From positions 1 to 64,000 of the forward strand of contig CASWVG010000002.1 in the NCBI GenBank assembly GCA_949472775.1: a stretch of 64,000 nucleotides of DNA, read 5' to 3'. This document shows positions 1 to 64,000 of the stretch, in pieces (the first letter of the stretch is position 1; each line of letters begins with the position of its first letter). The notes under the pieces were generated by a model, which was not told where the DNA came from, did not search any database, and worked only from the letters and a program-made list of their open reading frames with translations. Position numbers and translations under genes: made by a program. The DNA is from an uncultured Lachnospiraceae bacterium (GTDB lineage: Bacteria > Bacillota > Clostridia > Lachnospirales > Lachnospiraceae).

Positions 1-22
1 TAATTTTTATCAAAAAAGATTT

Positions 23-1354
23 TTACCCATAGACACAAAATTTTTTACAGCCTCCGATCACCCAGTCATATTCCTTCAGATCCAGCCCCTGTCCGCAATA
101 TTCACATTTACCGCCGTTAAGCAGCGTTAGACTCGCGCCGCAGGAATCGCAGCGGTATACATTTACGTCGTTGATACTCTGTGTCAGCGCGCGGATGCTC
201 TTGACAAGAGCAAGATTAAGGTAAGCCTTTTCTTGATGTACCCCGCCGTTTTCGTATTTGGTCAGCAGTATCCCGACTTTTACCTGTAAATGCTGAAAAT
301 TGCTGTCTGCCCGGTAATCCATCAAAACGCATTCCAACAGTTTGCAGTCAATTACGCCGCGGAAAGCTGCGATGAATGGTGTCATGTCACATACCGCAAA
401 CGGTGCGATTTCCTGAGGCGAACCGGCATAGCAGATGCTGAGTAGTTTGTTGGAGAGATTTCCGATAAAGGTTTCTGCCGAGAAATGTTTGTCAACGCAT
501 CGTATCTTTTCAAGGGTCTGATTTGTTCTGGCAGGACCGCTGGCGACATTTTCCTTTGACTTTTTTCCTACAAAAAGTGTCATAACCAGTAGCATCACAC
601 CGATTCCAAGCAGTGGCGCAAACATCATCATGGCGCCGCCCATATGGACGCCGATTGCCAGAAGTGCGATTACAATGATAACAAGCGCCACATACATAGG
701 CACAAAATTTTTATGAATCATAAAACCGTCCCTGTGCTGTGTCCAGTCTCCCGGGGTATATACGGAAGAAACTTTCTGCTTCAGATCTTCAATGTGGAAC
801 TTTGTCTGACAATAGTCGCAGCCGTCCACAAAGCATTCCAGAGGACCTTCCCAGCCGCAGCTCGGGCAGATATAATTTCCGTTCACGCTTCTGGACTGGA
901 TGATATAGTATTCGCCCGGCGAGTTTCTTCTTTCGTCCGCCCATACACAGCGGTTTCTGTCATAAAATGATTTTCGGTAATTCATCGAATCACTGATTTT
1001 ACATATTAAATTTTTGCCGTCGTGTCTATAGTCCCAATAGGGGTATCTTTGATTCTCGCCTTTTTCATACTTTGTAGGATGTATGTAATCATAATGTGCC
1101 GTCAGGCCCAGAGACATAAGCCGCCTTTTATTGAGATAATGCGTATACCAGAGATTCTGCGTTGTCGTCATAAAACCGTTTTCTGTAATTTCCAGACTAT
1201 TGTACCATGCTGCTTCCTCCTGTTTATATTTGTTGACCAAGGTGGTCATATCGTTATTCCAGATCTGGCAGGAAGAACTGTAACGATATTCGTCCATTAA
1301 CTGTGTCGTCGCTTTTTTGAACTGGTTCCAATCTTCCTGTAAATGATATGTCAT
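23..1354 (-). CDS. Membrane protein with two zinc ribbons, hypothetical
   Basis: Function unknown. About 443 aa from the chosen start. Seen: a soluble N-terminal half rich in W/Y, a zinc ribbon near residues 160-190 (CPSC then CDYC), two adjacent hydrophobic segments near 220-265, a cytosolic-looking domain, and a C-terminal ribbon (CDSC...CEYC). The part between the membrane segments and the last ribbon has the look of a Tim44/TIM44-like lipid-associated domain, which is inference only. The ATG at 1354 is preferred over 1375 because a GGGGG run sits about 8 nt upstream of it. It stands alone, divergent from the MATE gene, with its own likely promoter. Such proteins are usually annotated as zinc-ribbon hypothetical proteins in clostridia. 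Confidence 0.75.
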   Translation of the reverse strand: MTYHLQEDWNQFKKATTQLMDEYRYSSSCQIWNNDMTTLVNKYKQEEAAWYNSLEITENGFMTTTQNLWYTHYLNKRRLMSLGLTAHYDYIHPTKYEKGENQRYPYWDYRHDGKNLICKISDSMNYRKSFYDRNRCVWADERRNSPGEYYIIQSRSVNGNYICPSCGWEGPLECFVDGCDYCQTKFHIEDLKQKVSSVYTPGDWTQHRDGFMIHKNFVPMYVALVIIVIALLAIGVHMGGAMMMFAPLLGIGVMLLVMTLFVGKKSKENVASGPARTNQTLEKIRCVDKHFSAETFIGNLSNKLLSICYAGSPQEIAPFAVCDMTPFIAAFRGVIDCKLLECVLMDYRADSNFQHLQVKVGILLTKYENGGVHQEKAYLNLALVKSIRALTQSINDVNVYRCDSCGASLTLLNGGKCEYCGQGLDLKEYDWVIGGCKKFCVYG

Positions 1355-1381
1355 AATAAACCCCCGTGCTGTCATTTTGTC

Positions 1382-1410
1382 CCTATACTATTTTAAGAGG
1401 ATTTGGACAA
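1382..1410 (-). promoter_or_regulatory. Putative sigma-A promoter for the zinc-ribbon gene
   Basis: On the minus strand TTGTCC, a 17-nt spacer, then TATAGG, ending 28 nt before the ATG at 1354. Confidence 0.45.
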
Positions 1411-1452
1411 TAAGGCAACAAATATTTGCGGATAACAAGCAGGGTAGAATGG

Positions 1453-1482
1453 TTGGAACTATAGACACAGAAGTGATATAAT
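1453..1482 (+). promoter_or_regulatory. Putative sigma-A promoter for the MATE gene
   Basis: TTGGAA, 18-nt spacer, TATAAT, about 120 nt upstream of the MATE start. Confidence 0.5.
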
Positions 1483-1603
1483 CGATTTGACAAAATGAGG
1501 TTGACGTGCAGGAAAAAAGGTTGATGGGCTATATAAATAATACGAAGTGGGGTAAGTGTTTCGAAACCTCAATAAAAACGCCCGATTCTGAAAGGAAGGA
1601 CTC

Positions 1604-2956
1604 ATGGAAGGAAAAGCAATGACGGAAGGCACACCGTGGAAACACATTTTAAAATTTGTGTTTCCCGTGCTGGCAGGTTCCCTGTTACAACAGCTCTACA
1701 GTACGGTAGACACAATTATCGTTGGAAACTTCTCGGGGGAGGCGGCACTTTCCGCAGTGGGCACTACGGGAAGCTTTATTTTTATGTTTCTCGCGGTTGC
1801 AACGGGTTTTTCTGCCGGAAATGGCGTGGTGGTGGCGCAGTCCTACGGGGCGGGTGACCAGAAACAGGTGAAAGCCAACGCTACAACAGGCATTCTGCTC
1901 CTTTTTGGTATGGGTGTACTGTTTACGCTGGTGGGTATTTTGATATCACGTCCGGCGTATACTTATTTTATCGCTGTGCCGGAGGAAATTCTGGAGCTGA
2001 CGCTTTTGTATTTCCGGGTGTATGTGCTGGGGCTGGTTTTCCAGTTTGGCTATAACATCATTGCCGCGATTCTGAGGGCTGTGGGGGACAGCGCCGCCAC
2101 ACTGTATTTCCTGCTGATCGCCTCCGCCGCGAATATTGCGCTGGATCTGCTTTTTGTGGCGGGCTTTCAGTGGGGTGTCCTGGGAGCGGCGCTGGCAACG
2201 GACATCGCACAGGCAGGTTCGCTTGCCGCCGCATGGTTTTATATGACGCGCAAGTATACGGTCTTTTCTTTCGGAAGGAAGGACTTTACGTGGGATTTTT
2301 CTCTCGCGAAGAAAACGCTGGCGACGGGGCTGCCGATTGCGTCACAGCTCATTATCGTATCTGTGGGGCTGACGCTGATCCAGCGGGCGGTGAATGAGTT
2401 CGGACAGTCCATGATTGCCTCCTTTACGGTGGGCAATCGGATCGAGCAGTACATTAATCTGCCCTGCAACGCTTTTCAGACGACGCTGGCGACTTACACC
2501 GGACAGAATATCGGCGCTGGGAAACCGGAGCGTGTCAAAAAGGGCGCGAGGCAGGCTGTAACCATTTCCCTTATCATGACGCTTTGTATTTCCGCGCTGC
2601 TCTGGCTGTCTGCGGATATCATTATACAGATGTTCGGGATCGGTAAAGAGGCGGCATCCTACTGCCAGGCGCATCTGAGAGCGCTTGCACTGATTAATCT
2701 GGTGCTGTCCACCTATATTCCATTGTTTGGGGTGTTTCAAGGGACAAACCACGCGGCGCTTCCAATGGTTACAGCCACCTGTGCGCTGAGTACGCGGGTG
2801 GCTGTGACGTATCTGTTTCGCTATAGCCCCTTTTTGGGGCATACAATTATCTGGTGGAACGGCATTTTTGGTTTTGGCGTGGGTTTTCTGATTACGTGGT
2901 CGTATTATCTGAGTGGACGCTGGCTGAAGAATCAGCGTGAATCCCTCTCTCAATAA
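1604..2956 (+). CDS. MATE family efflux transporter
   Basis: Multidrug/toxin exporter of the MATE (MatE, NorM/DinF-like) family, coupled to a cation gradient in the cytoplasmic membrane. 450 aa, the usual length, with about twelve hydrophobic segments in two homologous halves. Family hallmarks seen: the start LLQQLYSTVDTIIVGNF, the helix-5 type AILRAVGDS, and the mid-protein TYTGQNIGAG. The start at 1604 has AGGAAGGA 4 nt upstream; an in-frame ATG at 1619 is possible. It is one of four MATE genes in this window. Its 3' end overlaps the convergent degV-like gene by 65 bp. Substrate cannot be told from sequence. Confidence 0.93.
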   Translation: MEGKAMTEGTPWKHILKFVFPVLAGSLLQQLYSTVDTIIVGNFSGEAALSAVGTTGSFIFMFLAVATGFSAGNGVVVAQSYGAGDQKQVKANATTGILLLFGMGVLFTLVGILISRPAYTYFIAVPEEILELTLLYFRVYVLGLVFQFGYNIIAAILRAVGDSAATLYFLLIASAANIALDLLFVAGFQWGVLGAALATDIAQAGSLAAAWFYMTRKYTVFSFGRKDFTWDFSLAKKTLATGLPIASQLIIVSVGLTLIQRAVNEFGQSMIASFTVGNRIEQYINLPCNAFQTTLATYTGQNIGAGKPERVKKGARQAVTISLIMTLCISALLWLSADIIIQMFGIGKEAASYCQAHLRALALINLVLSTYIPLFGVFQGTNHAALPMVTATCALSTRVAVTYLFRYSPFLGHTIIWWNGIFGFGVGFLITWSYYLSGRWLKNQRESLSQ

Positions 2957-3836
2957 TGCCGAATCCAAGCGGGTATGGTCCGGTGTGCACGGCGATGGTT
3001 GCCCCGATCTGGTAAAGGGGTATTTCGTCTATGACATATCCCTTTTCGCGCAGGATGGAAAGCGCCTGATCGCGGAAAGCGACTCCCTCTTCACGGTCAT
3101 AGCCGTATCCGACAGCTATGCTGTAACATGCAATTCCCAGAGAACGCTCCTGTAAGTAGTCCAGCAGGAGCGACATTACTTTTTTCAGTGTGCGTTTCCG
3201 TCCCCGGTCAAGTCCGGAGGGGAAGATTTCTCCCTGTTTTAGTGTGATGATGGGGCGGATATCCAGTGCGCCTCCGGCAAGTGCCGCCACTTTTCCGATT
3301 CTGCCGCCGTGTTTTAAGTATTCCATATTTCCTACGGTAAAGAAAATCCTGCCGGTGCTCTTGATAGCTTCCAGCCGCGCGACGGTATCCTCGTAGCTGA
3401 CGCCGTGATCCCGCAGGCTTGCGGCTTCCAGAACATACTGCCCCTGCAGAACGGTATTGATGGTGGCGTCGATGACGGTAATTTCGGCTTTCGGATATTT
3501 TTCCAGAATCAGTTCTTTTGCGTTGAGTGCGGACTGCATGGAACCGCTGAATTTTGTGGTGATGCAGATGCATATGACGGGAGTGTCTCTTTCTGCGAAG
3601 GGGCGGAAAGCAACCTCGTAATCCTCAATGGACGGCATGGAGGATTTAGGGTATACGCCCTTTTTTTCCACCATCATCTGATAGAAATCACGGACTGCAA
3701 TGTCCACTTTTTCCTTAAAAGAATGCGCATCATCGAAGGACACATAAAAGGGTACGACGGTAATATTTTTTTCCTTGACCAGCGCGGTGGGCAGGTCGCA
3801 GGAACCGTCGCTGATAATGTGAAAGGCTTCTCTCAT
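2892..3836 (-). CDS. DegV family fatty-acid-binding protein
   Basis: DegV-type protein of 314 aa. Family knowledge: DegV proteins bind a fatty acyl chain and act as the FakB carrier for the fatty-acid kinase FakA. Seen: ISDGSCDLP at the N-terminus, the conserved PKSSMPS loop, a TTKFSGS motif, MEYLKHGGRIGK, and IRPIITLKQGEI, all in family order. The C-terminus carries about 20 extra residues rich in S, H, D and T past the normal HTGPYPLGFG end, and this tail overlaps the 3' end of the MATE gene. The ATG at 3836 is chosen, with AGGAAG upstream; the longer open frame to 3992 runs through the promoter region. No fakA nearby. Confidence 0.9.
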   Translation of the reverse strand: MREAFHIISDGSCDLPTALVKEKNITVVPFYVSFDDAHSFKEKVDIAVRDFYQMMVEKKGVYPKSSMPSIEDYEVAFRPFAERDTPVICICITTKFSGSMQSALNAKELILEKYPKAEITVIDATINTVLQGQYVLEAASLRDHGVSYEDTVARLEAIKSTGRIFFTVGNMEYLKHGGRIGKVAALAGGALDIRPIITLKQGEIFPSGLDRGRKRTLKKVMSLLLDYLQERSLGIACYSIAVGYGYDREEGVAFRDQALSILREKGYVIDEIPLYQIGATIAVHTGPYPLGFGIIERGIHADSSASVHSDNTTT

Positions 3837-3910
3837 ATCAAATATCTTCCTTGCAGCATATATTTCGGCGGGCAGCCGGATGCCGGCGCGTCGCCTGATT
3901 GCTGATATAT

Positions 3911-3939
3911 AGAATACTACGTTTGAAAAGCAAATGCAA
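3911..3939 (-). promoter_or_regulatory. Putative sigma-A promoter for the degV-like gene
   Basis: Minus strand TTGCAT, 17-nt spacer, TATTCT. Its location inside the longer open frame supports the 3836 start. Confidence 0.5.
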
Positions 3940-3955
3940 TCCGCGGGGGTGCAAA

Positions 3956-3984
3956 TTGACACCCAAAACGACACCACATATAAT
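3956..3984 (+). promoter_or_regulatory. Consensus sigma-A promoter for the AraC-type gene
   Basis: TTGACA, exactly 17 nt, TATAAT: a perfect consensus promoter, 45 nt upstream of the ATG at 4030. It lies back to back with the degV-like promoter. Confidence 0.75.
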
Positions 3985-4029
3985 GGAAACAAGAGGAATT
4001 TTAGATTTTAAAGGCAACGGGGGCGTGGT

Positions 4030-4653
4030 ATGAAAAGCGACATTACCTACAGAAGAACAGGCAAGAACATGGAATCCATCTATTACACAAACTTTATCCG
4101 GTCCTATCCCACCCACACCCACGCGAACCACCATACAATCGGCTTTGTCTTAGGTGGCGCAGTCTGCATTGTCTGTGACGGTGAGAAGAAGATTTACCAT
4201 GAGGGACAGATTTTCTATATTCCGTCGGACACACCTCATGCGATAGAGGCGGTAGAATACACGACCTATTCCATGATGACGATCTGTGTATCAGTGGATG
4301 AAATGCTTGGACGGGAGGACGTGGGCGAACATTACATAAAGCGGTTAAAAAGACTGATACAGGAAGCACCGGAGAATGCGTTTTTGATAAAGGATATGTC
4401 CCGGACCATAAATGTGAGCCCCTACCATATGATCCGGCAGTTTAAAGCAGTCTGCGGTCTGACGCCACACCAGTTTCAGATACAGTGCAGGGTCAGAAAG
4501 GCGCAGAAACTTTTGGAAGAGGGAAAAAGCGTGACCGAAGCGGCTTATGCCGCAGGATTTTGCGACCAGAGCCACTTCGACCGCTGTTTTCAAAGAATTG
4601 TCAGGCTGACGCCGGGTGAATATAAAATTCATGCAGAGAATGTCGCTTTTTAG
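4030..4653 (+). CDS. AraC family regulator with cupin sensor
   Basis: 207 aa, short for the family. Seen: an N-terminal cupin of about 85 residues with HTHANHH at 29-35 and the fold signature IPSDTPHAI, then an AraC double helix-turn-helix over residues 105-205 (IKDMSRTINVSPYHMIRQFK; GFCDQSHFDRCFQRIVRLTPGEY). Family knowledge: the cupin binds a small ligand and the HTH domain binds DNA. Served by a consensus promoter. Downstream is a convergent cupin gene, and the target could be the divergent degV side or elsewhere; that is open. Confidence 0.9.
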   Translation: MKSDITYRRTGKNMESIYYTNFIRSYPTHTHANHHTIGFVLGGAVCIVCDGEKKIYHEGQIFYIPSDTPHAIEAVEYTTYSMMTICVSVDEMLGREDVGEHYIKRLKRLIQEAPENAFLIKDMSRTINVSPYHMIRQFKAVCGLTPHQFQIQCRVRKAQKLLEEGKSVTEAAYAAGFCDQSHFDRCFQRIVRLTPGEYKIHAENVAF

Positions 4654-4669
4654 GCGTGCGATTCTCACG

Positions 4670-5062
4670 CTAACAAAGCGCAGGCATGAATTTGGCGAAT
4701 AAGAACAGTCCGTCGCTGTCTGCATTCACTTCATGGGGCACACCGGCGGGCAGGATGGAAATGACGCCAGGTGCATAAGGAATGGAGACGCCTTCATTGA
4801 TGCAGATGCCGGAGCCTGCGATTACCTCGTGGGTCTCTGACTGCGTCTCGTGGATATGATTCCGGATGCTTCTGCCAGGCGCGATGCGGACAAGGTGATA
4901 GCTGAATTGCCCTGCAGTGTCTTTTGCGGTGACAATGTGTTTGAGTTCCACACCCTCAAAGACAGGGTGTTTTGCCCAGGGAAGGTTTGCAAATTCTGTT
5001 GACGATGCTGGCAGTCTGAGAGAACCGTTGTCGAATGCTTTAAATAATTCATTACTCATCAT
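4670..5062 (-). CDS. Small cupin domain protein
   Basis: 130 aa single-domain cupin. Seen: HIHETQSETHEVIAGSG (metal-ligand pattern H-x-H, E/H) followed by PAGVPHEV, the second cupin motif. Family members bind Mn, Fe or Zn and act as isomerases, dioxygenases or sensors; the reaction here is unknown. GGAGG lies 8 nt before the ATG at 5062. Convergent with the AraC-cupin gene, 16 bp apart, and divergent from the GNAT gene. Confidence 0.8.
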   Translation of the reverse strand: MMSNELFKAFDNGSLRLPASSTEFANLPWAKHPVFEGVELKHIVTAKDTAGQFSYHLVRIAPGRSIRNHIHETQSETHEVIAGSGICINEGVSIPYAPGVISILPAGVPHEVNADSDGLFLFAKFMPALC

Positions 5063-5100
5063 TGTGAGCCTCCTTTGTTTTGATAAATGTATTGTAAGAT

Positions 5101-5128
5101 TTGCAGGGAATTGCGGATTGGATAAAAT
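5101..5128 (+). promoter_or_regulatory. Putative sigma-A promoter for the GNAT gene
   Basis: TTGCAG, 16-nt spacer, TAAAAT, about 105 nt upstream of the ATG at 5234. Confidence 0.4.
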
Positions 5129-5233
5129 TGCGCTGTTTATCCGGGTGAGGAAAAACAGGCAGCAGAAGAGCCCATATCAAAACGGGCACAAATTATGATA
5201 CTATATTTGAAAAAGGGTAAGAGGAATCGAAGT

Positions 5234-5701
5234 ATGATACGACGCGCGACGGTTGAGGATGCTTCCAGAATTGCGGAAATTCTGGTATTTACGAAACGCA
5301 TGAACTATAGAAAGATTTTCCGCAACGATAAGGTGTCTTTCGGAGAAATACAGGTTTATCCTATTGCGAAAGAATATATTGATAATCCGGGAAAACTGGA
5401 AGGCGTCTTTGTTTACGATGATGCGTTTGTAAAGGGCGTGCTGCATATTTCCGGGGACCGCATTGAGGAACTGTACGTGGATACTTTCTTTGAGAACTGC
5501 GGGATCGGCGGCGAGCTGATGCGGTTTGCCATAGAAAAGAACTGCAGGTATCTCTGGGTGCTTGAGAAAAACGTGGATGCCAGACGGTTTTATGAAAGGT
5601 ACGGATTTGTGGATACCGGGAAGAAGCAGTTTCAGGAAGGGACGACGGAATATATTGTTGAGCTGAAACGGGAATGCAGCCCGGAAAAATTTTGTGGTTA
5701 A
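5234..5701 (+). CDS. GNAT family N-acetyltransferase
   Basis: 155 aa from the chosen start. GNAT enzymes move an acetyl group from acetyl-CoA to an amine. Seen: MIRRATVEDASRIAEIL (beta1-alpha1), ELYVDTFFENCGIGGELM with the CoA-binding GIGGEL in place of the Q/RxxGxG/A loop, LWVLEKNVDARRFYERYGF typical of the beta5-alpha4 part. GAGGAA stands 8 nt upstream of 5234, whereas the upstream in-frame ATG at 5195 has no such site. Substrate unknown. Monocistronic. Confidence 0.85.
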   Translation: MIRRATVEDASRIAEILVFTKRMNYRKIFRNDKVSFGEIQVYPIAKEYIDNPGKLEGVFVYDDAFVKGVLHISGDRIEELYVDTFFENCGIGGELMRFAIEKNCRYLWVLEKNVDARRFYERYGFVDTGKKQFQEGTTEYIVELKRECSPEKFCG

Positions 5702-5784
5702 CAATCGTAAAAGCCATAAAAGCTGGAAAGAATTGGGAGATTACTATTTTGGGGAAATTTGGGTGAAATTTGAAAAAAACATGT

Positions 5785-5812
5785 TTGTAATTTTTCACGC
5801 TTATGTTACAAT
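5785..5812 (+). promoter_or_regulatory. Putative sigma-A promoter for the first MCP gene
   Basis: TTGTAA, 16-nt spacer, TACAAT, about 78 nt before the ATG at 5890. No flagellar sigma (SigD) box was noticed. Confidence 0.5.
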
Positions 5813-5889
5813 GAATGCAGACTATGCAATTCAGAATTGATTAGGAAAAGCGTAGTCAATATTATTATATTAAAAATGGAGAAAGTGGT

Positions 5890-7572
5890 ATGGGAAAAGA
5901 ACAGACGACTGAAGGAAAAAAGAGCAGAAGGAAACTGAGGCGCATCGGAAAAAAGGTTGGCAATGTGGTAGTGATCATGCAGGCAATTTCCGTTGTGCTG
6001 GCAGTAACCATCTGCGTCAGTATGTACAATTCTCTGGTCAGGAGCATGCAGGAGAAGATTTGTACAAACGGCACGAATCTGCTTGCCTATGAACTGAGCC
6101 GTGCATCGGAGGAGGAAGATCTGAATCAGGTGCTGGACGGCTTAAAGAAGCGTCAAGGCTGTGAATTTACCATTTTTGAAGGCGATACGAGAGTTTACAG
6201 CACAGTGACGAAGAACGGGGAACGCGTGGTGGGAACCAAACTGGCCTCCAACCTTGTGGATATTGTATTGAAACAGGGAAAGTCGTATGTGGGCGAGGCG
6301 GAAATTCTGGACGAAACTTACCTTTGCTCTTATGTCCCCACAAAGGGCGAGAACGGACAGGTTGACGGTCTGATTTTTGCGGGTATATCCATCGCTGAGG
6401 CGGAGGAGGAGACTGCCAGAATTATTGACTATGCCATAGTGATCAGCCTGGCTGTCATTGTTGTCTGCATTATCTTCCTGACCGGATATTTGAAAAAGAG
6501 TGTGTCCGGGCCCCTCAGAAAGATCACAGAGGCGGCTGAGAGATTGGAAAAAGGCGAATTGGGACTGGCTGACGGAAAGCAGGTTCAGATCGGCGTGCGT
6601 TCTAACGACGAAATCGGCCTTTTGGGAGAGATATTTGAGGGGACGATCAGCAGCCTGCGCGCATACATAGGTGAGATATCCGAGGTGCTTGGCGCTATTG
6701 CGAAGGGCGACCTGACGCAGGAGACACAGCAGAATTATACGGGAGACTTTCTGGCAATTAAAAAGTCTTTGGACAGCATTCTGGGCGCATTGAATCAGAC
6801 GATGGGTCAGTTTGCGGCCAGTGCCGGACATGTGTCCGACGGGGCGGATCAGGTATCTGCCAGTGCACAGACACTCGCGCAGGGCGCGACCGAGCAGGCA
6901 AGCGCCGTTACGGAAATTTCAACTACAATTGCGGATATTTCGGCGGGCGCAAGAGAGACTTCAGTTGCGGCTGCGGAGGTGGGTAAGATTACCAATCAGG
7001 CCGGCGCGCAGCTCGGAATCAGCATAGAGAGCGTAGAAGAACTGAGTGTGTCGATGAACCGTATTTCAGAGGACTCCAAGCAGATCAGCACCATTATTGC
7101 AACGATAGAAAATATTGCGTTCCAGATCAATATTCTCTCGCTGAATGCAGCGGTGGAGGCTGCAAGAGCCGGCGCCGCAGGCAAAGGATTTGCCGTGGTG
7201 GCTGAGGAGATCAGCAGTCTTGCGTCGAAATCGGATGAGGCGGCGAAGGCGACGAAAGAGTTGATAGAGAGTTCCGCAGCGACGATCGTGGAAGGCGGCA
7301 AGGTAATGAACAGAGTGTCGGAAGCGTTGGGGCGGACAGGCGAACTTGCCAGCAATGTGACGGTCAAGATGGAGCAGGTTGTGGACGCGGTGGAGAAACA
7401 GACTGTGGCAATGGAGCAGGTTTCTACCGGCGTCGAGCAGATTTCTGCTGTGGTTGAGAACAACTCCGCGACCAGCCAGGAGTGTGCGGCGGCCAGCGAG
7501 GAGCTGTCGTCCCAGTCCAGTATGCTGATGGAACTGATCAGCTCCTTCCGGTTGAAAAACGGTCGCCGGTAA
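5890..7572 (+). CDS. Methyl-accepting chemotaxis protein, single-Cache type
   Basis: 560 aa chemoreceptor. Seen: basic cytosolic start, TM1 about 24-45, an extracellular sensor of about 130 residues with single-Cache features (GCEFTIFEGDTRVYST, then GLIFAGISI), TM2 about 178-200, a HAMP domain with the DEIG motif, a second HAMP-like linker, and a long signalling coiled coil with the conserved hairpin ILSLNAAVEAARAGAAGKGF. It would control CheA through CheW. No C-terminal CheR/CheB tether pentapeptide is seen. Single gene, convergent with bsh 15 bp away. Ligand unknown. Confidence 0.93.
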   Translation: MGKEQTTEGKKSRRKLRRIGKKVGNVVVIMQAISVVLAVTICVSMYNSLVRSMQEKICTNGTNLLAYELSRASEEEDLNQVLDGLKKRQGCEFTIFEGDTRVYSTVTKNGERVVGTKLASNLVDIVLKQGKSYVGEAEILDETYLCSYVPTKGENGQVDGLIFAGISIAEAEEETARIIDYAIVISLAVIVVCIIFLTGYLKKSVSGPLRKITEAAERLEKGELGLADGKQVQIGVRSNDEIGLLGEIFEGTISSLRAYIGEISEVLGAIAKGDLTQETQQNYTGDFLAIKKSLDSILGALNQTMGQFAASAGHVSDGADQVSASAQTLAQGATEQASAVTEISTTIADISAGARETSVAAAEVGKITNQAGAQLGISIESVEELSVSMNRISEDSKQISTIIATIENIAFQINILSLNAAVEAARAGAAGKGFAVVAEEISSLASKSDEAAKATKELIESSAATIVEGGKVMNRVSEALGRTGELASNVTVKMEQVVDAVEKQTVAMEQVSTGVEQISAVVENNSATSQECAAASEELSSQSSMLMELISSFRLKNGRR

Positions 7573-7587
7573 TATCCGTTCCGCCTG

Positions 7588-8565
7588 TCAGTTGGCCCAT
7601 GCAATTTGCGGATCGGTTACCAGAGGATACGTTTTCAGCGTATCCGCATCCAGATTTTCGTGGCGCAGGTCAACGGCGGTAAGCTGGGAGTTGCCGTAGG
7701 TTTTATAGTAGTATCTGCCCTTTGTGGCATTCATGCAGCAGACATAGGTGGTGGTGTCGTAAAGCTCCTGTCTGGTTACGACACTACCCTTGATCATGGA
7801 CACGGAATCCAGAATGTGGAATAATTGGGAGACGCTGCTAAGCTCATCTTTTTCGCAGACGGAGTTCATGGAAAGATAAGCCGCCTTGACAAAGCGCGAG
7901 GCGGGAGAATAATCACCCGGCAGACCGAAACTGCCTAAGCCTTGTCCGAATGGGACGAGGCTTTTTATATTGCTGAAACAGTTTTGCGGACATGCCGTGG
8001 TCAGATTCATATATTGGCAGAGATTTGTAGTCTGGAAATGGAATCCCGGGTTGTTTGTCAGTACACCGACAGGGTTGTCATATATTTCCATGCCGCTTTT
8101 GGTGGATTCCAGCACAATGGAGCGTTCTCTGTCTGCGATATGCCAGTGCAGCGGCGCCAGCGGTAGAGAGTCGTTAAAGGGAATATCTACCAGATGCGTG
8201 GCGGACAGAAGTTCTTTTACGTCAGTGATGGAGGCGCATTTGGCGCACAGCCACAGGATCAGTTCAAAGGGGGACACATTCTGTTTTACAGGATCTTCCT
8301 TCGGGGGATAGTAGGCGTTGTCGGGAAAATTCAGAGCCGCAATACATAGCCCTCTCTCATTTACCGCTTCCGCATAGAGGGGGTAATCGTCCCTCACACT
8401 TGCCATGCCAAGCAGGGCGTAATGTCTGTGAAGGGTATCGTTTCTGCGGAAAGACAGGGGATAGTTTCTGGGTGTAAAGACAACGGTTTCACCAAAAGAA
8501 TATTCGATATCCATGGTGCGCCCGAAGTAAAAATCCTCGGTTTTCATGGCAATACTCGTACACAT
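7588..8565 (-). CDS. bsh: Conjugated bile acid hydrolase (bile salt hydrolase)
   Basis: 325 aa Ntn-hydrolase of the choloylglycine hydrolase family, expected to cleave glycine or taurine from conjugated bile acids. Seen: MCT start exposing the nucleophile Cys2 after Met removal, FGRTMDIEYSF with Arg16 and Asp19, LNFP with Asn79, LTNNP with Asn171, and GLPGDYSPASRF with Arg224. These match the six catalytic positions known for the Clostridium perfringens enzyme (C2, R18, D21, N82, N175, R228), and the stretch around the last motif is nearly identical. Penicillin V acylase activity is the main alternative. No signal peptide, so cytosolic. GAGGAA lies 6 nt before the ATG. Monocistronic. Confidence 0.93.
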   Translation of the reverse strand: MCTSIAMKTEDFYFGRTMDIEYSFGETVVFTPRNYPLSFRRNDTLHRHYALLGMASVRDDYPLYAEAVNERGLCIAALNFPDNAYYPPKEDPVKQNVSPFELILWLCAKCASITDVKELLSATHLVDIPFNDSLPLAPLHWHIADRERSIVLESTKSGMEIYDNPVGVLTNNPGFHFQTTNLCQYMNLTTACPQNCFSNIKSLVPFGQGLGSFGLPGDYSPASRFVKAAYLSMNSVCEKDELSSVSQLFHILDSVSMIKGSVVTRQELYDTTTYVCCMNATKGRYYYKTYGNSQLTAVDLRHENLDADTLKTYPLVTDPQIAWAN

Positions 8566-8890
8566 AGCGATTCCTCTTTTCTATCGTTAGTATGAGTGTA
8601 TGCAGACGTTTGCGGTTATATACGGCATATGGGCAGGCGTCAGTTTTTCTTATAATTTTATTAATTTTAGGGGAAAGGTATTATAAAAAATTGAATTTCT
8701 GGTATACTTTTAATAGTTTACAGCGAATTGTCGGTTTATAGGGAAATCGACTGTGTAAGAGCCAAGCTTTTAGGGGAGGCGTTTTTGCGCGTCAGGCAGA
8801 CTACATGCGGATGCGGAAATTCATTTCCTGTGAGAAGACAGGCGACAGAAAAGCGGACGGAACTTTAAAAGATTAGTTGGAGGAATCAGT
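8566..8890 (+). other. 325-bp intergenic region with extended -10 promoter
   Basis: Divergent space between bsh and the MBOAT gene. The left half is AT-rich. On the plus strand TGG-TATACT at 8700-8708 is an extended -10 without a good -35. A roughly 180-nt leader then precedes the MBOAT start. I see no riboswitch fold that I can name and no tRNA. Confidence 0.35.
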
Positions 8891-10315
8891 TTGTTTATAT
8901 CAAAATTTTTCCTGCTTTTGCTGGGGATCACTGTGCCGGCTTTTTTTGTGTTACCTATAAGATGGCGTGCAGGAGTGCTTTTGGCGGCAAGTTACGCATT
9001 CTGCGCATATGTGGAGCCGAGAGCGCTGCTTATTCTTGTTGCGGTTACTGCATCAGTCTATTTCGCGGCGCTTTCTATTGAAAAGTACCGGGACAGGGGC
9101 AGCGGAGGAACGGAGAGAAAAATTACACTTGCAGCGGTATGTGGTCTGTCATTTCTTCTGGTGATGTATAAGTACGCGGCATATTTGGCACGAAGCTTTG
9201 GCTGTGCGGACAGACTCTCAGCGAGCGTGATAGACAAGCTTCTGATGCCGGTTGGCTTGTCTTTTTACTCGTTTCAGGCGATTGGATATCTGGTAGATGT
9301 ATATCGGGGCAAAAGTGCGGTGGAAAAAAGCTTTTGTCACTTTGCCCTGTATCTGTCCTTTTTCCCCAAGCTTGTCAGCGGACCCATAGAGCGGGGAGAA
9401 CGGTTTTTCCCTCAGATAAGAAGGCTGGGAGAGGTCAGATTCCGAAATAGAGGAAGGATGTCCGCTGCATTTACCTATATGCTTTGGGGCTATTTTATGA
9501 AGCTGGTGGTGGCGGACAGGCTCGGGGGAATAGTCGGTCCCTTGTTTGGAAATCCGGAGGAATTTGACAGCTTATGGCTCCTGCTTGGCGTCATGTTGTA
9601 TTCGGTTCAGATATATTGTGACTTTGCCGGATATTCCTATATTGCGATCGGCTGCGCGAAGGTGTTTGGGATAGAACTTAAGGAGAATTTCAGAGCGCCC
9701 TACAGGGCGGTAAACATGCAGGAATTTTGGCGCAGATGGCATATTTCCCTGAGCGAGTGGCTCAGAGATTATATTTATATCCCTCTCGGAGGAAACAGGA
9801 AGGGAGCGGTAAGGAAGAACTGTAATATTCTGCTTGTGTTTTTGGTATGCGGCGCGTGGCACGGAGCGGGGCAGCATTTTCTGATCTGGGGACTTCTGCA
9901 CGGCATTTACCTTCTCATTGATTCTGTGACGGGACAGAGAATGAAAAGCAGAATACTTACCTTCTGGATGGCGGGATTTGCGTGGATCTTTTTCCGGGCG
10001 GACAGTCTGGGAGGTGCGTTTCGATATATCAGACAGATGGCGACGGCAGGATTTAGACCGGAACGTTTTAGACAAGCGGTGGAAAGCCTGCAGCTAAACG
10101 CAGTGGAGATTGGCGTTACAGCGATCGGCATTTTTATCGTCTGGCTGATAGACTGGCTGTGTGAACGCGAAAAAATGCAGCTCCCGGTATTCATTCAACA
10201 AAAGTCAAACGGAAAAAGATATTTGGTTTTTTATCTGCTTCTGATGACAATCTTTATTTTTGGGGTGTATGGGGCAGGATATCACACGGAACAGTTTATC
10301 TATATGCGTTTTTAG
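8891..10315 (+). CDS. MBOAT family O-acyltransferase (AlgI/DltB-like)
   Basis: 474 aa polytopic membrane protein, close to AlgI and PatA-type enzymes that pass an acetyl group across the membrane to an exported polysaccharide. Seen: about ten hydrophobic segments, PVGLSFYSFQAIGYLVDVYRG, the AlgI-type QEFWRRWHISLSEWLRDYIYIPLGG with His284, and the invariant MBOAT His324 in CGAWHGAG. The start codon is TTG with GGAGGA 6 nt upstream; no ATG fits. The SGNH-type gene follows 18 bp later, the usual partner for finishing acetyl transfer on the outer face. Whether the acceptor is a capsule, teichoic acid or another glycan cannot be told. Confidence 0.9.
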   Translation: MFISKFFLLLLGITVPAFFVLPIRWRAGVLLAASYAFCAYVEPRALLILVAVTASVYFAALSIEKYRDRGSGGTERKITLAAVCGLSFLLVMYKYAAYLARSFGCADRLSASVIDKLLMPVGLSFYSFQAIGYLVDVYRGKSAVEKSFCHFALYLSFFPKLVSGPIERGERFFPQIRRLGEVRFRNRGRMSAAFTYMLWGYFMKLVVADRLGGIVGPLFGNPEEFDSLWLLLGVMLYSVQIYCDFAGYSYIAIGCAKVFGIELKENFRAPYRAVNMQEFWRRWHISLSEWLRDYIYIPLGGNRKGAVRKNCNILLVFLVCGAWHGAGQHFLIWGLLHGIYLLIDSVTGQRMKSRILTFWMAGFAWIFFRADSLGGAFRYIRQMATAGFRPERFRQAVESLQLNAVEIGVTAIGIFIVWLIDWLCEREKMQLPVFIQQKSNGKRYLVFYLLLMTIFIFGVYGAGYHTEQFIYMRF

Positions 10316-10333
10316 AAAAAGGGATTAAATGGA

Positions 10334-11383
10334 ATGAAAACAAGGATGAAAAAGAATATGCTCAGAGCCGGATTCCTGCTGTCGCTTATTGCGACGTTTT
10401 ATCTTGCGTCGAGTATTTTGCGGGTAAAGTCCGGGCACGGGATCAATCAGCTTGAGGGACTGTACTGGCAGCCGGAGCATTCGATTGATGTGATGATGAT
10501 GGGCAGCAGTCACATTCACTGTAATGTGAACACGGCGCTGCTCTGGGAAAAGTACGGGATAGCTGCATATGATTACAGCGGGGCGGAGCAGCCTCTCTGG
10601 ATGTCCTATTACTATCTGAAAGAGTTGTATAAATACCAGTCTCCGGAAGTGATTGTACTGGATCTATATGTGCCCGCGAGGTACAAGTCTGATTATCAGT
10701 ACGACTGGATATCGGAAAACATTCTGGGAATGCGTTTCTCTGCCAATAAACTGAAAATGATGGCTGTCAGTGTGGAAAAATCCAGATATTTTCAATACTT
10801 TCCGTCCTTTACCATTTACCACAGCAGATATGACGATCTGGAGAAAGACGATTTCAACGATTTTTTCTGGAACAGTGGTGAAAAGGAGGATTTCAAAGGA
10901 TATACGCCCTATTGGCAGCGGACGCCGCAGGAAAAGCCGGAGATTTCGGAGAACGGAAAAGGAGGACTGACAGAGAAATCAGAGAAGTATCTGCGTAAGA
11001 TCATTGCCTATACGAAGGAAAAGGGCAGCAAACTTGTCTTGATGGCGGCGCCCTATGTGGTGACGGAGGAAGATAAGCTTACCTATAATCAGGTGGCGGA
11101 AATCGCGGAGTCGGAAGGGATTGTCTTCGTTGATTTTAACGAGTATTATGATGAAATGGAACTTGATTTTGCACAGGATTTTAACGATGCTTCTCATTTG
11201 AATTACTGGGGCGGGTGTAAGTTTTCCGATTACCTGGGGGAATTTCTTGCGGCACGATTTGAGCTGACGGACCGAAGAGGGCAGGTGGGCTATGAGTCCT
11301 GGGACGATCATGTCGTCTTGATTGCGAAAGAGCTGCAAAATTATCAGAACGGTATGATGGGACAGCAGGCAGATGCACAATAA
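10334..11383 (+). CDS. SGNH/GDSL-like membrane-anchored protein, AlgJ/DltD role
   Basis: 349 aa with one N-terminal membrane anchor (about 10-28) and an outside domain. Seen: [11 protein letters not shown], block I of SGNH hydrolases with Ser58, and a late [10 protein letters not shown] carrying the Asp and His of the catalytic triad. Proteins of this kind sit beside MBOAT genes and complete O-acylation of surface polymers, as AlgJ/AlgX or DltD do. Spacing to the MBOAT gene is 18 bp, so one transcript is likely. The polymer and the acyl group are unknown. Confidence 0.82.
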
Positions 11384-11412
11384 ATACAGGAGTGGAAGGG
11401 AATAAACAGCAT

Positions 11413-11706
11413 ATGAAACGTATCTTTTTTGTTGAGGATGATCTGAGTCTGATAAACGGTATGACCTACGCGCTGAAAAAAGAGGGCTATGAGGTGGAGA
11501 CGGCGCGCACGGCGGCGGAGGCGGAAACGCTTTGGGCGGAAGGGAAATATCTGGAGGAGCTGCTTTCCGTGCTGAATCTGAAAGAGCGGCGAAACCATCT
11601 GCCGAGTCAGCTTTCCGGCGGGCAGCAGGGGGCGGCAATCGGGCATGCACTGATTACAAGACCGTCCTTGATTCTGGCGGACGAAACGACGGGCAGATTA
11701 TGTTAA
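11413..11706 (+). pseudogene. Chimeric remnant: response regulator N-terminus joined to ABC ATPase core
   Basis: Seen: the first about 40 residues are the start of an OmpR-type receiver ([31 protein letters not shown]), with the acidic pair but no phospho-Asp region. At about residue 45 the frame passes straight into the signature half of a lipoprotein-exporter type ABC ATPase ([10 protein letters not shown]...[10 protein letters not shown]), without Walker A. The usual PTGNLDS is DETTGRL and a stop follows. So the rest of the regulator, the whole histidine kinase and the ATPase N-terminus were lost in one deletion. A good ribosome site remains. Non-functional by content. Confidence 0.8.
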
Positions 11707-12335
11707 ATACAAGCGCCGGGGAAAGGCTTGGCGTGCAGGCGGGCGACAGCGTTACCCTCCATATTCCGTCAGGCGATTTTACTTTTGCGGTGAGCGGGTT
11801 CTGCGCCGATGAGTGGGAAAAGTATGACGGCAGGTTTGAGGATGTGACGGCATATATGAGCGTAGGAGCGCTGGATGCCATCTGTGATGCGAACCGAATC
11901 GGCAAAAATTCTGACATAAATGTCACAGACAGCGGTAAAAAAAGTGACGGACACAGGGAGAATACAGGCAGTTCTGATGATGAGATGGAAAAGGAGGCGT
12001 ATTATGTCCACTTTGCAAACGGCATCCATTTGAAAACAGCGCTCGCAGATCTAAAGCTTCAGTACGGTCTGTCTGACGGGGATATCGAAGAAAATCTGGC
12101 TGTTATGGGCGTGTCGGGAGAAAGCAGCAATCTGGCAATGCAGAGTTTCTATTTGCTTGCCGTCATCGTATTTGTGTTGATTATGACTGCGGGTGTGCTG
12201 ATGATTGCAAGCTGCCTGAACAGCACGGTGGCACAGCGGACAAAGTTTTTCGGGATGATGCGTTGTATCGGTGCAAGCAAAGAGCAGGTGATGCGCTTTG
12301 TGCGGCAACGGATAATTCCCTCGACAGGGGAATGA
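11697..12335 (+). pseudogene. ABC permease remnant (FtsX/MacB-like), N-terminus missing
   Basis: Reads in a different frame from the chimera just upstream. Seen: part of an extracytoplasmic core ([32 protein letters not shown]), a membrane helix, then the FtsX signature TKFFGMMRCIGASKEQVMRFVR, after which the frame collapses to a stop. About the first 150 residues, including TM1, are gone, and the rest of the first FtsX domain is deleted. It belonged to the same lost operon as the ATPase remnant. Confidence 0.78.
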
Positions 12336-12395
12336 AAGAGAAAATAGGCGTTTTGCCAGGCGTGGAAACGGCATTCGACTGCGCCAGAGGAGACA

Positions 12396-12881
12396 GTGGA
12401 AACCATTCAGGCGATAGCAGGTGAAAATGCTTTTGTGGACAGACGGGAGGATGACCAGACGAGCAATTCCAGTTTCTGGGTTTTCCGCATTGCGGCTTAC
12501 GGGTTTCTGGCGGTCATTGCCTTGATTACGGTCTTTAACATTATGAACAATATTTCCATGAGCGTGTCTGCCAGAATGAAGCAGTACGGCGCCATGCGTG
12601 CCGTGGGGATGAGCGCAGAACAGATGACCCGGATGATTGCGGCTGAGGCGGTAACCTATGCGGTCTGTGGTCTGGCTCTCGGCTATATTGCCGGACTGTA
12701 TTTGCACCGGTTGTTTATGGTGAAGGTTGTCTTCACACATTTCGGCGGGTCGTGGAAGGTTCCCTTTGATGCGCTTGCGGTTATTACGATCATCGTTTCG
12801 CTCTCCTGTGTGGCTGCCGTGTACGCGCCTGCGAGAAGAATCAGGGAGATGGCGATCACGGAGACGATCAATGAGCTGTAA
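12396..12881 (+). pseudogene. ABC permease remnant, C-terminal FtsX domain
   Basis: 161-codon open frame without a proper start. Seen: the terminal FtsX domain, with ITVFNIMNNISMSVSARMKQYGAMRAVGMS, three to four membrane helices and the typical end ARRIREMAITETINEL. It is separated from the previous piece by a frameshift and stop codons (a short frame from 12332 reads MKEKIGVLPGVE, the lost link). Together the three pieces are one decayed regulator/kinase/ATPase/permease operon. Confidence 0.75.
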
Positions 12882-12925
12882 GCTGGATTTACAAAGCGTT
12901 TAAAATATAGAAATTCCGATGTGCA

Positions 12926-12954
12926 TTGCTTTTAAGAAGTGATGCGGATATACT
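12926..12954 (+). promoter_or_regulatory. Sigma-A promoter for the AAA/nuclease-like gene
   Basis: TTGCTT, 17-nt spacer, TATACT. The start point falls near 12961, so the coding start must be downstream, supporting the ATG at 13007. Confidence 0.6.
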
Positions 12955-13006
12955 ATACCTAAGGAAAGCGGGAGACGGTCATGTTTTGGAAGCGGGGGAC
13001 TGGTTT

Positions 13007-14731
13007 ATGTCGAGAGTGGTTGCAATCGGGCACCAGGATTTTGAGGTGATTCGGGAAAACGGATATTTCTATGTGGATAAGACGAATTTCATTAAGGAGT
13101 GGTGGGAAAACGGGGACAGTGTAACCTTGATCACGCGCCCCAGACGTTTTGGAAAAACTTTGAACATGAGTATGTTAGAGAAGTTTTTCTCGATTCGGTA
13201 TGCGGACAGAGGGGAGCTGTTTGAAGGGCTCTCTGTCTGGCAGGAAGAAAAATACCGCGGTCTGCAGGGAACTTACCCGGTGATTTCTTTAAGCTTTGCC
13301 AAGGTCAAGGAGACGACCTTTCCGAATGCCAAAAAAATGATGTGCCATATTCTCACGAGGCTGTACGATGAGTTTGATTTTCTATGGAAAAGCGACATAC
13401 CGACCGAAAAGGAGAGGCGTTTTTACGACATGGTCACCCCGGACATGGATGATTATATTGCGGTGGATTCCTTGAATGTCCTGTCAAATTTACTGATGAG
13501 ATATTGCGGGAAGAAGGTTATCCTTCTGCTTGACGAGTACGATACGCCGATGCAGGAAGCTTATGTGAGCGGATATTGGGAAGAGATGGTAGCTTTTATC
13601 AGAAGTCTGTTTAACGCCACGTTCAAAACAAATCCTTATCTGGAGAGGGCTTTGATGACGGGGATTACACGGGTCAGCAAGGAGTCGGTCTTTTCGGATT
13701 TGAATAATTTAAAGGTAGTGACCACAACTTCGGATAAGTATGACGACTGCTTTGGTTTCACGGAGAAGGAAGTGTTTGACGCACTGGATGAACTCGGTAT
13801 GTCCGGGCAGAAACAGTTGGTTAAGGAGTGGTACGACGGTTTTACATTCGGAGAGCAGAGGGATATCTATAATCCGTGGTCGGTCATCAGCTTTTTGGAT
13901 GAAAAAAGAGTGGGAGCATATTGGACAAATACCAGTTCCAACAGTCTGATTGGAAAGCTGGTCCGCGAGGGAAGCCCGGAGATTAAAATGACGATGGAAC
14001 GGCTAATTCGGGGAGAAAGCTTTGAGGTGAGTTTTGACGAGCAGATTGTTTTCAGTCAGTTGGACCAGGAGGATGAAGCGGTGTGGAGCCTGCTGCTGGC
14101 GAGCGGTTATTTAAGGGTCGTGCGGTATCGGTTTAATGTTGCACTCCAAAAGGCGGAATATACGCTGCGGCTGACCAATATGGAAGTGCGCGTGATGTTC
14201 AGGCGGATCATTTCAGACTGGTTCGCGGGATGCCGCAGGCTCAACAATGCGTTCTTGCAGGCGATGCTGACGGGTGATGTGAGGGCGATGAATACTTATA
14301 TGAATAAAGTCGCCTTGCAGACGTTCAGTTATTTTGACACGGGAAAGAATCCCTCGGAGGAGGAGCCGGAGCGTTTCTACCACGGGTTTGTGCTTGGCAT
14401 GATGGTAGAACTGGCGGACAGATATGTGATTACCTCAAACAGGGAGAGCGGTTTCGGGCGGTATGATGTGATGCTGGAACCACGGATGGAAGCAGTCGAG
14501 AGCGGCGTGAATGGCGGTTCCGGATGGGACGCTGTCATCATGGAGTTTAAAGTGCAGGATGGGAATGAGGAGGCGCTGGAAGATACCGTGCGGGAGGCGC
14601 TGCGGCAGATTGAGGAGAAGGATTACGAGGCGGCGCTTACGGCGAAGGGAATCCCGGCACAGCGGATTGGAAAGTATGGGTTTGCATTTCGCGGGAAGCA
14701 GGTGCTGATCGGTACATCCGGGAATCCTTGA
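13007..14731 (+). CDS. AAA-ATPase-like protein with PD-(D/E)XK nuclease-like domain
   Basis: 574 aa. Seen: [20 protein letters not shown], the mark of the AAA-ATPase_like family; Walker A RPRRFGKT at 44-51; Walker [12 protein letters not shown] at 171-181; [16 protein letters not shown]; a C-terminal PD-(D/E)XK fold with GRYDVMLEP and AVIMEFKVQ (Asp, Glu-x-Lys). This two-domain family (PF09820 plus PF08011) is common in gut Firmicutes and Bacteroidetes, often in many copies, and has no firm function; roles in mobile elements or defence have been suggested. The open frame extends back to a TTG at 12926, but that lies in the promoter; GGGGGA precedes 13007. Confidence 0.87.
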
Positions 14732-14748
14732 GCAATCCTTGCGGGTAT

Positions 14749-16155
14749 TTACCGCGGTTCGGGCAGCGGCAGATACAGAAACAGATCGAAAACCCCGTCC
14801 TCGGTTTTGATCTCCAGTCTGCCGTGATACCGTTTTACAATCTCCCGTATACTCTGCAGACCGAAACCATGATTTGTTTTATCGGGCTTGGAAGTGGGCA
14901 GAAGCGGGCTGTGTTCCGATCTTTTTTCAGATAAGGAACCGGCTCGCTTTTTTGACTGCTTTACGGAGCCGCTTTCTCCCGCGCCGGGCTCCGGGTTGCT
15001 GATTTCCAGACAGAATACCCCTTTTCGCGCCTTGCTTTTCAGAAAAATTTCCCTCTGCGCTTCGTTCAGCTTCATACACGCTTCCATGGCGTTGTCAAGC
15101 GCGTTGGCGTACAAGGCGCAGAGGTCCGTCCTGTCGTAGGGGAGCGGCGATGGAATATCTATCTCCGCTTTCAGACGGATATGGCACCGCTCCATCGCGC
15201 TTTTCTTGACGGTCAGCACGGCGTTGACTGTGGAATCCCCACAGTAAGCAAAGGAATGGGAGAGGGCGGCATTGCCGGAAAGCTCTGCGGCGTATGCCGC
15301 CCTTTTTTCTTCGGGCAGGGCGGATAGGATCTGAATGTGGTTTGCCAGATCGTGCTTTAACCGCCGTACTTCAAAATGCTGCTGCTCCATTGCCTCGTAA
15401 TACTTGCGGTTGATTTCCGCAAACATACCCTGCTGTTCCAGTTTCCTCTGTTTTGCCAGAACCGTGACGCACCAGAGCAGACTGATGAAGGCGAGCAGGG
15501 TGATCAGCAGCAAAACAACATATTCTATATGAATCCGAAGGTTGATGGTTTCATATTCGTTGATGGGAAATAAGGCGACCACATCAAGCACGATGCCAAA
15601 AGGAATGACCGTGAGAAAAAGAAGCAGCCGCCACATGCTGTCTGAGAGGGAATATTCCTTATCGGGCGCATTTTTTCTCGTATAAAGGAAGAGGATCAGC
15701 GCAAAGGGCAGCGTGAACAGGTAGGAAACGTGATAACCGAGCCCGGACTGTATCCATGTCTCTGTGAGAAGCGTGTCGGTATTGCTGTTCCCAAAGGAGA
15801 TTACGACGAATCCGTCCGACTTTGCGGGAAATATAAGATCGTGGATATAATTATCCCGCAAGGCGCTGAAAGAAATGATCGTGCTGGAAAACATCAGCGC
15901 GATGGCAGTCTTCTGCCAGAAACTGCCCTCGCATGTAAAAAGGACGATCGCCAGAAAGACCGGGGTGATTGCCAGAATATTATAGGGGTCTCCGATAAAA
16001 ATGACCGTGGAGCAGAGCAGGGAACAGTCGAAAAACAGCAGGAGATGTCTGAACCGTTTTTCGGAAATTTTGAGCAGATGCGACATGGCAAGCATGACAA
16101 GCCACCCGGAAAAAAAGATGGCGGCAAAATGCAGGGTTTTAATTAAAGTTATCAT
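14749..16155 (-). CDS. GHKL sensor histidine kinase, AgrC/ComD-like
   Basis: 468 aa. Seen: six or seven membrane helices over residues 1-235, a dimerisation helix with RRLKHDLANH (phospho-acceptor His268), the N box NALDNAMEA and a late G box GFGLQSI. No D-box HisKA_2 extras. A charged 30-residue insert sits before the G box. Family knowledge: such kinases sense peptides or membrane stress and phosphorylate a LytTR regulator; that partner is 43 bp upstream in the same transcript. Divergent from an ABC exporter that it probably controls. Confidence 0.92.
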   Translation of the reverse strand: MITLIKTLHFAAIFFSGWLVMLAMSHLLKISEKRFRHLLLFFDCSLLCSTVIFIGDPYNILAITPVFLAIVLFTCEGSFWQKTAIALMFSSTIISFSALRDNYIHDLIFPAKSDGFVVISFGNSNTDTLLTETWIQSGLGYHVSYLFTLPFALILFLYTRKNAPDKEYSLSDSMWRLLLFLTVIPFGIVLDVVALFPINEYETINLRIHIEYVVLLLITLLAFISLLWCVTVLAKQRKLEQQGMFAEINRKYYEAMEQQHFEVRRLKHDLANHIQILSALPEEKRAAYAAELSGNAALSHSFAYCGDSTVNAVLTVKKSAMERCHIRLKAEIDIPSPLPYDRTDLCALYANALDNAMEACMKLNEAQREIFLKSKARKGVFCLEISNPEPGAGESGSVKQSKKRAGSLSEKRSEHSPLLPTSKPDKTNHGFGLQSIREIVKRYHGRLEIKTEDGVFDLFLYLPLPEPR

Positions 16156-16198
16156 GTTAATATTCCTCTTCCAATTAATGTGGAGAATGCCACATTTC

Positions 16199-16900
16199 TC
16201 ACATCAAAGAGCGTGCGATTTTTGGAAGGGCGGTTTCCCGGTACCTTCTGCTGCAGGGAAGTTCCCGCCCGTTTATTGTGACTGACTCGCTGCCAAGATA
16301 CTCCACGCCTGCGGGATTGATCAGATAGCGTTGGTGAATGCGCACGAAATCGGGAGAGAGCTGATGCTCGATCTCATCCAGTCTGGCATAAAAGGGATAC
16401 TCGCCTCTGGCGGTCACCAGAATGACCTTCCGCCTGTCGGAATAAAAAAAGAGAATGTCACAGAGCCGGAAACGCCATGTGCCGTCCGTGTTTTTCAGCG
16501 AGAACATGCGGGACGCCTCCTGCGCGGACCGGGTGCGCACCCGTCCAATCAACTGCCGCAGTTTTTCTTCCGCGACAGGCTTCATCAGATAATCCAGCGC
16601 GCCGACAAGGTAGCCGTCAAAGACATAATCGGAATACCCGGTCACAAAGACGATGAGAATCTGATTGTCAAAGGTTCTGACCTTTTCCGCGGTTTCCATG
16701 CCGTTTAAGCCCTTCATTTCCACGTCCAGAAAAAGAAGGTCGATTTCGCCCGGATGGTTTGCAAGCCATGAGGCGGCGTTCGTGCCCGAGGAAAATTCGT
16801 AGACGATCTCCTCGGCATCCTCGATCAGTATTTTTTCTAACTGGAAGCGCAGGGCGTCCCTTGCGTCTGTCTCGTCGTCACAGATTGCGATTCGTAACAT
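16199..16900 (-). CDS. LytTR family response regulator
   Basis: 233 aa. Seen: receiver domain at 1-120 with CDDE, phospho-acceptor Asp59 in LLFLDVEMKG, and the KP pair in YLMKPV; LytTR DNA-binding domain at about 140-230 (ILFFYSDRRKVILVT, FVRIHQRYLINPAGVEYL). First gene of the minus-strand pair with the GHKL kinase. Three sites matching the LytTR consensus lie 120-180 bp upstream, so both self-control and control of the divergent ABC genes are plausible. Confidence 0.93.
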   Translation of the reverse strand: MLRIAICDDETDARDALRFQLEKILIEDAEEIVYEFSSGTNAASWLANHPGEIDLLFLDVEMKGLNGMETAEKVRTFDNQILIVFVTGYSDYVFDGYLVGALDYLMKPVAEEKLRQLIGRVRTRSAQEASRMFSLKNTDGTWRFRLCDILFFYSDRRKVILVTARGEYPFYARLDEIEHQLSPDFVRIHQRYLINPAGVEYLGSESVTINGRELPCSRRYRETALPKIARSLM

Positions 16901-16967
16901 GGAAAGAATCCTTTCACTAACTATTTATGGATTAGGTAAGCGCTGAGATGCGTTTCGCAATTACCTG

Positions 16968-16973
16968 ATTATA
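16968..16973 (-). promoter_or_regulatory. Putative -10 box of the LytTR operon
   Basis: TATAAT on the minus strand with no convincing -35, as expected for a promoter needing an activator. The nearest LytTR-type site starts 47 bp upstream of it. Confidence 0.35.
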
Positions 16974-17019
16974 GGTTGAGTATATCATATTTTTGAGGGT
17001 GTAGTCTCACTCAGTGTTT

Positions 17020-17079
17020 CCAAACTTTACATTTCAGCTGCCTAAACTTTACATTCCTTGCAGCTTCCTTCCAAACGTT
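17020..17079 (-). promoter_or_regulatory. Three LytTR-type operator sites
   Basis: Minus-strand 9-mers AAAGTTTGG (17020-17028), AAAGTTTAG (17042-17050) and AACGTTTGG (17071-17079). All three fit the published LytTR consensus [TA][AC][CA]GTTN[AG][TG]. The first two are split by exactly 13 bp, the spacing expected for a LytTR dimer; the third lies 20 bp further. They sit in the 322-bp space between the LytTR regulator and the divergent ABC exporter. No other feature was seen in that space apart from weak promoter boxes. Confidence 0.7.
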
Positions 17080-17222
17080 ACATGTGGTTTGTCAGAAATG
17101 ACAGCCGTTTTTTGCAGGCGGCGTATTTGTGGTAGGGTTAATTTGCGTTAAAAAATTGAGTGGACGATACGCCGGAGGGAAAAGATCGGTTCCCGCACCG
17201 GCAGTAAAAGGAGGAAACGGAT

Positions 17223-17963
17223 ATGCTTTATGTGAAAGAACTCTACAAATCTTATGAGGCGGGCAAAAATAAGTATGAAGTGTTAAAAGGGATTGGTTTC
17301 CATGTGGCGCAGGGGGAGTTTGTGGCGGTCATGGGTCCGTCTGGCTCCGGCAAGACGACGCTGTTAAACTGCATTTCCTGCTATATTCCCTTTGATAAGG
17401 GGAATATCAAGCTGGGCGGCGTGGAGCTTGCGGGCATGGACGAGGAGGAGCTGGCAAGGGTCAGAAATACGAAGATCGGGTTTGTGTTTCAGGATTTTAT
17501 GCTCTTGGACGGGCTGACCATCCGGGAAAATATTCTGGTGCCGCGCATTGTGCAGGGAGAGGTCCCGGGGGAAGCGGAAAAGCTGGCGGATCAGCTTGCG
17601 GCAATGTTCGGGATCGGGCACATCTTAAACAAATACCCGGCGGAAATTTCCGGCGGCGAGAAACAGCGGGCGGCGGTGGCGCGGAGCCTGATCAACAATC
17701 CGCTGATCATTCTTGCCGACGAGCCCACCGGGAATCTGGATTCCAAGTCCAGCCGGGCGGTGATCGAGACATTTATCCATGCGAAACAGAAAGTGAATGC
17801 CACCATCTTTATGGTGACCCACGACAGCTTTGCGGCGTCCTTCTGTGACCGGGTGATTCTGTTAAAGGACGGGACGATTTACCGCCAGCTTGAAAAGTGG
17901 GAGGATCGAAGCGTATTTCAGGATCAACTGCTAGATGCCATAAAGGAGATGAGCGAGACGTAG
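17223..17963 (+). CDS. ABC transporter ATPase (LolD/MacB/BceA class)
   Basis: 246 aa, full-length. Seen: Walker A GPSGSGKT near 40-47, Q-loop FVFQDFMLLDG, signature ISGGEKQRAAVARSL, Walker B LIILADEPTGNLDS and the H-loop TIFMVTHD. This class powers FtsX-type permeases that export or remove peptides and lipids rather than import solutes. AGGAGGAAA stands upstream of the ATG. The permease follows 69 bp later; together with the divergent LytTR pair this looks like a peptide-sensing and resistance or bacteriocin-export module. Confidence 0.95.
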   Translation: MLYVKELYKSYEAGKNKYEVLKGIGFHVAQGEFVAVMGPSGSGKTTLLNCISCYIPFDKGNIKLGGVELAGMDEEELARVRNTKIGFVFQDFMLLDGLTIRENILVPRIVQGEVPGEAEKLADQLAAMFGIGHILNKYPAEISGGEKQRAAVARSLINNPLIILADEPTGNLDSKSSRAVIETFIHAKQKVNATIFMVTHDSFAASFCDRVILLKDGTIYRQLEKWEDRSVFQDQLLDAIKEMSET

Positions 17964-18032
17964 AAAAATGTTTTGCGGGATAAATGACGTTTCGGGATGA
18001 AGGAAAGAATGAAAAGAGCAGGAGGACGTATT

Positions 18033-20144
18033 ATGGGTCAGATAATCAATATGAGACAGATGGAACAGAAATTGCAGCGGGCGGACAGGAAACAGTCGCG
18101 GCTCTATCTGTTCTGCAATTTTATGGCACTGATGATCATTTCGGCGTATTCTGCGCTGATGCTCTCGCCAACGGTGCAGAAGGTATTCCCGGAGGGCGGC
18201 GACAGCCGGAAACAAATGTACATGATCTTTGTGATGACGCTGCTGGGGTGCGTGGTTTTTACGATCTATGCACTTGGGTTGTTTTTCCGGCATAAGTCGA
18301 GGCAGCTCGGCGTTCTGATGGCGCTGGGCGCGTCCAGAAAGCGGCTTGCGCCGGGGTTGTATCGGGAAGTGATTTTGTTGAGCGGTGTGTCCGCTATATT
18401 GGGAACGGCAGCAGGCTTTCCCTTTGTGTGGGTCATCTGGCACGCGTTCCGGCTGTTCCTTGTGGACAGTTCAGATATGGTGCTCACCTTTGATTTCAGA
18501 TGCTTGTTTATCTCCATGCTGTTTTTGCTTCTGGTGGTTGGATTCGCCGGTCTGACGGCATGGCGGTATCTGAAAAAAACGAACATTATGGAAGTGATCA
18601 GAGAGGAGCATATCAACGAGCCTGTGAAGGAGCTTGGCAGATGGTGTGGTCCTGTGGGTTTTCTGGTACTGCTGACAGGCGCTGTGCTGGGGTACGGCGC
18701 GCCTTTGGCGTGTGATAAGTGGTTTTCCATGTTCCCGCCGGCCTGGGTGAGTGTGTTCTATGCACCCGTGTTTGTCGGACTTTACATGATCATGCTGCAC
18801 ACGGTGGTACACGGCTGGAAAAGTCATCGCAAGAATCCTTATAAGAATATCATATCCCGCAGCATGATGAAATTTCAGGGGAAACAGACGGTCAACAACC
18901 TGCTGGTGGTCACGCTGTTAATTGCAGGCGGATGCTTTGCGGTTTTCTATCTGCCGACCAACGGTATTTCGGCGGTATTGCGCTATGCGTCTCTGCCCTA
19001 TGATTATTTCTATAAATATCAGGCGGATCAGGACATGCCGGACAGGACAGAGATCGAAGCTCTTGGCAGAGAATATGACCTTTCCTTAAAAGACTGGAAC
19101 GAGTGCGATTATGTCACTGTGGGAATGGGCGGAATGGCTAAAATTTATGAAGAAGACGGTCTGCGGTATCATATCGAATATGTCCCTATGCAGCAGGAGG
19201 CAATGGTACTTTCCGAAGACGCTTATCAGATGATTACCGGACAGGAAGTGGACGTTGAGCCGGGCACTTACTGGTGTCTGAATGATAAGGCGGAAACTTC
19301 CCTCTATGTCAATGATTCCGCAAAGGAGATCACCAATATGACGACGAGGAAGGTGCTTGCCACAGAGTTTGCAGGATTCCTGCACTATGATCATCTCGCG
19401 GAGACGATACCTTGCTGCGTGCTTGACAATGCGGACTATGCCTTGATATCCGAAGGACTGACGGACGACTGGCGGGGGCGTTTTGTGGCATTTAATGTGG
19501 ACGGAAAGGATTCCTATCCCTTTGCCAATGCCTTTTTTCGTCTCTTCGTATCGTCCTTTGATGAATCCTGCGAGCGCCCTTCCTACTATGACCGGGTACA
19601 GAAAATCAGGGAAAACGAGGAGGGAAAAGAATATTGGGGAGACACGGATGATATGACGACGATTCGTTATGAAATGGCGGACTCCTTTATGTTCAGAAAC
19701 TTTTGGGTTTACATGCCGAGTTTTCGGATCTTGAGTCAGAATGATTATCTGCGCAACATGGCGGTAATGTTTATGATGTTCCTCTTTATCTTCATCGTGT
19801 GCATGATCACGGCGCTGGTGGTGTGCTATACCCGCTGTCAGAGCATTGCCCTCAATAACCGCTACATTTTTGACGATCTGAAAAAACTGGGGGCGTCGCC
19901 CGTCTTTCTGGACAAGGAAGTGCGCAGCCAGTGCGGCAATGTATTCAAGGTGCCTTCTATGGTTGGTACGACAGCAATGTTTTTGCTGTTTTCCATGATT
20001 CTGTACGCTAATGACGGCAGGATGTTAAAGACGGAATGGATGGCTATGGGTGTATGCCTTTGTATCATTGCGGCGATCGGCGGGGTGATTTACGCGGTAT
20101 ACCGCTCTTCGGTGCGGGCGATTAAGGCGCAGCTTCAGATTTGA
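18033..20144 (+). CDS. FtsX-family ABC permease, large
   Basis: About 703 aa from the ATG at 18033, chosen because GGAGGA lies 6 nt upstream (an in-frame ATG at 17997 does not have one). Seen: TM1 near residues 28-50, an FtsX unit with SRQLGVLMALGASRKRLAPGLYREV, further helix pairs, a roughly 230-residue extracytoplasmic domain in the second half, and a terminal set of three helices. Size and layout resemble BceB-type permeases of antimicrobial-peptide resistance, though the kinase here is GHKL and not the BceS type. Its stop overlaps the convergent AraC gene by 23 bp. Confidence 0.88.
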   Translation: MGQIINMRQMEQKLQRADRKQSRLYLFCNFMALMIISAYSALMLSPTVQKVFPEGGDSRKQMYMIFVMTLLGCVVFTIYALGLFFRHKSRQLGVLMALGASRKRLAPGLYREVILLSGVSAILGTAAGFPFVWVIWHAFRLFLVDSSDMVLTFDFRCLFISMLFLLLVVGFAGLTAWRYLKKTNIMEVIREEHINEPVKELGRWCGPVGFLVLLTGAVLGYGAPLACDKWFSMFPPAWVSVFYAPVFVGLYMIMLHTVVHGWKSHRKNPYKNIISRSMMKFQGKQTVNNLLVVTLLIAGGCFAVFYLPTNGISAVLRYASLPYDYFYKYQADQDMPDRTEIEALGREYDLSLKDWNECDYVTVGMGGMAKIYEEDGLRYHIEYVPMQQEAMVLSEDAYQMITGQEVDVEPGTYWCLNDKAETSLYVNDSAKEITNMTTRKVLATEFAGFLHYDHLAETIPCCVLDNADYALISEGLTDDWRGRFVAFNVDGKDSYPFANAFFRLFVSSFDESCERPSYYDRVQKIRENEEGKEYWGDTDDMTTIRYEMADSFMFRNFWVYMPSFRILSQNDYLRNMAVMFMMFLFIFIVCMITALVVCYTRCQSIALNNRYIFDDLKKLGASPVFLDKEVRSQCGNVFKVPSMVGTTAMFLLFSMILYANDGRMLKTEWMAMGVCLCIIAAIGGVIYAVYRSSVRAIKAQLQI

Positions 20145-21033
20145 GAGTTCGGTTTCTGTATTCCCGCGGCGTACAGTTATAAAACCGCTTGAACATTTTG
20201 GCAAAATGGCTCTGGCTGTCAAAGCCGCAGAGTGTCCCGATCTCTGAAATGCTGGCGGACGGATTTGTAAGCAACAGTTCGGCTCCCTGCATCACCCGGT
20301 ATTTCAATAAATACTGGATGGGCGGGAGCTGGATTGTTTTTTGAAAACAGCGCAGACATTCCCTCTCGCTGATGCCGGCTTCCCTTGCGATATCCGACAC
20401 GGAAATGGGTTCGGCAAAATGCTTGTGGATATAAGCGAGCAGCCTGCTGAGGCGGAGGTTGTCCTGATTGGGCGCTGCCTCCGGCAAATCCATCTGCGGC
20501 GAAAATTTCTGATACAGAAAAAGACAGATGCGGGACAGGTTTTCCCGCACGGTAAATTCAAAACCGTAGTGATCCCCGGCAAGCGCCTCAAAAGCGCGGC
20601 GAAACAGACATGCTACCCCTTCACCGGAATCTGCGCTTATGTAATAGCCGGAAAAGGCGGGGCAGGCTATGAGGGGGGATATATATTTTTTGGAAAAGAC
20701 AGAATCCTCTTTTCCGCTGATGAGCGCCGGGCTGAAAACGAGGGAATGCAGGGAACCCTCCGGGACTGCTGTCGCGTAATGGACGATATTGGCATTGATG
20801 ACAAGGCAGTCCCCTTTTTTTAACAGAAAGGATTGGGAGGGGATTTTTACCTCGATCTGCCCGTTTTCTATGTATATGATTTCTATTTCTTCATGCCAGT
20901 GCCACGGAATACTGTCTTCCGGCCTGTCTGTGTGGCGGGATGCGTACCCGGCGCAGGGGAACGCAAGGCTGCCGTGGGGCTGCAGCTCTTTTGACACGCT
21001 GTTTAAGTTTAGTCCGCATTCTTGTAATGCCAT
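20122..21033 (-). CDS. AraC family regulator with cupin sensor
   Basis: 303 aa. Seen: N-terminal cupin with PWHWHEEIEIIYIENG and KKGDCLVINANIVHYA, then the AraC HTH pair near 200-300 (SDIAREAGISERECLRCFQK; GFDSQSHFAKMFKRFYNCTPREYR). GGAGGA precedes the ATG. Divergent from an MFS gene with overlapping promoters, so that MFS gene is the likeliest target. Confidence 0.92.
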   Translation of the reverse strand: MALQECGLNLNSVSKELQPHGSLAFPCAGYASRHTDRPEDSIPWHWHEEIEIIYIENGQIEVKIPSQSFLLKKGDCLVINANIVHYATAVPEGSLHSLVFSPALISGKEDSVFSKKYISPLIACPAFSGYYISADSGEGVACLFRRAFEALAGDHYGFEFTVRENLSRICLFLYQKFSPQMDLPEAAPNQDNLRLSRLLAYIHKHFAEPISVSDIAREAGISERECLRCFQKTIQLPPIQYLLKYRVMQGAELLLTNPSASISEIGTLCGFDSQSHFAKMFKRFYNCTPREYRNRTLKSEAAP

Positions 21034-21157
21034 TTGGCAGTCCTCCTGATTTTATTCCCGTGCGCCATGTTCTGATTATGCGCTGCGCAATCGGAAAATG
21101 GAGCGCCAGGTATACATCTGACATCATAGGTATCAGTATGTCTGGCGGTTTTGTTAT

Positions 21158-21186
21158 ATTATATGTCTGAAAATGAGTTGTATCAA
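21158..21186 (-). promoter_or_regulatory. Sigma-A promoter for the AraC-type gene
   Basis: Minus strand TTGATA, 17 nt, TATAAT. Its -35 overlaps the -35 of the divergent MFS promoter. Confidence 0.65.
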
Positions 21187-21206
21187 GTGCCTGTTGACGG
21201 TATTCT
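21178..21206 (+). promoter_or_regulatory. Sigma-A promoter for the MFS gene
   Basis: TTGTAT, 17 nt, TATTCT, 31 nt from the ATG at 21237; shares bases 21181-21183 with the divergent -35. Confidence 0.6.
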
Positions 21207-21236
21207 TTTAATAAGGAAAAACAGGAGGGCGATACG

Positions 21237-22409
21237 ATGTTTCAACTATTGCTTGTGATTATTTATCTGGCTTTTATCAGTCTGGGGCTTCCGGACTCTC
21301 TTTTGGGCGCTGCGTGGCCGGTCATGTATCGGGAATTTTCGGTGCCGGTTTCCTATGCGGGCGGCATTTCCATGATTATCGCGGCAGGAACCATTGTTTC
21401 CAGCTTACAGAGCGACCGTCTGACGAAAAAGCTGGGAACGGGAAAAGTGACGGCTTTCAGCGTGCTTATGACGGCAGCGGCGCTGTTCGGATTTTCCGTC
21501 AGTCACAGTTATGCGGCGTTATGCCTTTGGGCAATTCCTTACGGGCTGGGCGCCGGGAGCGTGGACGCGTCCTTAAACAATTATGTGGCGCTTCACTATG
21601 CGAGCAGGCATATGAGCTGGCTTCACTGCATGTGGGGCGTGGGGGCGTCCCTTGGTCCGTATATTATGGGATATGCGCTGACGGGCGGACATGGCTGGAA
21701 CATGGGGTACCGCTATATTGCCATTCTTCAGATCGTGTTGACGGCGGTCCTGCTTTTCAGCCTGCCTCTGTGGAAAAAGCGGACAGCGGAGGGGGCAGAT
21801 TCATCCGGGGAGGCAAATGCAAAACCGCTTTCCCTGCGGCAGATTTTCCGCATACCGGGAGCGAAGGAAATCATGGTGACATTTTTTTGTTACTGTGCGT
21901 TAGAGCAGACGGCAGGACTGTGGGCGAGCAGCTACCTTGTACTGCAGCGAGGGCTTTCGGCGGAAACAGCGGCAGGGTTTGCAGGTCTGTTTTATATCGG
22001 GATTACAGTGGGGAGAGCCGCCGGCGGATTTTTGACGATGAAGTTAAACGATACGCAGATGATTCGGCTTGGACAGGGGCTGATCCTGTGCGGCATCGTG
22101 TTCCTGCTCCTTCCTTTTGGAGAGACAACTGCTTTGACCGGTCTGGTCATTACGGGTCTGGGATGTGCGCCCATTTACCCATCCGTCATACATTCCACGC
22201 CGGCGCATTTCGGGGCGGACAAATCGCAGGCGGTGATCGGGGTGCAGATGGCGTCCGCCTATGTGGGAACCTGCCTTATGCCGCCTGTGTTCGGTTTTCT
22301 GGCAAACCATATCGGCGCGTTTCTGTACCCGGTATTTTTGCTGGCAATATTGCTGCTTATGGTTGTCATGCATGAAAAGATGCTGTCTGTGGTGCGGCGG
22401 GAATGCTAA
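21237..22409 (+). CDS. MFS transporter
   Basis: 390 aa with about twelve hydrophobic helices. Seen: LGLPDSLLGAAWPVMYREF at the start, a charged loop SDRLTKKLGTGK corresponding to the MFS A-motif between TM2 and TM3, and GLGAGSVDASLNNYVALHY in the fourth to fifth helices, a pattern found in sugar/fucose-permease-like MFS proteins. AGGAGGG precedes the ATG. Controlled, one may infer, by the divergent AraC regulator. Substrate not known; sugar or drug both possible. Confidence 0.88.
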   Translation: MFQLLLVIIYLAFISLGLPDSLLGAAWPVMYREFSVPVSYAGGISMIIAAGTIVSSLQSDRLTKKLGTGKVTAFSVLMTAAALFGFSVSHSYAALCLWAIPYGLGAGSVDASLNNYVALHYASRHMSWLHCMWGVGASLGPYIMGYALTGGHGWNMGYRYIAILQIVLTAVLLFSLPLWKKRTAEGADSSGEANAKPLSLRQIFRIPGAKEIMVTFFCYCALEQTAGLWASSYLVLQRGLSAETAAGFAGLFYIGITVGRAAGGFLTMKLNDTQMIRLGQGLILCGIVFLLLPFGETTALTGLVITGLGCAPIYPSVIHSTPAHFGADKSQAVIGVQMASAYVGTCLMPPVFGFLANHIGAFLYPVFLLAILLLMVVMHEKMLSVVRREC

Positions 22410-22553
22410 ATGAATTTTTTGGCAAGCAAATGATTCCATCTGGAATTTGTGACGATTCGGAATGGAAGAAGGAATGCGTGCGGTGACAGTGTGAAAAGAT
22501 ATTTCAGAGAGGCCAGGACAGGGGAAATAAAATACACAGAACAGGAGGACAGC

Positions 22554-23447
22554 ATGATTGATTTGCATATGCACAGCAGATACAGCGATGACGGGGAGTA
22601 CACCCCGTCTGAGCTGGTGGAGAAATGTGAAAGAGCGGGCGTCCGCCTGATGTCGGTGACGGACCATAACTGCGCGAAAGCAAATGAGGAAGCGCAGAGG
22701 GCGGCGGAGGAAAGGGGCATACGGTATATTCCGGGCATCGAGATTGACTGCACCTATGAGAACATAAATTTCCATGTGCTAGGATATGGTATTGACTATC
22801 GGGACAGCGGCTTTGAGGCAGTCGAAAAGAATGTGGCGGATCAGAGCGCGCAGGCTTCTCTGGAAAGGCTGGAAAAAACGCGGGCGTCAGGGTTTTCCCG
22901 TATTACGGAAGGGGATATGCTGGCATTATCAGAAAACAGTTACTGGCAGAGGTGCTGGACGGGGGAAATGTTTGCGGAGGTTTTGCTGGCAATGCCGGAG
23001 TATGCGGAACATCCGCTTTTAAAACCGTACAGACCCGGCGGGGCAAGAAGCGATAATCCTTATGTCAATTTTTACTGGGACTACTATTCACAGGGAAAAC
23101 CGTGCTATGCGAAGACGGTCTATCCGACAATGGAAGAGACCCTTGACACGATCCACAAAGGGCGGGGCGCGGCAGTTCTGGCCCATCCCGGCGTAAATCT
23201 GAAAGGGAGAGAGTCTTTGCTGGAGGGGATTATGGGGCTTGGAATTGACGGGATCGAGGCGTTTTCCAGCTATCACAGCCCGGAGCAGGCGGAAAAGTTT
23301 TACCGCGCGGCAAAAGAACATCATGTATTTGCCACCTGCGGCAGCGACTACCACGGGAAAACAAAACCGTCCATTGTGATCGGGCAGCATGGGTGCACGG
23401 TGCCGGAGGGGGAAGTGGAAAAGGCGCTGGAGCGGATGGGTTTGTAA
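22554..23447 (+). CDS. PHP domain phosphoesterase (YciV/RNase AM-like)
   Basis: 298 aa. Seen: LHMHSRYSDDG with the first two metal-binding His residues, SVTDHN, PGIEIDC, a helical insert, LAHPGV and the late GSDYHG motif, giving the full set of PHP metal ligands. Close relatives act as 3',5'-nucleotide phosphatases or 5'-3' exonucleases on short RNA. AGGAGGA lies 4 nt before the ATG at 22554; the frame extends further up without such a site. Same direction as the MFS gene, 144 bp away. Confidence 0.87.
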   Translation: MIDLHMHSRYSDDGEYTPSELVEKCERAGVRLMSVTDHNCAKANEEAQRAAEERGIRYIPGIEIDCTYENINFHVLGYGIDYRDSGFEAVEKNVADQSAQASLERLEKTRASGFSRITEGDMLALSENSYWQRCWTGEMFAEVLLAMPEYAEHPLLKPYRPGGARSDNPYVNFYWDYYSQGKPCYAKTVYPTMEETLDTIHKGRGAAVLAHPGVNLKGRESLLEGIMGLGIDGIEAFSSYHSPEQAEKFYRAAKEHHVFATCGSDYHGKTKPSIVIGQHGCTVPEGEVEKALERMGL

Positions 23448-23555
23448 CAGTAGTTTTGGTGTGGTAGAATGTAAGGTAAACGCAAGGTTTCCACAAGGCG
23501 CACGTAAGGGCGGCATGATATCTTATCTTGTAAAGACAGACAGGAGGATATCATT

Positions 23556-23948
23556 ATGAAGAAAAACGTGTTAGTGGGAATCGGAATTGCTGTAGCGGTT
23601 GTGGCGGCTCTGCTCAGTCTTGGCGCGTGGCTCTACTCGGGGAGTGGAAGTATTTATTATTACACGCAGATTGACAATAGCAGGATCGTAGACGGCAAGC
23701 CGCGGGACGGTGTGATTGATATGCAGGGAGGCATGAGCTATTCCTATACGCTGCCTGCTTACAATGAAAAAGGCGTGGAAAAAGAAATTACCTTCGGGGC
23801 ATCCCGGGCATTGCGGGAGGGTGCTTTTTTGAGACTGACCGTCAGCCCGATTCGCGGCGTGGTGGAATGGAGCGAGGTGCAGTATGAGGAACTGCCGGAG
23901 GCGGTGCAGGAGTGCTATGACGCGGGAAAAATCCATTTATCGGAGTGA
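23556..23948 (+). CDS. YxeA family (DUF1093) exported protein
   Basis: 130 aa. Seen: an N-terminal membrane anchor or uncleaved signal (about 5-27), YYYTQIDNSR, the YSYTLPAYNEKGVEKEITFGASRALREGAFLRL core and VVEWSEVQYEELP, which are typical for YxeA/DUF1093. Small OB-like exported proteins of this kind have no known reaction; some are tied to cell-envelope stress. GGAGG precedes the start. The next gene overlaps its end by 32 bp. Confidence 0.85.
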   Translation: MKKNVLVGIGIAVAVVAALLSLGAWLYSGSGSIYYYTQIDNSRIVDGKPRDGVIDMQGGMSYSYTLPAYNEKGVEKEITFGASRALREGAFLRLTVSPIRGVVEWSEVQYEELPEAVQECYDAGKIHLSE

Positions 23949-24792
23949 AAAATCTAAAAAAGAGGTTTTGGAGTTGTATGACAGGCAGATGGAAAGTCTG
24001 AAACTGTCGTACACAGATTTATATATAGACACTTCTTTCGGGAAAACGCATTTGATTGCGTGCGGCAGCCCGGCGGGAAAACCTTTGCTGGTTTTTCACG
24101 GCGGCAATGCGACGACTGCGTACAATCTGAAGTATTGCGACTTCCTGCTCGAAGAGTTTCACATTTTTGCTGTGGATACAATCGGGCATCCCGGTAAGAG
24201 CGCGGAGGTCTCACTGTCGCCCCGGAATCGGGATTACGGGAAGTGGGCGGTTGAAGTCATCAAAGGTCTGGGGTTTCGGAAGATGGCATGTTTCGGCGGT
24301 TCGTTTGGGGCGGGAATCTTAGTGAAAGCCATGTGTGTGGCGCCAGAGGCTGTTGAACGAAGTGTACTGCTGGTGCCGTCCGCGATTCAGAATGCGCCTG
24401 CCCTTAAGAGTATCAACATGGCGTTCCCGATGCTCATGTACTGGCTTACCCACAAAGAAAAATGGTTTGTGAAGTGTCTTCTTCCGATGGCGGTAACAGA
24501 AGACAATATCACAAAGGATATTTTGCAAACCGCCCGCTGCAGTATTGACCATGCAAAGATTAAGTCTGTCATGCCGCAAAACGAGAGCTGTGAGGCGCTT
24601 GGCAAATATCAAAATCCCGTGCTTGTCATGGCGGCGGAGAAGGACTGCCTGTTTCCGGCTAAAAAGGTTCTTCGGAAGGCGCGAAAAGTCTGGAAACAAA
24701 GCGTTTGTTACCTGCTAAAGGACAGAGGACATATACACAAACTGACGGATCGGGAGAAGAAAATGATTGTTGACTTTCTGATTGTGGAATGA
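23917..24792 (+). CDS. Alpha/beta hydrolase
   Basis: 291 aa. Seen: LLVFHGGNATTAYN (oxyanion HGG), VDTIGHPGKS, the nucleophile elbow GGSFGAG, a late AAEKDCLFPA acid region and DRGHIHKL with the catalytic His. It looks like a serine hydrolase of the esterase/lipase sort; substrate unknown. The ATG at 23917 has AGGAG just upstream and overlaps the yxeA-like gene in another frame, implying coupled translation. Confidence 0.87.
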   Translation: MTREKSIYRSEKSKKEVLELYDRQMESLKLSYTDLYIDTSFGKTHLIACGSPAGKPLLVFHGGNATTAYNLKYCDFLLEEFHIFAVDTIGHPGKSAEVSLSPRNRDYGKWAVEVIKGLGFRKMACFGGSFGAGILVKAMCVAPEAVERSVLLVPSAIQNAPALKSINMAFPMLMYWLTHKEKWFVKCLLPMAVTEDNITKDILQTARCSIDHAKIKSVMPQNESCEALGKYQNPVLVMAAEKDCLFPAKKVLRKARKVWKQSVCYLLKDRGHIHKLTDREKKMIVDFLIVE

Positions 24793-24810
24793 AGCGGGTG
24801 AGGGTATAAT
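24782..24810 (+). promoter_or_regulatory. Sigma-A promoter for the MNT/HEPN pair
   Basis: TTGTGG, 17 nt, TATAAT; the -35 overlaps the end of the hydrolase gene. Confidence 0.6.
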
Positions 24811-24860
24811 AAAATCATAAAATATGTGTTTAGTACGGAATATTTGTGGAGGTGAGATGG

Positions 24861-25190
24861 ATGCTGTCTGAGGGTATAAAGAAAGAACTGGTGAGTGGAT
24901 TAACAGAAATCTTTCAAAATAACATGTCTATGATTATATTGTATGGATCAGTTGCGAGGGGTGAGGCAACTGACGACAGCGACGTTGATATAGCCATTAT
25001 TGTAAAAGAACAGATGGACAGTAATACAAAGAAACGGCTTGTCGGTTGGGCAGCGCACATGGATATCTGTTATGAAAGAGTGTTTTCCATTGTGGATATA
25101 CAAGAAAGGAATATGGAGAAGTGGGGACATATTCTACCTTTTTATCAGAACGTGCGAAAGGAAGGAATTGTCTTATGGAAGGCGGCGTAA
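24861..25190 (+). CDS. MNT-type minimal nucleotidyltransferase (putative antitoxin)
   Basis: 109 aa. Seen: ILYGSVARGEATDDSDVDIAI, the GS-x10-DxD motif of DNA polymerase beta-type minimal nucleotidyltransferases. Known MntA antitoxins modify a HEPN toxin with AMP; here a HEPN gene overlaps by 16 bp. The ATG at 24861 follows GGAGGTGA; a GTG at 24846 is weaker. The pair is visibly richer in A+T than its neighbours, which hints at transfer. Confidence 0.85.
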   Translation: MLSEGIKKELVSGLTEIFQNNMSMIILYGSVARGEATDDSDVDIAIIVKEQMDSNTKKRLVGWAAHMDICYERVFSIVDIQERNMEKWGHILPFYQNVRKEGIVLWKAA

Positions 25191-25573
25191 AAGAACTGGC
25201 GGGATATCGTCTGGCAAGAGCAAGAGAAATGTTGTCAGCATCGAAGGGAAATCTGGAAATCGGGGAATTTAAGACTTCATTAAACAGGTCATATTACGCT
25301 GTTTTTCATGCAATGCGCTCAGCGAATGCGTTAAAGGGATTTGATTCTTCAAAACATTCAGGCGTAATTGCCTTCTTTACCAGAGAGTATTTGAAAACAG
25401 AAATTTTGGATAGGAAACTGGCTGACATTATAAAGGACAGCTCGTTTTGCAGAGAGAAATCCGATTATGACGATTTTTATGTTGCTGGTCGGGCAGAGGC
25501 GGAGGAACAGCTAAAAAATGCGGAACGCTTTGTCAAACAGATAGAGGATTATGTTGAAGGTTATAGAGTATAA
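25175..25573 (+). CDS. HEPN domain protein (putative toxin partner)
   Basis: 132 aa. Seen: an all-helical HEPN/UPF0332-type fold with SLNRSYYAVFHAMRSA (Arg38-x6-His45) and the late YDDFYVAGRAEAEEQLKNAE. In HEPN RNases Rx4-6H carries catalysis; this family's activity is less settled than in HepT, where the motif is Rx4HxY. Overlaps the MNT gene, so made in fixed ratio with it. Toxin-antitoxin use is inferred from this layout. Confidence 0.83.
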   Translation: MEGGVKELAGYRLARAREMLSASKGNLEIGEFKTSLNRSYYAVFHAMRSANALKGFDSSKHSGVIAFFTREYLKTEILDRKLADIIKDSSFCREKSDYDDFYVAGRAEAEEQLKNAERFVKQIEDYVEGYRV

Positions 25574-25584
25574 AGGAGCCCCAG

Positions 25585-26067
25585 ATGCTTTCCCACCCCA
25601 TCCCACCGCTCTACGACGAGCATTCCAAAATTTTGATACTTGGCAGTTTTCCCTCGGTGAAATCGAGGGAGCAGCAGTTCTTCTACGGTCATAAGCAGAA
25701 CCGCTTCTGGCGGGTGATGGCGCAGGTACTGGACTGTGCGGTGCCGGAGACTGTCGAACAGAAAAGGGAGATGCTTTTGTCCCACCATATTGCGGTGTGG
25801 GATGTGATTGCGAGCTGCGAGATCACAGGCTCCTCGGATGCCAGCATCCGGGATGTGACGCCCAACGATTTATCACAGATTTTAAACTGTGCGGACATCC
25901 ATGCCATTTACACCAACGGCGGGAAAGCGCAGCAGCTGTACCAGAAATATATTTTCCCGGTGACGGGGCGGGAGGCGGTTGCCCTGCCGTCCACGAGCCC
26001 GGCGAATGCGGGGTATTCGCTGGAACGGCTGGTGGAGACATGGCGAATGATACGGGAAGAACTGTAA
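25585..26067 (+). CDS. DNA-deoxyinosine/uracil glycosylase (UDG superfamily)
   Basis: 160 aa base-excision repair enzyme of the UDG fold, closest in look to family 6 (hypoxanthine-DNA glycosylase). Seen: ILGSFPSVKSREQQFFYGHKQNRFW for motif 1 and YTNGGKA plus LPSTSPAN for the second motif. It would remove deaminated bases from DNA. Begins 11 bp after the HEPN gene with AAGGAG upstream, so probably on the same transcript. Confidence 0.9.
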   Translation: MLSHPIPPLYDEHSKILILGSFPSVKSREQQFFYGHKQNRFWRVMAQVLDCAVPETVEQKREMLLSHHIAVWDVIASCEITGSSDASIRDVTPNDLSQILNCADIHAIYTNGGKAQQLYQKYIFPVTGREAVALPSTSPANAGYSLERLVETWRMIREEL

Positions 26068-26145
26068 AATATTCCGGGTTTAGAAATACATTTTTATGAA
26101 ATGGGAAACTGTGGCAGCAGTTCCAAAATAAAAGGAGGTAGCAGG

Positions 26146-26190
26146 ATGCCGTTAGTATTGTGCATTGCAGACGCTCCATGCAGAGGATGA
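26146..26190 (+). CDS. Leader peptide of 14 codons before the MFS gene
   Basis: ATG after a strong AAAGGAGGT, reading MPLVLCIADAPCRG and a TGA. It lies 92 nt before the MFS start. Its last codons form the left arm of a hairpin, so ribosome position would decide folding. Read as a ribosome-sensing leader of an efflux gene; inference. Confidence 0.5.
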   Translation: MPLVLCIADAPCRG

Positions 26191-26232
26191 GGACGCTGTA
26201 TGGAGGAGAGACCTAAGAGGGTATCGTCCTCA
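26174..26232 (+). promoter_or_regulatory. Competing hairpins (attenuator-like)
   Basis: Stem A pairs 26174-26183 with 26196-26205 (10 bp, one G-U). Stem B pairs 26188-26195, the loop of stem A, with 26225-26232 (8 bp). Stem A overlaps the end of the leader peptide. There is no U tract, so control would act on translation or through another factor. Confidence 0.5.
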
Positions 26233-26282
26233 GCCTTTGCATCCTGAAGGTAACGTAAGCAGAAAAGAAGGAGCAAAGGAAA

Positions 26283-27572
26283 ATGAAAAATACAATAAAA
26301 GATTTGAAAACGTTTCTGATTCTGTGGAGCACCCAGTCGCTGTCACAGCTTGGCAGCGCCATGACGGGCTTCGCGCTCACGCTGTGGCTGTATGAAAAAA
26401 CGGGGTCTGCGCTGCAGACGGCGCTTCTGGCAGTGTGCAGTTATGCGCCCTATGTGGTGATGAGCATTTTTGCGGGCGCATTAAGCGACAGGTGGGACAA
26501 GAAAAAGGTGATGCTTGTCTGCGATACGCTGGCAGCCTGCTGTTCTGTGGTTGTTCTGGCACTGTTAAAGGCAGATCTTCTGCTGCCTGTCCACATGTAC
26601 ATCCTGAATGCGCTGACCGGCCTGATGAATACCGTGCAGCAGCCTGCAAGTGACGTGGCGATGACCATGATCACGCCGAAGGAATATTACCAGAAGACGA
26701 GCGGCCTGCGGTCGCTTTCGGCATCCCTTGTGACCATATTAAATCCGATCCTGGCCACGGCATTGTACGCTTTGGCGGGGATGGACATTGTCATTTATGT
26801 GGATCTGACCACGTTCGCGATCGCGTTTCTTTCACTGCTGTTTGGAGTGAAGCTCTCCGTGCCGGAAAAGAGGGAAGAGGCGGAGAAAGAATCTTTTTTG
26901 GAAACAGTCAGAGCAGGGCTTGTCTGTCTTCGGAAAAACGAGCTGGTACTCGTATTGATTTTGTTTCTGGCGGGGGTTAATTTTGTGGCCTCTGCCTTTG
27001 ACGCGGTGCTTCCTGCGCTGATTCTGCCGAGAAAAAACGGCGGGGAGGCAGTTCTTGGGATGGTTACCTCGTGCGCGGGGATTGCGATGCTTGCCGGAAG
27101 CCTGATTGTGACGGTGCTGCCTGCACCGAAGAACCGCATACGGGTGATCTATCTGACGATGCTGTTTTCTCTGGGGACGGAGAATTTTATTCTGGCATTT
27201 ACGGATTTGCCTGTGCTTTGGTGTGTGGGACAGATCATCGGCTGGCTTCTGGTGCCTGTGATGAGCGCCAATCTTGACGTGATTCTGCGGACCACGATTC
27301 CGCTTGACATGCAGGGGCGGGTGTACTCCTGCAGAAATACCCTGCAGTTTTTTACGATCCCCATAGGGCTGCTTTTTGGCGGCTTTATGGTCGATGATAT
27401 GTGCGAGCCGGCGATGGCGGCAACTCCTGCACAGGGAATGCTTGTCAGGCTGTTCGGCACGGGAAAAGGTTCGGGCGCGGCGCTGATGATGTTTATTCTT
27501 GGTGTGCTCGGGGTAGGAATCTGCCTGGGATTTGGAGGCGTGCTAAGGAAATATACTTATACGGAGCAGTAG
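26283..27572 (+). CDS. MFS efflux transporter (macrolide-exporter-like)
   Basis: 429 aa, twelve hydrophobic helices. Seen: FLILWSTQSLSQLGSAMTGFAL, then GALSDRWDKKKVMLVCDTLAA (motif A), and NPILATALYALAGMDIVIYVDL, a pattern of the DHA3 group that includes Mef-type macrolide exporters. GGAG lies 10 nt before the start. A leader peptide with competing hairpins precedes it, as is usual for antibiotic-inducible genes. A strong terminator follows. Drug range unknown. Confidence 0.88.
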   Translation: MKNTIKDLKTFLILWSTQSLSQLGSAMTGFALTLWLYEKTGSALQTALLAVCSYAPYVVMSIFAGALSDRWDKKKVMLVCDTLAACCSVVVLALLKADLLLPVHMYILNALTGLMNTVQQPASDVAMTMITPKEYYQKTSGLRSLSASLVTILNPILATALYALAGMDIVIYVDLTTFAIAFLSLLFGVKLSVPEKREEAEKESFLETVRAGLVCLRKNELVLVLILFLAGVNFVASAFDAVLPALILPRKNGGEAVLGMVTSCAGIAMLAGSLIVTVLPAPKNRIRVIYLTMLFSLGTENFILAFTDLPVLWCVGQIIGWLLVPVMSANLDVILRTTIPLDMQGRVYSCRNTLQFFTIPIGLLFGGFMVDDMCEPAMAATPAQGMLVRLFGTGKGSGAALMMFILGVLGVGICLGFGGVLRKYTYTEQ

Positions 27573-27624
27573 GCAGTGTGAAATTTAAAGAGAGTACATA
27601 TAAGAGAGCTATGCAAATTTATGA

Positions 27625-27660
27625 AAAGGCGGGACAGATGATTGCCCGCCTTTTTCTCTT
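27625..27660 (+). terminator. Intrinsic terminator of the MFS gene
   Basis: Nine-bp stem AAAGGCGGG / CCCGCCTTT with an 11-nt loop, then a T-rich run. Confidence 0.85.
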
Positions 27661-27742
27661 TCTTATAGGAAATGCGGCAGTGTGAATCATTTGAGGAAAA
27701 GGCAAGGCATTCTCCTGATGGTGTGTGCGGGCATTTGATTTC

Positions 27743-28630
27743 TTACACCTGCGCGCAAAAAGCGAAATACCCCTTCCCCTCCGCGCCAAGAAGCAGGCTG
27801 TAGGGCGGATATTCTTTGTCAAATGTGCGGACAAACTGTTCAAAGGTCAGCATGTCGTTCCGCTCAAGGGTACCGCATTCTGTAAGCGGGAAGTGCGTTT
27901 TCAGCCGGGTTATAAACTGTTCCGACAGAAGTTTCATGGCGGTGACAACTGTCTGGTCAATTCTGTGAATATCCTTCCCGAGAATTTCGCTGAGAGTGTG
28001 CAGGACAAGAGATTCTTCATAAACCAGATAGATTCGGATGGGTTTCTTTTCCTCTGTGCGGTAGGTCAAGCGGAAGCAGAGTGTTTTTCCAGTGGAAAAT
28101 TCCTCTCCGCTGTAACGATGGCTTATGACATCGACACCCGTCTGCGCCAAACTTTCCAGCGCCTGCGAAAGCGCTTTTTCCAGATTCTCCAGCTCATTGT
28201 CATCCGGCTGGTGCACCCATTTGTGCGGGTTCTTACCTGTGATGGCGCGGTCTTCGACCATGATATGACCATTCAGCCATCCCACGCAGATTCCCAGAAA
28301 ATGCCCTACCGATTCCGTGGAATAGTCGTTCGCTTCCATCTCCGCTTCCAGAGCCGGGAGCGTCTTATCCCGCAGGCTGTCGTGCAGACTTTTATGGATG
28401 GCGAGGCCCGGGTAATTGATGGACTGCATGTAGGCTTCTTCATCCGCAAAATGCTTCATGGTATAGCTTTTGAAATATTTAATGCCCTCCCGACACGCGT
28501 GCTGCTGTTTATTCTCGTCTTCGTTGAGGGCAATCAGTTTTCCGACGATGGAAAACAACTTCCGATGAGCCGTATCGATACTTGCCACGCCAATGTTAAA
28601 CCGCTCGTTCCACTTGATTTCTTTGATCAT
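27743..28630 (-). CDS. Bacteriohemerythrin with C-terminal CheX-like domain
   Basis: 295 aa. Residues 1-135 are a hemerythrin: IDTAHRKLF, HFADEEAYM, HKSLHD and GWLNGHIMVED provide the His and Asp/Glu ligands of a di-iron O2 site. Residues about 155-295 resemble CheX-like phosphatase or chemosensory domains, with paired beta strands and a DQTVVTAMKLLSEQF helix; that part is a weaker call. GGGAGGG precedes the ATG. Divergent from a two-receiver response regulator and a hybrid kinase, so a joint oxygen or redox response is possible. Confidence 0.82.
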   Translation of the reverse strand: MIKEIKWNERFNIGVASIDTAHRKLFSIVGKLIALNEDENKQQHACREGIKYFKSYTMKHFADEEAYMQSINYPGLAIHKSLHDSLRDKTLPALEAEMEANDYSTESVGHFLGICVGWLNGHIMVEDRAITGKNPHKWVHQPDDNELENLEKALSQALESLAQTGVDVISHRYSGEEFSTGKTLCFRLTYRTEEKKPIRIYLVYEESLVLHTLSEILGKDIHRIDQTVVTAMKLLSEQFITRLKTHFPLTECGTLERNDMLTFEQFVRTFDKEYPPYSLLLGAEGKGYFAFCAQV

Positions 28631-28668
28631 ATGTAAATTCCCTCCCCAGATTCTGCTATGACTAGTTT

Positions 28669-28698
28669 AGCATACTTCCCACAAAAAAGCAGTGTAAA
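28669..28698 (-). promoter_or_regulatory. Putative promoter for the hemerythrin gene
   Basis: Minus strand TTTACA, 18 nt, TATGCT. Confidence 0.4.
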
Positions 28699-28711
28699 AA
28701 GTGGGAGATTT

Positions 28712-28720
28712 TGGTATACT
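28712..28720 (+). promoter_or_regulatory. Extended -10 promoter for the response regulator
   Basis: TGG followed by TATACT, without a clear -35; 92 nt before the ATG. Confidence 0.4.
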
Positions 28721-28812
28721 TGTTTTGCATAACTGCAAGCTTTAAAGAAAAGCCGGGGGACTTTTCGAGAGGGCGGTGTGAATAAGAACATATTGATGAG
28801 GGGGCAAAGAGT

Positions 28813-29691
28813 ATGAAGTACAAGGTTTTACTTATGGGAAACAATAAAATGGTAATCAATGAATTTTTTACCTATATGGATTTTAGTTTCGAGTGTTTCA
28901 GCACTTCGGACCGGTATGACGATGTGATCAATCATATAAAATATATACATCCCGACGCGCTTGTCTACTGTCTTTACGGGGAAAACCTCGACGATCTGAA
29001 GCGGTTTGTCAATGTGGAGGGAAAGATTGCGGAGGAGAAGATTCCCATAGTGATTGTCGGGGATGCCGATGAGTGTGAGCAATTTGTGCGTATCGCGCCT
29101 TCCATGAACGTTACAATATTCCGCAGACCGATTTCCACGCAGAAGCTGGAAGAGGCGCTTGTCAAGCTTCTGAAAGAGGAGAGACCGGATGGCATGAGAG
29201 AGAAGCGATCTGTGACGGTGGCGGAAAGCACGCTGAAAACAGAGGATGTCATGCGGGTGGCGGAGGAGCTTCTCGCCCAGCTTGCGAAGGAAGAGGAAAA
29301 AGAGAAAAAGCTGAGAGAAGAGGCGGCGAGAAAAAAACATATTCTTGTTGTGGACGACGACAGCAGCGTTCTTAAGCTTTTAAAGGGGTATCTGGTGGAG
29401 CGTTACGATGTGGCGACGGCAATCAGCGGCAAGATCGCGCTGAAGTTTCTGGAGACAAAAAAGACGGACCTGGTGCTTCTCGATTATGAGATGCCGGCGG
29501 AGAACGGAGCGGAAGTGCTGGCGAAGATCCGCGAAAATCCGGCGACCAGAAATCTGCCGGTGGTGTTTCTCACGGGTGTGACTGACAGAAAGAAAATTAT
29601 GGAAGTTCTGTCAATGAAACCGCAGGGATACCTCACCAAGCCTATCGATATGGGAAAGCTGTCGTCCACGATAAAGGGTGTTTTGGGCTGA
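28813..29691 (+). CDS. Response regulator with two receiver-like domains
   Basis: 292 aa. Residues 1-120 have the alternating beta/alpha pattern of a receiver but lack the acidic pair and phospho-Asp (a pseudo-receiver). A charged coiled linker at about 130-172 follows. Residues 175-292 are a canonical receiver: HILVVDDDSSV, LVLLDYEMP with the phospho-Asp, VVFLTG and YLTKPID. No output domain, so it signals by protein contacts. The hybrid kinase starts 29 bp later and is its likely partner. Confidence 0.88.
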   Translation: MKYKVLLMGNNKMVINEFFTYMDFSFECFSTSDRYDDVINHIKYIHPDALVYCLYGENLDDLKRFVNVEGKIAEEKIPIVIVGDADECEQFVRIAPSMNVTIFRRPISTQKLEEALVKLLKEERPDGMREKRSVTVAESTLKTEDVMRVAEELLAQLAKEEEKEKKLREEAARKKHILVVDDDSSVLKLLKGYLVERYDVATAISGKIALKFLETKKTDLVLLDYEMPAENGAEVLAKIRENPATRNLPVVFLTGVTDRKKIMEVLSMKPQGYLTKPIDMGKLSSTIKGVLG

Positions 29692-29720
29692 CTGCATCAT
29701 GTTTTTAGCGGGAGGTTGAT

Positions 29721-32435
29721 ATGGCTATCATAGAAAGCGAACTCAAGCTGACGGATTTGATAGATGTGGAATCCTTACAGAAAATACAGGATGCCTTTTC
29801 GGATATGTCGGGAATCGCATCAATGATTACGGATGATTCCGGAACGATACAGACGAAGCCTTCCGGGTTTACGGATTTCTGCAAAAAGTATGTCAGAAAC
29901 ACGGAGGAAGGGCGGAAACGCTGTCAGGAATGTGACAGGATGGGGGTGGAAAAAGCGGCGAAGGAGGGCGGCTCCTGTGCCTATTTCTGCCACGCCGGAC
30001 TAGTGGCGTTTGCGGCGCCCATTATGGCGCATGGGCATATGGTAGGATGCTTTGTCGGCGGACAGATGCTGACCATACCTCCCGATGAAAAGCATATACG
30101 TGGAGTTGCAAGGGATATTGGCGTGGATGCTGACGAACTGGTGCGGGCGGCGCAGGAAATCCGCATCGTAGATAAAGTGACGGTCAAAAAAGTATCCAAT
30201 GCGCTGTATACGATAGCGAATGTCCTGTCAGACATTGCCTACAGCAAATATCAGGTGAGTCTGACCAACATGGAACTGAAGAAAACTTCCAATATGAAAT
30301 CGGACTTTCTGGCGAATATGAGCCACGAAATCCGCACACCCATGAATGCGGTGATCGGGATGGCGGAGATGGCGCTCAGGGAAGATCTGACCCCGGCGGC
30401 GAGAGAATATATCGGGCAGATCAAATCCTCGGGTCAGACGCTCCTCACGATTATCAATGATGTTCTGGACTTTTCCAAAATTGAATCGGGCATGATGGAT
30501 ATCAGCTATGTAGAGTATGAACCGATGTCCATGATTAACGATGTGTCCAATATTATTATGACGCGTATCGGCAGCAAGGATCTGGAGCTGACGGTGGATG
30601 TGAATCCGGATCTGCCGACGGGGCTTTACGGCGATAATGTCCGGATCAAGCAGGTTATGGTGAATCTCGCCAACAACGCCGTCAAATTTACCAAAGAAGG
30701 AAATGTCCATGTGAAGATTGATTTCCTGCAGACGGCGGAAGACATGATAGAGCTGATTGTGTCTATTACCGACACGGGAAGCGGCATCAAAGAGAGCGAT
30801 ATGGATAAGCTCTTTAAGTCTTTTCAGCAGCTTGACAGCAAGAGAAACCGGAATATTGAGGGAACCGGACTGGGGCTTGCGATCTGTAAGCAGCTTGTGA
30901 CGCTGATGAAAGGTAAAATCCATGTGGAGAGCGTATACGGAAAGGGATCTACCTTTTCCTTCGTGATTCCCCAGAAGGTGACCGATATCCAGCATTCTGT
31001 CGAAAAGCTGCCGGAAAATGTTGTGGCGGCGGGGCTGCTTCAGAGCGATTACATTGCGCAGGAACTGGCAATTGATATGGAAAGGCTGGGCGTCAGCTAT
31101 GAGAGACTGGAGTCGGAGGAGGTTTTAAACCGGATCAAAGAGAATGGTGCGGGCTATTTCTTTGTGGAGCAGCCGCTTTTTACAGAACCGGTGCAATATT
31201 TTCTGAAACTGAATCCCGACGTAAAAGGCGTGCTTCTGACGAATTACCGTTCGGTGCGTTCTTACGATCTGCCTAATCTGCTCGTGGTGAAAAAGCCGCT
31301 CTATATTCTGGGACTCGCAAATATTTTTAACGGCAAGGAGGACAACGCCGCCTTTTCACTGATGGAGGCTGAAGATTTTGACTTTGTGGCGCCCAAGGCG
31401 GAGATTCTGGTGGTGGATGACAATGCCATCAATCTGACTGTGGCAAAGGGGCTTTTAAATCCGCTTGAGATGAAGATAGAGACGGCACTCAGCGGTAAAG
31501 ACGCGGTTCTGATGGTTACGGACAAGCGCTATGATATTATTTTTATGGATCATATGATGCCTGAGATGGATGGGGTGGAGACGACAAGGGTAATCCGCAG
31601 ACTTCTCGGGGACAATGGGCAGGTGCCGATTATTGCCCTCACGGCAAATGCGGTGGAGGGAACGGCGGAGATGTTTATCAGCGAGGGCATGAACGATTTT
31701 GTGACGAAACCGGTCGAGATGCGGGATATGGTTTCCAAACTCCGCAAATGGCTGCCGCCGGAGAAGATTGAGAAAAAGAAAAATAAAGGCGGCGCGCCTG
31801 TCCGGAATATACACAGGGACGACGGCGGCGCGCAGATGGCTACAAACATTGTCATCGAGGGGTTGGATGTGCAGAAGGCGTTGGGGTTCCTCGGAAACGA
31901 GGCGCTTTTCTGGTCCGTATTGAAGGAATACTACCGCGTGATTGAGAAGAAATGTGCGCTCATACAGGAGTATGAACAGAAGGAGCAGTGGAAAGATTAC
32001 ACGGTGGAGGTACACGCGTTAAAGAGTGCGTCGAGACAGATTGGAGCTACGGATCTGGCGTATACAGCCGAGCAGATGGAGGCGGCGGGAAATGCCGGGA
32101 ATGCGGCGTTGATTCACAAAATTACGCCGGGTATGCTTGAAGAGTATATGTTCTATAAAGGCATTCTGGCCCCCTACTTTGTAAAAGAGGAGGAAGAGCA
32201 GAGCGGAAGGGCGGCGGAAGTGGAAGAACTGAAAGCGCTGTTTGAACAGATGGAAGAGGCGATGGAAAATCTGGACATGGATGCCATGGAGCAGGCAATT
32301 AAAGATATGAACCAGTATTCCTACAGCGATGCGCAGCGGGGTATATTTGAAAAACTCAAAAATGCGGTGGAGGATATCGACACGGAACGGTGCGAGGAAA
32401 TCATCGCAGAGTGGAAGAAAGAACTGGATAGGTAA
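29721..32435 (+). CDS. PocR-domain hybrid sensor histidine kinase
   Basis: 904 aa. Seen in order: PocR sensory domain at about 12-180, with Cys54, Cys68, Cys71, Cys86 and Cys90; HisKA with FLANMSHEIRTPMN (His202); HATPase_c with the NLANNAVKF N box and GTGLGLAI; a degenerate receiver near 420-540; a full receiver near 560-680 with FMDHMMPEMDG; an Hpt domain with VHALKSASRQIG near 765; and a long helical tail. The domain set implies an intramolecular phosphorelay. No membrane segment, so a cytosolic ligand or redox signal is sensed; PocR domains bind small hydrocarbon derivatives. Confidence 0.92.
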   Translation: MAIIESELKLTDLIDVESLQKIQDAFSDMSGIASMITDDSGTIQTKPSGFTDFCKKYVRNTEEGRKRCQECDRMGVEKAAKEGGSCAYFCHAGLVAFAAPIMAHGHMVGCFVGGQMLTIPPDEKHIRGVARDIGVDADELVRAAQEIRIVDKVTVKKVSNALYTIANVLSDIAYSKYQVSLTNMELKKTSNMKSDFLANMSHEIRTPMNAVIGMAEMALREDLTPAAREYIGQIKSSGQTLLTIINDVLDFSKIESGMMDISYVEYEPMSMINDVSNIIMTRIGSKDLELTVDVNPDLPTGLYGDNVRIKQVMVNLANNAVKFTKEGNVHVKIDFLQTAEDMIELIVSITDTGSGIKESDMDKLFKSFQQLDSKRNRNIEGTGLGLAICKQLVTLMKGKIHVESVYGKGSTFSFVIPQKVTDIQHSVEKLPENVVAAGLLQSDYIAQELAIDMERLGVSYERLESEEVLNRIKENGAGYFFVEQPLFTEPVQYFLKLNPDVKGVLLTNYRSVRSYDLPNLLVVKKPLYILGLANIFNGKEDNAAFSLMEAEDFDFVAPKAEILVVDDNAINLTVAKGLLNPLEMKIETALSGKDAVLMVTDKRYDIIFMDHMMPEMDGVETTRVIRRLLGDNGQVPIIALTANAVEGTAEMFISEGMNDFVTKPVEMRDMVSKLRKWLPPEKIEKKKNKGGAPVRNIHRDDGGAQMATNIVIEGLDVQKALGFLGNEALFWSVLKEYYRVIEKKCALIQEYEQKEQWKDYTVEVHALKSASRQIGATDLAYTAEQMEAAGNAGNAALIHKITPGMLEEYMFYKGILAPYFVKEEEEQSGRAAEVEELKALFEQMEEAMENLDMDAMEQAIKDMNQYSYSDAQRGIFEKLKNAVEDIDTERCEEIIAEWKKELDR

Positions 32436-32446
32436 CAGACAGCCCA

Positions 32447-32577
32447 GGACTTTGCACTTGCTGCAAAGTCCGTGAGAACACGTAAAGGATGAGAAGAATC
32501 CGGCTTCTTTGCCGAAGGCAAAGCTGGAATAGGCCGGATTCAGTAACAATGAAGCCGGAGGCTGAATAGTTATCTGA
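32447..32577 (+). ncRNA. Structured RNA element with mutually exclusive stems
   Basis: Seen: a perfect 10-bp hairpin 32447-32456/32462-32471; a 9-bp outer stem 32496-32504/32533-32541 holding a 6-bp inner hairpin 32508-32513/32517-32522; and an alternative 8-bp pairing of 32500-32507 with 32551-32558 that excludes the outer stem. An intrinsic terminator follows. It could be a leader for the amino-acid ABC operon, a 3' UTR, or a repeated palindromic element. No known riboswitch recognised. Confidence 0.4.
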
Positions 32578-32589
32578 ACGCTTAAATAT

Positions 32590-32630
32590 AAGGAGAAAAG
32601 TGTATATTATGCATTTTTCTCCTTTTCTTT
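32590..32630 (+). terminator. Intrinsic terminator
   Basis: Perfect 10-bp stem AAGGAGAAAA / TTTTCTCCTT with a 15-nt loop and a following T-rich tract, between the hybrid kinase and the ABC operon. Confidence 0.75.
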
Positions 32631-32642
32631 CGGAAATGGTTG

Positions 32643-32651
32643 TGGTATGAT
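32643..32651 (+). promoter_or_regulatory. Extended -10 promoter for the amino-acid ABC operon
   Basis: TGG followed by TATGAT, just past the terminator; -35 weak. The open frame that begins at 32640 covers it, so the coding start must be later. Confidence 0.4.
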
Positions 32652-32693
32652 AGAGCGGGCGTGGATGTAGGAAATGGAAAGGATGAAAAACGG

Positions 32694-33383
32694 ATGGCAG
32701 AGTGGGCAGCAAATTTCAGTGATCTGTTTTATAAATGTTTTATCAGGGAAGACCGTTATAAGCTTCTTCTGAGCGGCATCGGCGTGACGATCAAGGTATC
32801 GCTTCTGGCGATCGTCATCGGTATTCTGATTGGCATGGTGATTGCCACATGCAATCTGTCAAAGAAGAAACTGCTTCGGTTTATCGGAGGTGTTTATACG
32901 GACGTGATCCGGGGGACGCCCTCGGTGACACAGCTTATGATAATCTATTTTGTCATCTTTGCCACGGTGCCTTTGGACAAATGGATCATTGCAGCCATTG
33001 CTTTTGGAGTCAACTCCGGCGCCTATGTGTCCGAGATTGTCCGGGCGGGCATTCTGTCAATTGATAAGGGGCAGACGGAGGCAGGAAGGTCCCTGGGGCT
33101 TTCCGCATTCCAGACCATGAGCCGGATTGTGGTGCCGCAGGCGGTCAAAAATATTTTTCCCGCACTGTGCAATGAGTTCATTGTGCTGATTAAGGAAACC
33201 GCCATTGTCGGGTATGTGGGGCTGATGGATATCCAGAAAGCGGGAGACTTCATCAAGAGCGCAACCTTTATTGCATTTATGCCGTTAATCGGAACCGCGG
33301 TGATCTATTATGTGCTGATCAAAATACTGACACTGGCTCTCCGCCAGGTGGAGATACGGCTGAGGAAGGCGGATGCAAGGTAA
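32694..33383 (+). CDS. Amino-acid ABC transporter permease
   Basis: 229 aa from the ATG at 32694. HisM/GlnP-type inner-membrane subunit of a polar amino-acid importer. Seen: about five helices, GVTIKVSLLAIVIGILIG, VIRGTPSVTQLMIIYF, and the EAA loop EAGRSLGLSAFQTMSRIVVPQAVKNIFPAL that contacts the ATPase. The frame runs back to a TTG at 32640, but that lies within the likely promoter. First gene of permease, ATPase, binding protein. Confidence 0.92.
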   Translation: MAEWAANFSDLFYKCFIREDRYKLLLSGIGVTIKVSLLAIVIGILIGMVIATCNLSKKKLLRFIGGVYTDVIRGTPSVTQLMIIYFVIFATVPLDKWIIAAIAFGVNSGAYVSEIVRAGILSIDKGQTEAGRSLGLSAFQTMSRIVVPQAVKNIFPALCNEFIVLIKETAIVGYVGLMDIQKAGDFIKSATFIAFMPLIGTAVIYYVLIKILTLALRQVEIRLRKADAR

Positions 33384-33444
33384 CCGTGTGAGAGGCAGTT
33401 TGGAATCTCACATGGGAGAATACCAGAAATGAGGTGTTCTCTGT

Positions 33445-34209
33445 ATGGAAGACAGATGGAAAAATCATGCTGACATGGAGAATGTGATGATAAAAGTCAG
33501 AAACTTACATAAAAAATTTGAAGATCTGGACGTGCTGAGCGGAATTGACGAGCACATCACGCAGGGAGAAGTGGTTGTGGTGATCGGACCTTCGGGATCG
33601 GGTAAAAGTACCTTTTTGAGATGCCTCAACCTGCTTGAGACGGTTACCGAGGGGGAAATTTATGTGGATGACGAGCTGATCACGGACCCGAAAGTGAATG
33701 TGAACCGGGTGCGTCAGAAGATGGGCATGGTATTCCAGCAGTTCAACCTGTTTCCCCATCTGACCATTATGGATAATATCACGCTGGCCCCGGTACTCCT
33801 TAAGAAAATGACGAAGGAGGAGGCGGTGAAGCGTGGGCAGGAGCTTCTGGAGCGGGTGAATCTGGGCGAGAAGGCGAACGCTTATCCGGCGCAGCTCTCC
33901 GGCGGTCAAAAGCAGAGAGTAGCGATTGCCAGAGCGCTTGCCATGGATCCTGAGATCATGCTGTTTGACGAACCCACGTCTGCCCTTGACCCGGAGATGG
34001 TGGGCGAGGTGCTGGATGTGATGAAGGATCTGGCCAGATCGGGCATGACTATGGTGATAGTCACCCACGAGATGGGCTTTGCCAAAGAGGTGGCATCCCG
34101 TGTGCTCTTTATAGATCAGGGTGTGGTTATGGAGAGCGGCACGCCGGAGGAAGTTTTCGGGAATCCCCAAAACGAGAGGACGAAAAATTTCCTGAGCAAA
34201 GTGCTGTAG
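33445..34209 (+). CDS. Amino-acid ABC transporter ATPase (GlnQ-like)
   Basis: 254 aa. Seen: Walker [11 protein letters not shown]-loop [13 protein letters not shown], signature [19 protein letters not shown], Walker [16 protein letters not shown]-loop IVTHEMGFA. Two starts have ribosome sites: 33445 (GAGGTG) and 33487 (GGAG), the latter giving the family's usual [11 protein letters not shown] beginning; the first 14 residues may thus be absent. Coupled to the permease upstream (61 bp) and the binding protein downstream. Confidence 0.93.
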
Positions 34210-34283
34210 ATGCGGCGGAGTCCGCAATGGACGGAGCGGTATCCGGGCTGTGACAAGGAGAATATGTGACTTGCGCGGGCGTA

Positions 34284-34311
34284 TTGTCCGTGGGGTGATA
34301 TATGATATAGG
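34284..34311 (+). promoter_or_regulatory. Putative internal promoter for the binding protein
   Basis: TTGTCC, 16 nt, TATAGG, 30 nt before the ATG at 34342. An extra promoter would raise the lipoprotein above the membrane subunits. Confidence 0.4.
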
Positions 34312-34341
34312 AAACAAGGAAATGCAGAGGAGGAACACATT

Positions 34342-35112
34342 ATGAAAAGGACAACAAAATTACTGACAATGACGCTCGCCGCAGTGGTGACGGCGTGCAC
34401 ACTGACGGCATGCGGCGGCTCTTCCAAGGGCGATGCGCTTACCTTCGGCACCAATGCGGAGTTCCCGCCGTTTGAGTATGTCACATCAAATGGTGCGATC
34501 GGCGAGTATGACGGGATTGACATGGCGATTGCAAAGCAGATCGCGGAGGACAACGGCATGACAGCGGCCGTGGAAAACATGGAGTTTGACTCCCTTCTGG
34601 TTGCCCTGCAGAATGGGCAGATCGACGCGGTTATCGCAGGCATGACGGCCACCGATGAGAGAAGGGAAACGGTAGATTTTTCCACGCCCTATTACACGGC
34701 GACCCAGGTTATGATCGTGAAAGAGGATTCTGACATCACATCGGCTGCGGATATGGCGGACAAGAAAATCTGCGTGATACAGGGTTACACCGGCGAAGTG
34801 TGTGTGCAGGATATGGGTTACACTTACGAGGCGTTCAAGAAGGGTACAGAGGCTGTCATGGAACTGACAAACGGCAAGTGTGACGTGGTTGTCATCGACT
34901 CTGCGACGGCGCAGAAATATGTGAGCGACAATGAGGGCTTAAAAATCGTGGAGGATCCGAGTGCATTTGAGTCCGAGGAGTACGCGATCGCGGTACAGAA
35001 GGGCAACACGGAGCTGCTTGACAAGATCAATAAGACCATTGACAAGATGCTGGCAGACGGCACGATCAATGAGCTGGCGGTGAAGTACACGGAGGAAGCG
35101 ACTGCTGAATAA
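34342..35112 (+). CDS. Amino-acid binding lipoprotein (SBP family 3)
   Basis: 256 aa. Seen: lipoprotein signal with the lipobox LTAC (Cys24), then the normal domain order: lobe 1 (FGTNAEFPPFEYV, YDGIDMAIAKQIA, VIAGMTATDERRETVDFSTPYY with the ligand-binding Arg), lobe 2 (CVIQGYTGEVCVQ, GKCDVVVIDSATA) and the closing helices (YAIAVQKGNTELLDKINKTIDKML). It would bind a polar amino acid outside the cell and dock on the permease. It serves as an internal standard for the permuted paralogue at 36479. Confidence 0.94.
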   Translation: MKRTTKLLTMTLAAVVTACTLTACGGSSKGDALTFGTNAEFPPFEYVTSNGAIGEYDGIDMAIAKQIAEDNGMTAAVENMEFDSLLVALQNGQIDAVIAGMTATDERRETVDFSTPYYTATQVMIVKEDSDITSAADMADKKICVIQGYTGEVCVQDMGYTYEAFKKGTEAVMELTNGKCDVVVIDSATAQKYVSDNEGLKIVEDPSAFESEEYAIAVQKGNTELLDKINKTIDKMLADGTINELAVKYTEEATAE

Positions 35113-35132
35113 TACATAGGAATGCAGAAATG

Positions 35133-35160
35133 GGGCGGCACAGATTTGTACCGCCCTATC
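35133..35160 (+). terminator. Hairpin after the first ABC operon
   Basis: GGGCGG / CCGCCC stem with a 12-nt loop. The T tract is poor, so termination may be partial. Confidence 0.45.
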
Positions 35161-35190
35161 TTGACGCAAGATACTTTCTCGTAGTAGTAT
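35161..35190 (+). promoter_or_regulatory. Sigma-A promoter for sstT
   Basis: TTGACG, 18 nt, TAGTAT, 40 nt before the ATG at 35231. Confidence 0.55.
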
Positions 35191-35230
35191 AGTGAAGTAA
35201 CCCGTAAATTTGCATAGAAATGAGGGAAGC

Positions 35231-36457
35231 ATGAAAAATGTGTGGGAGAAGTGGACAGGCATAAGTCTGGTCAAGAGAATTGTTGTGGGGTTGGTGATCG
35301 GTGTCATTCTGGCTCTTGTCGTGCCGGGAGCGTCAGGCATCGGCGTGCTTGGGGATGTGTTCGTAGGCGCGCTCAAGGGGATCGCGCCGCTTCTGGTATT
35401 CTTTCTGGTGATGAGTTCGCTCTGCAATGCGGGAAAGTCCCACGGCGGGGTGATCAGAACGGTCATCATTCTCTATATGTTCAGTACGGTGCTTGCGGCG
35501 GTGATCGCTGTTTTTGCCAGCATGGTATTTCCCGTGGAGATGGTGCTTGTGGACGCGGCTTCGGACGCCCCGGCGGCTCCCAGCGGTATTGTTGAGGTGC
35601 TTAGCACGCTGCTGATGAATGTGGTAAAGAACCCGGTGGATTCCCTGGTGAATGCGAACTATGTCGGCATTTTGTCCTGGGCGGTGCTTTTGGGCGTGGC
35701 ATTCCGAAACGCGGGAGAAGGGACGAAAAAGACGCTCGGGGATATTTCGGAGGCGATATCCAGGGTGGTTGTGGTTATCATCAACTTTGCGCCTTTCGGT
35801 GTGCTCGGACTGGTTTATACCAGTGTGACGGCGAGCGGTCTGGAGGCTTTCAGTGATTACGGCAAGCTGCTGATCCTGCTTGTGGGATGTATGCTCTTTA
35901 TCTACTTTGTGACGAATCCGATTCTGGTGTACTGGTGTATCCGCAAGAATCCCTACCCGCTCATCTTTAAGTGTCTGAAACAGAGCGCGATTACGGCTTT
36001 CTTTACAAGAAGCTCGGCGGCAAATATTCCTGTCAACATGAAGATCTGTGAGGAGATGGGACTGGATAAGGATACCTATTCCGTGACGATTCCGCTTGGC
36101 GCGACCATCAATATGGACGGTGCGGCGATCACCATTACAGTAATGACGATGGCGACTGCCTTTACGATGGGCATCAACGTGGATATTCCGACGGCGATTA
36201 TTTTAAGTCTGCTGGCGGCCCTCTCGGCCTGCGGCGCATCCGGCGTAGCCGGCGGTTCCCTGTTGCTGATACCGCTTGCGTGCTCGCTGTTCGGCATTCC
36301 GGATTCCGTATCTATGCAGGTGGTGGCGGTAGGCTTTATTATCGGGGTGATTCAGGACTCTGTGGAGACGGCGCTCAATTCTTCTTCCGATCTGCTGTTG
36401 TCGGCTTCGGCGGAGTTCAGACAGTGGCGGTTAGAGGGGAAAGAAATCAAATATTAA
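35231..36457 (+). CDS. sstT: Serine/threonine:sodium symporter SstT
   Basis: 408 aa dicarboxylate/amino-acid:cation symporter (DAACS) protein. Seen: WTGISLVKRIVVGLVIGVILAL, TRSSAANIPVNM (the serine-rich hairpin), GATINMDGAAITITVMTMA (the TM7 NMDG Na+-binding motif) and LSACGASGVAGGSLLLIPLACSLFGIP. These match SstT better than GltP. It takes up serine and threonine with Na+. The ATG at 35231 is preceded by GAGGGAAG. A permuted amino-acid binding protein gene starts 21 bp after its stop, probably on the same transcript. Confidence 0.92.
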   Translation: MKNVWEKWTGISLVKRIVVGLVIGVILALVVPGASGIGVLGDVFVGALKGIAPLLVFFLVMSSLCNAGKSHGGVIRTVIILYMFSTVLAAVIAVFASMVFPVEMVLVDAASDAPAAPSGIVEVLSTLLMNVVKNPVDSLVNANYVGILSWAVLLGVAFRNAGEGTKKTLGDISEAISRVVVVIINFAPFGVLGLVYTSVTASGLEAFSDYGKLLILLVGCMLFIYFVTNPILVYWCIRKNPYPLIFKCLKQSAITAFFTRSSAANIPVNMKICEEMGLDKDTYSVTIPLGATINMDGAAITITVMTMATAFTMGINVDIPTAIILSLLAALSACGASGVAGGSLLLIPLACSLFGIPDSVSMQVVAVGFIIGVIQDSVETALNSSSDLLLSASAEFRQWRLEGKEIKY

Positions 36458-36478
36458 TATCATGTGGAGGAGAAAATT

Positions 36479-37279
36479 ATGAAAAAGAAATTGGCAACGG
36501 TACTTGTGGCAGCAGTGGCTGTCTGCGGAACACTTTCAGGATGCGGCGGCGCGAAGGAGACGGCTGCGGATGCTGGAAACCGGGTGTATGCGGTGGAGGC
36601 AGGTTCTGCCGGAGAGGCGGCAGCCAGTGAGAAAGGCTTTCAGACCAATGTGGTGGCTTCCCAGGCAGATGCACTGATGGAGGTGGCTTCGGGCACTTCG
36701 GACGCGGCGATCATTGATCTTTTGATGGCGGGCGCCATGATCGGAGAGGGAACCAGTTACCCGGATCTGGTACATACGGATAAACTGACGACGGAGGAGT
36801 ACGGCGTCGGCTGCAGGAAGGGCTCTGATCTGGCTTCTTATATTAATGCCGTGTTTGCGCAGAGTTACGCAGACGGTTCTATGAAGGCGACGGCTGAAAC
36901 TTACGGTGTGCAGGAGGCCCTTGTGGAGCAGAAGGCCTGTGAATTTACGGCATCGTCTGCGGACAGCGATGTGGCTTATATTCAGGGCAAAGGTACGCTG
37001 ATTGTTGGTATTACGGAGTTTGAGCCGATGGATTACAAGGACGATTCCGGCGAGTGGATCGGCTTTGATGCGGATATGGCGCGTCTGGTTGCGGAGCAGC
37101 TTGGCGTGGAGGCACAGTTTGTGGTGATCGACTGGGACAACAAGATCATGGAGCTGGAATCCAAGAATATTGATGTTGTGTGGAACGGCATGACATTGAC
37201 TGACGAAGTCAAAAACGCGATGGAGTGTACCAATGCATACTGCAACAATGCGCAGGTGATTGTGGTTCCCGGCAAGTAA
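36479..37279 (+). CDS. Circularly permuted amino-acid binding lipoprotein (SBP family 3)
   Basis: 266 aa. Seen: lipoprotein signal with lipobox LSGC (Cys22). Then lobe 2 comes first (YAVEAGSAGEAAASEKGF at 37-54; ALMEVASGTSDAAIID at 65-80), next the normally C-terminal helices (TTEEYGVGCRKGSD at 104-117; YADGSMKATAETYGVQ at 130-145), a linker at 152-171, then the normally N-terminal lobe 1 (TLIVGITEFEPMDYKDDSG; WIGFDADMARLVAEQLGV; DVVWNGMTLTDEV), stopping at VIVVPGK where lobe 2 would normally begin. All parts of the fold are there once. The AC at 153-154 may be a remnant of the old lipobox. The usual ligand Arg after TDE is Val. GGAGGAG precedes 36479. Followed by its permease and ATPase. Confidence 0.88.
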   Translation: MKKKLATVLVAAVAVCGTLSGCGGAKETAADAGNRVYAVEAGSAGEAAASEKGFQTNVVASQADALMEVASGTSDAAIIDLLMAGAMIGEGTSYPDLVHTDKLTTEEYGVGCRKGSDLASYINAVFAQSYADGSMKATAETYGVQEALVEQKACEFTASSADSDVAYIQGKGTLIVGITEFEPMDYKDDSGEWIGFDADMARLVAEQLGVEAQFVVIDWDNKIMELESKNIDVVWNGMTLTDEVKNAMECTNAYCNNAQVIVVPGK

Positions 37280-37342
37280 GGCAGGCGGTGCGGCCATCAT
37301 GCAGATAGGGAAAGATATGTTGAGATTTTAGGAGAGTAAGCC

Positions 37343-37999
37343 ATGTTCTTTAGTGTGACACAATCGCTGTTGGACGGTCTGTTGACCACTTTTCAGATTT
37401 TTATTTTCACACTGCTCTTTTCGCTGCCGTTTGGGCTGGTGCTGGCTTTCGGCGCAATGAGCAGATGGAAAGCCCTGCGTGGGTTGATCCAGACGCTAGT
37501 GTGGATCATACGCGGCACGCCGTTGATGCTGCAGTTGATTATCATTTTTTACGGTCCCGGTCTGTGGCTTGGGCATAATATATGGAGCGGCAGCGAGGCG
37601 GGACGGATCACCGCCACGGTGGTGGCTTTCAGCCTCAACTATGCCTGCTACTTTTCCGTGATCTTCCGGGGTGGTATCGAAGGCGTTCCTGTGGGACAGC
37701 GGGAAGCGGGCGAGGTGCTTGGCATGACGAAGTGGCAGATCTTTTTTAAGGTCACCCTTTTACAGATGGTGAAGCGGGTGGTGCCGCCCATGTCCAACGA
37801 GATTATCACGCTGGTGAAGGACACGTCTCTGGCGCGGATCATTGCGGCGTATGAGCTTACTTTTGCGGGCTATTCCTTTATGAAGAGCAACGGGCTGACA
37901 TGGCCTCTCTTCTATACGGGTGTGTTTTACCTTTTGTTTGTGGGCCTTTTGACACTTTTGTTTAACTATATCGAGCGCAGACTGGACTACTTCAGATAA
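37343..37999 (+). CDS. Amino-acid ABC transporter permease
   Basis: 218 aa HisM/GlnP-type membrane subunit. Seen: LLDGLLTTFQIFIFTLLFSLPFGLVLAFG, WIIRGTPLMLQLIIIFYGPG, the EAA loop EAGEVLGMTKWQIFFKVTLLQMVKRVVPPM and a final helix pair. AGGAG lies before the ATG. Lies 63 bp after the permuted binding protein and 76 bp before the ATPase, so a complete importer of its own. Confidence 0.92.
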   Translation: MFFSVTQSLLDGLLTTFQIFIFTLLFSLPFGLVLAFGAMSRWKALRGLIQTLVWIIRGTPLMLQLIIIFYGPGLWLGHNIWSGSEAGRITATVVAFSLNYACYFSVIFRGGIEGVPVGQREAGEVLGMTKWQIFFKVTLLQMVKRVVPPMSNEIITLVKDTSLARIIAAYELTFAGYSFMKSNGLTWPLFYTGVFYLLFVGLLTLLFNYIERRLDYFR

Positions 38000-38075
38000 G
38001 CGGCAGATTTTGAACATGTGCAGCTATCCTGTCGACGGATGGACAAGGACAGGGTGGTCTGGAACGGAGGAATAA

Positions 38076-38852
38076 ATGGCAGTTTTAGAAGTAAAACATA
38101 TCGGAAAACATTTCGACTCTACGAGAGTGCTTGATGACGTGAGCTTTGATCTGGAGGAAGGGAGTGCGCTGGCGATCATCGGGTCTTCCGGCTCCGGCAA
38201 GACGACGCTCTTACGGTGTCTGAATTTTCTGGAGACGCCGGATCACGGTTCCATCACGGTGCGGGGCGAAACCCTGTTTGACGCGGATCACCCCGTCGCA
38301 GGGCAGGAGAAGGACCTGCGAACCAAAAGACTGCATTTCGGCATGGTCTTTCAGGCGTTTCATCTGTTTCCGCAGTACACGGCGCTTGAAAATGTGACGC
38401 TGGCGGAGAAGCTTCTGGCACAGGAGAAACCTGATTTTAAGCAGAAGAAAAAGGAAATTCTGGAGGAGATTGAGGCGCACGGGAAATTGCTCCTGGATCA
38501 GATGGGGCTTTCGGAGCGCATGGATCATTATCCCCACCAGCTTTCCGGCGGACAGCAGCAGAGAGTCGCCATTGCCAGGGCACTGGCGTTACAGCCGGAT
38601 ATCCTCTGTTTTGACGAACCCACCTCGGCTCTTGACCCAGAGCTGACGGGGGAGGTGCTAAAGGTGATCAGAGGGCTTGCCGAGAAGCATACGACCATGA
38701 TTATCGTAACCCATGAAATGAGCTTTGCCAGAGATGTGGCGGATCAGATTATTTTTATGGACGAGGGCGTGATCGTGGAGCAGGGCGATGCCAGACAGGT
38801 GATCGACCATCCGAAGGAGGAGCGGACGAGACAGTTTTTGACAAAATATTGA
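38076..38852 (+). CDS. Amino-acid ABC transporter ATPase (GlnQ/HisP-like)
   Basis: 258 aa. Seen: Walker A GSSGSGKTT, Q-loop MVFQAFHLFPQYT, signature [17 protein letters not shown], Walker [16 protein letters not shown]-loop IVTHEMSFARDVAD. A roughly 20-residue charged insert (QEKPDFKQKKKEILEEIEAHGK) before the signature is longer than in the other ATPase of this window. GGAGG stands before the ATG. Last gene of the unit, followed by a strong terminator. Confidence 0.93.
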   Translation: MAVLEVKHIGKHFDSTRVLDDVSFDLEEGSALAIIGSSGSGKTTLLRCLNFLETPDHGSITVRGETLFDADHPVAGQEKDLRTKRLHFGMVFQAFHLFPQYTALENVTLAEKLLAQEKPDFKQKKKEILEEIEAHGKLLLDQMGLSERMDHYPHQLSGGQQQRVAIARALALQPDILCFDEPTSALDPELTGEVLKVIRGLAEKHTTMIIVTHEMSFARDVADQIIFMDEGVIVEQGDARQVIDHPKEERTRQFLTKY

Positions 38853-38860
38853 GAAAGCAG

Positions 38861-38889
38861 GGAGTCTGCCTTGAGCAGACTCCTTTTTT
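38861..38889 (+). terminator. Intrinsic terminator
   Basis: Perfect 9-bp stem GGAGTCTGC / GCAGACTCC, 5-nt loop, then a T run. Ends the second ABC unit. Confidence 0.92.
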
Positions 38890-38986
38890 ACTCCCTTTTT
38901 TCGCAAAAGTACCATAGAAACCGACAGGCGTACATGGTATGGTGGAAGTAGAAAAAGGAAAAGATTTCTGGAGGAGGGCAAACGAT

Positions 38987-39613
38987 ATGTTGATGGAAAT
39001 GATCAGTATTCTTTTGGGGATTATTTTGCTGGGAGCGGTAGATTATGGAATCGGAGCGGTGGACTTGAAACTGATGCTGTATCTGGTTGACTTTCCGTCC
39101 GCTATCATTATACTGGCGCTCACTGTGCCGGTGCTGCTTCGGGGCGGTATGTGGAAAGACTTTCTGAGGGCCTGGAAGCTGCTGAACAAGAAGTATACCT
39201 GTCATTTAAGTGAAATAAGAAGGTCGCTGGACGTGATCGAGATGATGCAGAAACAGTTGGCTTGTGCGGGGATTATCGGTATGCTTCTGTCTTTCGTCCA
39301 TATTCTGCACCAGTTATCCGATCTGGCAAGCCTGGGGCCAAATATAGCGGTGGCGATTCTGACGATGCTGTACGCCACAATTTTTGAAATGCTGCTTCTG
39401 CCCCTGCAAATCGAGGCAAAGCGCCGGATTATTGATTATATGGAGGTGGACACGGACGCGGAAAGTGCGGGGAGCACGGCAGGGGAGACAGGCGCGGAAG
39501 GTATGGCTGCAGCAGAAGAAATTTCCGGGACAGGGAAGGAGCGTGAGACGGCGGTGAAAGAGAGGGAAGAGGCGGGGGCTGGAGCAGACAAAATAGGGGA
39601 TGGGCAGATATGA
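38987..39613 (+). CDS. MotA/TolQ/ExbB-like membrane protein
   Basis: 208 aa. Seen: two close N-terminal helices including LYLVDFPSAIIILALTVPVLL (MotA-like VDxPS), a short cytosolic stretch of about 50 residues, then GIIGMLLSFVHILHQLSDLASLGPNIAVAILTMLYATIFEMLLLPL, which mirrors the MotA TM3-TM4 pattern with SLGPxxAVAxLTxLY. The loop between helices 2 and 3 is shorter than in MotA, and a Glu/Ala/Gly-rich tail of 65 residues ends the protein. No motB is near. GGAGGAGGG precedes the ATG. The next gene overlaps it by 4 bp. Confidence 0.8.
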   Translation: MLMEMISILLGIILLGAVDYGIGAVDLKLMLYLVDFPSAIIILALTVPVLLRGGMWKDFLRAWKLLNKKYTCHLSEIRRSLDVIEMMQKQLACAGIIGMLLSFVHILHQLSDLASLGPNIAVAILTMLYATIFEMLLLPLQIEAKRRIIDYMEVDTDAESAGSTAGETGAEGMAAAEEISGTGKERETAVKEREEAGAGADKIGDGQI

Positions 39614-40224
39614 GGAAGCGACTGCTTCGGGCTTTGCTGGGAGCCGGTTATGTCTGCCTTCTGACGGCGTTGCTTCTATATCAGGCGGAGGTGTTTGGCG
39701 GCAGGGGAGAGTGGCAGACTGCGGTGCTGGGGACATTGATTCTCGGTGTTGCGCTGGCAGTGGTTCTTGTGCTCTATCTGCGTGTGAATGACCGGCTTTC
39801 GCAGGCGGAAGAAAATCCGGGTGTGGGTCATGTGGAGAAGGAGCGGAGTGTCGGAACGGATGGGATTTTGCCGGAAACGGATGGAGAACGGTCTGCATCT
39901 GCCGGAAAGGACAGCCGTATTGAAAGCGATAATCCATTTGCCGGTGAGGACAGACCGGCGACACCGCGAAGCTACGAGGAAATTTACGCGCAGTTTCTGT
40001 CCATAATGGAGACCTGCGCGCTCTCTGAGAGGGAACTGGAAGTGGCGTGGCTTCTCTACAGGGGCTACACCAACAGGCAGATTGGGGAGGAACTTTATAT
40101 TGCGGAGACCACGGTGAAAAAGCATGTGTCCCATATTTATCAGAAAATGGACGTGTGCAGCAGAAAGGAATTTCGGGCAATGGTGCAGGGTAGCGCGTGG
40201 GAGCGCTCACGCCCCGGCGGATGA
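39610..40224 (+). CDS. Membrane-anchored LuxR-type transcription regulator
   Basis: 204 aa. Seen: two N-terminal helices (about 8-27 and 37-59), an acidic polar linker at 60-140, and a C-terminal LuxR/GerE HTH: LSERELEVAWLLYRGYTNRQIGEELYIAETTVKKHVSHIYQKM. No receiver. Its ATGA start overlaps the stop of the MotA-like gene, so the two are made together. A signal through the membrane pair to DNA is a fair inference; the target is unknown. Its end overlaps the convergent MATE gene by 18 bp. Confidence 0.87.
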   Translation: MRKRLLRALLGAGYVCLLTALLLYQAEVFGGRGEWQTAVLGTLILGVALAVVLVLYLRVNDRLSQAEENPGVGHVEKERSVGTDGILPETDGERSASAGKDSRIESDNPFAGEDRPATPRSYEEIYAQFLSIMETCALSERELEVAWLLYRGYTNRQIGEELYIAETTVKKHVSHIYQKMDVCSRKEFRAMVQGSAWERSRPGG

Positions 40225-41604
40225 GCCGCCTGTGTTTTCCTGTGCAAACACATCTTCCCTTGTAATGTTTTTCAGCCATTTGCCGCTGCGGTAATGTTTG
40301 ATGACCCATGGCCATTTCACAAACTCGTCGGTGCACAGCAGAAAGTACACCCAGAGAACGGGAAGCTTGAAGACGAAAGCCGCAAGAAAGCCGAGCGGCA
40401 CCGCATAGCCCCACATGTCGATCACGTCGCAGATCAGACCGAAACGGCTGTCGCCGCCGGCACGGAATACGCCTGCGATCAGCGTGGTATTGACAGCGGC
40501 TCCCATAATATAGTAGGTGTTGATGAGCAGCATATATTTCAGATAGTGCATGGCTGTCTCGGAAAGTTTCGCGAAATGCAGCACAAAGGGAGTGGCGATT
40601 AATACCATGACACCGCCGATTGCACCGGTGATGATTGTGAGCTTCATCAGTTTGGAGGCATATTCTTTTGCGCGATCCATATTCCCTTCGCCCATCACAT
40701 TGCCAAGCAGTATGCCGCCTGCGCTGGCGGTGCCGAAACAGAGCACGGTGCCGAAATTCCTGACAACGACCACAAGAGAGTTGGCGGCCACCGCGTCGGA
40801 ACCCATGTGGCCCAGAATCACGGAGTACATGGAGAAGGCGACGCTCCATGCGATGTCGTTGCACAATGCAGGCAGGGAGAGTCTGACAAAATCCTGAAAC
40901 AGCAGTTTATTGCGCAGGAACATATAGCCAAAATTCAGCTTGATATCCTTGCTGAAAATGGATACCACAATACAGCCGATCAACTCGATGATCCTGGACA
41001 TGGCGGTGGCGATAGCCACGCCCGTGGCGCCAAGCTGCGGCATGCCGAAGAGCCCGAAGATAAACACCGCATTCAGAAAAATATTTAAGGTGAAAGCCAT
41101 GACATTTAAAACCATGCATACGGTGACCCGTCCGATGCTCCGGAGGATCGCCAGATACACTTCTATGATACCCCAGCACAGATAGGTAACTGCCATCACC
41201 CGCAGATACCCGGCGCCGATTCTGATCAGCTCCGCCTCGTTGGTGAAAAGCTTCATCATAAGCTCCGGCGCAAAGAAGGCGAAACCGGAGAAACCGAGGG
41301 AAATCACGAGGGAAAAACGCATGGCGATACCCTGAATGGCACGGATCGGCTGGAGTTCGCCCTTTCCCCAATACTGTGCGCTCAACATGGAAGCCCCCGT
41401 CCCGAGACCGTAGTAAATCATAAAGAGGACGTTTGCGTAGTTTGCCGCAAGCGACACAGCTGAGATGGAGGACTGTCCCACATAGTTTAACATCACCACG
41501 TCCGCGGAACTCACAGCAGCGCTTAAGAGGTTCTGAATCACAATAGGAACAACCAGCTTTAAAATTTTCTGATAAAAGTTATCTTTTGCAGCCGTGCTTT
41601 GCAT
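40207..41604 (-). CDS. MATE family efflux transporter
   Basis: 465 aa. Seen: IVIQNLLSAAVSSADVVMLNYVGQ at the start, GLGTGASMLSAQYWGKG, AILRSIGRVTVCMVLNV and ISVFRAGG-type second-half motifs (AGVFRAGGDSRFGLICDVIDMWG). The last pattern is that of the bacterial MATE group often found as NorM-like in Firmicutes. The ATG at 41604 has GGAGG 8 nt upstream; the longer frame to 41667 crosses the promoter. Divergent from a second MATE gene, 244 bp away. Confidence 0.92.
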   Translation of the reverse strand: MQSTAAKDNFYQKILKLVVPIVIQNLLSAAVSSADVVMLNYVGQSSISAVSLAANYANVLFMIYYGLGTGASMLSAQYWGKGELQPIRAIQGIAMRFSLVISLGFSGFAFFAPELMMKLFTNEAELIRIGAGYLRVMAVTYLCWGIIEVYLAILRSIGRVTVCMVLNVMAFTLNIFLNAVFIFGLFGMPQLGATGVAIATAMSRIIELIGCIVVSIFSKDIKLNFGYMFLRNKLLFQDFVRLSLPALCNDIAWSVAFSMYSVILGHMGSDAVAANSLVVVVRNFGTVLCFGTASAGGILLGNVMGEGNMDRAKEYASKLMKLTIITGAIGGVMVLIATPFVLHFAKLSETAMHYLKYMLLINTYYIMGAAVNTTLIAGVFRAGGDSRFGLICDVIDMWGYAVPLGFLAAFVFKLPVLWVYFLLCTDEFVKWPWVIKHYRSGKWLKNITREDVFAQENTGGSSAGA

Positions 41605-41638
41605 GGAAAAATCCTCCGTTTTTGCGTAAAGTGATAAC

Positions 41639-41667
41639 ATCTTAATACATTCCATTACCTGTGTCAA
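41639..41667 (-). promoter_or_regulatory. Sigma-A promoter for the minus-strand MATE gene
   Basis: Minus strand TTGACA, 17 nt, TAAGAT, 35 nt before the ATG at 41604. Confidence 0.65.
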
Positions 41668-41726
41668 TCGGTTTTCTTCAACATAAAAATTTTTTTAAAA
41701 TATTTTAAATTTTATGATAAAGCCAC

Positions 41727-41754
41727 TTGCGTTTTTACAACAGTGTGATAAAAT
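41727..41754 (+). promoter_or_regulatory. Sigma-A promoter for the plus-strand MATE gene
   Basis: TTGCGT, 16 nt, TAAAAT, 95 nt before the ATG at 41849. The space between the two divergent promoters is a strongly AT-rich stretch. Confidence 0.5.
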
Positions 41755-41848
41755 CGTCTCCAATGACCCAGCGCAGCGGCAATGAAAACTGTGCCTGTTG
41801 CAGAGCGGACAGTGGGATAGCCGCAGGGAAAAGGGAGGAGTTTTTATT

Positions 41849-43222
41849 ATGGAAAAAGATATGACGAAGGGAAGTCCCATGCGGCTGATTCTGGGCTTCG
41901 CCGTGCCCCTTTTATTCGGGCTTGTATTTCAGCAGTTTTACAGCATGATGGACGCGGTGATTGTAGGGCACTATCTGGGAGTGGACGCGCTGGCGTCGGT
42001 GGGAGCCACGGGCTCTGTCAACTTTCTGATTATCGGTTTCTGCATGGGCGTCTGCAACGGCTTTGCGATTCCGATTGCGCAGGAGTTCGGCGCGAAGCAC
42101 GAGAGCGAGTTGAAACGGTTTGTGGCGAACAGCGTATGGCTGTCCGTGATTTTTGCGGTTGTCATCACGATCGTGGTGTCGCTTTTGTGCCGCCAGATCT
42201 TACAGATTATGCGCACGCCCGCGAACATTATAGACGGTTCTTATAGTTACATAATTATCATATTTCTGGGTATACCTGTGGTGTTCCTCTACAATATGAC
42301 CGCGGCAATCCTGCGGTCTCTGGGGGACAGCAGAACGCCGGTCGTGTTTCTCGTAACGGCAGCGGTGTTGAATATTTTTCTCGACGTATTCTGCATCGTG
42401 GTGCTGCACATGAACGTGGACGGCGCGGCGGTGGCTACGGTGATATCGCAGGCGGTCGCGGGTTTTGCCTGTCTGATTTACATGCGCAAGAAGTTTGCTA
42501 TTTTGAGGTTGTCTCAGGATGAGCGCAGATGGGACAGGGATTATGCGGCGAAGCTGTGCAATATGGGTATTCCCATGGGATTGCAGTATTCGATCACGGC
42601 GATCGGCAGCGTAATTTTGCAGAGTGCGGTGAACAGCATTGACTCCAATGCGGTGGCGGCAGTCACGGCGGGCGGTAAGGTGAGTATGCTTCTGGTCTGT
42701 CCCTTTGACGCAATGGGTTCCACCATGGCGACTTACGGCGGACAGAATGTGGGTGCGGGGGACCTGGAGCGCGTGGACAGGGGACTTAAGAGCTGTACGC
42801 TGTTAGGGCTGATTTATTCCCTGATTGCACTGGGGGCGGTATTTCTGTTTGGGAAACAGCTCTTGCTGTTGTTTCTGGATGCGGGGGAGACGCAGATCAT
42901 TGCAAACGCTTACTCCTTCATCCAGATGAACGCGGTGTTCTATTTCCCGCTTGCGCTTGTAAATATCGTGCGCTTTTTGATACAGGGAATGGGATTCAGC
43001 AGACTTGCTGTTTTTGCGGGCGCATTTGAGATGCTGGCGAGAGCGCTGGCGGGATTCCTGCTTGTGCCTTATTTCGGATTCAGCGCGGTGCGTTTCGCGA
43101 ATCCGCTGGCATGGATTTTTGCTGATATTTTCCTGATTCCGGCTTTTTTCTATGTGAGGAAGAAGTTGGAAGGGATGTTAAATGCCAGGGCAGGCGGCGC
43201 GGAAACGACACAGCAGGTGTGA
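41849..43222 (+). CDS. MATE family efflux transporter
   Basis: 457 aa, twelve helices. Seen: PLLFGLVFQQFYSMMDAVIVGHYLG, SVNFLIIGFCMGVCNGFAIPIAQEFG, AAILRSLGDSRTPVVFLV and YGGQNVGAGDLERV. It resembles the MATE proteins at 1604 and 54018 more than its divergent neighbour. GGGAGGAG precedes the ATG at 41849; the frame extends to 41798 without such a site. A DUF4422 gene follows on the same strand after 114 bp. Confidence 0.92.
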   Translation: MEKDMTKGSPMRLILGFAVPLLFGLVFQQFYSMMDAVIVGHYLGVDALASVGATGSVNFLIIGFCMGVCNGFAIPIAQEFGAKHESELKRFVANSVWLSVIFAVVITIVVSLLCRQILQIMRTPANIIDGSYSYIIIIFLGIPVVFLYNMTAAILRSLGDSRTPVVFLVTAAVLNIFLDVFCIVVLHMNVDGAAVATVISQAVAGFACLIYMRKKFAILRLSQDERRWDRDYAAKLCNMGIPMGLQYSITAIGSVILQSAVNSIDSNAVAAVTAGGKVSMLLVCPFDAMGSTMATYGGQNVGAGDLERVDRGLKSCTLLGLIYSLIALGAVFLFGKQLLLLFLDAGETQIIANAYSFIQMNAVFYFPLALVNIVRFLIQGMGFSRLAVFAGAFEMLARALAGFLLVPYFGFSAVRFANPLAWIFADIFLIPAFFYVRKKLEGMLNARAGGAETTQQV

Positions 43223-43336
43223 CAGGAATGTCCGGAAATCTGAACGATACGTCAGAGACTGCCCGGAGTATGGACATTTTTACACGCGGACTTGAAACCA
43301 GGGAATTTATATCATAGTTTTAGCGGAGAACATAAT

Positions 43337-44452
43337 ATGAGTGTAACGATTTTCACCATGACCCACAAAAAATTTCCAACGCCCGGTGATCCCGTCTATG
43401 TGCCTTTACAGGTGGGGCGCGCTGGAAAGGAGAATCTGGGATATATTGGAGATGACACGGGTGTCAGTATTTCGGAGAAAAACTGCTATTACGGGGAACT
43501 GACGGGCGTTTACTGGGTGTGGAAAAATATAAAAACTTCTGGCTATGTGGGGATATGCCATTACCGCCGATATTTCTGCACGGAGGAGGGAAGGATTCTC
43601 ACGGAGAGGGAGTATGAAGAAATCCTTTCGGATTATGATATCATTACATCGAAACTGCTGAAGTTAAACTTTACTTATTATGAAGGATATGCCAGCGACT
43701 ACAACATCCATGATCTGGACGCGGTGGGAGAGGTGATCCGGCAGTTTTACCCTGCGTATTATGAGACATTTGATAAAATGGTGCACAGTAAAGGCACTTA
43801 CTTTGGAAATATGATGGTCTGTAAAAAGGAGATTTACGACGCTTACTGTGAATGGCTTTTCGATATTTTTGAAAAGGCAGAAGAGAAGATCGACGCTTCC
43901 GGTTACGACGATTATCACAAGCGGGTCTACGGCTTTATCTCGGAGTTTCTGCTCTATGTCTGGACACAGGTGCAGGGGCTTAAGGTTCGCGAGTGTAAGG
44001 TGGGCATGACTGAAGAGAAGCGGGAGACGGCGGAGATCAAGGAGAGGCTGGCAGAGTTCTTTCTCAAAAAGGATATTGCCGGGGCGAAAGCGTATATGCT
44101 CTCCTGCCTGGAGAAGCGCCCGGACGTGCTGATGGAAGCCTCTGACATTACGGGAGAGTTAAAGATGTCTATGCAGGTAATTGCGGTTAGTGAACTGGAA
44201 AAACAGGCTTACGGCAGCAGTACCATCGACCGCATACAGGATTTTGGCGCGCTGATGGCGCATTTCCAGAAGCTGAACGACCTGATTCAGACATGGAGAG
44301 AGAGGGAGCGTGAAATGTCTCCCTCTGAAGTAGAGTTTTATTTGAAAAAGGAAAGTATTACCGACATTGCGTTGGAAGCCTCGGCGCGGCTGTTTTATCC
44401 GGCGCAGGAGGCTTGTGAGATTGCGGAGGCGGTGAAAACCTGCAGGGGTTAG
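43337..44452 (+). CDS. DUF4422 protein, capsular polysaccharide glycosyltransferase-like
   Basis: 371 aa. Residues 1-235 match the DUF4422 pattern: TIFTMTHKKFPTPGDPVYVPLQVGRAG, ENLGYIGDDTGVSISEKN, YYGELTGVYWVWKN, GYVGICHYRRYF and KGTYFGNMMVCKKEIYDAYCEWLF. DUF4422 is found in capsule and exopolysaccharide loci and is held to be a glycosyltransferase; enzymatic proof is scarce. The last 130 residues are helical and not recognised. GGAG precedes 43337. No other capsule genes adjoin. Confidence 0.82.
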   Translation: MSVTIFTMTHKKFPTPGDPVYVPLQVGRAGKENLGYIGDDTGVSISEKNCYYGELTGVYWVWKNIKTSGYVGICHYRRYFCTEEGRILTEREYEEILSDYDIITSKLLKLNFTYYEGYASDYNIHDLDAVGEVIRQFYPAYYETFDKMVHSKGTYFGNMMVCKKEIYDAYCEWLFDIFEKAEEKIDASGYDDYHKRVYGFISEFLLYVWTQVQGLKVRECKVGMTEEKRETAEIKERLAEFFLKKDIAGAKAYMLSCLEKRPDVLMEASDITGELKMSMQVIAVSELEKQAYGSSTIDRIQDFGALMAHFQKLNDLIQTWREREREMSPSEVEFYLKKESITDIALEASARLFYPAQEACEIAEAVKTCRG

Positions 44453-44629
44453 TGCGGCATCGGATTTCGTGACGGCAGGCGTGAGTTTGCGAACCAGAGA
44501 AAGCGGAGGTCAGTCCACCCGCCGTACCGGTCTGACGTACTTAAAAAACCGCTGCGGGTCATGGTAGATATCGCTGCCATTCACACATGTTGACCTCCCA
44601 GCCTGAGCAAGGGTACACATATCGCAGCG

Positions 44630-46054
44630 TTACGGCTGCCTTGGCAGCGTCACAAACCCCTCAGCCCAATACATATAATACAGTCCTTTCTCCTTCGTGT
44701 AGCCGAAAATGAAGGAGAGCGGCTGTGAGACGGGATTTCCGTCACTGTCTGTTCCTTCTCTGAACTCCGTGAACAGCACGGCGATCGCCGGAACGCCGCC
44801 GTCCGGGGCATCCGCGTGATACAGCGCGTAAGTGCTTTCCATATAGCCGTTGCCTTTTATATTCTGCAGTTCGTCATTGATGACATCGCCGTAATCTTTC
44901 CCGTCGATATAAAAAGCATAGCTGCTTTCCCCGGTTTCCGGGTCAACGACCTGACCGTAGAAGGCGAGTCCTTCTTCCGTGCCGTCCCCGTCCAGATCAA
45001 AATAGCAGTCGGGCGTGCCGTCCACAATGGGCGCGAAAGTTTCCGGGTCAGATTTGTAGATATAGTAGCGTTCATCCACAAAATTGCCGTTGTAACGGTA
45101 GTCTTCTTTTAATCCCAGATCATACGCCTTTTCGTAGGGAAGCATAAAGGCAATTTCCCCGGAGGCATAAGGACCGAGTGAATAGGGGGCAGCTAAAAAG
45201 CTGATGCCGCTCCGGGTAAATACCCAGTTGTCCCCGTCAAACAGCGTGCTGTCCAGATCATCCTTGGAGGGGGGACCGAACAGTTTATCTTTGTAGGCGG
45301 GTGTCTCTGCCAGATTGACCATGTAATCCAGAACCGTGGCGTGAAAGGCTTCGTAGTCGTCTGCAATCTCGTCGAAGGAGAGCAGCTCACCTGTTTTTGC
45401 ACTGTAGTTTCTGCCGCCGGAGCCGTAGTTGCCGTGGGCGCCGCCGGTGTAATCGTAGAGGGTGATCTGAAAGGAGATTACGGCGTCGTCCAAGCGAGTC
45501 ACTTTCACGCTGACATCCGTACTGTAGGCGAGAAAATCCCAGCCGTCTTCCCCGAGGCTTGCCGCATAGTCTTCCCGCGCTATTTCCACAGTCCCGTTAT
45601 TGCCCGTGGAAAAGGTTTTATAGTATGCTTCCAGATCGGCGTTGATTTTTTCCGCGATATCCTCGGCACCCTTGATGCGCACCACGGGCATCTGCACGCT
45701 GTTTGTGCATATCACCGTGCCGTCGTCGCTTTTCACTTCGTCAATGGATTTCTCAAAAGTGACGGAGACGGGATTTTCCGGGTTTCCCTGCTGCTCTGCG
45801 CCGGAAACATCGGATGTGACATCTGTGTCAGAATTTTCGCCGGTATTCTCAGCGTCGTCTCCTGTCTGCGAAGCGTCCTGTGGATTTTCGGTTTCTGACC
45901 CGGTGGATGCTCCGTCATCGGTAATCGGTGAAATTTCCAGTCTGGTGTCCGTATCGGTATTGTTTTCTGTGCCACATGCGCCCACGCTTCCCGCAAGGAA
46001 AGCGGCAGCAAGCAGTACGGCTGATTTTTGGAGGGAGAGCGGTTTCCTTTTCAT
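44630..46054 (-). CDS. Surface lipoprotein with DUF4163/DUF3298 domains
   Basis: 474 aa. Seen: lipoprotein signal with lipobox GSVGAC (Cys27), a Ser/Thr/Asp/Glu-rich spacer at about 30-95, then a PdaC/RsiV-type double domain: YTGGAHGNYGSGGRNYSAKTGELLSFDEI (the heart of DUF4163/DUF3298), followed by a C-terminal part with an FDLDGDGTEEGLAFYG Asp-rich loop that resembles a calcium-binding VCBS/dockerin loop. Family members sit outside the membrane and can sense lysozyme or peptidoglycan; no sigma factor is nearby. GAGGA precedes the ATG. Confidence 0.82.
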   Translation of the reverse strand: MKRKPLSLQKSAVLLAAAFLAGSVGACGTENNTDTDTRLEISPITDDGASTGSETENPQDASQTGDDAENTGENSDTDVTSDVSGAEQQGNPENPVSVTFEKSIDEVKSDDGTVICTNSVQMPVVRIKGAEDIAEKINADLEAYYKTFSTGNNGTVEIAREDYAASLGEDGWDFLAYSTDVSVKVTRLDDAVISFQITLYDYTGGAHGNYGSGGRNYSAKTGELLSFDEIADDYEAFHATVLDYMVNLAETPAYKDKLFGPPSKDDLDSTLFDGDNWVFTRSGISFLAAPYSLGPYASGEIAFMLPYEKAYDLGLKEDYRYNGNFVDERYYIYKSDPETFAPIVDGTPDCYFDLDGDGTEEGLAFYGQVVDPETGESSYAFYIDGKDYGDVINDELQNIKGNGYMESTYALYHADAPDGGVPAIAVLFTEFREGTDSDGNPVSQPLSFIFGYTKEKGLYYMYWAEGFVTLPRQP

Positions 46055-46142
46055 GTTGTGGTCCTCTTTTCTTAGTTCGTTGTTTTGTATGTCCAGTAAC
46101 CGTCATACGCGTAACCTGTTTTCCAACCAGATATTTTTTTAA

Positions 46143-46171
46143 ATTGTATCATATAACCGGCGGGGTCACAA
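46143..46171 (-). promoter_or_regulatory. Sigma-A promoter for the lipoprotein gene
   Basis: Minus strand TTGTGA, 17 nt, TACAAT. Confidence 0.55.
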
Positions 46172-46221
46172 TGCTGTCTTGGGCGATGAGAATAGCGGTT
46201 TAAAAACGTTGGAGTGAGATA

Positions 46222-46250
46222 TTGCAGGCTTGGTTTTGGATGTGTACAAT
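46222..46250 (+). promoter_or_regulatory. Sigma-A promoter for the Lhr gene
   Basis: TTGCAG, 17 nt, TACAAT, 34 nt before the ATG at 46285. Confidence 0.6.
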
Positions 46251-46284
46251 GAAATAATCAGACAGATTTGGAAAGAAGGGTATT

Positions 46285-49200
46285 ATGGGAAATGTGTTAA
46301 CTTTGTTTGAAAAGCAGACGGCAGATTGGTTTGCCGATACGCTGGGGGAGCCTACTCCCGTACAGAAGGAAAGCTGGCCTGTCATCGCGGAGGGAAGCCA
46401 TGCGCTGATTTCCGCGCCCACGGGTACGGGGAAAACCTTGTCGGCTTTCTTTGTGTTTCTGGAGCGGATGAAGCGACAGGCGGCAGCCGGGATGCTGCCG
46501 CAGGAATTACAGCTCATCTATGTTTCCCCGCTTAAGTCTTTGGCGGCGGATATCCGGGAGAACCTAAAGCGTCCCTTAGAGGGGATTGGTGCGCAGGAAA
46601 TCATATCGGTGGGAATCCGCACGGGAGATACTTCCCAGCGGGACAGGCAGAGAATGGTCAGAAAACCGCCGCATATTCTGATCATCACGCCGGAATCTCT
46701 GTATCTGATGCTCACCAGCAAGACGGGGCAGAACGTGCTGGCGACAGCCGGTGCGGTGATCATCGACGAGCTGCACGCTCTGATAGATACAAAAAGGGGC
46801 GCGCATTTGATGCTTTCTCTGGCAAGGCTGGATCATCTGTGCGGAAAACCCCTGCAGCGCATCGGACTGTCCGCCACCATAGAGCCGTTGGAGATAGCGG
46901 CGCAGTATCTGGCGCCCGAGGAGGTAAAAATCATTGCGCCAAACATGAAAAAACAGGTGCGGCTGGAAATTTTAAGCCCCTATCCGGATGCGACCAAGGG
47001 TCCCCGAAAGGATCCTGTGTGGGAGGAGTTGGGGAAGCTGGTCTATCAGTACTGTCAAGGCAGCCGCAGCGTGATTGCCTTTGTGGAGGGAAGGAGATAT
47101 GCGGAGAAACTCGCATATTATGTAAACCAACTGGGCGGAGACGGATTTGCCAGGGTACACCACGGAAGCCTTTCCAAAGAGCAGCGAATGGAGACGGAAT
47201 TACAGTTGCGGGACGGGAAGCTGAGACTGCTGTGCGCCACATCTTCTATGGAACTGGGAATTGATGTGGGAGAGATCGATCAGGTACTGCAGGTGGGCTG
47301 TCCCCGCACGATTTCGGGAACGATGCAGCGGCTGGGGCGTGCGGGTCATAACCCGGGCCGCGTCAGCGTGATGTATCTGTTTCCCAGAATGGCAGCGGAG
47401 TGTGTGTCCTGCGGCATGACGGCGCAGCTTGCAAGGGAAGGCGGCGTGGAACACGTCAAACCTCCTACACAGTGTCTGGATGTGCTGGCGCAGCATCTGG
47501 TTTCCATGGCGGCATTTCGGAGTTATGAGATCGATGAGGTGATGGAAATTCTGCCCCGCGCATGGCCTTTTTGCAAGATCACCAGAGAGGATGTGAAGGC
47601 GGTCCTTTCCATGCTGGCGGGAGATTATGAGCATGAGAGGGATATTCCCGTGCGGCCGAGGATCCTTTATGACAGGATTCATGAGAAGGTGGAGGGAGAC
47701 GGCTACAGCAGGATGTTAGCCGTGTCGGCGGGCGGAACGATTCCCGACAAAGGATTATATACGGTAAAGAACGAGGAAGGAGTCAGGCTGGGCGAGGTGG
47801 ATGAGGAATTTATCTATGAGTCCCAAAGAGGGGATCGATTTATCCTCGGTTCTTTTGCGTGGAAGATTACGAATATCAGCCGCGACACCGTGACGGTGAC
47901 GCAGGCAAAGATGGAAGGCGCGAGGCTTCCTTTTTGGCATGGGGAGATCAAAGGGAGGGACAAGCGGACGGGGGAAGCGTTTGGGCGTATTTTTCGTTCG
48001 CTGCAGGGCGCTTACGAGGAGGACAGATTACAGGAGGCGCTTGGCGAATTAGGGCTTGACGAGACGGCGGTGTCCTTGGCGTCCGGCTATCTGGAGCGTC
48101 AGATTAAGGCGGCAGGCAGCCTGCCGGATTATGAGACGATCATTGTGGAACACTTTAAGGATACGGTGGGAAACAGCCAGATGATGGTGCACTCTGTCTT
48201 TGGCAGGCGGATCAATGCGCCCCTGTCCCTGCTTGCGGCGCAGACAGCCAGAGAAGAATTGCAGATGGAGATCGGCAGTGTGGACGAGGAGGACGGCTTT
48301 CTGCTCTATTCCTATGGCGATCAGAAGCTGCCCGAGGGACTGTTGCAGAGAGTGGATGCGGATGCGTGCCTGCGGAAGCTGGAAATCTTACTGCCCGCCA
48401 CGCCCCTGTTTAATATGGCGTTTCGCTACAACAGCGGCAGGGCTTTGATGATGGGCGTGCGCAAAAACGGCAGACAGCCCCTGTGGATGCAGAGATTAAA
48501 GAGTGCGGAAATGTTGGAGCGGTTGGTCAGGGAGAAGGAGCACCCGCTGATCCGGGAGACAAGGCGGGAGTGTATGCAGGAGCTGTGGGACGCGGAAGGG
48601 GTGCAGACGCTTCTCTATGATATCCGCAGCGGTGCGGTCAAGGTGCGGGAAATTTATACGGACATACCGTCCCCCATGTCGCTGCCTCTGCAGTGGAGTC
48701 AGGAAGCGGCGGTGATGTATGACTATGCGCCCACGCCGCGGGGAATTCACGGTGCGGTGGAGGAGGCTTTAACAAAGGAAAAGCATCTGATTCGACCGGG
48801 GGACCGAGAACTTTCAGAGGTGCAGGAGAGAAACCGCCTGCCCAAAGATGAGAAACAGCTGCATTCCCTTCTCATGGCCGAAGGCGATCTGGCGGCGGGG
48901 GAACTGGATATCCCGGTGGAATGGCTGGACAGTCTGGCAAAGGAAGGCAGAGTGCTGTATTTGGAGCAGGGGTTGTGGATTGCCGCGGAGCAGGAGGCGG
49001 AGTATGATGCAGCGCTGCGGGAGACGGAAGTGGCAAAAGCGGCATTGCAGGATTGCCCGGGTTCTGGCAGCAGGCAGACGGAAGAAACTGCGGGACGGCA
49101 AACGGCGGAGCAGGAAGGCGGACAGGTTTTAGAAACACAGCTTCACATTGTCAGGCGGATGCTGCGTTACAGGGGTGCGGCGGACGCCGAACAGACGGCA

Positions 49201-50502
49201 GATCGCTATGGGTGGTCTGTAGCATTGGCGGAGGAAATTCTGGAAGAATTGTGTCGGCAGCAGGCGGCAGTCAAACAGGATGGCAGATATTACCACGGAG
49301 AGTTATATAAGCGCGCCAGAGTGCGGACGTTGAAGAATCGACGGGAAGAGATACAGACCTGCCCGGCTGAAAATTATGCGGCTCTTATGCTGTCGAAACT
49401 GGAATCCGGCGCGCCGCCTGTGGAATGCCTGCGGGATATGCTCAGACAGTACGCAGGGATGTCATTTCCCGCCGCCTTCTGGGAAAAGATTTTGCTGCCC
49501 GGTCATGTGAGAAATTACAAACCTTCCCTGCTGGATGCTTATCTGGCGGAGGGCGAGTTGTTCTGGCATATGGAGGAGAAGGACGGTCTGCGCTTCGATT
49601 TTCAGTCGGATGTTGACTGGGAGGCGGGCAGTCCGCAGGAGGATTTGACAGGGGAGGAGCTGACGGAGGAAGAACGCGTCATCTATGAAGCGGTGGTCAG
49701 GCGCGGCGCCTGCTTTATGCAGTCGTTAAATAACCTGTTACCTGACAGGTCTCCCTATGATATTTTGCTTTCTCTGATGGAAAAGGGTCTTGTCTATGCG
49801 GACAGTTTTCTGCCGGTGCGGCAGTGGATTGACCGCGAAAAGACGAAAAAAGCGGTGGCAAGGCAGCGTGTCAATCTGCGCGTAAAGGCACTGCAGACGG
49901 GAAGGTGGGACATTGTCAGACCTGTGCGGGAGAAAACCATCGAGGAGAAGCTGAAAACCTGCTTCCACGTCAGTCCCATTCTCAGCAAAGAGACGGCGGC
50001 CGCCTGCGGGCTGTCATGGCAGGAGGCGCTGTCGGTGCTTCGCGTATGGGAATATACGGGACAGGCAAGGCGGGGGTATTTTGTGAAAGATCTTTCCGGC
50101 GCACAGTTTATTTTGGGAAAAGATTATGAGAGCGTGGTGCGCAGACTGCAGGCGCCGCAGAAAAAACTGGTTTGGATCAACGCGGCGGATCCGGCGCAGT
50201 GCTGGGGAAAGGTATTGCCGCATAAGGAGGGGCGCAGCTTTATCAATGTGCCGGGAACGGCGGTCGCCTGTTACGGCGGGCTGCCGGTTGCCGTGATGGA
50301 GCGGCAGGGAAAGATTCTGCGGGTCTGGGAGGAGGAATTGCAGGAGGAATGCCTGCGGTTGTTTGTGGAGAAATTCAGGCAGGGCAGTATTTTTTCGGAT
50401 AGGAAACGGATCGTGGTGAAAGAATATCCCAACGCAGCGGCAGAAGCCATGCGTCAGGCAGGATTCAGGAAAGAAATGCAGGATTATGTGCTGTATCTGT
50501 AA
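46285..50502 (+). CDS. lhr: Lhr-type ATP-dependent DNA/RNA helicase
   Basis: 1405 aa, the typical size of long Lhr proteins. Seen: Q-motif TPVQKESWP, Walker A APTGTGKT at 44-51, SPLKSLAADI, TPESLYLML, DELHAL (DEVH-like box), LSATIEP, the second RecA domain with FVEGRRYAEKLAYYVN, CATSSMELGIDVGEID and arginine-finger motif QRLGRAGHNPG, then winged-helix and long Lhr-core/C-terminal regions. Family knowledge: 3'-5' helicase that translocates on single-stranded DNA and takes part in repair. The C-terminal half has an acidic Gln/Glu-rich stretch near 925-945. Monocistronic. Confidence 0.93.
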   Translation: MGNVLTLFEKQTADWFADTLGEPTPVQKESWPVIAEGSHALISAPTGTGKTLSAFFVFLERMKRQAAAGMLPQELQLIYVSPLKSLAADIRENLKRPLEGIGAQEIISVGIRTGDTSQRDRQRMVRKPPHILIITPESLYLMLTSKTGQNVLATAGAVIIDELHALIDTKRGAHLMLSLARLDHLCGKPLQRIGLSATIEPLEIAAQYLAPEEVKIIAPNMKKQVRLEILSPYPDATKGPRKDPVWEELGKLVYQYCQGSRSVIAFVEGRRYAEKLAYYVNQLGGDGFARVHHGSLSKEQRMETELQLRDGKLRLLCATSSMELGIDVGEIDQVLQVGCPRTISGTMQRLGRAGHNPGRVSVMYLFPRMAAECVSCGMTAQLAREGGVEHVKPPTQCLDVLAQHLVSMAAFRSYEIDEVMEILPRAWPFCKITREDVKAVLSMLAGDYEHERDIPVRPRILYDRIHEKVEGDGYSRMLAVSAGGTIPDKGLYTVKNEEGVRLGEVDEEFIYESQRGDRFILGSFAWKITNISRDTVTVTQAKMEGARLPFWHGEIKGRDKRTGEAFGRIFRSLQGAYEEDRLQEALGELGLDETAVSLASGYLERQIKAAGSLPDYETIIVEHFKDTVGNSQMMVHSVFGRRINAPLSLLAAQTAREELQMEIGSVDEEDGFLLYSYGDQKLPEGLLQRVDADACLRKLEILLPATPLFNMAFRYNSGRALMMGVRKNGRQPLWMQRLKSAEMLERLVREKEHPLIRETRRECMQELWDAEGVQTLLYDIRSGAVKVREIYTDIPSPMSLPLQWSQEAAVMYDYAPTPRGIHGAVEEALTKEKHLIRPGDRELSEVQERNRLPKDEKQLHSLLMAEGDLAAGELDIPVEWLDSLAKEGRVLYLEQGLWIAAEQEAEYDAALRETEVAKAALQDCPGSGSRQTEETAGRQTAEQEGGQVLETQLHIVRRMLRYRGAADAEQTADRYGWSVALAEEILEELCRQQAAVKQDGRYYHGELYKRARVRTLKNRREEIQTCPAENYAALMLSKLESGAPPVECLRDMLRQYAGMSFPAAFWEKILLPGHVRNYKPSLLDAYLAEGELFWHMEEKDGLRFDFQSDVDWEAGSPQEDLTGEELTEEERVIYEAVVRRGACFMQSLNNLLPDRSPYDILLSLMEKGLVYADSFLPVRQWIDREKTKKAVARQRVNLRVKALQTGRWDIVRPVREKTIEEKLKTCFHVSPILSKETAAACGLSWQEALSVLRVWEYTGQARRGYFVKDLSGAQFILGKDYESVVRRLQAPQKKLVWINAADPAQCWGKVLPHKEGRSFINVPGTAVACYGGLPVAVMERQGKILRVWEEELQEECLRLFVEKFRQGSIFSDRKRIVVKEYPNAAAEAMRQAGFRKEMQDYVLYL

Positions 50503-50552
50503 TAGGAAATCCTTATTTGCTTCCATAAAAGGTATTGTATTAGATTTTCGGA

Positions 50553-50581
50553 TTGAGTCTGCCGCCGCCTCGTGTTAGAAT
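50553..50581 (+). promoter_or_regulatory. Sigma-A promoter for the UDP-sugar pyrophosphorylase gene
   Basis: TTGAGT, 17 nt, TAGAAT, 93 nt before the ATG at 50675. Confidence 0.5.
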
Positions 50582-50674
50582 GGGGAAAAAGAGAAATACT
50601 GGCAAGGGAGCCGTGTCGTCGCGCATCGGACACGGAAATCCCAAAAGAAAGCGGGCGCGGGAAAAGAGGACGTC

Positions 50675-51901
50675 ATGAATTATCAGGAGGCATACAAAAA
50701 ACTGGAGAAATACGGACAGCTTCATGTGCTGAAATACTATGATGAACTGGGGGAGGAAGAGAGGGAGGCGCTGCTTACCCAGATCGAGCAGACGGATTTT
50801 GACGTGCTGTCGCTGTGCGAAAAGAAGGAAACCTTAAATCCCAGAGGGAAGATTGAGCCGATTGCGGTCATGCAGCTTCCCGAGATTGCGGAGAAAAAGG
50901 AAGAATATACAAAAGCAGGTCTGGAGGCGATCCGGGCGGGCAAGGTAGGCGCGGTGCTTCTTGCCGGCGGCATGGGAACAAGGCTCGGTTCTGACGCGCC
51001 GAAAGGCGTTTACAATATCGGATTGACAAAGGACGTCTTTATCTTTCAGCGTCTGATCGAGAATCTGATGGACGTGGTGGATCAGGCGGGGGCGTGGGTT
51101 CCCCTCTATGTGATGACCAGCGACAAGAATCATGACGCGACTGTCAGTTTCTTTGAGGAAAAGAAGTATTTCGGCTATAATGCGGACTACGTGACTTTCT
51201 TTATGCAGGATATGGCTCCGGCGTCCGATTATACAGGGAAGGTATATATGGAGGCAAAGAACAAAATGTCCACCTCCCCCAACGGCAACGGCGGCTGGTT
51301 CCTCTCCATGATGAAATGGGGTGTGGCGGAGAAAATGCGGCAGGCGGGCGTGGAGTGGCTTAATGTGTTTGCCGTGGACAACGTGCTGCAGCGCATTGCC
51401 GACCCCTGCTTTGTGGGCGCGACGATCGCCACGGACAGTACGGTGGGCGCGAAAGTGGTGGCGAAGAACGCGCCGGACGAGAAAGTGGGCGCGATGTGTC
51501 TGGAGGATGGAAGACCGTCTATTGTGGAATACTATGATATGACGCCGGAGCTGATGGAGGCGAAGACGGAGGACGGAAAACCGGCATATCATTTCGGCGT
51601 GATCTTAAATTATCTGTTCCGGGTGAAGGATCTGGAAGAGATCGTGGCGCGGAAACTCCCGCTTCATATTGTGGAAAAGAAGATTCCCTATCTGGATGAA
51701 AAGGGAGAACTGGTGAAGCCTGAGGCGCCCAATGGCTACAAGTTCGAGCAGCTTGTACTCGATATGATCCACGAGCTGGATTCCTGTCTGCCTTACGAAG
51801 TGGTCAGAAATAAGGAGTTCGCGCCCATCAAAAATAAGACGGGGATTGATTCGGTGGAGAGCGCGAGAAAGCTGTGTGAGGAGAACGGGATTGTGCTGTA
51901 G
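50675..51901 (+). CDS. UDP-sugar pyrophosphorylase (UDPGP type 1 family)
   Basis: 408 aa. Transfers UMP from UTP to a sugar 1-phosphate (GlcNAc-1-P, Gal-1-P or Glc-1-P). Seen: LLAGGMGTRLGSDAPKGVYNIG at 95 onwards (nucleotide loop and catalytic Lys), PLYVMTSDKNHDAT, SPNGNGGWFLSM, VFAVDNVL (metal-binding Asp) and YHFGVILNYLFRV. This is the eukaryote-like UAP1/UGP fold, unlike GalU or GlmU. galE lies 125 bp downstream, so a joint task in UDP-hexose supply is likely. Exact sugar is not fixed by sequence. Confidence 0.9.
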   Translation: MNYQEAYKKLEKYGQLHVLKYYDELGEEEREALLTQIEQTDFDVLSLCEKKETLNPRGKIEPIAVMQLPEIAEKKEEYTKAGLEAIRAGKVGAVLLAGGMGTRLGSDAPKGVYNIGLTKDVFIFQRLIENLMDVVDQAGAWVPLYVMTSDKNHDATVSFFEEKKYFGYNADYVTFFMQDMAPASDYTGKVYMEAKNKMSTSPNGNGGWFLSMMKWGVAEKMRQAGVEWLNVFAVDNVLQRIADPCFVGATIATDSTVGAKVVAKNAPDEKVGAMCLEDGRPSIVEYYDMTPELMEAKTEDGKPAYHFGVILNYLFRVKDLEEIVARKLPLHIVEKKIPYLDEKGELVKPEAPNGYKFEQLVLDMIHELDSCLPYEVVRNKEFAPIKNKTGIDSVESARKLCEENGIVL

Positions 51902-51914
51902 AGCATATAACATT

Positions 51915-51943
51915 TTGACAGCTTTGTGTAACATTCCTGTATT
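51915..51943 (+). promoter_or_regulatory. Putative sigma-A promoter for galE
   Basis: TTGACA, 17 nt, TGTATT, 84 nt upstream of galE. A second weaker pair (TTGAAT and TATAGA) lies just downstream. Confidence 0.45.
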
Positions 51944-52026
51944 GAATATACAGGCAAAACGATATAGACTGAAATTACGTTAAAAACAAAAATCACGGTT
52001 TCCGAAAAGAAAGGAAGGGTGCGGTT

Positions 52027-53043
52027 ATGGCAATCTTGGTGACAGGCGGTGCGGGGTATATCGGTTCCCATACGGTAGTGGAGCTGCAGAACGCGGGTTT
52101 TGATGTGGTGGTAGTGGACAATCTGGCAAATTCCAGTGAAAAGTCTCTTACAAGGGTAGAGAAGATTACGGGAAAGCCCGTGAAGTTTTATAAGGCGGAT
52201 ATTTTGGACAGGGACGCATTGGAGCAGGTATTCGCGAAAGAGCAGATTGACTCCTGCATCCATTTCGCGGGGCTTAAGGCGGTGGGAGAGTCCGTGCAGA
52301 AGCCTTGGGAGTATTATGAGAACAATATCGCTGGCACATTGACGCTGGTGGATGTGATGAGAAAGCACAATGTGAAGAATATCATTTTCTCCTCATCGGC
52401 GACGGTTTACGGCGATCCGGCGATCATTCCGATCACGGAGGAGTGCCCGAAAGGACAGTGCACCAACCCTTACGGTTGGACGAAATCCATGCTGGAGCAG
52501 ATTCTTATGGATATCCAGAAAGCGGATCCCGAGTGGAATGTGATCCTGCTCCGTTATTTCAACCCCATCGGCGCACACAAGAGCGGCACCATGGGCGAGA
52601 ACCCCAACGGCATTCCCAACAACCTGATGCCTTACATCACACAGGTAGCGGTGGGCAAGCTGAAAGAGCTGGGCGTTTTCGGCAACGACTACGACACGCC
52701 GGACGGCACGGGCGTGCGCGATTACATCCATGTGGTTGATCTGGCGGTCGGTCATGTGAAAGCGCTGAAAAAGATCGAGGAGAAAGCGGGACTTTGCATC
52801 TACAATCTGGGAACCGGTGTGGGCTACAGCGTGCTCGATATCGTGAAGAATTTCGAGGAGGCTACCGGCGTGAAGATCCCTTATGTGATCAAGGAGAGAA
52901 GAGCGGGCGATATCGCCACCTGCTACGCCAACGCGGACAAGGCGAAGCGGGAACTCGGCTGGGAAGCGCAGTACGGCATCAAGGAGATGTGCGCGGATTC
53001 CTGGAGATGGCAGAGCAATAACCCGAATGGGTATGAGGACTGA
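52027..53043 (+). CDS. galE: UDP-glucose 4-epimerase
   Basis: 338 aa, normal length. Interconverts UDP-glucose and UDP-galactose with bound NAD. Seen: [11 protein letters not shown] (NAD-binding GxxGxxG), [31 protein letters not shown] (catalytic Ser), [10 protein letters not shown] (Tyr-x3-Lys), [13 protein letters not shown], and the substrate loop [18 protein letters not shown] precedes the ATG. Works with the upstream pyrophosphorylase. Followed by a terminator shared with the convergent AraC gene. Confidence 0.96.
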
Positions 53044-53063
53044 AAAAATATTGCATTGTAACG

Positions 53064-53094
53064 GAAAGCGGGCGGCAGTCCCGCTTTCTTTGTA
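53064..53094 (+). terminator. Intrinsic terminator after galE
   Basis: Nine-bp stem GAAAGCGGG / CCCGCTTTC with a 7-nt loop followed by TTTGT. It can serve both convergent genes. Confidence 0.8.
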
Positions 53095-53100
53095 GGAAGA

Positions 53101-53820
53101 TTAATCACGGTATTTTCCCGGCGTCGTCCCGGTAAATAGGCGGAAAGCATAGGTAAACGCGCTCTGGGAGCAGTACCCGAGCGATGCGGCAATTTCGGAA
53201 CAGCTCAGATCGCTGTATTTCAGCAGATTCTGGGCTGTGTCCATTTTTGCCGCGGTAACGTATTCTTTGATTGTCTTCCCAGTTTCCTGCTTAAACAGTT
53301 TGCAGAGATAGGAAACGTTCAGATTTGTCAGATCAGCAAGCCCTTTTACGGACAAGTCCGCGCCCAGATCCTCATAAATATGGTCGATGCATTTTCGGAT
53401 GTGCGCCGACGCCACGTTTTCCTTTTTAATTTCCTGGATTCGCTTTGCAAAGTCCAGACACATATCTTCCAGCAAAACCTGTAAGTCGCTGCAGACGGCG
53501 GCTCTGTCCGCCTTCCGGCTGTAAATATCGGCGATCATGTAAGATTCGTCGTGGCTGAGCCCTGCTCCTATGCCGGATTCCGCAAGAAATGCCGCCGCGA
53601 TCACGAAGTGGTATTTCCCGTTTTTTAATTCATTTTTTGTCAAAATGCGCAATTTGGAAAATGGCGTCATCATGCCAGATGCAATCAAAGTTTTCAGTGT
53701 TTCAACGTCCCCGAAAAGGATCGCGTTCAACACCGTTTCGTCAAAATAGTAAGGCTTTTTCTCATAGCCGTATGCCTTCTGTTTATATAATTGCCTGTTG
53801 AGTTCTTCTCTGATTTTCAT
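53101..53820 (-). CDS. AraC family regulator
   Basis: 239 aa. The N-terminal 130 residues (ETVLNAILFGDVETLKTLI...HFVIAAAFLAESGI) are helical and resemble the regulatory part found in the YSIRK-type AraC/YesN group; no cupin is seen. The C-terminal HTH pair is clear: VKGLADLTNLNVSYLCKLFKQETGKTIKEYV and IAASLGYCSQSAFTYAFRLFTGTTPGKYR. The ATG at 53820 has GAGGA upstream. Divergent from a MATE gene and likely to control it. Confidence 0.9.
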   Translation of the reverse strand: MKIREELNRQLYKQKAYGYEKKPYYFDETVLNAILFGDVETLKTLIASGMMTPFSKLRILTKNELKNGKYHFVIAAAFLAESGIGAGLSHDESYMIADIYSRKADRAAVCSDLQVLLEDMCLDFAKRIQEIKKENVASAHIRKCIDHIYEDLGADLSVKGLADLTNLNVSYLCKLFKQETGKTIKEYVTAAKMDTAQNLLKYSDLSCSEIAASLGYCSQSAFTYAFRLFTGTTPGKYRD

Positions 53821-53893
53821 GGGATTTCCTCTGGCTTTCCGCACAGTGTGCCGAAAGGTTATGGTTTATTATCTCTGCCCCTAGGATACCATA

Positions 53894-53926
53894 AATTTGA
53901 TATAATAGCGAAAAATTTGATATAAT
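53894..53926 (+). promoter_or_regulatory. Direct repeats and promoter of the third plus-strand MATE gene
   Basis: AATTTGATATAAT occurs twice, at 53894-53906 and 53914-53926, a 20-bp period. Together they form TTGATA (53897), 18 nt, TATAAT (53921). A repeat of this sort inside a promoter next to an AraC gene may be its operator. Confidence 0.5.
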
Positions 53927-54017
53927 TTCTGCTTTGCACATGATAAAAAGAACATAACAAAACGGTCGGCTAATTGCTGGGCCCATGACCGCGCGGTTAC
54001 GGAAGGAGAATCACAGA

Positions 54018-55349
54018 ATGCAACAAACCGATTTTACCAAAGGACCGATAACAAAATCCCTTCTATCTTTTTTCTTCTCCATGCTGCTTGCCAATATTTT
54101 ACAGCAGTTTTATTCCTTTGCGGATATGGTCATCATTGGAAAAGGACTGGGCGATACAGCCGTGGCGGCGGTCGGGAATTTTACCACGTTTTCGTTCTTT
54201 ATCACAGGATTTATCATGGGTGTGACAAACGGGTTTTCCGTCGTCATATCGCAGGCGTATGGGGAGAAAGATTTCAATTTTTTGCGCAGGGCGGCGGCAT
54301 CTTCCGTAAAATTATGTGCGATGACCGCGCTGTTTCTGACAGGGATCGGGTTGTGGTGTCTGCATCCTGTTATGCGTCTGATGCAGACGGATCAGACGCT
54401 TATTAAGGACTGCCTGTCTTACGGATACGTCTGTTTTGGCGGCCTGGCAGTCACGGCATTTTACAATTTGCTTTCGGCTGTCTTAAGGGCGGTCGGGGAC
54501 GGCAGAACGCCTTTGCTTGCGATTGCCGTCTCTTCCTGCGTGAACATCGGGTTGGATTTGCTGTGTCTCTTTGTGTTTGACACCGGCGTTGTGGGACCGG
54601 CTTTGGCAACTGTTCTGGCGCAGCTTGTATCTGTGGCAATTTGTGGCGGCAGATTATATAAAATGGAGGAGTTTCGTCTGGGAAGATGTGAGTTTGCCGT
54701 TGACTGGAAACTGAAACTTGAACTGCTCCGAAATGGCGTGCCGATGGCGCTTATGAATTCTGTTACTTCCGTGGGCTGTATCTTTGTGCAGGGCTGTATC
54801 AACGGTTACGGCGTCGCATATACTTCCGCTTATTCTGTCTGCAATAAGTATTTGAACTTTTTCATGCTGCCGGGAATTACGCTCGGTTTTGCCGTATCTG
54901 CATTTACCGGGCAGAATTTCGGAGCGGGGCAATTTGAGAGGATCCGTGGCGGGACAAGAGCCGCGGGCATCATGGCGCTTGCCTCAGCGTTTATTTCCGG
55001 TGTGATTTTATTTTTCTTTGCTGCGCCGCTGGCGGGACTGTTGCTTGCCGGGCAGGAAGCGGTCGGATATACGTCCCTTTTCTTGAGATTTCTTGCGGTG
55101 TTTCTCGTCCTGCTCAATCTTCTCTTTGTGTTCAGAAACTGTGTGCAGGGGATGGGAAAGCCTGCCGTTCCCATGTGCTCGGGAATTGCGGAGATGGCGG
55201 TCCGAATAGGCATTATTTTTTGGGGGCTTCCTGTATTGGGGTTCGCGGCGGCTGTCTATGCGGAAGGAGCAGCGTGGGTCGGTGCGCTGTCTCTTAATCT
55301 GGTGGCGTATCTTTCTTTACTAAAGGGGAAGGAAAACAGGAAACCATAG
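54018..55349 (+). CDS. MATE family efflux transporter
   Basis: 443 aa, twelve helices. Seen: SMLLANILQQFYSFADMVIIGKGLGD, ITGFIMGVTNGFSVVISQAYGEKDF, LLSAVLRAVGDGRTPLLAI, AFTGQNFGAGQFERIRGG. AAGGAGAA precedes the ATG at 54018; an upstream in-frame ATG at 53985 is less fitting. Divergent from an AraC regulator, the usual sign of ligand-induced export. Fourth MATE gene of the window. Confidence 0.92.
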   Translation: MQQTDFTKGPITKSLLSFFFSMLLANILQQFYSFADMVIIGKGLGDTAVAAVGNFTTFSFFITGFIMGVTNGFSVVISQAYGEKDFNFLRRAAASSVKLCAMTALFLTGIGLWCLHPVMRLMQTDQTLIKDCLSYGYVCFGGLAVTAFYNLLSAVLRAVGDGRTPLLAIAVSSCVNIGLDLLCLFVFDTGVVGPALATVLAQLVSVAICGGRLYKMEEFRLGRCEFAVDWKLKLELLRNGVPMALMNSVTSVGCIFVQGCINGYGVAYTSAYSVCNKYLNFFMLPGITLGFAVSAFTGQNFGAGQFERIRGGTRAAGIMALASAFISGVILFFFAAPLAGLLLAGQEAVGYTSLFLRFLAVFLVLLNLLFVFRNCVQGMGKPAVPMCSGIAEMAVRIGIIFWGLPVLGFAAAVYAEGAAWVGALSLNLVAYLSLLKGKENRKP

Positions 55350-55394
55350 GGCGGTAGGAACGGGAAAAGTGCGGCCGGGGAAACAAAATTTAGA

Positions 55395-55423
55395 TTGTGA
55401 GTCCGCACGCGATACGATATAAT
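55395..55423 (+). promoter_or_regulatory. Sigma-A promoter for the MCP/binding-protein operon
   Basis: TTGTGA, 17 nt, TATAAT, 92 nt before the ATG at 55516. Confidence 0.6.
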
Positions 55424-55515
55424 AATAGTAATGTACCAGAAGCGAAAAGCTGCCTGTTGCCGGATAGGGAAGGGTATGGCAAACGGCAGAAATCTTATGG
55501 GAGGAAGAATGTGGA

Positions 55516-57522
55516 ATGGGGAAAAAAGAGCAAAAGAAGATTCGATCTATTAAGGCGAAACTATTGGGGACGATACTGCCGGTAGTTGCAGTCATGGTAC
55601 TGGCTATTGCGGCGACCTCTTATTTGATTTCCAAGAATATCATCACAGAATATTCTCAGAATCTGTTGAGTTCGTCCATCGCAAATCAGGCGAATGAGAT
55701 CGAGTCGTGGCTTGACGAGAACCTGTCAGCCTTTCAGACGGTAAAGAGGATGATCGAGGAGACAAAGCCGGATGAGGAGACGCTGCAGGGCATACTGGAC
55801 AGTTATTATCAGTTTAATGACAACTATCCGGAAGGGCTGTATGTGGCAGATGAAAACGGAAAGCTTATAAAGGCGGCGGAATCAAAAAAAGAAGGGAACA
55901 ATCTGCTTCAGTCCGGGTGGTATCGTGACGGTATTACAAGGCTGAATATGGGATTTACGGATGCATACACGGATGAAAATGGCGAAGCCCTTGTCAGCGC
56001 TTCCGGCATTCTGGACGATGGCTCTGATATTTTGAAGGTCATTTCAGCAGATCTGTCTCTGCAGCGCATCAGTATTATTGTAAACAGTTATATTGAGATG
56101 GAGGGCGCGCAGGCTTTTCTGGTCAATTCCAAGGACGGCACGATTCTCGCCCATCGGGATAACGCTCTGATCTCCACAAGGCTTGCTGATTCAGGGGATG
56201 TATTTATGCGGGATGTGGGTGACAAACTGGGTCTGCATGATTATCAGATGACGGAAATAGATGGCAGGATGACGGCATTTACGGAAATAGAGGGGACCGA
56301 CTGGATGCTGGTATCCTATATTCCGACGGAGACGATCTATGCGGATATTGACGGCGTCAGAATCCTTATGGTAGTGATCGGGCTGGTATCGCTTCTTTTG
56401 CTCGCCATTCTGATCGAGCGTGTTGTTCATGTGGTGATCAGGCCGGTCAAGGAGCTGACAAGAATTATCACCGCTATGAGCGACGGTGATTTTACGGTTC
56501 ATGTAACGACAAGGAGCAATGATGAGATCGGTGTTATGAGCCGCAGCGTGGAACAGTTTATCGGATCCATGCGCGATATGATCCGGTCTATTCACAGCGT
56601 GTCCGACAAGCTGCATAATCAGGCAGACAACAGCAATGAAGTTTCCGTGGAAATGTATGACGCGTCCAAATTGCAGAGCGAGTCGATGCAGGAGCTGAAC
56701 AATACGGTGGAACAGCTCTCCCTTTCGGTGAATGAGATTGCAGAAAATGCCACCACGCTGGCGGCGGTAGTGGCGAATACAAGAGAGGACGGCGAGCAGG
56801 TAGAGCTTAAGATGACAGCGACGGTAGATGTCTCCCGCAAAGGGAAGGCGGACATGCAGGATGTCGGTGTGGCGATGACAAGTATCAATGAATCGATGAT
56901 AAAGCTTCAGCAGGCGATTGACAAGGTGGGTAAGGCTTCTGAAGAGATCACGAAGATTACGGGTGTAATCAGCGACATTGCCGACGAGACAAATCTGTTG
57001 TCGCTTAACGCGTCGATTGAGGCGGCCCGGGCAGGCGATGCCGGAAAGGGATTTGCGGTAGTTGCGACGGAGATCGGAAAGCTGGCGCAGACCAGTTCCA
57101 GTTCCGTACATAATATCGAGAGCCTGATTTCTGAAATTAATGTTCTCGTAAAGGATGCGGTCAGTCAGGCGGGTGACAGCGTGGACAATATCCGGAGCAG
57201 CGGTGAGCTGGTGAATGGCGCGCTGAAGACGTTTGATCTGATTTTTGATAACATTGACGAGGTCAACCATCTGGTAGGGCAGATGATCGAAAAGGTGGAG
57301 CAGGTAGATAATGTGGCGGTTAATGTGGCGGCCATTTCAGAGGAACAGGCGGCGAGCTCGGAGGAGATTCTGGCGACGTCGACAACGATGGTAGAGCAGG
57401 CACACAGCATTACCGAAAACAGCGAGACGGTTGCGGAAGGAGCAAAAGAACTGACAGAGTCGGCGGTGGAGCTGGCAGATCAGGTGAATATGTTCAAGGT
57501 GGACGGGGAGGAAAACGTATGA
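55516..57522 (+). CDS. Methyl-accepting chemotaxis protein, dCache type
   Basis: 668 aa. Seen: TM1 about 17-38, a large outside domain at about 40-280 with dCache_1 features ([44 protein letters not shown], then [14 protein letters not shown] and [10 protein letters not shown]), TM2 about 284-308, HAMP with [11 protein letters not shown] and SNDEIG, and a signalling domain with the hairpin [28 protein letters not shown] precedes the ATG. The sugar-binding lipoprotein gene starts inside its stop codon (ATGA), so the lipoprotein probably feeds this receptor. Confidence 0.94.
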
Positions 57523-58499
57523 GAAAAAAGCTGGGAATACTGCTTGGCGTAGTGATGCTTGGAATGTTTGTGCTTACCGGCTGCGGAAGCGATGGTGGAG
57601 CTGTTTCGGACAAGGATGTAAAAATCCTTCTTGTCCTAAACCAGATGGACAGCTTCCGGGGGACACTTGTCGAGGCGGCGAGGAAAACCGCTGAGGCGGA
57701 GGGCGCGCAATTTGAATTTAAGGATGCGGAGGGCTCCATTGAAAATCAGGTGAACTATCTGAAATCTGCTGAGCAGGAAGGCTACAACGTGATTCTGTGC
57801 AGCCCGGTCAACCCGGAGACGGTTGTGGAACTGAAAGCGAGCGCAGGGGATATACCGATTGTTTTTATCAACAGCAGCCCGGATGAAAAACAGTTGAAAG
57901 AAGGGAAATATATCTATGCCGGTTCTGATGAATTTGTGGCGGGGCAGTTTCAGGCGGAATATGTGCTTGATAAGCTGGCAGGTCGTCAGGAGATTAATGT
58001 GGTGCTGCTAAAGGGCGAGAAAGCGCATTCTGCGACAGCCGGGAGAACCAGCGGAGTAAAGCGGACATTGGAGGAAAGCGGAAAGACGATCAATTACGTG
58101 TTTGAGGATTATGCGGACTGGGATCAGGGACTGGCGAAGCATATGTTTGAAATCTTTTTGAGAACCGGGTCTCCGGTGGACTGTGTACTTTGTGAAAATG
58201 ATTCCATGGCGATCGGGGTGATCGAAGCGTGCAAGGAGGCAGGTATCGATCTGAGTACCCTGCCGGTGCTTGGTGTGGATGCCACCGCAGACGGATGTGC
58301 CGCGATCAAAAGCGGAGATATGGCCTTTACCGTCTGCCAGTCTGGTGCCGGGCAGGGAGAAGCGGCGGTAAAGGCAGGGATCCGGTTTGCGAAGGGTGAA
58401 GCAGTCGATTCGCTGGAAGGCATCAGTGAGGACGGGAAGTATGTCTGGGTTCCTTTTGAAAAAGTAGACAGCACAAATGTGTCGCAGTACGGCAACTGA
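57519..58499 (+). CDS. Sugar-binding lipoprotein (periplasmic-binding type 1, RbsB-like)
   Basis: 326 aa. Seen: lipoprotein signal with lipobox LTGC (Cys23), then a two-lobe Peripla_BP_4 fold: [59 protein letters not shown], the [22 protein letters not shown] hinge and [23 protein letters not shown]. No ABC permease or ATPase lies near. Its start overlaps the end of the chemoreceptor by 4 bp, so it is probably a dedicated ligand-catcher for that receptor, possibly shared with a distant importer. Confidence 0.92.
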
Positions 58500-58556
58500 T
58501 TTTCACATTTATTTATGATTGAGCTTCGTATTTTAACTGGCGGAAGCAATGTAACA

Positions 58557-59207
58557 TCAGGCCACATACAGATACATAAAGATAAAGTGGCACACGCTTC
58601 CGCCCATCACAAACAGGTGAAAAATTTCGTGGGAACCGAAGTTCTTGTGTCTCGAGTTAAAGATGGGCAGTTTCAGCGCGTAGATTACGCCGCCCACCGT
58701 GTAGAAAATGCCGCCCGCCAAAAGCCATAAAAAGGCGCTTCTGGAAAGGGTGTTCCAAAGGGTGCCGAAAACTGCGAGACACGCCCAGCCCATGGTGATA
58801 TACAGAATTGACGAAAACCATTTGGGGCAGGTGATCCAGCACATTTTAATAAGCATACCGGCGATGGCGATGCCCCAGACTGTGGCAAGGAGCATATACC
58901 CGCGGCGGTCGCCCAGGATCACCAGGCAGACCGGGGTGTAGGAACCGGCGATCAGTACGAAAATCATCATGTGATCCAGTTTGCGGAATATTTTCAGAAT
59001 GCTGTCTTTCACGGTAACGCTGTGGTAGAGCGCGCTGGCGCCATACAGGGCGATCATACTGCATATAAATACGGCGAGTGCGATAAAGACGATGTGGTCT
59101 GCGTCCGTGGCGGCTTTCACCATAAGCGGCGTCGCCGCGATAATGGCCATCATCATTCCGATAAAATGAGTGATGGCGCTTCCGGGTTCACGAATGGTAA
59201 TCTGCAT
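58557..59207 (-). CDS. Hemolysin III / PAQR family membrane protein
   Basis: 216 aa, seven hydrophobic helices. Seen: EPGSAITHFIG, ASALYHS with the conserved Ser/His, KLDHMMIFVLIAGSYTP with Asp/His, and the late SHEIFHLFVMGGSVCHF with two His. These are the PAQR/ceramidase-like metal-site residues. Despite the name most relatives show no proven hemolysis; a lipid hydrolase role is suggested. GGAGT precedes the ATG. Monocistronic. Confidence 0.92.
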   Translation of the reverse strand: MQITIREPGSAITHFIGMMMAIIAATPLMVKAATDADHIVFIALAVFICSMIALYGASALYHSVTVKDSILKIFRKLDHMMIFVLIAGSYTPVCLVILGDRRGYMLLATVWGIAIAGMLIKMCWITCPKWFSSILYITMGWACLAVFGTLWNTLSRSAFLWLLAGGIFYTVGGVIYALKLPIFNSRHKNFGSHEIFHLFVMGGSVCHFIFMYLYVA

Positions 59208-59283
59208 AAAATCAACTCCTTAAAAGATTCGTCACATCAAAACCTTGATATGTGGTTTTTAAAACTACGTGTAATATACTATG

Positions 59284-59312
59284 ATACTACTACTTAAGAT
59301 GTGCAAAGTCAA
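59284..59312 (-). promoter_or_regulatory. Sigma-A promoter for the hemolysin III gene
   Basis: Minus strand TTGACT, 17 nt, TAGTAT, about 75 nt before the ATG. Confidence 0.6.
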
Positions 59313-59394
59313 TCTCTTTATACACAAAATTTTATGCGGATTTCTTTTTATTTTGGAACTATCGCCGAATACAGGGAGAATGGCAGGGGAAACT

Positions 59395-59661
59395 TCAATC
59401 CTCCTCGATCACATGAATTTCCAGAAAATCAAAATCAATTTCTTCTATAAAATTATCCTGGTTAAAACGCGCCTTGCTGTGCCGCTTAAATTCAGAGACA
59501 GTACTTTCCAGCCAGATCGGTTTTCCCAGATCAAATTGCAGGCAGACTTCTTCCAGCGCGTCAAATACCTTGTGGGTGCGGGTTTCTGCCCGCCCATCCT
59601 CAATTACAGTATCTTTTATCATCCGGTTATCCTTAAATTCTTTTGCCCATAGACGAAACAT
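59395..59661 (-). CDS. Small conserved acidic protein, unknown function
   Basis: 88 aa. Seen: FRLWAKEFKDNRMIKDTVIED at the start, RTHKVFDALEEVCLQFDLGKPIWLES, then FKRHSKARFNQDNFIEEIDFDFLEIHVIEED. I recall closely similar short proteins in many Lachnospiraceae, always without an assigned role, so it is taken as a real gene. GAGGT lies upstream of the ATG. Acidic C-terminus; no signal, no membrane segment, no recognised motif. Confidence 0.75.
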   Translation of the reverse strand: MFRLWAKEFKDNRMIKDTVIEDGRAETRTHKVFDALEEVCLQFDLGKPIWLESTVSEFKRHSKARFNQDNFIEEIDFDFLEIHVIEED

Positions 59662-59790
59662 ATCGTACCTCTTTTCCTGTTACGGTTCGGTTATTGTCAT
59701 CATTGTAATGTTCTCTTTGCGGTCGTTTCTTATTCTTTAACCACTATACAAATCCTTGTGGCAAAAGTAAAGCTTTCCGGCATAAATGTT

Positions 59791-59819
59791 TTGAAGGCAT
59801 ACTCTATCTATGATATAAT
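59791..59819 (+). promoter_or_regulatory. Sigma-A promoter for the DUF6020 gene
   Basis: TTGAAG, 17 nt, TATAAT. The 12-mer TATGATATAATA occurs at 59809-59820 and again at 59839-59850, a 30-bp period, so a second -10-like box follows. Confidence 0.6.
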
Positions 59820-59911
59820 AGCCGCAAGCTTCTGATATTATGATATAATAAGCGTCAACAAGAAAAAGGAGCCTGTCTGCGCGGCGGGCGATAAATGGCG
59901 ATTGCGGATCT

Positions 59912-61732
59912 ATGAAAACCAGAAAGAAAATGGCATATATTCGGAAAACGAACATATATATATTGTTAGTGGAAAATAAAAGGCTTTTTTGTTATGCTTT
60001 CCTCTGGGGCATTCCGTTCGCCATATCCTGCGTGACTGGATGGCGGCTTGTCCATGAGGGGACGGTATTTGGCCACGGCGGTCCGGCGACGGTTTACGTG
60101 GGCAGCTTTTTATTGCTCCTTCTGGAAACGGCGGTTTTGTCTGTGCCGGCGGCAGCGCTTGCGGCGTCTGTCATACGCGGCAAAGCGGCCGTGGAAACGA
60201 CGGTGAAAAGTGCAAAGGGACGACGCCCCGTATGGCAGGTGTGGCTCTTTTACAGCCTGCTTATTTTTCTTGTCTGGGTGCCGGTTTTTCTCGCGTACTA
60301 TCCGTCGGTATTTGCCTACGACGCGGAGGGACAGCTCTATCAGGTGCTTGCCGGCGACTATAGCACGCATCACCCTCTTTTGCATACCTTATTTTTAGGA
60401 GCTTTTTTTCGGCTGGGAATCGGGCTTGGTTCCTGTTCTGCGGGTATGGCTGTCCACTCGGTCGTGCAGATGACTCTGATGGCGTGCACGTTTGGCCGGG
60501 CGCTTTCCTTTTTGTACCAAAGACAGGTTTCCGGGTGGGTGCGGGCGGCGCTGCTTCTTTTTTTTGCGGTTTTTCCCGCCAATTCCGTGTTGGCGATGAG
60601 CACCACGAAGGATGTGCTTTTTGCGGCTCTTGTGCTGCTATATACCCTGAGCTTTTATCGCGCAGTGTGCGGGCATAGCGAGGCGTTCAGATGGAGCGCG
60701 GAGGCAGACAGGAAGGAGATGGCGGCCTGCGTATTCTGGGCGGTTCTCATGCTGCTGCTCCGGAACAATGCGGTGTACGCTTTTGTGGTAAGCGCGCCGG
60801 TCATCTATATCGGACTCGGAAAGAAACGGCATAGAGAGAACAGGGTGCAGGAAGCCGGGGTACAAAACAGCGATAACGGACAGAAGAAAAAGGCAAGAGA
60901 GCGGCGTGCATGGAGCGGCAGGGCAGCAGGGAAAACATATCTGTGCATGACTTTGCTTATGCTTGTGCTGTACGGTGTATGTGCCTTTTCTTTAAAGGCG
61001 GTTACCCATGCGCGAAACGGCAGCCCGCGGGAGATGCTGAGTGTGCCGCTGCAGCAGATGGCGCGCACGAGAGTAAAAGCGGAAGAAAAAATCGATCCGT
61101 CCCTCAGGCGGGAACTGGAAAAGTACATTTCTTCAGAATGGGTGTTTGCGGCTTACAATCCCCATCTGGCGGACCCGGTGAAAAGCCGTGCCGTGATTCA
61201 CGACGATCCGGTGGGGCTGATAAAAACGTGGGTGAAACTAGGATGGAAGTATCCGGCTATTTACATCGATGCTTTTCTGGATAATTCCCTCGGCCTCTGG
61301 TATTTGTGGGATACTTCCCACGCGCAGGTTTACGGGATGGGAACGGAGAGTGGTTTCGGTTATCTCTCCACGGACAACCGTGTCATGCCGGCAGGATTCG
61401 AGGTGGAGGAACATAGCTTTCTTCCGGGACTGCGCGTCTTTATGGAGAAGATTGTGTCGGATAATGCGTACAGTAAGATACCCGTGGTCAGGCTCCTGTT
61501 TGCGCCGGCGCTGTACTGGTGGCTGCTTTACCTGTACATTGTGACGGTTCTTTACAGGAAAAGATATCGGGAGATACTGCCGGTTGTATTTCTTTCGGCA
61601 TATTGCCTGACGCTCCTGCTGTCGCCAACAGTGCTTGTACGGTATATTTACCCATTGATGGTAACAATTCCCGTCATATTGCCATGCCTTATGTCGGACG
61701 GAGAGAACGATAGGTGTGAAAATATACAATAA
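59912..61732 (+). CDS. DUF6020 multi-spanning membrane protein, GT-C-like
   Basis: 606 aa. Seen: a run of about thirteen hydrophobic helices; the outside motif YYPSVFAYDAEGQLYQVLAGDYSTHHPLLHTLFLG, with the Asp/Glu and HHP pattern seen in DUF6020 and in GT-C glycosyltransferases that use lipid-linked sugars; AMSTTKDVLFAALVLLYTL; and LGLWYLWDTSH. A Lys/Arg-rich cytosolic loop at about 305-340 is an oddity. Reaction unproven. The start is weakly supported: no clear ribosome site, and the next ATG (59930) is possible. Confidence 0.78.
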   Translation: MKTRKKMAYIRKTNIYILLVENKRLFCYAFLWGIPFAISCVTGWRLVHEGTVFGHGGPATVYVGSFLLLLLETAVLSVPAAALAASVIRGKAAVETTVKSAKGRRPVWQVWLFYSLLIFLVWVPVFLAYYPSVFAYDAEGQLYQVLAGDYSTHHPLLHTLFLGAFFRLGIGLGSCSAGMAVHSVVQMTLMACTFGRALSFLYQRQVSGWVRAALLLFFAVFPANSVLAMSTTKDVLFAALVLLYTLSFYRAVCGHSEAFRWSAEADRKEMAACVFWAVLMLLLRNNAVYAFVVSAPVIYIGLGKKRHRENRVQEAGVQNSDNGQKKKARERRAWSGRAAGKTYLCMTLLMLVLYGVCAFSLKAVTHARNGSPREMLSVPLQQMARTRVKAEEKIDPSLRRELEKYISSEWVFAAYNPHLADPVKSRAVIHDDPVGLIKTWVKLGWKYPAIYIDAFLDNSLGLWYLWDTSHAQVYGMGTESGFGYLSTDNRVMPAGFEVEEHSFLPGLRVFMEKIVSDNAYSKIPVVRLLFAPALYWWLLYLYIVTVLYRKRYREILPVVFLSAYCLTLLLSPTVLVRYIYPLMVTIPVILPCLMSDGENDRCENIQ

Positions 61733-61754
61733 ATTATTAAAATTTACGAAAATT

Positions 61755-61783
61755 TTGTCTAAAATATCCGTTCTTGATAAGAT
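61755..61783 (+). promoter_or_regulatory. Putative promoter for the alarmone synthetase
   Basis: TTGTCT, 17 nt, TAAGAT; another TATAAT lies at 61790-61795. Leader of about 120 nt. Confidence 0.45.
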
Positions 61784-61909
61784 ATATGATATAATGTACG
61801 CGATAGCAATGTGCAGTGCCGCGAAGAAAATCAGAGGTTTTCGGGTATGCACTGCGGATTGATGAGTTTAACGAAAGTCTGCAAATAAAATTTCGGGGGA
61901 TTCTTGAAT

Positions 61910-62560
61910 ATGGAAGTAATAGTTGACAGGGAAAAAGACGGCGATATAGACAGCTGGAAAGAGGTACAGCTGATTTATAACTCAGCCTTGAAGCAGATTT
62001 CTACGAAGCTGGAGATTCTGAACGACGAGTTTCAGCACGTGCACCGGTACAATCCGATCGAGCATATCAAGTGGAGGATCAAGACGCCGGAGAGCATCGT
62101 GAAAAAGTTGAAAAAGCATGGCTATGAATCGACGATAGACAATATGGTGAGCCATGTGAACGACATTGCGGGCATTCGCGTGATCTGTTCGTTTGCGTCG
62201 GATATTTATCAGATTGCGGAGATGATCAGCAATCAGAGTGACATTCGTGTCATATCTGTAAAGGACTATATCGTGAATCCGAAGGCCAGCGGGTATAAGA
62301 GCTATCACATGCTGGTGACGGTGCCGGTGTATCTTTCCGACAGGATTGCGGACACGAAGGTGGAGATCCAGATCCGGACGGTAGCGATGGATTTCTGGGC
62401 GAGTCTGGAGCATAAGATTCACTATAAGTTTGAGGGAAACGCGCCGGAGCACATCAAGGAGCAGCTTGTGGAGTGCGCGCAGATGGTTTCTGCGCTGGAC
62501 GCGAGAATGATGTCACTGAATGAGGAAATCCTACATATAGGACAGGGAGAAGAGGAATAA
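61910..62560 (+). CDS. relQ: Small alarmone synthetase (RelQ/YjbM-like GTP pyrophosphokinase)
   Basis: 216 aa. Makes (p)ppGpp from ATP and GDP or GTP. Seen: a RelA/SpoT synthetase domain alone: HIKWRIKTPESIVKKLKKHGYE, VNDIAGIRVIC, NPKASGYKSYHMLV (nucleotide and G-loop contacts), EIQIRTVAMDFWASLEHKI, and a C-terminal helix needed for the tetramer. No HD hydrolase, TGS or ACT domain, so a small synthetase. A GGGGGA ribosome site suits the ATG at 61910; an in-frame TTG at 61904 is possible. A chemoreceptor gene follows after 48 bp. Confidence 0.93.
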   Translation: MEVIVDREKDGDIDSWKEVQLIYNSALKQISTKLEILNDEFQHVHRYNPIEHIKWRIKTPESIVKKLKKHGYESTIDNMVSHVNDIAGIRVICSFASDIYQIAEMISNQSDIRVISVKDYIVNPKASGYKSYHMLVTVPVYLSDRIADTKVEIQIRTVAMDFWASLEHKIHYKFEGNAPEHIKEQLVECAQMVSALDARMMSLNEEILHIGQGEEE

Positions 62561-62608
62561 AACGCATCAGGATAAGGGCCTGTGAGGGCGGAAAGGCATG
62601 GTTACAAA

Positions 62609-64000
62609 ATGAAAAGAGCAATCAATCAGTCTACACTGACTACCATTTTCAATGTCGGCTCCATTTGCGCACTACTGTTTATGCTGGTGCTCATAATCGC
62701 ATACAGTGATGTGAGCCGTCAGTTAGAGGACGCTAACGAGGATCGCGTTGAGCTTACTTACAATGCAAACCGTTTTATGAACGGTTCTGCCTATCTGACG
62801 AATGAAGTCCGTGCCTATGCGGCTACCGGCAGTAAAGAGCATTACGACAACTATTGGAATGAAGTCAACAACTTAAAAAACAGGGATATCGGCGTTGCCG
62901 CCATGCAGGAAATCGGTATCACAGACAACGAACAGAAGATGATTGACAGTATGTACAGTCTCTCCAATGAGCTGGTTCCCCTGGAGGAGCAGGCGATGGA
63001 GCAGGTGCAGGCCGGAGAGCAGGGCGCAGCGGTTAATTATGTTTATGGCGAGGAGTACAACCGTTCCATTTCCAAGATCAATGCGCTGAAGGAAGAGTTC
63101 CTGGAAACTTTGGACACCAGAACGCTTCAGGAGGTAGAGAACCTCAACCGTTCCAGCAGTATGATCCAGATTCTGATGATCGTGGCTCTGGTCATGGTTG
63201 GAACGCTTCAGGTGATCAGCATGTGGGTGATCCGCAGGCGTATTTTACGTCCGGTCATCGCTGTGCGGGACCAGATGGGAGAAATTTCACAGGGCAATCT
63301 TTCGGCAGATTTTGGCTGGAAGTCCGACACTTCTGAGATTGGTATGCTGGTCGCTTCCATCCACGAGACAAAGGGAGAACTGAAGAAATACATTACAGAC
63401 ATAGACAATAAACTGTCGGAAATGGCGCAGGGCAATATGGACCTGACGATTGACAGCAGCTATCGCGGGGAGTTCCTGCCGATACAGGACGCCCTGCGGC
63501 AGATACTGGATGGGCTCAATGACGCGCTCAGCCGGATACATCAGACCGCCAGAAAGGTTTCCGACAGATCGGAGAGGATGGCTGTCAGCGCACAGACCCT
63601 GTCTGACGGTGCTGTACAGCAGGCGGCTGCTGTGCAGGAGCTTTCCGCCGGCATTCAGGATATTTCCGGACAGGTAAAACGGACTTCCGAGGATGCGGAA
63701 AATGCCCGGAAGTCTGCGGTGGAGACGGAAAACCAGCTTGGGGTGTGCAGTCAGAAGATGGACGAGTTGTCGTCCGCGATCGCCGATATCTCGGAATCCT
63801 CGGATCAGATCAGCGGTATCATTAAGACCATTGAGGATATCGCTTTCCAGACGAACATTCTGGCGCTGAATGCTTCTGTGGAAGCGGCGCGTGTGGGAGC
63901 CGCGGGAAAAGGGTTCGCGGTGGTGGCGAACGAAGTGCAGCAGCTTGCCGCCAAGAGTGCGGAGTCTGCCAAAAATATCACGGAACTGATTGTAAATTCG
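62609..64000 (+). CDS. Methyl-accepting chemotaxis protein, 4HB type (3' end outside window)
   Basis: 464 codons to the window edge, with no stop. Seen: TM1 about 14-33, a four-helix-bundle sensor of about 155 residues (helical, [27 protein letters not shown]), TM2 about 189-210, HAMP with [15 protein letters not shown], a second HAMP-like unit, and the signalling domain reaching the hairpin [20 protein letters not shown] near residue 430. The rest of the coiled coil is beyond the edge. Frame of the ATG at 62609 fits the whole length. It follows the alarmone synthetase closely. Confidence 0.9.

Follow-up and report, generated by a model that had tools for sequence, protein, structure and literature searches.

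Is a family-3 binding protein with its two lobes in swapped order a natural protein or the product of a faulty assembly, and how could such an order arise? These questions are raised by an intact open reading frame at 36479-37279 on the + strand of the window (the whole 64,000-nt stretch of DNA analysed here), which encodes 266 amino acids (aa) counted from the ATG. A preliminary description had read it as a natural circular permutant of an amino-acid binding lipoprotein. The gene, its parts and its neighbours are as follows:

35210-36457, + strand: SDF-family (SstT-like) symporter, upstream, common to some permuted loci (Pfam; locus comparison)
36479-37279, + strand: circularly permuted SBP_bac_3 lipoprotein gene, lobe 2 followed by lobe 1 (Pfam, phmmer, reordered match)
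36479-36544, + strand: signal peptide with lipobox TLSGC, Cys22 (sequence; alignment of permuted proteins)
36545-36583, + strand: short linker, aa 23-35, tether of lobe 2, with a short helix at aa 29-33 in the model (AlphaFold model)
36584-36931, + strand: lobe 2 plus C-terminal return segment, aa 36-151, the canonical C-terminal half (TmArgBP match, profile order)
36932-36976, + strand: fusion linker, aa 152-166, joining the old C-terminus to the old N-terminus (model; linker parse)
36977-37276, + strand: lobe 1, aa 167-266, the canonical N-terminal half, with the final hinge strand VIVVPGK (Pfam, TmArgBP match)
37343-37999, + strand: cognate ABC permease, HEQRo type (Pfam and profile matches)
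38076-38852, + strand: cognate ABC ATPase, polar amino acid type (profile matches)

The order typical of SBP_bac_3, lobe 1 followed by lobe 2, was found in the window protein by neither Pfam nor phmmer. In its real order, the protein scored 91.7 bits against SBP_bac_3 (PF00497; gathering score 26.4) over only positions 2-91 of the 132-position profile, and after canonical reordering of the lobes, positions 2-130 were covered with 97 bits. Because the Pfam profile covers one half only, similar permuted proteins may go unnoticed. With TmArgBP (6svf), phmmer placed query residues 168-263 on chain residues 6-102 and query residues 28-134 on chain residues 112-218, and the canonically reordered protein gave a single colinear match (query 4-201 to chain 6-218). 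Compared with canonical relatives, the protein has the same two halves, one copy of each, in the opposite order. The binding protein at 34342 in the same window has the normal lobe order by Pfam, as had been noted previously.

Two details of the preliminary description had to be revised. Of 39 canonical-order rows, 33 were parsed and 6 were not; an inter-lobe connector of 19 aa was found in 30 of the 33, all but L095, L096 and L115. The permuted proteins have no counterpart of this connector; therefore, not every canonical element is present once, as had been stated. Additionally, an AC in the fusion linker had been taken for the old lipobox. The fusion linkers of the permuted proteins are 14-20 residues long by parse (83 rows, 8 not parsed), and a Cys occurs in 17 of the 75 parsed rows with, by eye, no lipobox ahead of it, which argues against that origin. 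The Cys22 column of the N-terminal lipobox is invariant in a 48-row alignment of permuted proteins.

The window genome is 84.6% complete and consists of 119 contigs, and an assembly or binning artefact with a chimeric junction was therefore considered; its probability is negligible, since the swapped order occurs in dozens of independent genomes. Specifically, because 50 of 77 genomes in the genus carry the permuted order, as do four records not labelled as MAGs (Roseburia porci, Evtepia gabavorous and strains 1xD42-87 and 0.1xD8-71), and because the gene is under purifying selection (dN/dS 0.016-0.077 for the window gene against four relatives), the window gene is not an assembly error. The other 27 genomes of the genus comprise 11 with a canonical core type, one classed as reverted (G012) and 15 without a match at E<=1e-30. 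Misassembly was rejected by these orthologues with identical order.

Full-length colinear permuted matches of at least 79% identity were found in 51 of 145 genomes, the window genome included, i.e., the 50 of the genus plus G082; in the same search, G092 gave a weak colinear match of 30% identity. In a draw from the family, the permuted form was present in 9 of 397 genomes, and the canonical query L095 was matched in 64 of the 397 at E<=1e-60. A draw from the class yielded two permuted genomes out of 391, both of the genus. Among the best 80 of 97 loci in the genome contig search, 61 were permuted and 19 canonical, and the 150 two-lobe loci fetched in total comprised 111 permuted and 39 canonical ones (83 and 39 without duplicates).

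The window locus forms an operon with an HEQRo-type permease and a polar amino acid ATPase, and the same order beside the same two genes was found in many relatives: permease and then ATPase follow nearly all permuted loci, the ATPase not being seen in L093 and L140. In locus L140, an upstream ORF gave a weak lobe-1-only match (35%). Directly upstream of the window gene, positions 32640-36457 hold a canonical amino-acid ABC operon (permease, ATPase and binding protein) and the SDF symporter; the ATPase of this operon was identified by eye and by matching across loci. An Rfam scan of the window gave no match at gathering scores.

The AlphaFold model of the window protein, a check already proposed for this gene, was confident (pLDDT 88.5, pTM 0.80), and its list of elements, compared by eye, is that of the model of the canonical L104 in swapped order. 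Foldseek and VIA-align did not directly show a permuted match for the window model. We read the protein as the lipid-anchored, substrate-binding component of an ABC importer of the polar-amino-acid type, composed of binding protein, permease and ATPase. Its new termini lie at the first hinge strand, and the short linker joins the old ones; the tether would sit on lobe 2 instead of lobe 1, and membrane attachment would pull lobe 2. We infer that the usual two-lobe fold, closure on the ligand and docking on the permease are most likely retained. Given orthologues with the same order and operon, purifying selection, the confident model and no signs of decay, the proposal of a natural, probably functional permutant cut at the first hinge has held up.

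Family-3 binding proteins usually have an Arg after GMT that binds the ligand carboxylate. At this position, the window protein reads GMTLTDEVKN and ArgBP reads GMTITEERKK; the Arg was not found in the window protein, and Val or another residue replaces it in the subfamily in both lobe orders. Because the usual Arg is absent in the subfamily, the ligand may differ from a standard amino acid. Compared with Thermotoga ArgBP (6svf, 4prs), an SBP_bac_3 protein homologous in both halves and encoded in the same kind of operon, the window protein has swapped halves, a lost connector and a replaced carboxylate Arg.

A natural circular permutation is commonly taken to have happened once, long ago. In this subfamily, G012 (L115 and L156) has the canonical order, yet is nested inside the permuted clade, and on synteny and trees its locus is best read as a natural reversion to canonical order. 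Against five permuted congeners, the lobes of L156 are swapped within the gene at 80-84% nucleotide identity and the adjoining genes are syntenic; the longer neighbour-gene matches of the locus lie at 65-85%, with permease and ATPase at 76-85%, so that the lobes have diverged as much as the neighbouring genes. With G012 itself excluded from the targets, permuted congeners matched 5391 bp of its 7001-bp stretch, whereas the 11 canonical-core congeners, a distinct type with 62-65% identity to the G012 query, matched 1811-2196 bp per locus, i.e., the operon and single short matches. Moreover, grouping of the canonical rows was rejected (AU p 0.0006 and 0.003), also for permease and ATPase alone (p 0.026) and for the lobes alone in a careful tree (p 0.0275). 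Before tree building, 8 of the 122 distinct rows were dropped because they had no permease or ATPase, and removal of near-duplicates left 94; the long rows L129, L133, L105 and L128 were kept out of one SBP-only tree set and of the test giving p 0.026, and these four together with L110 were kept out of three further analyses (those giving p 0.0006, 0.003 and the 0.41 given below).

It might be argued that G012 was never permuted, or that it gained a canonical gene by horizontal transfer. Of the 77 genomes in the genus, only one shows the reversion, and SBP-only quick trees did not reject one change (p 0.255-0.588); these trees are too weak, the held tree outscoring the free tree in 2 of 3 tests of one set. 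Against the shared stretch, the equal divergence and the rejections above, either course is very unlikely. The connector of G012 points the same way: it is 13 aa long instead of 19 and agrees in register at 24 of 33 nt with the linker between lipobox and lobe 2 of permuted relatives. Its score was 15; shuffled 2000 times against its best target, it gave 14 at most, and 12 was the top score among canonical connectors. The likeness is only suggestive because a score of 15 was also attained in 200 shuffles when the highest value across the 111 permuted targets was taken. A linker-to-linker repeat as recombination site was looked for in eight permuted relatives of G012 and set aside as weak, since 9-140 of 500 shuffles scored as high.

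A second reversion was considered for L095, L096 and L234, which have canonical order and connectors that are short, with 14 aa in L095 and L096. L095 and L096 are nested among permuted proteins in the permease+ATPase tree, and nesting also appeared in the all-gene trees, with AU p 0.039 in one of them. This rejection was gone once L234 was added (AU p 0.41), permease and ATPase alone gave p 0.138 and 0.169, the careful lobe tree placed L095 and L234 outside the permuted clade, and the connector of L234 looks by eye like a shortened canonical one. In view of L234 and the careful lobe tree, a reversion in this lineage is rather unlikely; that these three were never permuted is more likely.

The permutation itself is best read as one event in the subfamily because the fusion linkers are alike by eye in Lachnospiraceae and Oscillospiraceae records and the permuted proteins fall in one starred clade (99*, permease+ATPase quick tree), with three canonical rows inside. 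Tandem duplication followed by loss of the outer parts was probably the mechanism. No lobe-duplicated intermediate was found among the subfamily loci (150 two-lobe ORFs), which could speak for fission and fusion, i.e., once-separate half genes rejoined in opposite order. However, a pair of separate half genes was not found at these loci either, another subfamily contains a tandem array shifted in phase (L247/L303), and the G012 gene has a linker-like connector, albeit a suggestive likeness; fission and fusion is accordingly considered rather unlikely, and duplication is preferred. Altogether, the window protein is very probably the lipid-anchored binding protein of an importer and a natural family-3 (Type II) permutant at hinge 1, from a single event in the subfamily that was reverted in at least one species (G012).

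Permuted binding proteins are already known. PMC4990184 describes TpMglB-2 (Tp0684) of Treponema pallidum, a natural permuted binding protein termed 'Type Ic / Cluster Bc'; it is a Type I glucose protein with a cut in the N-lobe and a fourth cross-over, and it still binds and closes. Like TpMglB-2 as described there, the window protein is a permuted two-lobed, membrane-tethered ABC binding protein, with folding and closure predicted here. Unlike it, the window protein is of Type II and family 3, is cut at the hinge, and has close canonical sisters and a reversion; the Type I sugar-binding fold with an N-lobe cut was not found, the window sequence being SBP_bac_3 of the amino-acid type. Among the matches listed from open-licence PMC text (subscription papers and curated databases lying outside this scope), TpMglB-2 was the only natural permuted binding protein, and neither a family-3 permutant nor a natural reversal was found reported. 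Because permuted and reverted orthologues within the genus are up to 93% identical in their lobes, near-identical natural pairs, with the canonical sisters as a third arm, could be used to measure how folding, binding and transport depend on lobe order, tether site and hinge wiring. Such pairs would also make testable the idea, raised in the Discussion of PMC4990184, that permutation suits membrane tethering.

Permuted family-3 proteins also occur beyond this subfamily, where the lobe order was assigned by the order of profile positions. A 146-genome search gave eight genomes with the same cut, four with a second cut and one with an array; a follow-up search gave 27 matching genomes, two of which were without a locus and left unclassified. 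The hinge-1 cut outside the subfamily was found in nine genomes (G092, G097, G391, G096, G1041, G1055, G387, G283 and G1091), and a second cut near hinge 2 in nine others (G1056, G138, G1074, G1038, G603, G630, G611, G636 and G582). Two groups were distinguished among their loci:

L237, L239, L240, L243, L244, L245: distant second hinge-1 permuted group of separate origin (profile order, AU test)
L246, L259, L261, L262, L278-L282: hinge-2 and C-terminal segment first, then lobe 1 and lobe 2 (profile order)

The weak match in G092 belongs to a further permuted protein of family 3 (L237:3004-3807, G092:C30), which has its own permease and ATPase downstream, as named by eye. This protein retains the canonical Arg and, by eye, a lobe-2 helix. 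In L241, L242 and L273 (G387, G283 and G1091), the permuted domain and an ABC permease, confirmed by Pfam, form one chain of 501-537 aa. In G127, a chain of 998 residues (L303:1961-4957, G127:C26; also L247) combines a permease domain with three phase-shifted binding domains (lobe2-[lobe1-lobe2]x2-lobe1), and an ATPase gene comes next. This array is similar to the intermediate that would be expected if permutation proceeds by duplication. GlnPQ-type importers are likewise described as carrying binding domains of family 3, some of them in tandem, fused to the permease; unlike these, L241, L242 and L273 fuse a permuted domain and L247/L303 has its tandem in shifted phase.

Forcing the two hinge-1 groups into one clade was rejected (AU p 2.6e-54), and separate origins are therefore indicated. 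The second hinge-1 group may reflect more than one event or include losses (p 0.0015), and the second-cut group is compatible with one event (AU p 0.455). These lobe-tree tests are unrooted, with groups named after the data were seen, and cover 49 chosen rows (L247, L249, L254 and L255 among those omitted). The swap is common to many relatives, has been undone in one of them and has parallels elsewhere in the family; half order can therefore change during evolution, and even go back. We consider it likely that half order in family 3 is labile and reversible, with hinge 1 permuted independently at least twice and the region near hinge 2 at least once, in free, permease-fused and tandem forms, and with at least one reversion at an orthologous locus. 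In addition, a weak, divergent hinge-2-first gene was observed from position 7355 onward of L102, with a canonical gene in the same locus.
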